The notes under the pieces are model-generated. The model had not been told where the DNA came from, ran no database searches, and saw nothing but the letters and a program-made list of their open reading frames with translations. DNA of 22,159 nt, taken from positions 1 to 22,159 of the IMG/VR virus record IMGVR_UViG_3300009164_000391. One strand, given 5' to 3'. This DNA is from a virus. A program made the position numbers and the translations under genes. Of this stretch, positions 1 to 22,159 are shown one piece after another; the first letter of the stretch is position 1, and the number at the start of each line of letters is the position of its first letter.

Positions 1-2
1 CC

Positions 3-1037
3 ACGTTCTCAGGACGTGTGTGGGTGGCAGCAGGTCGCACAGTTACTTATTCCGCAGCAGGTTCCTATTCTGACTTCACTAGCGTTTCTGCTGGTAGTTT
101 TACCCTTACAGACTCAACTTTGCACGGCAACATTCAGTCAACACTGTCTGCTAACAACTTCCTATACATATTTGGAGATGACTCTATCAACGTCTTCTCT
201 GATTTAAGGGTTTCTACTACTGGTCAAACATTATTTACAAACACAAACGTAAGTGCCTCTGTTGGTAGCAAGCGTCCTTACGCCGTGTTCCCATACTTCC
301 GTTCTGTTTTGTTTATGAACGACTATGGTATGTACGCCCTTGTAGGCTCAACCACTAGCAAGATTAGTGACCCTATGGATGGGGTTTTCCCTTACATAGA
401 TTTCACTAGGACTGTCACGGCAGGTCAGGTATTGCTCAACAACATTTTGTGTGCAGCATTTAACTTTTACCTTAATAGTAGTTTTCCTATTACGACAGGT
501 TCACGCTATGTGCAAGCTATCTTTTTTGAGAAGAAGTGGTTTATCACAAGCCAAGGCGCACTAACGTACATAACGTCTGCTCCTCTGGGTGGACTTATTA
601 ACATGTATGGAACATCTGGTACAGATTTAGTTCGTTTGTATGGTGATGCTAGTGCCAATATTAGTAGCACTATTCAATCTTCTCTTTCTCCCATGAAAGA
701 CCCTATCCGCACTAAGCAAGCATTGAAGTTTGGTGTGGAAGCCACGTTGACAACACCTGCCACTTTTGACGTGACTGTTGATAGTGAGACAAGTAGTAGC
801 CCTGTATATTCATTGACAAACACGGGTATTGACTGGGTGAATAACGTAAGTATTCCTATACCTTGGGTAAACAATTTTTCAACGGTTATACCGTGGGTTG
901 CTTCTAAAGGATACAACCTGTATAAATCAGATGCTCAACAGTATGGAAAGTATTTGGGTTTGACCATTACTTCCAACAATCCAGCATTCATTATTAACAC
1001 GATTGAGTTTGAACACGAATTGAGAGTGAGGTTCTAA
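3..1037 (+). CDS. P22 gp10-like DNA stabilisation / head-tail protein, 5'-truncated
   Basis: The reading frame is open from the first complete codon (ACG at 3), so the N-terminus lies outside the window; the GTG at 18 is an internal Val, not a start. The visible part begins TFSGRVWVAAGRTVTYSAAG and is a beta-rich, Ser/Thr-rich chain without membrane segments. The pattern FSGRVWVA..RTV.YSA..SYSDF, followed by repeated strand motifs and a C-terminal KQALKFGVEATL segment, resembles phage stabilisation proteins of the P22 gp10 type. These form beta-propeller plugs that hold packaged DNA behind the portal. It lies directly before the tail fibre (0 nt gap), as expected for a tail component. This is family resemblance read by eye; another tail-hub or adaptor protein is possible. 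Confidence 0.6.
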   Translation, partial: TFSGRVWVAAGRTVTYSAAGSYSDFTSVSAGSFTLTDSTLHGNIQSTLSANNFLYIFGDDSINVFSDLRVSTTGQTLFTNTNVSASVGSKRPYAVFPYFRSVLFMNDYGMYALVGSTTSKISDPMDGVFPYIDFTRTVTAGQVLLNNILCAAFNFYLNSSFPITTGSRYVQAIFFEKKWFITSQGALTYITSAPLGGLINMYGTSGTDLVRLYGDASANISSTIQSSLSPMKDPIRTKQALKFGVEATLTTPATFDVTVDSETSSSPVYSLTNTGIDWVNNVSIPIPWVNNFSTVIPWVASKGYNLYKSDAQQYGKYLGLTITSNNPAFIINTIEFEHELRVRF

Positions 1038-3797
1038 ATGGCAGTTCCGTATACCTTCCAGAACGCAACAGGTTCCCTACCCCTGTCGCAACTTGACACT
1101 AACTTTGCAACAGGTATTACTATAGGTAATACATCTGTTGTGCTTGGTGACACGATTACTCTCATGAACAACATGAGTTTGGCTAACGTGGCTATCAACA
1201 GTGTGTCTGTTGCTTTCCCTAATGGCTATCTTGCTAATAGCAGTGTCACCCTTGGTAACACCTCTGTAAGTCTTGGTAGCACTGCTACAACATTAAATGG
1301 ATTAACTTTATCTAATGTCACTATTAGCACTGGTAACGTAACCATTAACACTGCAACTGTTACTACAGCAAATGTAACTACGCTAAATGTTTCTGGAAAC
1401 ACTACGCTTGGTGATGCTTCTTCAGATACCGTAACAATAAATTCAACAACAACATTTAATGCAAGTCCTGTCATTAGCGTTACTGACAACACTAATGCCG
1501 CTTTGCGTGTTACGCAACTTGGTACTGGTAATGCTTTGTTGGTTGAGGACAGTACCAATCCTGACTCAACGCCGTTTGTGATTGATGCAAATGGTAAGGT
1601 AATTGAAGGTGCAACTTCTGCATTTAATACCGCACCATCATTAACAGCGCAAATTACTGTTGGTGGAACAACAAGTGGCACTTCAGCAATCGGTATTGGT
1701 AGATTCTCAAATGATGCGTCTCAAACATATTTAGCATTTGCAAAATCACGCAATACTACTGTTGGAACTTATGGCGTAGCGGTTCAATCTGGGGATGCAG
1801 TAGGAACAATTAACTGGTCTGGTGATGATGGTACATCACCAATTAGTCTTGCTTCTATTTCTGCTTCAGTAGATGTCGCACCAAGCACAGGCATTGTGCA
1901 AGGTCGTTTAGTATTTAGCACAGCAAATTCTAGTGGTACGCTTACTGAAGTAATGCGTATTGGTAGCGCACAAACTGTTTCTATTGGTTCTGGCACAGTA
2001 ACTGGTGTAGTCTTAAATATTAACAAAACCATTACTGGTGCAACTACAAGTTATGGCACAAGAATAAATTCACAAGTTCAATCTGATGTAACTTCTAATG
2101 TCAGATATTTTGCTACCACAGTAAACACACAAGCCACAGCTTTTACTCTAGGTTCAATATCTCATTTTTACGCAGAGCAAGGAACTTTTGGGGCTGGCTC
2201 TACTGTTACTAATCAATATGGATTTTTAGCATCTGCTTTATCGGGTGCTACAAACAACTACGGGTTTTATGGGCAAGTTGTATCTGCAACAGGTGCATAC
2301 AACCTTTACATGAGTGGCACTGCTGATAACTATTTGGCTGGTAAAACAGGTATTGGAACAACGCCAGCAACAGGACAAATTCTAAGAGTAGGCGGCTCAT
2401 TAACTGGAGGCACAACTGCTCGTCAAGTTGCGGCTGTAGCAACTATTGCTTCAGATGTAACTGCAAGAGCAGACACATTTTTATCTGTACCAGCAACTGC
2501 CGCATCTGCATTCACGATTGGAATATTGTCTCACTACCATGCTTCACAAGGCACTATTGGTGCTACTTCTGCCGTTACAACACAGATTGGTTTTGAAGCA
2601 GATTCATCTATTACTGGTGCTACAACTAACATTGGTTTCTATGGTGACATAGCAGCGGCAAGCGGACGTTGGAATTTTTATGCATCAGGCACAGCCAATA
2701 ACTACATGGCTGGTGCTTTGGGTATTGGAACAACATCTCTTACAAACGTAAATTTTCGTTTATCTAAAACTATTACAGGCTCTACAACCTCGTATGGGCT
2801 TCTTAGCGAAGGCGTTGTTCAGTCTGATGCAACATCAGCGGGTAGAAGCATTGCCTCTGGGATGGGAACACAAGCCACGGCATTTACAGTAGGTAATCTA
2901 AGCCAGTTTTACGCATTTCAAGGAACTATTGGTGCTGGTTCTACTGTTACAAACCAGTTTGGTTTTGTGGCAGACAGCACCCTGATAGGTGCAACCAACA
3001 ACTATGGCTTTTACAGCAACATAGCAAGTGGAACAGGAAGATATAACTTCTATGCGGCTGGAACTGCTGATAACTACTTTGCTGGTAATGTGGGTATAGG
3101 TACTAGTTCGCCTACAGCCGTTGTAACAATTAAAGCTGGAACAGCCACGGCTAACACAGCTCCTGTAAAACTTACCTCTGGTACAAACCTAACCACTCCA
3201 GAAGCAGGTGCTGTCGAGTATGACGGTACTGTGTTTTATGGAACAACAGATACCAACTTTAAACGTGGAACATTACCTCTAACTAATTACTCATCTGGTA
3301 CAGGTACTGCTCTAGGAACAAATACAGAAGCAACAAATGCTGTTTTGCTACCTTCTGCAAACGACACAATTACTTTGTCAATAGGGACGTATTTTTTAGA
3401 TACTTCTTTTATTGTTACTAGAGGCGCAACATCTGTAACAAGTGCAACCGCAAGAATAAACATAAGAGGAACAGGGGCTGCGGTTGGAAGTTTTAGTGGC
3501 ATGTCTCTCAGCGCACCTACGGCTGGTGGTGCAACAGCCAACTTCTCATTTGACGCTGTAAACATTACTACAGACAATGTGTTGACTGCCGCAAGCACTA
3601 CTGCTGCTGGTGTTTACACAATCAGTTTGCGTGGAGTTTTAAAAGTAACTACTAGCGGAACAATCATTCCTCAGTACAGTTTGAGCGCAAACATTAACGC
3701 AGCAGGTACTGTTGCTAAAGTCTTGTATTTCCGTTTACAACAAATGGATACACAAAGTGCGGCGGCGGCTGGCCCTGCTGGAACTGGTTGGGCTTAA
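1038..3797 (+). CDS. Tail fibre protein with three tandem repeats
   Basis: A 919-residue protein whose ATG directly follows the preceding TAA, with a GAGTGAGG-like SD inside the upstream gene. The N-terminus (AVPYTFQNATGSLPLSQLDT) looks like a virion-attachment segment seen in phage fibres. Residues about 25-140 are a strand-rich array of short NTSV/LGNT/NVTI repeats. Residues about 150-190 carry a recurring fibre segment (ALRVTQLGTGNALLVEDS then PFVIDANGKV). Residues 332-703 are three repeats of about 124 aa. The last 175 residues or so (from TLPLTNYSSG) look like a globular beta-sandwich, C1q-like tip, ending in GWA. Fibres of this kind are trimeric and bind the host surface. No intramolecular chaperone peptidase motif was noticed. 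Confidence 0.8.
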   Translation: MAVPYTFQNATGSLPLSQLDTNFATGITIGNTSVVLGDTITLMNNMSLANVAINSVSVAFPNGYLANSSVTLGNTSVSLGSTATTLNGLTLSNVTISTGNVTINTATVTTANVTTLNVSGNTTLGDASSDTVTINSTTTFNASPVISVTDNTNAALRVTQLGTGNALLVEDSTNPDSTPFVIDANGKVIEGATSAFNTAPSLTAQITVGGTTSGTSAIGIGRFSNDASQTYLAFAKSRNTTVGTYGVAVQSGDAVGTINWSGDDGTSPISLASISASVDVAPSTGIVQGRLVFSTANSSGTLTEVMRIGSAQTVSIGSGTVTGVVLNINKTITGATTSYGTRINSQVQSDVTSNVRYFATTVNTQATAFTLGSISHFYAEQGTFGAGSTVTNQYGFLASALSGATNNYGFYGQVVSATGAYNLYMSGTADNYLAGKTGIGTTPATGQILRVGGSLTGGTTARQVAAVATIASDVTARADTFLSVPATAASAFTIGILSHYHASQGTIGATSAVTTQIGFEADSSITGATTNIGFYGDIAAASGRWNFYASGTANNYMAGALGIGTTSLTNVNFRLSKTITGSTTSYGLLSEGVVQSDATSAGRSIASGMGTQATAFTVGNLSQFYAFQGTIGAGSTVTNQFGFVADSTLIGATNNYGFYSNIASGTGRYNFYAAGTADNYFAGNVGIGTSSPTAVVTIKAGTATANTAPVKLTSGTNLTTPEAGAVEYDGTVFYGTTDTNFKRGTLPLTNYSSGTGTALGTNTEATNAVLLPSANDTITLSIGTYFLDTSFIVTRGATSVTSATARINIRGTGAAVGSFSGMSLSAPTAGGATANFSFDAVNITTDNVLTAASTTAAGVYTISLRGVLKVTTSGTIIPQYSLSANINAAGTVAKVLYFRLQQMDTQSAAAAGPAGTGWA
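2031..3143 (+). repeat. Three tandem ~124-codon repeats in the tail fibre
   Basis: Three consecutive units begin at about residues 332, 455 and 579 of the fibre (nucleotides 2031, about 2400 and 2772). Each opens with ITGxTTxYG or an equivalent, has a middle block AF(T)xGxxSxxxAxQGTxGAxSxVTxQxGF, and then GATxNxGFYxxxxxxxGxxNxYxxGTAxNYxAG. Each closes with GIGTxxx. The protein similarity is clear while the DNA has diverged, so the duplications are old or under diversifying selection. Units 1 and 3 look most alike. Confidence 0.85.
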
Positions 3798-3817
3798 TTT
3801 TTTAAAAGGAATAAATC

Positions 3818-4120
3818 ATGGCAAACACTTATGAATACAAAATCTCTGGCATGCAACGTGATGCTGACGGCATTGTTGTCTCTGTCTCTTTTACTGTTAC
3901 TGCTTCTGACGGCACAGACAGCTTCACCCACAACTACCAAACTGCATTAAATGCACCTAGCGGTAATCCAATAGATTTTGAGGACTTGGAAGAGTCTGAA
4001 GTTATTGATTGGGTAAAAGAGCTTGTTCAATCCAGCGTAGAAGAGCAAGCAGATGCAGAATTGGAAGCATTCAAGCAACGCAAGGAAGTCACAAGCGGAG
4101 TTCCTTGGGAAACAGCATAA
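3818..4120 (+). CDS. Small protein, DUF7936-like
   Basis: A 100-residue protein with a good SD (AAAAGGA, 8 nt before ATG). The N-terminal half is beta-rich (YEYKISGMQRDADGIVVSVS, then TASDGTDSF). The C-terminal half is acidic and helical (DFEDLEESEVIDWVKELVQ). This layout, and its place right after a tail fibre, match the small phage family I know as DUF7936, whose members carry the same ...VIGWVK.-type segment. Function is unknown; fibre accessory or virion decoration is a guess. The family name is from memory. Confidence 0.7.
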   Translation: MANTYEYKISGMQRDADGIVVSVSFTVTASDGTDSFTHNYQTALNAPSGNPIDFEDLEESEVIDWVKELVQSSVEEQADAELEAFKQRKEVTSGVPWETA

Positions 4121-4125
4121 GGCAA

Positions 4126-4147
4126 GCCGCCAGCCTACGATGGCGGT
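4126..4147 (+). other. Short GC-rich stem-loop between genes
   Basis: CCGCCA (4127-4132) pairs with TGGCGG (4141-4146) around the 8-nt loop GCCTACGA, followed by TATTTAAA. It fills the only gap between two small genes. The weak T-tract makes it a poor terminator; it could be a partial terminator or an mRNA-stabilising hairpin. Confidence 0.4.
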
Positions 4148-4165
4148 ATTTAAAGGAGAACTAAT

Positions 4166-4405
4166 ATGGGCAACAACACAAAACCCCAGATTACGATTGA
4201 TGGCGTTGAGTATGACGTGGAAACATTTACAGACCAGCAGAAGATGCTACTAGACCATGTTATTGATTTAGAGCGTAAATCTGCTTCTGCAAAGTTCAAT
4301 CTTGACCAGCTTCAAGTTGGCAAAGACACGTTCTTGAACATGCTTAAACAATCCCTTGCACAAACCCCTGTAGATGCAACAGATAAGTTAGAAACGCAGG
4401 AATAA
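4166..4405 (+). CDS. Small protein, DUF6447-like
   Basis: A 79-residue protein with a strong SD (AAAGGAG, 7 nt before ATG). It starts with a short beta-hairpin (PQITIDGVEYDVETFTDQQK) and continues as one long amphipathic helix, probably coiled coil, to residue 70. The pattern xITIDGxEYDVxxFTDxQ...LLxHVxDLxxK matches the small phage family I recall as DUF6447. Function is not known. It sits in a run of small genes between the fibre and the internal virion proteins. Real gene: high confidence; family name: moderate. Confidence 0.75.
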   Translation: MGNNTKPQITIDGVEYDVETFTDQQKMLLDHVIDLERKSASAKFNLDQLQVGKDTFLNMLKQSLAQTPVDATDKLETQE

Positions 4406-4435
4406 AAATCACTCCTTCTTGGACATTTGCTCGTC

Positions 4436-4657
4436 ATGGATAACCAACAATTATTTAACATCGTTGTCAGCATAGGTGGCTTTTTGGCTGGCTATGTGCT
4501 GAATATGCTCACCCAGCGTATTCAAAAACTAGAGGACAAGATGGAAAATATGCACGAGTCTTATGTCAAGAAGGATGATTACAAAGATGACATACGTGAA
4601 GTTAAAGACATCTTAAAACAAATATTTGAAAAGTTAGATAACAAGGCAGACAAGTAA
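4436..4657 (+). CDS. Small membrane-anchored coiled-coil protein
   Basis: The ATG at 4436 starts MDNQQLFNIVVSIGGFLAG; a TTG nine bases upstream is a less likely start. Residues about 7-27 form one membrane segment. The rest is a charged helix (RIQKLEDKMENMHESYVKKD, then DDIREVKDILKQIFEKLDNK), probably coiled coil. The layout resembles the haemolysin-XhlA-like or holin-associated small proteins common in phages, with a short N-terminal anchor and a charged tail. No clear SD was found, so it may be translated by read-on from the gene before. Its TAA overlaps the next ATG by one base. A role in lysis or envelope interaction is inferred only. Confidence 0.65.
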   Translation: MDNQQLFNIVVSIGGFLAGYVLNMLTQRIQKLEDKMENMHESYVKKDDYKDDIREVKDILKQIFEKLDNKADK

Positions 4658-4995
4658 TGAACATGGAATCGCTTTCCTACGTAAAGTTCGGTGACAAAGA
4701 CGGACTGGGAGAGTTCTTGTTTGAAAATGGCGTGCAACACCAGTTGTTTTACGAAATTCTTGCTGACCAAGGAATACTTATTCAGAAGTATCCTATAACG
4801 GATGCTGACACAAAGAACCTAGATGATTGGTTGCTTATCCACAATCAAGAGCATGAGTCTCTAGCAACAATACTTAACCTTGATAACCCATTCCAGTTAT
4901 TAGATTCTGACTGGAATGTTGAGGATGACTTCTATGACTGGATAGGTGTTCATCAAACAATTCATCAACAAATTGCAGCAGCGCTAGGAGTTTAA
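4657..4995 (+). CDS. Conserved small phage protein of unknown function
   Basis: A 112-residue acidic protein starting at an ATG that shares a base with the preceding stop (TAATG), which implies translational coupling. It is helical, with FGDKDGLGEFLFENGVQHQL near the N-terminus and FYDWIGVHQTIHQQIAAALG at the C-terminus. It has several regularly placed His residues (HQ, HNQEH, VHQTIHQ). I recall similar proteins in other phages in the same position between fibre and internal virion genes, without a known role. No signal peptide or membrane segment. The His pairs could bind metal, but that is speculation. Confidence 0.7.
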   Translation: MNMESLSYVKFGDKDGLGEFLFENGVQHQLFYEILADQGILIQKYPITDADTKNLDDWLLIHNQEHESLATILNLDNPFQLLDSDWNVEDDFYDWIGVHQTIHQQIAAALGV

Positions 4996-4996
4996 T

Positions 4997-7036
4997 ATGG
5001 CTAATTTAATTGTTACTGGTGGCGGATGGGATGGTCGTTCTACATACGACACAGGAATAGACACAAGCAAAATAAATGCTATACCTAATTTAGAGCAAGT
5101 TGCAAATGACACGTACAGAATTCAAGGACTTGGGACAGAGACGCTTATGCGTCAAATGGTTAACAACACCATAAAAAATGCAATAGCTGACCCAATGGCT
5201 TTTGAGAAAAACACACTCAAAAACTATACAAAGAATTTGGTTTCATTGCAAAACTGGCGTGGTGTGCCCGGCGAGAAGCCACCAGATAGGCAAAAACTTA
5301 TTGATGCGGCAAAAGCGTCTATTAACTATCTCACTAGCAACAAAGTTTCTTCCGATGAAATAAATACGTTAATTAACTCTAGTGTAAAAGAGTTTGCGGA
5401 TTTTGAAAATTATAAGAATCAAAAAATTGCCGAGATGAACAAGGCTGACGGCACTGGTGGAACTGGTGGCCTAAAGACTGTTATTCCTATTGCTGTTGCT
5501 CTTGCTTTGCCCGGAGCGGGTGCTGCTTTGGGAGCTCAACTAGGCGTTGGTGCGGCTGTGGGAACTGCACTTGTTAGCACTGCATATCAAGTCTCTCAAG
5601 GCGTTGATTTTGAAACTGCTCTCAAGAATGCTACTGTTAACGCAGTAACGCAAACAGGCGCACAAGATGTGGCAAAAGATATATCTAATGCTGTTGGCAA
5701 AGTTGGTGCGGATGCAATTACTTCTGCTGGTGCGTCTTATGTTTCCACTTTAGCCAAGGGCGGTTCATCAGAAGACGCTATTAAAAATGCAGGTGCTGCT
5801 CTTGCTGCAAGTGGAGTAACCAGCGCTACTGATAGCAAAGTGGCAGGTGCTACTGTTGGTGGAGGCATTACAGGGGGCACTACAGGTGCGCTCGTTGGTG
5901 GTGCTGGTGCTATAGGTTCAGACATGGCAAAGCAGCAAGCTGCTGATGAAGCAAAAGCCAAAGCAGATGCTCAAGCTGCCGCAGATGCAAAAGCAGCACA
6001 GGATGCCGCAGATGCCAAGGCTGCTCAAGAAGCCCATGACGCACAAGTAGCTCAAGAAGCAAAAGCAGCAGAAGAGAGACAAGCGGCTATAGATGCGGCT
6101 AAAGCGCAAGCAGAAGTAGCCGCTAGAGCCGCCGCTGACGCAAAGGCTGCTGAAGAAGCACAACGAGCACTAGCAGAAGCGAAGGCGGCACAAGAGGCAC
6201 ACGATGCACAGGTGGCTGCGGAAGCAGCAGTCCAAGCAAAACTAAAAGAGCAAGCGGATGCTCAAGCAAAGGCTGATGCACAGGCAAAAGCAGATGCACA
6301 GGCCGCTGCTGACGCAAAAGCAAAAGCAGAGCAAGACGAAATTATTAAACAGGCTGGTATTGATAAGACTCCCACAACTCCTGTAACACCGCCTGTTACT
6401 GAACCACCCGCTACAACACCCACAACTCCTGTACAAGAAATTCCAGAGATTGTTATTACTGCGCCTAAAGAGCCTGTAACTCCCCCAACAGATGCCGTTC
6501 AAGTTGTTACGCCAGATGTTCCAGCCAAAGACAAAACTCCTACAGACAAGCAAATTGCTGACTTAATAACTCCTCCTGCGCCACCAACTACGCCTAAAGA
6601 GCCTGTAACAGAAATACCAGAAATTGTTATTACTGCTCCTAAGATTCCCAAGGATGCTGTTGAAGTTGTCTCACCAGATGTTCCGCCAGCCAAGGACACA
6701 ACAACTACGCCAACTGACACGATAAAAACGCCAGAAATTCCTGTTGACGTTGCTAAAGACACTACTAAGGAAAAAACAGAAGAAGAGACTGCGGTCACAA
6801 AAGAAAAGCCTAAAGACTCTGACCTGTTTATTTATTCTGGGTCATCCCCTACACAGACCACTGTTTTGTCAAAAACCTTGGGTACAGACCTGCCGTTTTA
6901 CCCCACCTCTGCCGTGACATCGGGCTTGACTTCTGCTCGTGGTGCTGGTGAAATTGAGGGGCAGCAAACTGGGGGCAAACGCAAAGACGTGTGGAACGAG
7001 GCTTCCCTACGTCTTAAAGACGCACTAGGACTTTAA
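4997..7036 (+). CDS. Large Ala-rich probable internal virion protein
   Basis: A 679-residue protein with a modular layout. Residues 1-150 are a soluble helical domain. Residues about 155-200 are a Gly/Ala-rich hydrophobic stretch (VIPIAVALALPGAGAALGAQ). Residues 200-305 are a small-residue region with two related hydrophobic units. Residues 311-452 are a TolA-like Ala/Lys/Glu/Gln coiled coil (AKADAQAAADAKAAQ pattern). Residues 460-610 are Pro/Thr-rich with the repeated EIPEIVITAPK motif, followed by a short globular tail. Phage ejection proteins often combine low-complexity helices and glycine-zipper hydrophobic segments, and the next three genes are similar in style. No enzymatic motif was seen. 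The role is inferred from layout and position. Confidence 0.6.
   Translation: MANLIVTGGGWDGRSTYDTGIDTSKINAIPNLEQVANDTYRIQGLGTETLMRQMVNNTIKNAIADPMAFEKNTLKNYTKNLVSLQNWRGVPGEKPPDRQKLIDAAKASINYLTSNKVSSDEINTLINSSVKEFADFENYKNQKIAEMNKADGTGGTGGLKTVIPIAVALALPGAGAALGAQLGVGAAVGTALVSTAYQVSQGVDFETALKNATVNAVTQTGAQDVAKDISNAVGKVGADAITSAGASYVSTLAKGGSSEDAIKNAGAALAASGVTSATDSKVAGATVGGGITGGTTGALVGGAGAIGSDMAKQQAADEAKAKADAQAAADAKAAQDAADAKAAQEAHDAQVAQEAKAAEERQAAIDAAKAQAEVAARAAADAKAAEEAQRALAEAKAAQEAHDAQVAAEAAVQAKLKEQADAQAKADAQAKADAQAAADAKAKAEQDEIIKQAGIDKTPTTPVTPPVTEPPATTPTTPVQEIPEIVITAPKEPVTPPTDAVQVVTPDVPAKDKTPTDKQIADLITPPAPPTTPKEPVTEIPEIVITAPKIPKDAVEVVSPDVPPAKDTTTTPTDTIKTPEIPVDVAKDTTKEKTEEETAVTKEKPKDSDLFIYSGSSPTQTTVLSKTLGTDLPFYPTSAVTSGLTSARGAGEIEGQQTGGKRKDVWNEASLRLKDALGL
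6437..6715 (+). repeat. Two-copy 58-codon Pro/Thr repeat
   Basis: Within the 679-aa protein, EIPEIVITAPK starts at residue 481 (nucleotide 6437) and again at residue 539 (6611). Each copy continues with a DAVQVV(T)PDVP-like segment (DAVQVVTPDVPAKD; DAVEVVSPDVPPAKD). The intervening part is less conserved. It is probably an extended linker. Confidence 0.75.
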
Positions 7037-7038
7037 TC

Positions 7039-8217
7039 ATGGCATCTACACTCAATAAACTTACAGGTATGGGCGGAGATGTCCGCAAGATTGCTGCTCT
7101 TCTACAAAAGAAAGCCCCTCCCGGTCACAGGCTTGCCTACATCAATGACGAGGAAGCAGCCCTGCTAAAAGCCCGTGGTGGTAGTGGTAAACCCCATGCT
7201 GACACTGGTATTCCTTCTTTTGAGGTAGATTATTCATACGCTCCTGACGAGTCTGCTGCGGAAACAAGTCGTTTGCAAGGAGCAGAAGACCGCATTCAGG
7301 CAACTAGATACAGTCCAGATACCGCAACACAAGAAGACATATCTTTTGGGCCGGGTACGGCTGAACGAGTGTTATATGACCCCAGAACTGGTCAAGCTAT
7401 GCCTACTGTTTATAGGCCCGATGGAACATCTGGCCCAACATTTTTTAAAGAATCGGGTGGATATCAGGGGCTTCGAGCGCCATCAATATATGATGCCCCA
7501 TCTGCGTCACAATTTGGTGTGCAGCCATTTGGTACTTCTGCCAGTCAATTAAGCGGAGGAGCAGGAGCAGGTTTGGCTGTTTCTCCATCTGCTTTAACTA
7601 CAGATATATCTATACCGGAAAGCCCTAAATTTGGACTAACGTCAGGTCAGTCTATTGCTGGCGTTACTGGTACTGCGGCGGAAAAAGAAGAGGGTCTTGC
7701 TGACCAATTATCAAGAAGCACAGGCTTAAGAAAAGATACTCTTGCCAATCTTGGTTTGGCTGGTGCTTTAGGATACTTAGGTTCTAGGCAAGCCAAAAAA
7801 GCCCAAGAAGCTGGACAAGCAGGTGCGGCTCAAATGAGAGCTCTTGCCGCTCCTTACCAACAGGCTGGCACAGATATTCAAGCAAAAGCACAGCGTGGTG
7901 AACTCACTCCACAAGCACAGCAGTCTTTGCAAGCAGTACAAGCACAGGCGGCACAATCAGCAGAACGCAGAGGCGGTGTTGGTCAAGCTCAAATGCAAGC
8001 GCAGGTGGAAGCCTTCCGTCAACAATTATTGTCACAACAATATGACTATGGACTTAAGTTGTCTGGCATAGGTGACAACATTGCGTTGGGTGCTATCAGA
8101 ACAGGATTACAGGCTGACCAGTATGTAAACCAGTTGACTAGCAATTACTATAGCAACATTGCTCGTACAGCTTACGGTATTGCTCCGCAAGTTGCTGGCA
8201 CTACCGCAGCAGGTTAA
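7039..8217 (+). CDS. Probable internal virion protein, Gln/Ala-rich C-terminus
   Basis: A 392-residue protein that starts two bases after the preceding TAA (TAATCATGGC, the same junction as the next gene). The first 210 residues are Pro/Gly-rich and mostly disordered (DTGIPSFEVDYSYAPDESAA). Residues about 235-250 form a short hydrophobic stretch (LANLGLAGALGYLGS). The C-terminal 130 residues are a Gln/Ala-rich helix (QMRALAAPYQQAGTDIQAKA) ending in a Tyr-rich tail (YVNQLTSNYYSNIARTAYG). This type of C-terminal helix is common in podovirus ejection proteins, and the gene lies within the large-protein run. No catalytic residues were recognised. A structural role is likely; the exact one is unknown. 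Confidence 0.6.
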   Translation: MASTLNKLTGMGGDVRKIAALLQKKAPPGHRLAYINDEEAALLKARGGSGKPHADTGIPSFEVDYSYAPDESAAETSRLQGAEDRIQATRYSPDTATQEDISFGPGTAERVLYDPRTGQAMPTVYRPDGTSGPTFFKESGGYQGLRAPSIYDAPSASQFGVQPFGTSASQLSGGAGAGLAVSPSALTTDISIPESPKFGLTSGQSIAGVTGTAAEKEEGLADQLSRSTGLRKDTLANLGLAGALGYLGSRQAKKAQEAGQAGAAQMRALAAPYQQAGTDIQAKAQRGELTPQAQQSLQAVQAQAAQSAERRGGVGQAQMQAQVEAFRQQLLSQQYDYGLKLSGIGDNIALGAIRTGLQADQYVNQLTSNYYSNIARTAYGIAPQVAGTTAAG

Positions 8218-8219
8218 TC

Positions 8220-9671
8220 ATGGCAGAACCATTAGTTGATATTGCAGAACCAAAACTTCCTAGCAAAGGACAAGTTGGGTTTAAAGAAATAATGGGAATA
8301 CAACAACCGTTTTTGGAAACAAAAGCAAAGTTGAGGCCTCAATTAACCTCGGCAAAGGAAGAGGAACTTGGAGCTAAACAGCGCCAATCCGAAATCCTCT
8401 CTACTGGCAAAGCCATAGCTCAACAGGGAGAAACAGAAGCTGTAAAAGGCGCTCAACAAGAATACAAAGAAAAGATAGAAAAAGAACCTTTGCCAGCGTT
8501 TGTGCCAACAAAAGACACGGCACAAGACCTTGCGGGTTTGTTTTCCCTTGTTAGCGTTATTGGAATGATTGTTGGCAAGCAAGATGCCCAGCGTGCTATG
8601 GGCGCTATGAATGGCATGTTAGAGGGTTATCAAAAAGGCCGTGGTGACCTGTACAAAAAAGAAGCCACTGAGTTTGACAAAAACTTTAAGGCCATGATTC
8701 AGAAACATGCTCAGTTTCGCAAAGAGATGGAAGATGCTGTTAAGTTAGCGTCTACTGACAAAGAGGCTGGTGTGGCTGCTGCTGAGATGGCGGCTACAAA
8801 AGCAGGTAGCAATATTGTGAAGGCAATGATAAATCAGGGAAGAATTACTGATGCGCTTAATTTTGTAAATGAAAGCGAGAAAGCAGTTAATGAGGCTGTC
8901 AAGCGTGAAGCTACAGTTCGTGACAAAGCGCAAGAACAAGCAGCCGCTTACTCTCGTACTAAATTGCAAATAGATGCTGCTGACAGGCGTGCAAAAGAAG
9001 TTCAAGAAGCCGCTTCTGAAAGAGAAGCAGACAGAGCACGTGCCAAACTTATTTCTGACGTGATGAAACGTAATGTTGGTACGCCAGAAAAAGGATTAAA
9101 ACCTCCAGCAAAGATTGTGGAAGGCTACATTGCAAACACGCAATTAAAAACAGACGTAGAAGATATTGCTAAAGACTTAAAGAATCCTCAGCTACAGGCA
9201 CAGATTAAGCAATATCGTGCAGAAGCATTTTTGACTGAAAAGGGCGAGGTGCTTAACCAGTTGCTCACAGGTGACATCCCTACCGAGTTGCGTCAATTCC
9301 TAACAAAAATTCGTGATGTTCGTAATAACTATTACCTCAACATTTCTGGTAAAGCTGTTACTGGTGGTGAGGCATTACGTAACTATGGTGTTGTTCCCCA
9401 GCCCGGAGATACGGCAGATGTAATGCAAGACAAACTTAGAGGTATGTCTAAACGTATTGGTGACCAAATAGCTATTACGCAGCAGTTATTTAAAATGCCA
9501 AACATTCAGCTTGCGCCCGGAGCCCCTACAGGCCTAAACCCTAATGCCGACTACTCTATAGGTGGTCAGGGCAGGTACGAGGTTGGCGCAACCTACACAG
9601 ACAGTAAAGGTAACAAGGCCAAGTATTTAGGTACTAAAGATAATGGCGAAGATAACTGGGAAGAAGAATAA
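8220..9671 (+). CDS. Probable internal virion protein, coiled coil
   Basis: A 483-residue protein, mostly charged helix. A hydrophobic segment lies at about residues 103-120 (QDLAGLFSLVSVIGMIVGKQ), and a long coiled coil covers about 150-300 with many AxxEAxxRE-type heptads. The C-terminal third contains FLTKIRDVRNNYYLNISGKA and TGGEALRNYGVVP. I associate that element with structural proteins of other phages; I cannot name a function. It starts two bases after the preceding stop and its own TAA overlaps the next ATG, so it is co-translated with its neighbours. Injection of such proteins into the host envelope is the usual model; here it is inference. Confidence 0.55.
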   Translation: MAEPLVDIAEPKLPSKGQVGFKEIMGIQQPFLETKAKLRPQLTSAKEEELGAKQRQSEILSTGKAIAQQGETEAVKGAQQEYKEKIEKEPLPAFVPTKDTAQDLAGLFSLVSVIGMIVGKQDAQRAMGAMNGMLEGYQKGRGDLYKKEATEFDKNFKAMIQKHAQFRKEMEDAVKLASTDKEAGVAAAEMAATKAGSNIVKAMINQGRITDALNFVNESEKAVNEAVKREATVRDKAQEQAAAYSRTKLQIDAADRRAKEVQEAASEREADRARAKLISDVMKRNVGTPEKGLKPPAKIVEGYIANTQLKTDVEDIAKDLKNPQLQAQIKQYRAEAFLTEKGEVLNQLLTGDIPTELRQFLTKIRDVRNNYYLNISGKAVTGGEALRNYGVVPQPGDTADVMQDKLRGMSKRIGDQIAITQQLFKMPNIQLAPGAPTGLNPNADYSIGGQGRYEVGATYTDSKGNKAKYLGTKDNGEDNWEEE

Positions 9672-12169
9672 TGGCATTTGACCCCAGCACAGCAAAACCA
9701 GAGGGAGCAAAGCAAGGCAAGTTTGACCCTGCTACAGCCTCTGCTGAACCTAAAAAAACAGAACCAACTCTTTTAGAAAGAGGAAAAGAGGTTTTTAAAG
9801 AAAGTTTAACAGGCGGTATCTACGGCGCTTTTGCTCCAGAAATGATGGAAGCAACAGGTGGCGCTATACGTCAGACTGCTGGACGTTTACCCGGCTTGGC
9901 AGGTCGTGTTGGCACAGGTGTTGGGGGAGCATTAGAGCTTGGTGGCGAGGCCATGAAAGCGTCTCGTCCTGCTAGTTTTTTTACTGGAGTTATTGGCGGT
10001 GCTGGTGGCGAGGCTGCTGGTCAAGCTGTCGAATCTAAGTATGGCCCCGGACTTGGCGCTGAGACTGCACGCTTATTGGGTGCTACGTTAACCCCTGTTC
10101 CTGTTTCTTATTTGGGAACAAAGACAGGTGGGTTGATTGGTTCTTTGGCTGGCAAGTTTGGTTTTCCCGGCATGTCTACTGCTAGAACAATAGGTCAGCT
10201 ATTGCAAGAAAACAATATCAAGCCTCAAAGCCTGACAAAAGAGCAAGAAGCATTTATTGCCAGAAAGCTAGAAGACATCCGTGGCGGTCAGCGTTCTATA
10301 GATGCCGAAAGAGAAATAGTAGACATGCTCAAAGCTGGCGCTGGAAAGATTACTCAGCAAGCCGCCATGACTGCTGAACAACTAGAGTCCGCCGCCGTTA
10401 GCAGGCCACAAGAAATTATTGCAGAGGCACAGAAAAGAGCGCAGAGTATTCGTGATAGTGCTCGTGCATTAAGCCCTGCCCAGCGTCAAATATCAGAAGC
10501 AGACGCACAATCTATTTTGCAAAAAGGTCAGCAAGAGGCAACTCGTATAGAAAAAGAGTTGCGCCAACAAATTGCTGACATGAGAGGCAAAGCAGGAAAG
10601 TTGACCACAAGAGCACAAGCAGGTACGCAAGAAGCAAGACAAACCCTGAGCGCCGTTGGTCAACCCCAAACACCCACACAAACAGGCGAGAGCATTCGTG
10701 ACGCTGTTAATCCCGTGTTTGAAAAACTGAAAGCAACCCGTGAAGCAAATGCCAATAAATACAAGGGCGAGGCGTTTGGTGAGGCTTTAGCAAAAGAAAA
10801 AGCAGGTCAACGTGTTTCTGGAACAAAGGCTTTCCAAGAAGCAATGACAGCTATTGAAACAGCTATTAAAAACCCAGAGACAAAACTTAAAAACATTTCT
10901 ATTAACGAAGTTGAGTCGCAGCTACAAAAAGTTAAAAACGCACTTGACCCTAGAAAGCAAATTGATAACGTAATTGTTGGTGAACCAGTTAGCTTTGAAG
11001 GCTTGGAAAACTTGCGCCGCTTTCTGCGTGACCGTGCGTATGGTTTACCTGCCGAGGGATTTGACGCTATAGGCCAGCGTCAGGCTGGTCAGCTTGCAGA
11101 TGCTGTTGAGGCCATTCAACGAGAGTTCTCTCCCAAGATTACCAAGTTCTTAGAACAATATCGTGCTGACTCACAGCCTTTAAACCTGTTCAAAACAAAA
11201 CTAGGACAGGCGATTGTTGGCAAGGAAGAGTTTGACATGGCTAGATTTGCCACTGACCCTGCTGCCTTGGGTGAGCAGTTTTTTAAGTCAGAGACAGGCG
11301 TTAAAGATTTGGTTGCTATGCTGGGCGGTGATGCTCGTCAAGCAGAAAAACTTGCTCGTGGTTATGTAACCAGCAAGCTAGAAGGTGCGTCTGGCAAAGA
11401 TATAGAAACATTCCTGTCCAAGAGCAAGGACTGGATTAACCAGTTTCCAGAACTAAGGCAACAACTAGAAACTGCTGCCAAAACTATAGGCCGTGCGGAA
11501 GGTTTTGGTGGAGCACGTACAAAACTAGCAGAAACCCTACGTACAGGCGCTACCCAGATTGCTGACGTTATTCCTAGAAAGACTGGTGCTGTTTTGTCTA
11601 CAGCAGAAACAGAGGCGCAAAAGGCTGCCGAGGCTCGTATCAAACTTGCTGCCAAGGGATTAAAGGGAGAAAAGAAGTCTGCTGCTGAAATTGTCAAAGA
11701 GGCAAAAGATGTTGCAAAAGCAGAAGGAGCAGCACTAACTGGTCAAGCAAAAGCTGTGCGGGAAGAGGCAGCTCAGAGGGCTCAAACAATTCTGTCCGGC
11801 ACTACAGATGCCAACAGGGTGCGTGACATTGTTCTTGGTAAAAACAAAGATGAGTGGAAAGAGATGGCGGACATTGTTCTTTCTAATCCCGGTGGCAAAG
11901 AAAAGTTTGCGGATGCTGTTGGTCAAATTCTTGGTGACAAAGCCACAAGAAGTCTCAAAGGTGCTATTGATGACTGGAAATACATTGGTCAAAACCTAAT
12001 TGACAACAAGCTAATGTCTCCAGAAAAGGTGGCGGAAATTGAGTCCAAGCTGCAAGAAATATTTGTTACTCCAGTTGATTTAGCGCAGAAGATTACTTTT
12101 GCTCAAACTTTAATGCGTAACGCCGTAACTGGATATTTATTGCCAGCAGTAACGAGGGTACTAGACTAA
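9671..12169 (+). CDS. Large probable ejection/internal virion protein
   Basis: An 832-residue protein starting at TAATG, with a GGGAAGAAG SD. Residues about 45-170 are glycine-zipper-like and weakly hydrophobic (GGIYGAFAPEMMEATGGAIR, then VGTGVGGALELGGEAMKA), suggesting membrane insertion or pore formation. The remaining 650 residues are long amphipathic helices with many Gln, Lys and Glu residues and no enzyme motif (no lysozyme-like E...T catalytic pattern or peptidase motif was seen). Size, composition and position as the last big gene of the late block fit the largest DNA-ejection protein of a podovirus (analogous to T7 gp16 or P22 gp16). A tape-measure protein is the main alternative, but neighbouring long-tail genes are missing from this window. 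Confidence 0.55.
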   Translation: MAFDPSTAKPEGAKQGKFDPATASAEPKKTEPTLLERGKEVFKESLTGGIYGAFAPEMMEATGGAIRQTAGRLPGLAGRVGTGVGGALELGGEAMKASRPASFFTGVIGGAGGEAAGQAVESKYGPGLGAETARLLGATLTPVPVSYLGTKTGGLIGSLAGKFGFPGMSTARTIGQLLQENNIKPQSLTKEQEAFIARKLEDIRGGQRSIDAEREIVDMLKAGAGKITQQAAMTAEQLESAAVSRPQEIIAEAQKRAQSIRDSARALSPAQRQISEADAQSILQKGQQEATRIEKELRQQIADMRGKAGKLTTRAQAGTQEARQTLSAVGQPQTPTQTGESIRDAVNPVFEKLKATREANANKYKGEAFGEALAKEKAGQRVSGTKAFQEAMTAIETAIKNPETKLKNISINEVESQLQKVKNALDPRKQIDNVIVGEPVSFEGLENLRRFLRDRAYGLPAEGFDAIGQRQAGQLADAVEAIQREFSPKITKFLEQYRADSQPLNLFKTKLGQAIVGKEEFDMARFATDPAALGEQFFKSETGVKDLVAMLGGDARQAEKLARGYVTSKLEGASGKDIETFLSKSKDWINQFPELRQQLETAAKTIGRAEGFGGARTKLAETLRTGATQIADVIPRKTGAVLSTAETEAQKAAEARIKLAAKGLKGEKKSAAEIVKEAKDVAKAEGAALTGQAKAVREEAAQRAQTILSGTTDANRVRDIVLGKNKDEWKEMADIVLSNPGGKEKFADAVGQILGDKATRSLKGAIDDWKYIGQNLIDNKLMSPEKVAEIESKLQEIFVTPVDLAQKITFAQTLMRNAVTGYLLPAVTRVLD

Positions 12170-12378
12170 TGAGCAAGAAAAAAGACAAAGGCATTAACGC
12201 TGACCTAGAGGAAGCCATCTCTAGTTTGCTGAAAAGCACTATGGCAGACCCAGAAGCAAGCCTGACAGACAAGACCAAGATTCTTGACCGTGCTCTCAAA
12301 CTTGAGCAACTCAAACTCAAGATGAGTGATGACGAGTGGGGGTCAGGGTTTATGGATGATGATGATGGGGATACATGA
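12169..12378 (+). CDS. Small acidic-tailed helical protein
   Basis: A 69-residue protein whose ATG overlaps the preceding TAA. It has a basic start (MSKKKDKG), a central helical pair (ADLEEAISSLLKS, then DKTKILDRALKLEQLKLKMS) and a very acidic end (DDEWGSGFMDDDDGDT). Similar short proteins occur in other phages, but I do not know their function. The compact helix plus acidic tail could suit a DNA-mimic, scaffold or assembly helper. That is a guess. Confidence 0.65.
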   Translation: MSKKKDKGINADLEEAISSLLKSTMADPEASLTDKTKILDRALKLEQLKLKMSDDEWGSGFMDDDDGDT

Positions 12379-12400
12379 TAATATGATTACATCATTATCA
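12376..12400 (+). repeat. AT-rich inverted repeat before an SD
   Basis: TGATAAT (12376-12382) and ATTATCA (12394-12400) are perfect inverted arms around 11 nt, directly before the AAAGGAG SD of the next gene. The left arm contains the stop codon of the gene before. It could be a weak mRNA hairpin or a protein-binding site. It is AT-rich enough to be chance. Confidence 0.3.
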
Positions 12401-12413
12401 AAAGGAGTTTTAC

Positions 12414-12638
12414 ATGGATGCAACCGCAATCATTCGCCTAGCGTTAGGGGTCATCTCCGACCGCTTAATTACCATAATCGCCCTGTTAACGTCCTGTGGC
12501 CTGACGTGTTACACGTTGTGGGCAGGGAGTTGGGAGAGGGTGGTAACACTAGCAATTTATGTGGTTTTCGCTTACGCTACCGTAACTGTCAAGGAGAAAC
12601 GAAATGACACCAGACAAGAAACATCAACGTCCGCATGA
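12414..12638 (+). CDS. Small two-helix membrane protein (holin-like)
   Basis: A 74-residue protein with one of the best SDs in the window (AAAAGGAG, 6 nt before ATG). Two membrane segments are visible: about residues 17-38 (DRLITIIALLTSCGLTCYTL) and 43-60 (VVTLAIYVVFAYATVTV). A charged tail follows (KEKRNDTRQE). A two-TM protein of this size 1.6 kb before the 3-TM holin could be a second holin or antiholin, or a superinfection or envelope protein. The last 35 nt overlap the next gene in another frame. Confidence 0.6.
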   Translation: MDATAIIRLALGVISDRLITIIALLTSCGLTCYTLWAGSWERVVTLAIYVVFAYATVTVKEKRNDTRQETSTSA

Positions 12639-12816
12639 GGCTAATCAGCAGATAGCCAAGTCTGTGCGCCCACAACTTCCCCGTGATGGCTCTGCTAACG
12701 GGCAAAACGCCATTCGCAACAAGATGCCAGCAGGATATATTTCTGTGTGGGACTTTGGTTCTGGCTCACAAACTAAATACTCTCCCACCGTAGGAAACGG
12801 AAAGAAGGTGTACTAA
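12604..12816 (+). CDS. Small basic hypothetical protein
   Basis: A 70-residue protein with its own SD (AAGGAG, 6 nt before ATG) placed inside the end of the previous gene. It is hydrophilic and basic (MTPDKKHQRPHEANQQIAKS), with a Gly/Tyr-rich second half (GYISVWDFGSGSQTKYSPTV). No membrane segment or known domain. Its stop overlaps the next ATG (TAATG), so it belongs to the same chain of coupled genes. Function not recognised. Confidence 0.65.
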   Translation: MTPDKKHQRPHEANQQIAKSVRPQLPRDGSANGQNAIRNKMPAGYISVWDFGSGSQTKYSPTVGNGKKVY

Positions 12817-13157
12817 TGGCTAACAATATTCCTTTTCAAGCACAAGGAAAGACAACTCGTATCAACGTAACAACAACAGCTAATACGGTTTCTATCCTCT
12901 CAGACAGCCCATGCAATCAAGTAAGAATCCATAACGGTTCGGCAGCCGAGGTGTTTATTCGGTTAGGAGTTGCGTCTACTGAAGATGTGGTTATTCCTAC
13001 TGCGGGAACTCCTGCGTATGGAACCATTCTTCATAACAATCAAACAGTAATTTTTACTGCTCCAAGACAAGCTACTAACACGGCCTCTTTATATGTTTCC
13101 GCAATCGTGGCTTCTGGCACAGCAACTGTGTATGTAACGCCCGGCGAAGGCCTTTGA
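12816..13157 (+). CDS. Small beta-rich structural protein
   Basis: A 113-residue protein, almost entirely short beta strands (KTTRINVTTTANTVSILS, QVRIHNGSAAEVFIRLG, TASLYVSAIVASGTATVYVT). This is typical of a single beta-sandwich domain found in head-decoration or minor virion proteins. No catalytic or membrane motif is visible. It sits among late genes between the internal virion block and the lysis block. Its end (GGCCTTTGAGG) provides the SD for the next gene. The virion role is inferred from fold type and position. Confidence 0.6.
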   Translation: MANNIPFQAQGKTTRINVTTTANTVSILSDSPCNQVRIHNGSAAEVFIRLGVASTEDVVIPTAGTPAYGTILHNNQTVIFTAPRQATNTASLYVSAIVASGTATVYVTPGEGL

Positions 13158-13165
13158 GGTAAACC

Positions 13166-13879
13166 ATTGACCCCTTCTCTCTCCTGCTGGCAGCGCAGAC
13201 GGCTTTTAGTTTTATCAAAAGCGGTTGCGACATGCTCCATCAGGGCAGGATGGAGTTGGAAGGTGCGAAGAAGACGGTTGAAGGCGCTCTTGAAGATGTC
13301 AAGGCCATCAAGGGCATCTGGCAATGGTTCCTTGGTTTATTCCAATCTAAGCCTAGCACAGCGACACAGCCAGTCGTTGCCAAGAAAACAGCCAAGATTG
13401 CTGCCAAGCAAAAATCTTACGAAGAGCTCGAACTCAAACTCATTAGCGACATCGGGGAAAACCTCGGTGTCCTCTTTGACACGCAGCAGCAGATTACAAA
13501 CTTTTACCGTGAACTAGAAGAGGATTCCAAGACCAAGTTCAACCCTGAGCAAAACACTAGCAAGAAGGCTATAGAGCGTGCCTTGATAGAGTTGCAGATG
13601 GAGAAGTTGATGGAGCAGACTAGGGAGGCGATGGTTTATGCGCCAGCAGAGTTGAAAGACTTGTATAGCCGATTTTTGAAGATGCACGCCAAGATTGAGC
13701 GTGAGCAGGAGTGGGCTAGGTCAGAGATGATTCGCAGGGCAAGGTTAGCGAGATGGAAGAGGGAGCAAGAAGAGATTAGGCTAATTGAGTTCACAAGTGG
13801 AATAATTGCCGTAATGTTTGTTTCTCTAATTTTTGGGTGGCTAATGTGGCAACTGCACGGCTTGTCGGATGGATTTTGA
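13166..13879 (+). CDS. Coiled-coil protein with C-terminal membrane anchor, apparent ATT start
   Basis: A 237-residue protein if it begins at ATT 13166. An ideal SD (GAGGT, 13156-13160) lies 5 nt before the ATT; an in-frame TAA stands at 13160-13162. The first ATG (13232) lacks an SD and would delete the helical N-terminus (DPFSLLLAAQTAFSFIKSG), which looks like the conserved MDPxxxxxAxxAxxxIKxGC start of similar phage proteins. Residues 40-60 are amphipathic, about 80-200 a charged coiled coil, and 207-230 a membrane segment (TSGIIAVMFVSLIFGWLMWQ). It sits just before the holin and overlaps a second membrane protein, so a lysis or envelope role is plausible but unproven. AUU is a rare start known from E. 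coli infC. Confidence 0.7.
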   Translation: MDPFSLLLAAQTAFSFIKSGCDMLHQGRMELEGAKKTVEGALEDVKAIKGIWQWFLGLFQSKPSTATQPVVAKKTAKIAAKQKSYEELELKLISDIGENLGVLFDTQQQITNFYRELEEDSKTKFNPEQNTSKKAIERALIELQMEKLMEQTREAMVYAPAELKDLYSRFLKMHAKIEREQEWARSEMIRRARLARWKREQEEIRLIEFTSGIIAVMFVSLIFGWLMWQLHGLSDGF

Positions 13880-14007
13880 CAGGAGTAGCGCTATGTATTA
13901 TTGTTGCAACTACATCAATAGCATACGTGGAAACCCTGTACATGAAAGCCCAGCTCAAGAAGGAAATCAAGGAACTGCGTAAATTGAAACAGGAACTCAA
14001 GAAATGA
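13846..14007 (+). CDS. Overlapping 53-aa membrane protein, spanin-like layout
   Basis: A short gene starting inside the end of the preceding gene (34-nt overlap) at GTG 13846, with a weak GGGTGG SD; GTG at 13837 is an alternative. The product is VATARLVGWILTGVALCIIV then ATTSIAYVETLYMK, one strong membrane segment (about residues 6-28), followed by a Lys/Glu coiled coil (QLKKEIKELRKLKQELKK). The stop overlaps the holin ATG as ATGA. One N-terminal anchor plus a periplasmic-type coiled coil, next to holin and endolysin, is the layout of an inner-membrane spanin, though shorter than lambda Rz. Function is inferred. Confidence 0.65.
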   Translation: MATARLVGWILTGVALCIIVATTSIAYVETLYMKAQLKKEIKELRKLKQELKK

Positions 14008-14504
14008 ATGACTTACTCAACTTGCTCAAGGGTGTTGCGCCCACTCTCGCAACTGTTGTTGCTGGCCCTTTTGGTGGCGCTGCTGTTAGTGCCATTGCTA
14101 ATCGGATTGGTTGTGGAGGGACTGTGGAGGAAGTGGCGAAAGCCATAGCAGGTGACCCAGCCGCAGCCCAAAAGATTGCAGAGCTTGAACTAGAGTACGC
14201 CAAGCTGGAGGCTCAAGACAGAGACTCTGCACGTAAAGCGTATGCAACTGTTGCAACATCTGAGAACGCTACCAAGTTAGAGAAGTTAGTAGTTCCCATC
14301 CTAGCCTTGGGTGTTGTTGGTTTAGCGTTTACTCTTATTGGCATATTGATGTTTGTAGATACGCCTAATGACCAACAGCAATTAGTTATCTTTGCGCTAG
14401 GGTTTATTACTAGCGCTGCTGGTCAAGTGTTATCTTTTTACTTTGGTTCTAGCCAAGGTAGTAAAGACAAGACAGAAGACATGAAAGGCATGATGAAAAA
14501 ATGA
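14004..14504 (+). CDS. Holin, 3-TM type
   Basis: A 166-residue protein that overlaps both neighbours (ATGA at each end). It begins with a small-residue hydrophobic segment (PTLATVVAGPFGGAAVSAIA), has a charged middle, and then two strong membrane helices at about residues 93-115 (KLVVPILALGVVGLAFTLIG) and 125-148 (LVIFALGFITSAAGQVLSFY). A hydrophilic Lys-rich tail follows. This matches the phage/GTA 3-TM holin family (GTA_holin_3TM). Holins form lesions in the inner membrane at a set time and release the endolysin, which is the next gene. Confidence 0.75.
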   Translation: MNDLLNLLKGVAPTLATVVAGPFGGAAVSAIANRIGCGGTVEEVAKAIAGDPAAAQKIAELELEYAKLEAQDRDSARKAYATVATSENATKLEKLVVPILALGVVGLAFTLIGILMFVDTPNDQQQLVIFALGFITSAAGQVLSFYFGSSQGSKDKTEDMKGMMKK

Positions 14505-14953
14505 ACCTTTCAGAACACTTTACTCTTGATGAGGCAACGTATAGCGAGACGGCTATTCGGATGCACATTGACAATCAACCTAGCGAGCAACAGTTAGCAA
14601 ACATGAAAACTGCTGCTGAAAAGTTGGAGGCAGTCAGAAATGTCACAGGCGCTCTTCGTGTTAATTCTTGGCTACGCTTGCCCGATGTTAATGTGGCTGT
14701 TGGTGGCTCTAAAGTATCCAGTCACATGGACGGGTGGGCTATTGACTGCTCTTCTTCTGCTCATACTCCTTATGAACTATGTCAGCTTGTTTTGAAGGAT
14801 GGAATCAAGTTTGACCAAATTATTCACGAGTATGGAAGGTGGATGCACATATCATTTGCACCTGAGATGCGTCAGCAATCCCTAACCATCTACAAGCCAG
14901 AAGGCAAGTACAAGATGGGAATACTAACGGAAGCGGAGTATCACAATGCCTAG
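14501..14953 (+). CDS. Endolysin, M15 peptidase family
   Basis: A 150-residue single-domain protein. It has the M15 (D-Ala-D-Ala carboxypeptidase-like) zinc signature SSHMDGWAID, with His75 and Asp82 as ligands. Later comes HEYGRWMHISF, with His116 as the third ligand and Glu110 as the likely catalytic residue. This family cuts peptide bonds in peptidoglycan stems (L-Ala-D-Glu or D-Ala-D-Ala type). No signal peptide or SAR anchor is visible, so export should depend on the holin just upstream. There is no separate cell-wall-binding domain, as is usual for Gram-negative phages. It overlaps the holin stop by 4 nt. Confidence 0.88.
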   Translation: MNLSEHFTLDEATYSETAIRMHIDNQPSEQQLANMKTAAEKLEAVRNVTGALRVNSWLRLPDVNVAVGGSKVSSHMDGWAIDCSSSAHTPYELCQLVLKDGIKFDQIIHEYGRWMHISFAPEMRQQSLTIYKPEGKYKMGILTEAEYHNA

Positions 14954-15176
14954 AAAGAAATCCCCTAACCTCTCTGTTGGCAGAGGTGAGAAGTTGTCTG
15001 TCAAAGCAGGTGGCGGTCTGACTGCCAAAGGTAGAGCAAAGGTCAATCGTGCTACTGGTAGCAAGTTGAAAGCTCCTACTAAGTCAGGCCCTCGCCACAA
15101 GTCTTTCTGTGCCCGTTCTAAGAACTGGAAGGGCGAGAGAGGAAAAGCGGCGAGGAAGCGCTGGGGCTGTCGTTAA
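14946..15176 (+). CDS. Small basic protein, DUF6321-like
   Basis: A 76-residue, strongly basic protein (MPRKKSPNLSVGRGEKLSVK, then GGLTAKGRAKVNRATGSKLK, ending RKRWGCR). The GGLTAKGRAKxNRxTGSxLKAP core, followed by GPRHKSFCAR, matches the phage/bacterial family I recall as DUF6321. Its function is not known; the charge suggests nucleic-acid binding. It overlaps the endolysin by 8 nt and is the last gene of the rightward block. Its TAA shares two bases with the stop of the oncoming glycosyltransferase gene. Confidence 0.75.
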   Translation: MPRKKSPNLSVGRGEKLSVKAGGGLTAKGRAKVNRATGSKLKAPTKSGPRHKSFCARSKNWKGERGKAARKRWGCR

Positions 15177-15961
15177 GGAGCAGGTAGTAACCCGCCTTCA
15201 AAGAGGTAGGTTCCAAAATGCCCTAGAGATACCCACGGTGCAGCGTAGACCTTAAACCCTGCGTCTCTGGCTCTACGACAAAAGCCATAGTCTTCAGACA
15301 ACAGACGTTCATCTTCATCTATAAATACTGGGAAGTATTCGTAGATACGTTCTTGACCAAGTGTTAGGCTCAGGTCACGCACATCGTTCTTGTAGCTGGC
15401 TACGGACTTCTTCATCTTCTCAAAAACTCTGCGCTTGATAAGCATGAAGCCTGTGCCGCCATTCCATATCTCTACAGGTTTATCAATAGGCACAGTAACA
15501 GAGCCACTGTAGCCAACCAAATTAACAACCATAGAACCTGTGTAGTGCTTAAGTCTCTCAACGGGTACTCCTTCTTTTACAGCCTTGTGTACGCCTTCCC
15601 AACTAATTTCCTTCTTAGGATAGATACCGCAGATGATGTCCTTGTCAGCGTTGAGCATGGAGACAATATCTGCTGAGTTAAAGCGTATGTCTGCATCTAT
15701 AAACATCAAGTGTGTATAGGCAGGGTTTTTCATAAAGCCGTGGGCAAGGGCGTTGCGAGCACGCTGCACCAAGCTCTCGTTAAACATGGCTGTGTAGGAC
15801 ATGTCTATGTTGTTGGCTGTCATGGTGTTGGGCATGGACAGCAGTGACTGGGTGTAGTAACCCGTAGCCATACCGCCGTACATAGGGGTGGCAACAAAGA
15901 TGTGTGGTTTCTTTGCTTCCTTAACTGTTTTCTTGGCTACTGGCTCTTTCTTCTTTACCAT
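15173..15961 (-). CDS. Glycosyltransferase, GT-A fold
   Basis: A 262-residue protein with a good SD (AAGGAAC, 6 nt before ATG). After a Lys-rich leader, a Rossmann-like strand (PHIFVATPMYGG) starts at residue 19. FIDADIRF holds the D89-x-D91 motif that binds the metal and nucleotide-sugar. NGGTGFMLIKRRVF (about 167-180) and SEDYGFCRRARDAG (about 222-235, Glu/Asp at 223-224) are the usual acceptor-side and catalytic elements. No membrane segment, so it should act in the cytoplasm. In phages such enzymes may glycosylate phage DNA, virion proteins or host surface sugars; the substrate is not readable here. It is last in the leftward transcript, and its stop overlaps the convergent gene. Confidence 0.82.
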   Translation of the reverse strand: MVKKKEPVAKKTVKEAKKPHIFVATPMYGGMATGYYTQSLLSMPNTMTANNIDMSYTAMFNESLVQRARNALAHGFMKNPAYTHLMFIDADIRFNSADIVSMLNADKDIICGIYPKKEISWEGVHKAVKEGVPVERLKHYTGSMVVNLVGYSGSVTVPIDKPVEIWNGGTGFMLIKRRVFEKMKKSVASYKNDVRDLSLTLGQERIYEYFPVFIDEDERLLSEDYGFCRRARDAGFKVYAAPWVSLGHFGTYLFEGGLLPAP

Positions 15962-16119
15962 TTTTGTTCCTTGTTAGGTGTTGCAATAAAGGACATGCCA
16001 TCTTCGTATCCTGCTTGATAGGCTAAGTCCCAGAGTTGTTTCAGACTCATGTTGATGAGTTCTACGATATGTCTTCTATCCTCAGAACATACCTGTTTGT
16101 CTTCGCAGATTTCCTCCAT
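15955..16119 (-). CDS. Overlapping 54-aa hypothetical protein
   Basis: A minus-strand ORF from ATG 16119, preceded by GAGG with 7-nt spacing. It reads MEEICEDKQVCSEDRRHIVE, then LINMSLKQLWDLAYQAGYED. The first 19 codons overlap the end of the nuclease gene in another frame. The last seven bases overlap the glycosyltransferase start. A shorter start at ATG 16050 gives 31 aa (MSLKQLWDLAYQAGYEDGMS) but has no SD. The helix QLWDLAYQAGYEDG resembles short helices in other tiny phage proteins. It fills what would otherwise be a 100-nt gap. Function unknown. Confidence 0.5.
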   Translation of the reverse strand: MEEICEDKQVCSEDRRHIVELINMSLKQLWDLAYQAGYEDGMSFIATPNKEQKW

Positions 16120-16385
16120 CCGTGTACCTCTATTCGTATGTTTGCATCACGTACAAGAGCCAGTGTGTCTGACGCTTGTATCTTCTTAATCCTGTCGCTT
16201 ACCGCACTAGCTGTCACCTGCACGGCAAGGACTTCTCCTTTTCGTATGGCAAGGATGTCGCACCACCCCCAGAGGTCTTTCCTTTGTTTTGTAAAGGAGT
16301 TCCACTTCTCTACTATTTCGCAGTGGTAACCCTGCTCACGTAGATACGCTAGTGACCGCTGTGTGGGGGAGGTCTTAGTTGCCAT
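16062..16385 (-). CDS. PD-(D/E)XK / Holliday-resolvase-like protein
   Basis: A 107-residue protein coupled to the gene before it by TGATG. Its core RKDLWGWCDILAIRKGEVLA, followed by VQVTASAVSDRIKKI, has the shape of the archaeal-Hjr/VRR-NUC nuclease fold: Glu23 or Glu26 on the first helix/strand, Asp43 at the G-x-x-D position, and then a strand (VQVTA) where the usual E-x-K would be Q56-x-T58. The Asp is kept but the Glu and Lys are not, so either this is a subfamily with a migrated Lys (Lys67/68 follow) or it binds DNA without cutting. It lies in the recombination operon, so a role in resolving branched phage DNA is reasonable. Confidence 0.6.
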   Translation of the reverse strand: MATKTSPTQRSLAYLREQGYHCEIVEKWNSFTKQRKDLWGWCDILAIRKGEVLAVQVTASAVSDRIKKIQASDTLALVRDANIRIEVHGWRKSAKTNRYVLRIEDIS

Positions 16386-16702
16386 CAGAAGGGCACGTCG
16401 TCGTCAAAGCCATCACCACCAAATTTCTTATGTTTGACGGTGTTGTAAGACGGTGGCACTTCTTTGTCTCCACGCTCTTCCATCTTCTTTTTCTTGCTCC
16501 AGTTGTCCTCAGACAGAGAGAGCAAGTTGTAGCCTCGGCTGGTAGGTTTCTGCCAAGCAGCGAGTTTGAGTTTCTCGCCAGCTTTGTAGTCCATCTCTAG
16601 GACGATGAAGCCTTTAAAGTCAGGTGCTTTATCACCTTTCCTCTGTTCTTCTTCTTCCCAGTACATGACCCCTTTGCCGGGTTTCTCGTTATGTACGTTC
16701 AT
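16385..16702 (-). CDS. SSB-like protein with DDDVPF C-terminal tip
   Basis: A 105-residue protein from ATG 16702 with SD AAAGGAA (6 nt). The longer in-frame start at 16741 is rejected because it lacks an SD. Residues 8-68 look like a small beta domain (KPGKGVMYWEEEE, KAPDFKGFIVLEMDYKAGEK, LKLAAWQKPTSRGYNLLSLS). Residues 69-95 are a Lys-rich linker. The protein ends GFDDDVPF, nearly the DDDIPF tip with which bacterial SSB recruits recombination and replication partners. Next to an exonuclease and a RecT-like protein, a single-strand-binding or SSB-tip-mimic role is likely. It is shorter than E. coli SSB, and the OB fold is inferred. Confidence 0.6.
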   Translation of the reverse strand: MNVHNEKPGKGVMYWEEEEQRKGDKAPDFKGFIVLEMDYKAGEKLKLAAWQKPTSRGYNLLSLSEDNWSKKKKMEERGDKEVPPSYNTVKHKKFGGDGFDDDVPF

Positions 16703-16934
16703 ATTTTTCCTTTCTGTATGTGTACTGTGCAAATTCGGCACTGCCTTGTTTGACCATCGTGGTGTGGATGGGGTGTCCTTGTTTTCTAAGAACTTCTATG
16801 TGAGCTGCAAGTCTGAAACTTCCATAATGTTGCAGGGCATCTTTAGGAGTAAGTGGCCCTATTTCAGTAAGGTGTTTCAGAATATTGGCTCGCTGACTGC
16901 CGCTGCGGGTGATGGTGGGGGTTCCGACTTTGGG
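16689..16934 (-). CDS. Winged-helix (HTH_39-like) ORF with no ATG/GTG/TTG start
   Basis: An open frame that ends at TAA 16691-16689 and is bounded upstream by an in-frame TAA at 16970-16968. It encodes GTPTITRSGSQRANILKHLT, then EIGPLTPKDALQHYGSFRLA and AHIEVLRKQGHPIHTTMVKQ. The pattern ILxxLxxxGPLTPxDALxxYGxFRLAAxIxxLRxxGHxIxT is a clear phage winged-helix DNA-binding domain. No normal start codon lies before it. It could begin at ATT, ATC or CTG, or be a C-terminal extension of the RecT-like protein made by -1 frameshifting at CCCAAAG; the coordinates given start there. The SSB-like gene's SD lies in its last codons, so its translation would couple to that gene. The domain is very likely; the expression route is inferred. 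Confidence 0.65.
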   Translation of the reverse strand, partial: PKVGTPTITRSGSQRANILKHLTEIGPLTPKDALQHYGSFRLAAHIEVLRKQGHPIHTTMVKQGSAEFAQYTYRKEKYERT

Positions 16935-17749
16935 TTTGTGGACACGCCAGCCTCCGCTAATAGAGCTTTAATCTTTATCTTCTGAAAAGAATCTAGGCTC
17001 TCTAGCATGTCCATATTGCAAGCCTTGAGGCCATCTATCTTTTCTGCTTTGCCAGCATCGTCAAACTTGGTTGACTTGTAGATGCGTGCAATCATTTCAG
17101 CGTAGCCAGCTACCCATTCTTCTTTTGTGTGAAAAGCTGAGTAAGGTGCTTCTGTGTTGGGTAGATACAACTTGTACGCACCGTCCGCCTCTTCAATGCT
17201 CGGCGGTATCTCAGGCGTAGATACAGGTTCCACCCGCTCTGCCATGCCCATATCTTTGGGCGCTTGATTTCTAGGGGAATCAAAATCTTGCACCTCTTCT
17301 GGTGTGTAGACTCCGACAACGCAGCCGGGATATACAGAGCGTATGCCCTCCGATATGACTCTAGCCCTGAGCATAGCTCTTGGATAGTTCTTCCAGTTAT
17401 CCTTGTTGGCAATCCCGATAGCTTTTGCTTGCGCCAGACTCCAAGACACCTCAAGTGCGCCCCCTGACGGGTGGCTAAATAACCCCGTGACCTTATCATT
17501 TGTGTACTCCTTCCAGTTAACACTACCTCCTGCTTGCTGGAAACGAGCCAGCATTGCGTCTGCTTTCAACGCAGGTCTGCCTTGTATGACGTGGTAATCA
17601 CGCATAGCAACGGCGGGATGCAGACTCTCTGCTTGGCATAGCAACATGATTGCCATAGCCTCTTGTGGGTTCTTAAACCCGAACATCTTGCTAGATGCTG
17701 CGACTTCTGCCATTTGCTGAATGTCAGCGAGTGGGACGATATTAGACAT
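16877..17749 (-). CDS. RecT-like single-strand annealing protein
   Basis: A 290-residue protein from ATG 17749 with SD GGAG (7 nt); the frame is open further up but the upstream Met has no SD. The N-terminal 150 residues (PLADIQQMAEVAASSKMFGF, AMAIMLLCQAESLHPAVAMR, DYHVIQGRPALKADAMLARF, and a later RAMLRARVISEGIRSVYPG) match the phage family annotated as RecT-like. Such proteins anneal homologous single strands after a 5'-3' exonuclease has made 3' tails; a YqaJ-type exonuclease is two small genes upstream. Residues 160-220 are a Pro/Glu linker, 225-268 helical, and the end (KSEPPPSPAAAVSEPIF) is low complexity. That tail is replaced by a DNA-binding domain in the frameshift product (predicted 353 aa). 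Confidence 0.7.
   Translation of the reverse strand: MSNIVPLADIQQMAEVAASSKMFGFKNPQEAMAIMLLCQAESLHPAVAMRDYHVIQGRPALKADAMLARFQQAGGSVNWKEYTNDKVTGLFSHPSGGALEVSWSLAQAKAIGIANKDNWKNYPRAMLRARVISEGIRSVYPGCVVGVYTPEEVQDFDSPRNQAPKDMGMAERVEPVSTPEIPPSIEEADGAYKLYLPNTEAPYSAFHTKEEWVAGYAEMIARIYKSTKFDDAGKAEKIDGLKACNMDMLESLDSFQKIKIKALLAEAGVSTNPKSEPPPSPAAAVSEPIF
16928..16934 (-). promoter_or_regulatory. Candidate -1 frameshift slippery heptamer CCCAAAG
   Basis: In the RecT-like frame the codons are AAC CCA AAG TCG, so the site reads C CCA AAG, the canonical X XXY YYZ form. After a -1 slip the tRNAs re-pair with CCC and AAA. A GGAGG lies 16 nt upstream (dnaX-type stimulators sit nearer, about 10 nt). The -1 frame continues for 79 codons into the winged-helix domain. 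No strong downstream hairpin was seen. Confidence 0.4.
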
Positions 17750-17831
17750 GGAACTTCTCCAGTAAGGTGATGATGGTGTCAATGACAGAGCTGGCTGCCA
17801 TGATGTAGATTGCAAAGTCTGTGGTGGTCAT
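17742..17831 (-). CDS. 29-aa hydrophobic small protein
   Basis: ATG 17831 overlaps the stop of the previous gene (ATGA) and is preceded by AAGG at 7 nt. It reads MTTTDFAIYIMAASSVIDTI then ITLLEKFHV, and its stop overlaps the RecT-like start by 8 nt. It is a weakly hydrophobic helix. Overlaps at both ends and the SD favour a real small gene, but at this size it might only serve to couple translation. Confidence 0.45.
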   Translation of the reverse strand: MTTTDFAIYIMAASSVIDTIITLLEKFHV

Positions 17832-17995
17832 GATTTAGCCTTTCTGCCGGGCTTGGCTTTAGGTGTGCCGTCCTTCTTGACTCCGTAAGGTGCGTTCTCT
17901 AAAAGATAGACACGCTCTCTTAGGTCATCTATAAGTTTGTCAAGATACGTGATTGACTCTTCTAGGAGTTTGATACGATTGTTATTGAAAAACAT
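17828..17995 (-). CDS. 55-aa coiled-coil protein with basic tail
   Basis: Starts at ATG 17995, two bases after the exonuclease stop, with SD AAAGG at 6 nt. It reads MFFNNNRIKLLEESITYLDK, then LIDDLRERVYLLENAPYGVK. Residues 7-40 form a heptad helix, and residues 43-55 a Lys/Pro/Gly tail (KKDGTPKAKPGRKAKS). The basic tail suggests DNA contact, and the helix suggests dimerisation. It lies between the exonuclease and the annealing protein, so it may assist them. No family recognised. Confidence 0.6.
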   Translation of the reverse strand: MFFNNNRIKLLEESITYLDKLIDDLRERVYLLENAPYGVKKDGTPKAKPGRKAKS

Positions 17996-17997
17996 AT

Positions 17998-18897
17998 TTA
18001 ACCTTTCACTAGGAAACGGCGGGAGCCGGGAACCAGCACTTCAAACTGCCCGTAGATGTCAGGCATGGAGGACTGGAAGAGTTTGCTATCAAACTTCTTG
18101 CTAGGTTTGGCGTTCTTCCACGTAGCCAGCACTGTGCCCTCTATGGTGGTCAACGTAGCCTTGTCAGACATGTAGCCTTGTATAAGGGTCTGGAATTGCT
18201 CCTTACGCTCTTCTAGAGCCTTTATTTCCTTGTTGATGACAGCTAGGTAGCGACAAGCCTCTTCAACGCTTTGTGAGGCTGTTCTAGACTCTCCGTTATC
18301 TACGGGGTACATGAGCCTTACTTGGTCAGATGACTCAGGTGGAAGGGGGTTTTTAGAGAGAACTCGTGCCCACACTTCCGCCATCTGGACGATTAAATCC
18401 GTTTTTTGTTGCTCAGTAATGTGAAAAGGGCAGAGGAAGAACTCCTGACCACCAAATAGCACAGCCAGATACACTTTGTCCACACCGAATACTGTCGCCT
18501 CATGTACCAACTGAGCCATATCAGCAGCAGGAATGATTCCAGCCTCAGCGTCAAACTTATTACGGGTAGCAGCGTTGTAGTTTTTACACTCAACCAGTAT
18601 TGTTTTACCATCTTCTTTACCTGCAAAATCAAAATGTGAGCGTAGCCACGCCTCTTTAGGGTGGGTGAGGGATTCCTCTATCTTGGTGAGTTCTACCTTT
18701 AACTTGGCTTGTGCTAGTCTGCCAATGACGGGTTCCATCACATGACCCATCTGCACAGCCTCTACGTTAGAGAGGTCAGGAATGTCCATCATGCCCAGCT
18801 TGGTGAGGATGACTTCGTTGGCTTTTCCTTGGGCTACCTTGCGGGAGTCACCAGACCAGATAGCGGAGTTACGGGTTTCGGGTGTGAAGTCACTCAT
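17998..18897 (-). CDS. YqaJ/lambda-Exo-type recombination exonuclease
   Basis: A 299-residue protein with SD GAGGGAA overlapping the end of the preceding gene (ATGA). It shows the PD-(D/E)XK core of viral recombinases: QMGHVMEPVIGRLAQ (Glu55), SHFDFAG (Asp90) and LVECKNY (Glu103, Lys105), followed by the helix MAQLVHEATVFG that lines the active site. The C-terminal third is a helical extension with a coiled coil (EEACRYLAVINKEIKALEER). The enzyme should digest the 5' strand of duplex ends in the cytoplasm to give 3' tails for the RecT-like protein. Length and motif order fit the family. All key catalytic residues are present. Confidence 0.88.
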   Translation of the reverse strand: MSDFTPETRNSAIWSGDSRKVAQGKANEVILTKLGMMDIPDLSNVEAVQMGHVMEPVIGRLAQAKLKVELTKIEESLTHPKEAWLRSHFDFAGKEDGKTILVECKNYNAATRNKFDAEAGIIPAADMAQLVHEATVFGVDKVYLAVLFGGQEFFLCPFHITEQQKTDLIVQMAEVWARVLSKNPLPPESSDQVRLMYPVDNGESRTASQSVEEACRYLAVINKEIKALEERKEQFQTLIQGYMSDKATLTTIEGTVLATWKNAKPSKKFDSKLFQSSMPDIYGQFEVLVPGSRRFLVKG

Positions 18898-19079
18898 TCT
18901 GCTTCCCTCGCTTTCATCATTGCGTCTGCTATTTCGTAGGCCTGTGTTGGTATTTCTGAAAATAAACCATCGTTGTCAATCAGCGCTTGCATAGCCTTAG
19001 CCGCAAAGTAATCACGCAAGGTCATGCCTTGGAACTGTATAGCTGCGTTCATATTTGGAAATGCTGGGATATTAGTCAT
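18894..19079 (-). CDS. Small protein with GMTLRDYFAAKAMQ motif
   Basis: A 61-residue protein from ATG 19079 (SD AGAGG, 9 nt); GTG 19106 is an alternative start. It has a short Pro/Asn-rich N-terminus (MTNIPAFPNMNAAIQFQ), then GMTLRDYFAAKAMQALIDND, then a helix ending DAMMKAREAE. The GMTLRDYFAAKAxQ helix is very common in small early phage and prophage proteins, but no function is known to me. It overlaps both neighbours, which implies coupled translation with the exonuclease. Confidence 0.7.
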   Translation of the reverse strand: MTNIPAFPNMNAAIQFQGMTLRDYFAAKAMQALIDNDGLFSEIPTQAYEIADAMMKAREAE

Positions 19080-19284
19080 GGAGTTGTGCCTCTCTGTGGT
19101 TGTCACCCATCACGCCACACATGCCGTTAGCACGTCTCATGCTGGCGCAGTAGGGTAGGTCTGATATTTGGAGTGGTTCCCCTGTGACGGGGGAGATAGG
19201 CCGTTGATACCCGCAGTGTCCGAGTTCAAGGTTCGAGATTCCTTCTGCTAGAAGGAAATGGATACACGTCTTACAAAGTTTCAT
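19072..19284 (-). CDS. Small Cys-rich, probable zinc-binding protein
   Basis: A 70-residue protein starting at ATG 19284; the ATG at 19293 is too close to the AAAAGG SD. It has CKTC at 4-7, GHCGY (Cys24), YCASMR (Cys46) and MCG (Cys56), the C-x2-C...C...C...CG pattern of short phage zinc-ribbon-like proteins. The SD AAAAGG lies 9 nt before this ATG. It is the first gene after the strong leftward promoter at 19314-19344, so it should be expressed early. Its role is unknown; host-factor or DNA binding is typical of such proteins. Confidence 0.7.
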   Translation of the reverse strand: MKLCKTCIHFLLAEGISNLELGHCGYQRPISPVTGEPLQISDLPYCASMRRANGMCGVMGDNHREAQLHD

Positions 19285-19313
19285 AGGAAACATCCTTTTA
19301 AAGTTGAGATTGG

Positions 19314-19344
19314 ATTATACAGTTACATGATTATGCGGTGTCAA
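19314..19344 (-). promoter_or_regulatory. Strong sigma70-type leftward promoter
   Basis: On the minus strand, a perfect -35 TTGACA (19344-19339) and a perfect -10 TATAAT (19319-19314) are separated by 19 bp, two more than ideal. Transcription would start near 19307, giving a 23-nt leader before ATG 19284. It would drive the recombination operon to 15173. The -35 box includes the stop codon of the upstream 36-aa gene. Confidence 0.7.
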
Positions 19345-19451
19345 TATTTATCTATATCGTTTCTCCTTTTGATAGTTTCTAACAATTCATCTAACACCCA
19401 CACTATGAGTCCAGCAAGCATGGGTAGAAGGGCTAGGAATACGTAGTTCAT
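19341..19451 (-). CDS. 36-aa single-helix membrane protein
   Basis: ATG 19451 overlaps the previous stop (ATGA). It reads MNYVFLALLPMLAGLIVWVL, one membrane helix, then DELLETIKRRNDIDKY, a charged tail. The stop lies within the -35 hexamer of the strong promoter. The only SD is AAGG 12 nt away, so translation would depend on the upstream gene. Tiny single-TM phage proteins often act on the envelope (superinfection, lysis control); here unknown. Confidence 0.55.
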   Translation of the reverse strand: MNYVFLALLPMLAGLIVWVLDELLETIKRRNDIDKY

Positions 19452-19711
19452 GTGTTGACATAGCCTTGGGTATCGTCATCTTCCTCTACCCTTTTTGTGG
19501 GCGAGGGTGTGGGCAAAGTGTCTAACTGCATATTCTTTTCTAGTTCAGTTATGCGTTTAGCCATGTCTCTTACTATGTTTGTCAGGAGGTCTATTTCATC
19601 TAGTCTCTGGCGTTTGCGCCAGAGTGAGTCTTTTACTATCTCTTGTTTAACCTTGGACTGTCGTTCTAGGTCGTTAAACGCTTCATTCTCTTCTGGGGTC
19701 ATCAAGTCCAT
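19448..19711 (-). CDS. Small coiled-coil protein
   Basis: An 87-residue protein with a strong SD (AGGAG, 6 nt before ATG 19711). It is largely helical: PEENEAFNDLERQSKVKQEI, then RLDEIDLLTNIVRDMAKRIT continuing as a heptad coiled coil to about residue 60. A Thr/Pro linker and an acidic end (EEDDDTQGYVNT) follow. No enzyme motif. It overlaps both neighbours. The layout suits a small dimeric adaptor or regulator; no family recognised. Confidence 0.6.
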   Translation of the reverse strand: MDLMTPEENEAFNDLERQSKVKQEIVKDSLWRKRQRLDEIDLLTNIVRDMAKRITELEKNMQLDTLPTPSPTKRVEEDDDTQGYVNT

Positions 19712-19880
19712 TTATATCTCCTGTAAAGATAAGTGCTATCGTGATTAAGTAGACGGGAACATTCTTACCATCTTTCACTTGGTCTAGTAACTTACGTGCC
19801 TCGTCTGGGGTCATACCTACCTCTGTGGTGAGACGGGAACCCGTATCCGAATTCCCTAACTCTTTTTTTAATTTAGACAT
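19683..19880 (-). CDS. Small hypothetical protein (start uncertain)
   Basis: A 65-residue protein if it begins at ATG 19880. Alternative starts are ATG 19943 (86 aa) and ATG 19814 (43 aa, best SD: AGAGG at 5 nt). The conserved-looking part is MTPDEARKLLDQVKDGKNVP, then VYLITIALIFTGDI, a helix followed by a hydrophobic helix ending in TGD. I recall similar short phage proteins of unknown role. The longest version would place three DnaA-like boxes inside the coding region, so a later start is preferred. Its 3' end overlaps the next gene by 29 nt. Confidence 0.5.
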   Translation of the reverse strand: MSKLKKELGNSDTGSRLTTEVGMTPDEARKLLDQVKDGKNVPVYLITIALIFTGDINGLDDPRRE

Positions 19881-19904
19881 ACGCAGGTCACCCACAGACC
19901 TACC

Positions 19905-19935
19905 TGTGGATAACTTATGCACAATGTTATCAACA
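19905..19935. promoter_or_regulatory. Cluster of three DnaA-box-like sites
   Basis: TGTGGATAA (19905-19913) is the reverse complement of the E. coli consensus TTATCCACA. TTATGCACA (19915-19923) fits TTATNCACA. TTATCAACA (19927-19935) has one mismatch. Their spacings are 1 and 3 bp. A T/A-rich stretch (19861-19880) lies beside them and could be an unwinding element. Together they suggest host DnaA binds here, as an origin or as a regulator of the leftward genes. Confidence 0.6.
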
Positions 19936-20121
19936 ACCTGCATAACTGACTCTCGTTTATCTAGGCTAGGTAAAAGGGGTCAGACCTCCTTGATTACCTC
20001 CGACTTTGCTCTCACCCGAAAGATGCTCACTTAGGGATGACAATGGTCAGTTCGCCACGTTTATCTCACTTGGTCATCAGAACCGCATGAAGGGGTGGGT
20101 GATGCCCCCGACTAAGCCTAA

Positions 20122-20217
20122 ACGCACAATAAAAAAGCCACTTAAGTGACTACCCCTATCACGCCCCCGTAGAGACGGGGAGGGGTAATCGCTTAAATGG
20201 CCTTGCTTACTGTGCGT
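20122..20217. repeat. Long imperfect inverted repeat (~96 bp)
   Basis: The left arm runs from ACGCACA (20122) through GCCACTTAAGTGACTACCCCT (ending 20157). The right arm runs from AGGGGTAATCGCTTAAATGGC (starting 20181) to TGTGCGT (ending 20217). In the inner 21 bp of each arm 18 positions pair; one of the others is G-T. CCCCGT/ACGGGG (20165-20170, 20175-20180) around AGAG forms the tip, with a 7-nt bulge (20158-20164) on the left side only. Confidence 0.75.
20128..20151 (-). terminator. Rho-independent terminator of the right-hand operon
   Basis: On the minus strand, AGTCAC-TTAA-GTGGCT forms a 6-bp stem (one G-T pair) with a 4-nt loop, followed by TTTTTTATT. It lies about 110 nt after the last gene of the leftward ArdC unit. 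On the plus strand no T-run follows. It is nested in the left arm of the long inverted repeat. Confidence 0.6.
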
Positions 20218-20259
20218 GACTACAGTGGGACGAACTCTAGCAAAACCACTTGGGGTTTG

Positions 20260-20445
20260 TCAACCCCCTACAAATTCCCCAAGGGTTAGCAGGGCTATCA
20301 AAAACCCTGCACCCATACCACTGACGAACAGACTAGCCATATCCGCAGCGCACATGCGTGGGGGAATTTCACTATTGTCAAACACGTGGTGGGGTTCACG
20401 GGATGGGTTTGTCATGCGTTGTTCTACTTTTCCGCCTTGTGCCAT
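20260..20445 (-). CDS. Small protein with C-terminal membrane helix
   Basis: A 61-residue protein from ATG 20445 with SD GGAG (8 nt), two bases after the preceding stop. The hydrophilic N-terminal half (MAQGGKVEQRMTNPSREPHH) is followed by one membrane segment (SLFVSGMGAGFLIALLTLGE). It is the last gene of the ArdC unit. The tail-anchored layout suggests envelope function such as superinfection exclusion, but no family is recognised. A weak hairpin (20236-20258) follows the stop. Confidence 0.55.
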   Translation of the reverse strand: MAQGGKVEQRMTNPSREPHHVFDNSEIPPRMCAADMASLFVSGMGAGFLIALLTLGEFVGG

Positions 20446-20447
20446 AG

Positions 20448-20651
20448 TCAAGTCTCCGATAGTTGTTTAAGCTGAAAATTTATAGCCAAATGCCACATAC
20501 TAAGGGCATCTGCAATGCCTGTATAGTATTCGTCATAGGGTACGTCTTGATTAGATTCAAACAGTTCTAAAAACTGCCGAACATGGGAAACAGGTGCATC
20601 CCCATGCTGACAATATGCGTCGATAAACGCTTCACGTTCTGCTGGTTTCAT
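20448..20651 (-). CDS. Small acidic hypothetical protein
   Basis: A 67-residue protein with SD AAAGGG (7 nt), overlapping the stop of the 32-aa gene before it (ATGA). It is soluble and helical: MKPAEREAFIDAYCQHGDAP, VRQFLELFESNQDVPYDEYY and DALSMWHLAINFQLKQLSE. No motif recognised. It is part of the short leftward unit with ArdC, so it may be an early accessory or anti-host protein by association only. Confidence 0.6.
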   Translation of the reverse strand: MKPAEREAFIDAYCQHGDAPVSHVRQFLELFESNQDVPYDEYYTGIADALSMWHLAINFQLKQLSET

Positions 20652-20746
20652 TGTTTAGCCCTTTCAATTTGTAGATAGATTACCTGTGCAGATGCGAACA
20701 TGCGTGCATGTAGGAATAGCCGATATTTAGCCTGTAATTCGTGCAT
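20648..20746 (-). CDS. 32-aa small protein
   Basis: ATG 20746 lies four bases after the preceding stop, with a GGGGGA SD (8 nt). It reads MHELQAKYRLFLHARMFASA then QVIYLQIERAKQ, a single amphipathic helix. Its TGA overlaps the next ATG. SD plus tight spacing on both sides support expression; function unknown. Confidence 0.5.
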   Translation of the reverse strand: MHELQAKYRLFLHARMFASAQVIYLQIERAKQ

Positions 20747-20749
20747 GTT

Positions 20750-20917
20750 TTATTCCCCCATGTAATCACGGTAAACAAAATAGCACCCTGAGACAGTGCC
20801 ATAAATAATCAGGGCTATAAACGAGAAAACGCTAACAGCACCACTGACTAACCCAATGACAGACAAACACATTAAAACCAGTGCGGCCAGATACCCTAAA
20901 CAGTTTAAATTTTGCAT
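20750..20917 (-). CDS. 55-aa two-helix membrane protein
   Basis: ATG 20917 with a GAAAG SD (8 nt). It reads MQNLNCLGYLAALVLMCLSV, then IGLVSGAVSVFSFIALIIYG. Two adjacent membrane segments (about 7-26 and 30-47) are followed by a short charged tail (YRDYMGE). It is small and very hydrophobic, and sits right after ardC. Possible roles are a membrane-acting early protein or immunity/superinfection factor; none can be shown from sequence. Confidence 0.55.
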   Translation of the reverse strand: MQNLNCLGYLAALVLMCLSVIGLVSGAVSVFSFIALIIYGTVSGCYFVYRDYMGE

Positions 20918-20938
20918 ACTATGCTTTCAAAGTAGTGC

Positions 20939-20966
20939 GAAATAGCACCACATTGCACCCTATTTC
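20939..20966. repeat. Inverted repeat downstream of ardC
   Basis: GAAATAG (20939-20945) and CTATTTC (20960-20966) pair perfectly around a 14-nt loop in the 70-nt gap between ardC and the next gene. A second possible pairing, CACCCT with AGGGTG in the same transcript, overlaps it. No T-tract follows, so it is more likely a processing or attenuation structure than a terminator. Confidence 0.4.
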
Positions 20967-20987
20967 TAAGATGCAACAGGGTGATAT

Positions 20988-21854
20988 TTATGCCGCTTTC
21001 GCCTCTGCTGTTGCGTCAAGCATGTTTATATAGTCTGCCGCTTTTTGTGCATACGCCGCCGCTTTAAATACTGCCTTGCTATCGTCACGCAATGCTTTTA
21101 ACCAGCTTTGTATATATCCGGCGTGCCTTAACTCGCCTTGGATACCGTAATCCTGACAGAGGAACGCCGCACCCATTTCTGCAACAAGTTCCTCGAAAGC
21201 ATACGCCGGATTACCAAATCTGCCCTTATCGAGGTTACGGTCTAATCTATCTTTGTGGCCTGTCCAATGCGTTAATTCGTGAAATGCTGTTGCATAGTAG
21301 TTTTCCTCACTGTTAAACGCCGATTTATGCGGCATTTGGATTCTGTCCTGAGAGGGCATGTAAAAAGCGGCATCACTACCGTGAGACAGTGCCGCACCTG
21401 TTTTAATAATGCGTTCCTCTGCTAACTGGTTAGCTGTAAACGGTTTATCTGCTGGTTTTTCAACGGTTATCGTGATGCCCTCTACCTGAGAGGCATTAAA
21501 AACAACATAAGACTTTAAAACAGCATACGATTCTGTTTCACCTGTTTGTTTGTTTTCTTTACTGACAGGCGAATAAAAGACAATCTTTGTGCCCTTTTCG
21601 CCTTTTCGCACGTTAGCCCCTAAGGACTGCCATTGTTTGAATGATGCCCACACTGGCACGTCAAACCCTCTCACCATGCCTGTCATACCTAAGATTAAAC
21701 GGTTAATGCCTTGATAGGGCTTTTGTGTCAGGATGTTTTTATCCGCACTGCTGTCTGCTGTCCATGGCTTTATCCAAGGAACAGCACCCTTTTCTAGCTG
21801 TTCAATAATGCTGTTTGTAACGTCATCATATAAAGATTGTTTAGAGTCTGTCAT
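20988..21854 (-). CDS. ardC: ArdC-like antirestriction protein
   Basis: A 288-residue protein from ATG 21854 (SD AAAGG, 10 nt); the longer in-frame start at 21911 would include a hydrophobic leader lying in the promoter and is rejected. Residues 5-135 match the ArdC N-terminal ssDNA-binding domain (DVTNSIIEQLEKGAVPWIKP, then KPYQGINRLIL, then VWASFKQWQSLGANVRKGEK). Residues 140-285 are the zincin domain with FHELTHW (His192, Glu193, His196) and a downstream EELVAEMGAAF giving the third ligand. Plasmid ArdC protects incoming DNA from restriction; phage copies are presumed to do so at infection. All key residues are intact. Confidence 0.85.
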   Translation of the reverse strand: MTDSKQSLYDDVTNSIIEQLEKGAVPWIKPWTADSSADKNILTQKPYQGINRLILGMTGMVRGFDVPVWASFKQWQSLGANVRKGEKGTKIVFYSPVSKENKQTGETESYAVLKSYVVFNASQVEGITITVEKPADKPFTANQLAEERIIKTGAALSHGSDAAFYMPSQDRIQMPHKSAFNSEENYYATAFHELTHWTGHKDRLDRNLDKGRFGNPAYAFEELVAEMGAAFLCQDYGIQGELRHAGYIQSWLKALRDDSKAVFKAAAYAQKAADYINMLDATAEAKAA

Positions 21855-21891
21855 TTGGCACTGCCTTTCAAAGTAATGAATGAATGAGAGA

Positions 21892-21900
21892 ATTATAACA
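21892..21900 (-). promoter_or_regulatory. Extended -10 promoter for ardC
   Basis: On the minus strand TG-T-TATAAT (21900-21892) is a perfect extended -10 element. No good -35 lies 17 bp upstream, which extended -10 promoters do not need. Transcription would start near 21885, 31 nt before the ardC ATG. Confidence 0.55.
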
Positions 21901-22041
21901 CTAATAATCAACTAATATTCTAACCCTCTCATATATATAGCATAATAGAATCGTGCCAGATGCTGTAACTCGTTGATTTATATATGGTAGGAATAACCCT
22001 AAGTACAATAAAGCATTACATATTCTAATGTTAACGCTAAA

Positions 22042-22075
22042 GTTAAGACACACGTCTAACACAATAGGTCTTAAC
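22042..22075. promoter_or_regulatory. Possible operator: GTTAAGAC inverted repeat
   Basis: Perfect 8-bp arms (22042-22049 and 22068-22075) are 18 bp apart, and the related half-site AAGTCT lies at 22082-22087. It stands about 140-180 bp upstream of the ardC extended -10. It could be a repressor site; sequence alone cannot show this. Confidence 0.35.
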
Positions 22076-22159
22076 AGTATTAAGTCTAAACATACTATAT
22101 CATAGATAATTTAGGTGTGTATATAGTACGTATAAAGGGACTCTAAAGGGTTAGAGGAA

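Follow-up and report, generated by a model that had tools for sequence, protein, structure and literature searches.

The question raised by this locus is how a winged-helix reading frame that overlaps the 3' end of a phage recombination gene, and that has no start codon of its own, might be translated. The window, by which we mean the whole stretch of 22,159 nucleotides analyzed here, corresponds to positions 1 to 22,159 of IMG/VR virus record IMGVR_UViG_3300009164_000391 and derives from a freshwater phage. Its recombination genes lie on the minus strand. A RecE-like/YqaJ exonuclease (17998..18897; Pfam YqaJ, 31.1 bits; PHROG 434, E = 4.6e-41) is encoded upstream of a RecT-family single-strand annealing protein of 290 aa (16877..17749; start ATG at 17749, stop TGA at 16879-16877). 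The RecT protein matches Pfam RecT (PF03837) at 28.4 bits, above the curated cutoff of 24, and PHROG 561 (RecT-like ssDNA annealing protein) with an E value of 4.6e-23; its annealing function is predicted from this family match. The next gene downstream (16385..16702) shows a weak SSB-like match (PHROG 18154, single strand DNA binding protein, E = 0.0028) and encodes a C terminus of DDDVPF; its ATG, at 16702, falls within the last part of the winged-helix frame. Elsewhere on the minus strand, the window encodes an ArdC-type anti-restriction protein with a zincin-like metallopeptidase domain (20988-21911) and, past the recombination genes, a weakly glycosyltransferase-like protein (15173-15961; PHROG 1574, function unknown, E = 5.1e-51).

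The winged-helix frame opens after a TAA just upstream (-1-frame residues SSISGGWRVHKPKVG...) and closes at a TAA at 16691-16689. It matches Pfam HTH_39 (PF14090) at 32.3 bits (cutoff, 21.3). No ATG, GTG or TTG precedes the domain, and the first canonical start in the frame is the ATG of ...HTTMVKQG, past the recognition helix. Within the overlap, the heptamer C_CCA_AAG (16928..16934, minus strand) is read as C|CCA|AAG in the RecT frame and is the proposed site of a -1 shift; this sequence has been stated to be highly shift prone in E. coli (PMC5009743). The segment from the heptamer to the TAA (16689..16934, minus strand) encodes a linker followed by the winged-helix HTH_39 domain. Conceptual translation in the 0 frame to AAG and in the -1 frame thereafter gives a protein of 353 aa with the junction PKVGTP, in which this segment forms the C-terminal extension. 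Ribosomes that did not shift would instead read a short tail, SEPPPSPAAAVSEPIF, and stop (16877..16927, minus strand); this 0-frame tail overlaps the -1 frame, is variable among relatives, and is modeled with low confidence. A preliminary description of this DNA had proposed the start-less frame overlapping recT in the -1 frame, the heptamer at 16934-16928 in exact phase, and a 353-aa product with the PKVGTP junction beside the 290-aa form. When rechecked on the sequence, the coordinates, phase, and lengths were all correct.

To collect RecT loci, IMG/VR and GenBank phages were searched with the RecT protein and the winged helix of the window, with three divergent RecT sequences, and with one alignment each of RecT and of the winged helix. 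The resulting set comprised 226 distinct loci with sufficient downstream DNA, 105 with the domain beside recT and 121 without it. Wherever present, the domain followed recT in the -1 frame (105/105) and never in the 0 or +1 frame. An in-phase heptamer was likewise found in all 105 domain loci (CCCAAA followed by A or G in 98, AAAAAAG in 7), and no ATG, GTG, or TTG occurred between the heptamer and the start of the domain in any of them (0/105). The preliminary description had called for an alignment of relatives for precisely these two features, and the conservation of both is strongly favorable to its proposal. The seven AAAAAAG loci constitute the L130 group, which has a different RecT core and carries A_AAA_AAG in phase; an exchange between AAAAAAG and CCCAAAG is predicted by selection for slippage and not by protein conservation alone. 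The same arrangement was seen in relatives with as little as about 45% identity. When the winged-helix alignment was the sole query, 72 of 72 cases had the heptamer and no start, and pooling all searches gave 133 distinct heptamer-bearing loci. No in-frame RecT-HTH_39 fusion was found among the RecT loci searched, and none of nine distant RecT relatives in GTDB genomes had the domain nearby.

Among the 121 RecT loci lacking the domain, an in-phase CCCAAAG near the end of the gene was present in 8, which fall into three sequence groups (L119; L213 with L215, L216, and L264; L222 with L226 and L227); counting TTTAAAG adds two more loci (10/121). In the second and third of these groups, where the winged helix is absent, CCCAAAG lies 52 to 55 nt before the stop and a -1 extension of roughly 60 aa overlaps the next gene. 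L222 also has a GGGGAGGGG element upstream of its in-phase CCCAAAG. These heptamers may be due to chance or may mark a second kind of extension.

We then considered the codons at the heptamer after grouping the loci at 80% nucleotide identity into 31 clusters. The codon 5' of CCA encodes any of ten amino acids (L, N, S, G, F, Y, V, H, A, or D), and its third base is invariably C in the CCCAAA clusters (30/31) and A in the AAAAAAG cluster. The Pro codon at the heptamer is always CCA in the CCCAAA clusters, CCA making up 32% of the Pro codons in these genes, and the AAAAAAG cluster has AAA at that place. Conditional on the encoded residues, multiplying the probabilities of the 5' base and of the CCA/AAA codon over the 31 clusters gives about 10^-28; this naive value takes no account of the ancestry that the clusters share and is therefore an overstatement. 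The heptamer is conserved beyond what the amino acids need. Substitution patterns also change along the overlap. Upstream of the heptamer, 52% of substitutions fall at the 0-frame third position; those in the linker are distributed over the three positions (34/28/38%); and in the domain, both within and beyond the overlap, 51 to 52% fall at the -1-frame third position. This shift indicates that the coding frame changes in the overlap 3' of the heptamer. For the linker itself the evidence for -1 coding is modest, amino acid identity being 0.80 when it is read in the -1 frame and 0.75 when it is read in the 0 frame.

Elements that might stimulate slippage were less uniform. In about 90% of the 31 clusters, a 9-nt window able to bind the anti-Shine-Dalgarno (anti-SD) sequence lies 5 to 10 nt 5' of the heptamer, a dnaX-like spacing. 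The GGAGG that the preliminary description had put 16 nt 5' of the heptamer is indeed there (16951..16955, minus strand), and it may act as a displaced stimulator. The anti-SD duplex is calculated at -9.5 kcal/mol, but its 9-nt window ends 13 nt from the heptamer, a spacing exceeding that of most relatives, and the usual place for such an element reads GGCGT here. Because the G-rich element coincides with conserved Gly codons, protein coding may account for part of its conservation. No general 3' stimulatory structure emerged over the 31 clusters (mean z of about -0.6), and no strong stem was predicted 3' of the window heptamer (z of +1.1 for the identical contig L004). With a displaced SD-like element and no strong downstream structure, frameshift efficiency in the window may be low. 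The L028/L130 clade has an 11-bp stem beginning 6 nt after the heptamer, with 99% of cells paired. It shows almost no covariation beyond chance, too little for covariation to be accepted as proof of the stem.

The explanation that competes best with frameshifting, although we consider it improbable, is that reinitiation after termination at the recT stop yields a separate winged-helix protein, the start being an internal ATG, TTG, or CTG that overlaps the stop (ATGA, TTGA, or CTGA). One clade of 14 of the 133 loci has an in-frame ATG inside helix 1 of the domain that overlaps the recT stop as ATGA; many other loci have a TTG or CTG nearby, the TTG falling on the Ile-Leu of helix 1 at that position; and the window has CTGA. 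The preliminary description had named relatives with an in-frame ATG for the winged-helix gene as evidence that would tell against frameshifting. None occurs between the heptamer and the start of the domain in the 105 domain loci, and what was found is this ATG inside it in 14 loci. Because those 14 loci retain both heptamer and linker, they point to a possible second route in that clade and do not refute frameshifting; reinitiation there may add a shortened winged helix. As a general account, reinitiation fares poorly. Its product would miss the start of helix 1 (residues 14-24 of the structural model described below), whereas stand-alone members of the family start before the domain: in phage loci, stand-alone HTH_39 frames have an ATG, GTG, or TTG no more than 7 codons from the domain in 21 of 21 cases, a count that leaves out the truncated L112 and the error-ridden L114. 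The clades in which recT stops early (L003, L028, and L088) have no overlapping start. Finally, reinitiation leaves unexplained the in-phase heptamer, the fixed 5' base, the SD-like element at shift-site spacing, and the AAAAAAG swap. A separate overlap of another type was seen at L115:3271-4288, where a phage recT is overlapped by a small gene annotated as prtN-like that lies in a different frame and has its own ATG.

Initiation at a near-cognate codon (ATT, ATC, or CTG) upstream of the domain, raised earlier as an alternative, is very improbable. The window does contain an ATC, 7 codons past CCC when read in the -1 frame, as well as an ATT upstream of the heptamer, but near-cognate codons lie between heptamer and domain in just 10 of 105 loci. 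A start upstream of the heptamer is countered by the 9 of 133 loci in which a -1-frame stop directly abuts it on the 5' side; in those loci, the shift must occur at the heptamer or later and not upstream. Just as improbable is slippage by RNA polymerase rather than the ribosome. The AAAAAAG variant, with its six A residues, would suit such a mechanism; CCCAAAG, however, lacks a long homopolymer, polymerase slippage would not need the fixed codon phase of the heptamer, and a ribosome-binding, SD-like element lies at a fixed distance from it. We therefore rejected both of these explanations. The other alternative raised earlier, a one-base sequencing or assembly error splitting a single recT-winged-helix gene, is refuted: although the contigs are metagenomic and L114 looks error ridden, a second IMG/VR contig, L004, matches the window at 100% identity through 5870 nt that include the site, and relatives, including GenBank MW202825, share the same frame arrangement.

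Taken with the conservation described above, these comparisons make it highly probable, as judged from sequence, that programmed -1 ribosomal frameshifting is the intended decoding of the recT-winged-helix frame. Most ribosomes would read through C_CCA_AAG, add the short variable tail, and stop, yielding the 290-aa annealing protein. A fraction would slip back one base while decoding CCA-AAG and re-pair on CCC-AAA, aided by the upstream SD-like element in most relatives and by the downstream stem-loop in one clade. These slipped ribosomes would continue in the -1 frame and produce a RecT of 353 aa that ends in a winged-helix DNA-binding domain. Both the occurrence of slippage in the host and its efficiency are inferences.

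What, then, would the extension contribute? An AlphaFold2 model of it has the order H-H-H-E-E with a mean pLDDT of 80.5. Its best Foldseek matches are mostly winged-helix proteins (TFIIE, Stf76, and PadR), with E values of 0.015 or weaker. The extension is accordingly predicted to be a winged helix of three helices and two strands. Sequence searches against solved structures gave no convincing relative of either the RecT part or the extension. Stand-alone HTH_39 proteins of Burkholderia and Roseobacter phages (BcepIL02 gp19 and Roseobacter phage CRP-227 gp15) belong to the same winged-helix family and are encoded beside phage replication genes; they differ from the RecT extension in having their own start codons.

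The domain and its signal occur together on at least three RecT lineages, one of which has a core only 30% identical to that of the window. On the tree, five gains or losses are required to account for the distribution of the domain, and well-supported branches force no fewer than three of these. The L266/L267/L282 clade (of the L082 type) is nested with strong support in the winged-helix clade and has lost both the domain and the heptamer. At L088:1647-2728, the core that shares only 30% identity with the RecT of the window is followed by a similar C-terminal helical region, a slippery site, and a winged helix. This locus and L130, each combining a divergent core with a similar tail, suggest that the 3' half of recT has been exchanged as a unit.

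The proposed mechanism is of a known kind, and the gene and the outcome are absent from the literature searched. Its closest counterpart is E. coli dnaX, in which A_AAA_AAG is combined with an upstream SD sequence and a 3' stem-loop. The RecT loci have in common with it a tandem-slippage heptamer and, in most relatives, an SD-like element about 10 nt upstream, and the seven-locus group of relatives uses the identical A_AAA_AAG with a downstream stem. The two systems differ in that the dnaX frameshift yields the shorter product and the proposed RecT frameshift the longer one, and in that the window has C_CCA_AAG, a displaced SD-like element, and no strong stem. IS911 and other IS3-family elements use a -1 frameshift to make OrfAB, in which a helix-turn-helix region is joined to the transposase. 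There, too, the shift links a helix-turn-helix to a DNA-processing protein; the helix-turn-helix is N terminal, however, and the fusion is the enzyme, whereas RecT is complete before the shift and would gain its DNA-binding domain at the C terminus. A stimulator of the IS911 frameshift has been described (PMC5009743). In the G-GT tail chaperone of phage lambda, as in other tail-chaperone frameshifts, a -1 shift near the 3' end of the gene makes a minor product that shares its N terminus with the major one and has an additional C-terminal domain (PMC5009743). The RecT case resembles this in position, near the end of a phage gene, and in the addition of a C-terminal domain, but the lambda proteins are tail assembly chaperones and not recombination proteins, and no DNA-binding domain is added. 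With RecT/Redbeta-type annealing proteins that have exonuclease partners, the locus shares the RecT domain and the upstream RecE-like exonuclease. We know of no C-terminal DNA-binding extension of a RecT/Redbeta protein that is made by frameshifting. No RecT frameshift was found in the open-access literature searched, though an earlier mention elsewhere is possible. GenBank MW202825 records the extension as no more than a truncated helix-turn-helix gene, which indicates that present annotation misses the long product.

RecT/Redbeta-type proteins act as oligomers. The role that we consider likeliest for the long form, and offer tentatively, is that of an anchor: long subunits, as the minority in otherwise ordinary RecT oligomers, would hold the annealing complex on duplex DNA or on specific phage DNA, for example, a replication origin or fork, with the long form present in a set ratio to the short one. 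This suggestion draws on the winged-helix prediction, the replication-gene neighbors of the stand-alone relatives, and the oligomeric nature of RecT proteins. The data are equally compatible with an extension that acts in autoregulation of the cluster or in recruitment to the phage origin.

The well-known phage frameshifts mostly serve virion assembly. A frameshift in a recombination gene would supply an annealing protein in two forms at a set ratio, and since more than 100 related phage sequences preserve the signal, it is very probably a genuine means of producing two recombinase versions. RecT-type proteins are the basis of recombineering, to which a natural RecT form carrying a DNA-binding domain would be of direct interest. 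More broadly, the slippery site and winged helix could constitute a mobile module, present on at least three RecT lineages, that sets the ratio of anchored to plain annealing protein. If this view, to which we give somewhat less than an even chance, is correct, it would be the first known programmed frameshift to give a recombinase a DNA-binding domain, and it would steer phage recombination, or replication that depends on recombination, to particular DNA.

Follow-up and report, generated by a model that had tools for sequence, protein, structure and literature searches.

A structured RNA encoded on the minus strand behind a predicted promoter, and followed by DnaA boxes, is the most conserved part of a gene-free region in the window, i.e., the whole stretch of DNA analysed here, a 22,159-bp linear fragment of a freshwater phage (IMG/VR virus record). 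We lean towards reading the site as a transcription-dependent, RNA-assisted and host-DnaA-dependent phage origin in the window family, because the RNA precedes boxes and AT-rich DNA in one group of phages that has no recognised replication genes (group 1, the exonuclease/RecT family, to which the window belongs) and repeats and AT-rich DNA in another that has O-like initiators (group 2, with Sak-type recombinase and other terminases). The occurrence of the same RNA in unrelated phages with different starter sites suggests a shared, RNA-assisted start of replication. A more tentative extension is that one conserved "origin RNA" may open or prime the origins of unrelated phages with interchangeable initiator modules, namely, host DnaA boxes or an O-like protein with iterons. 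The earlier note on this DNA had proposed a replication origin using host DnaA, and such a borrowed-DnaA origin is reasonable, since the boxes persist, AT-rich DNA follows them and relatives have no recognisable replication genes; the part played by host DnaA itself we infer.

The RNA core is carried by about 120 viral contigs from unrelated phages. Relatives were gathered via the YqaJ/RecE-like exonuclease first and then by DNA patterns; the first DNA-pattern scan required a box-like string, and its matches were left out of the box frequency given below. Among named phage records, the element is present only in the uncultured MW202825 (Manatee Spring) and in no cultured phage. A host and prophage search of 84,980 genomes with two DNA patterns gave no match, nor did the plasmids searched for the element. 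Among the exonuclease relatives, MW202753 and G009 (L134/L135) are without the element.

The structured RNA and its promoter

The core RNA comprises P1, P2 and a three-way junction (Table 1). An alignment of 28 relatives revealed a nested structure, in which 96.1% of 868 cells are paired and 23 of the 31 pairs show changes on both sides. The covariation of 0.726 compares with 0.221 in shuffled alignments and with 0.05-0.17 when the partner is slid, and none of 500 shuffles matched it. Because the core pairs contain 121 G-U cells versus 9 A-C cells, the functional strand is the minus strand. A 3-bp helix (20054-20056 paired with the GCC that precedes the 13-mer) closes the three-way junction and covaries in every aligned sequence, and the unpaired strings of the RNA, including the joiners AGATAAACG[TA]G and AGATAAACGAGAG, are deeply conserved. 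Model R1 scores the window core at 135 bits (E 1.5e-35), and genomes that have the core carry it once. No family in Rfam 15 exceeded the gathering cut-off for this RNA. Copies of CGTTTATCT (19954-19962 and 20058-20066) and CTCACTT had been described as iteron-like repeats; they turn out to be parts of the strand-specific structured RNA, and iterons were rejected for CGTTTATCT, both copies of which are the conserved joiner strings (AGATAAACG). Within the surroundings of the exonuclease, intergenic positions 19862-20145 are the best-conserved non-coding part.

Table 1. Features of the candidate origin region in the window
Feature	Positions	Strand	Remarks
Sigma70-like promoter	20234-20263	-	TTGACA-18-TAGAGT, TG before second hexamer; predicted RNA start about 20227
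Long terminator-like RNA hairpin	20122-20225	-	U-run 20130-20136
Core structured RNA	19948-20113	-	P1, P2, three-way junction with arms P3-P4 and P5; covariation, model R1
First conserved joiner AGATAAACG (CGTTTATCT of the earlier note)	20058-20066	-	near-invariant columns in 28-38 relatives
Conserved 3' joiner AGATAAACGAGAG	19950-19962	-	13-mer; invariant columns across 38 sequences; served as search key for relatives
Hairpins P6 and P7 after the core	19890-19947	-	-26.3 kcal/mol for the window sequence
Weak DnaA box TTATCAACA	19927-19935	+	one mismatch
DnaA box TTATGCACA	19915-19923	+	exact match
DnaA box TTATCCACA	19905-19913	-	exact match
T/A-rich stretch, candidate unwinding element	19850-19882		T/A run at about 19860-19876
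First downstream gene	19683-19816	-	true start ATG at 19816 (MTPDEARKLLDQVK...); no Pfam match, no PHROG match

Regarding the promoter, TTGAC[AG] occurs at the corresponding place in 31 of 41 group-1 relatives, with a chance expectation of 5%. The 96-bp inverted repeat of the earlier note (about 20124-20219) is real and belongs to the structured RNA of the minus strand; the repeat folds far better as minus-strand RNA, at -65.4 kcal/mol (z -10.4), than as plus-strand RNA, at -49.2 kcal/mol (z -7.5). In the window family, the hairpin ends with GGCUUUUUU. Element A (20214-20220) is complementary to an element inside the hairpin (B, 20158-20164) and also to an element behind the U-run (C; 20123-20129 with 20210-20216). 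The A:B complement, with A ahead of the hairpin, was found in all 33 scored relatives (own pairs 19.5 versus swapped pairs 15.0), and the A:C complement is usually present too (19.7 versus 14.1); the three sequences differ strongly between phages while their complementarity is retained, and this complementarity would serve as a switch controlling read-through. In group 2, no terminator-like hairpin lies between promoter and P1, and the promoter TTTACA-N16-18-TATAGT directly precedes P1 in 43 of 48 loci.

DnaA boxes and palindromic repeats behind the RNA

All three DnaA-like boxes that had been reported are present, two exact and one a near-match within 31 bp, and none of 400 Markov-shuffled windows contains such a triple cluster; lone TTATNCACA sites are unremarkable, since three were found in the window versus 1.2 expected. 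The boxes are covered by a mechanical ORF (19683-19943), but its homologues, found in about 35 loci, align with it no further upstream than the Met at 19816. Therefore, the boxes are intergenic, their reading as codons is ruled out and the gene-free stretch, also part of the earlier description, extends from 19817 to about 20260. A small protein family, M(T/S)(K/R)xEAxxLLDxVKxG...ALxxTGD, occurring in the window (19683-19816) and in many relatives, has its gene directly after the candidate origin in group 1 but at other locations in group 2. The T/A-rich run described beside the boxes is likewise present; the 60 nt behind the boxes have only 0.57 A+T in the window itself and about 0.66 in relatives, compared with about 0.52 in the surrounding sequence. 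Two sequence features of a DnaA-dependent origin, clustered boxes and an adjacent A+T-rich element, were found.

Loss of the boxes in close relatives had been named as an observation against an origin. Among 34 element-bearing exonuclease-family loci, found by way of the exonuclease gene and independently of the boxes, at least one DnaA-type box is kept just after the 13-mer in all 34, and an exact box occurs by chance in 0.06% of shuffled 80-mers. In the P6/P7 region the structure is kept among relatives and the sequence is variable. The box TTATCCACA of the window sits in a stem of this region (CCACAGgtaggtCTGTGG), and, of 49 exact boxes, only 29 are mostly contained in predicted stems. Because some relatives have the box in P6 and others have it in P7, its sequence is conserved in its own right and independently of the RNA fold. 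A palindromic pair, TGTGCATAA-N7-TTATSCACA, occurs elsewhere in relatives (L036:1407-1431, L062:462-486 and L077:1172-1196) and is possibly an operator or a second DnaA site.

Group 2 has no DnaA boxes behind the element, and the boxes were therefore rejected as a component of the element in all phages. The RNA of this group is followed by an A+T-rich, gene-free stretch, typically of about 500 nt (up to 870), with tandem repeats of the palindrome AGTnAGyrCTnACT at a spacing of 22-25 bp. The palindrome gave 95 matches versus 6 expected in these phages, which are related, and the count is partly circular because the consensus was drawn from three of the counted loci; in group 1 it gave 2 matches versus 2.3 expected. 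The lambda-type combination of tandem iterons with an own O-like initiator was found in group-2 relatives only. A C-tract, CCCCTCCCCCCC, is conserved between the RNA and the iteron-like repeats of group 2 (L154:2580-2600 and L200 near 8490).

Replication genes, proposed mechanism and alternatives

The search for replication genes called for in the earlier note was carried out on ten near-complete exonuclease-family contigs of 28-36 kb, nine with the element and one (G009) without, and none was recognised: DnaB_C, Pol A and phrog_678 (O-like) had no match in the ten contigs. Pfam scans of the early proteins of exonuclease-family contigs likewise detected no initiator, helicase or polymerase family; recombination and nuclease families were present. 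Group-2 genomes mostly encode DUF1376/O-like or primosomal proteins, and G018 encodes a primase-helicase. The idea that boxes replace an initiator is an imperfect link, since in MW202825, G019 and G020, which have the RNA, boxes are absent and no initiator was clearly recognised. One protein, from some genome of a mixed set, matched a "replication protein" PHROG and, as the function of most phage proteins is not known, an initiator may have been overlooked. GC skew, which had been suggested as a check, did not place an origin and neither did GC3 skew, because the skew follows gene direction.

Further genes were noted. The early region of the window has, upstream of the element, a gene for an ArdC-type antirestriction protein (ArdcN and zincin domain; 20988-21911, minus strand). 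The protein at 16385-16741 (minus strand) adjoins RecT and belongs to a cluster (c13) conserved at that place in the compared genomes; it gave no PHROG or Pfam match and is perhaps, by its position, a single-strand binding protein. In the A5 member set, an RNA polymerase alpha C-terminal-like domain is present in a protein of one box-less phage carrying the element.

What the sequences show is a strand-specific folded RNA downstream of a promoter, conserved boxes after it, iteron-like repeats in group 2 and no recognisable replication genes in group 1; origin function, DnaA binding, the switch and a contribution of the RNA to priming or opening are what we infer. RNA polymerase would start at the predicted site and transcribe leftward. 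The first ~100 nt would fold into the terminator-like hairpin, at which A/B/C pairing could toggle read-through; transcripts passing the hairpin would make the core RNA and continue across the DnaA boxes into A+T-rich DNA. As an R-loop, as a primer or by transcriptional activation, the transcript may help to open the duplex. In the window family, host DnaA would bind the box hairpins and load the host helicase, thus replacing a phage initiator, and in the second family the same RNA would act beside palindromic iterons and an O-like initiator.

The main rival of the origin reading, unlikely in our judgement but deserving serious consideration, is that the RNA serves the early operon as a leader in cis, similar to HK022 put or Bacillus EAR, and modifies RNA polymerase for terminator read-through, the boxes and iterons being separate regulatory sites or an origin lying downstream merely by chance. 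The core is indeed located about 10-120 nt from the promoter, before early genes, in the groups examined, and is common to phages with different replication genes. Terminator-like sites downstream are also numerous (39 versus 7 in shuffled DNA at 51 loci); however, they are equally frequent on both strands (39 sense versus 38 antisense), for which reason downstream intrinsic terminators were rejected as proof of antitermination. The strongest terminator-like hairpin of group 1 precedes the core, beyond the reach of an antiterminator, and in the window the ArdC gene and small same-strand genes sit upstream of the RNA. A leader would moreover leave unexplained the boxes, or the iterons and gene-free AT-rich stretch, directly behind the RNA.

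The alternative raised in the earlier note, that the boxes are a regulatory site at which host DnaA would repress the early promoter region or set its timing, with the origin elsewhere, is improbable. In bacteria, pairs of boxes are sites of transcriptional repression by DnaA, and the boxes precede exonuclease/RecT about 290 nt downstream of the promoter; they are, however, too distant for simple repression of the predicted promoter, AT-rich DNA comes next, and no other candidate origin was seen within the 22-kb window fragment. Still less probable is that the RNA works on its own as a non-coding RNA in some other process, such as host takeover, counter-defence or packaging. Its own promoter, the terminator-like hairpin, the single copy per genome and the deep conservation of unpaired strings would fit; the constant association with boxes or iterons would be left unexplained, and downstream of the core no consistent terminator was recognised.

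Comparison with known origins and leader RNAs

Transcripts that help to start replication are known from ColE1, c2, lambda and T4. To our knowledge, none of them has a deeply conserved, elaborate fold that recurs in phage lineages with different initiators. If the origin reading is true, the RNA would provide a recognisable signature for phage origins in metagenomes and would explain how phages without replication genes have their DNA copied, and module swaps could then be used to test what RNA structure contributes to the opening of origins.

The lactococcal c2-type phages (Ceduovirus) have an ori with a non-coding transcript (PE1), ori fragments replicate plasmids without phage proteins, and the transcripts are thought to open or prime the origin (PMC7150918). 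The sequence between the two c2-type promoters is wholly different between ori types, whereas here one RNA architecture extends across unrelated phages; the present element, a candidate origin, further differs in that DnaA boxes or iterons follow the RNA. Transcripts also open or prime the ColE1 origin (RNA II) and activate the lambda origin (PMC5043065). As judged from sequence, the group-1 element resembles ColE1 RNA II in its promoter, its structured RNA with alternative pairings and the lack of a recognised initiator of its own; it differs in sequence and fold, and no antisense RNA was seen here. Clustered TTATNCACA boxes beside AT-rich DNA are shared with bacterial oriC and plasmid DnaA-box origins, unlike which the element has only 1-3 boxes and an adjoining structured RNA. 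HK022 put and Bacillus EAR are likewise structured leader RNAs near a promoter; the element is larger, has no Rfam family match and is followed by boxes or iterons.

A DnaA box in a hairpin loads DnaB (PMC6127211). The box in a predicted stem in the window and many relatives is like the A site of the ABC primosome, where a DnaA box lies in a single-stranded DNA hairpin, the likeness being structural only. Group 2 resembles oriLambda in its tandem palindromic repeats, AT-rich stretch, O-like initiator and predicted transcription entering the region; unlike those of oriLambda, its repeats lie in gene-free DNA instead of inside the O gene, and a conserved structured RNA precedes them.
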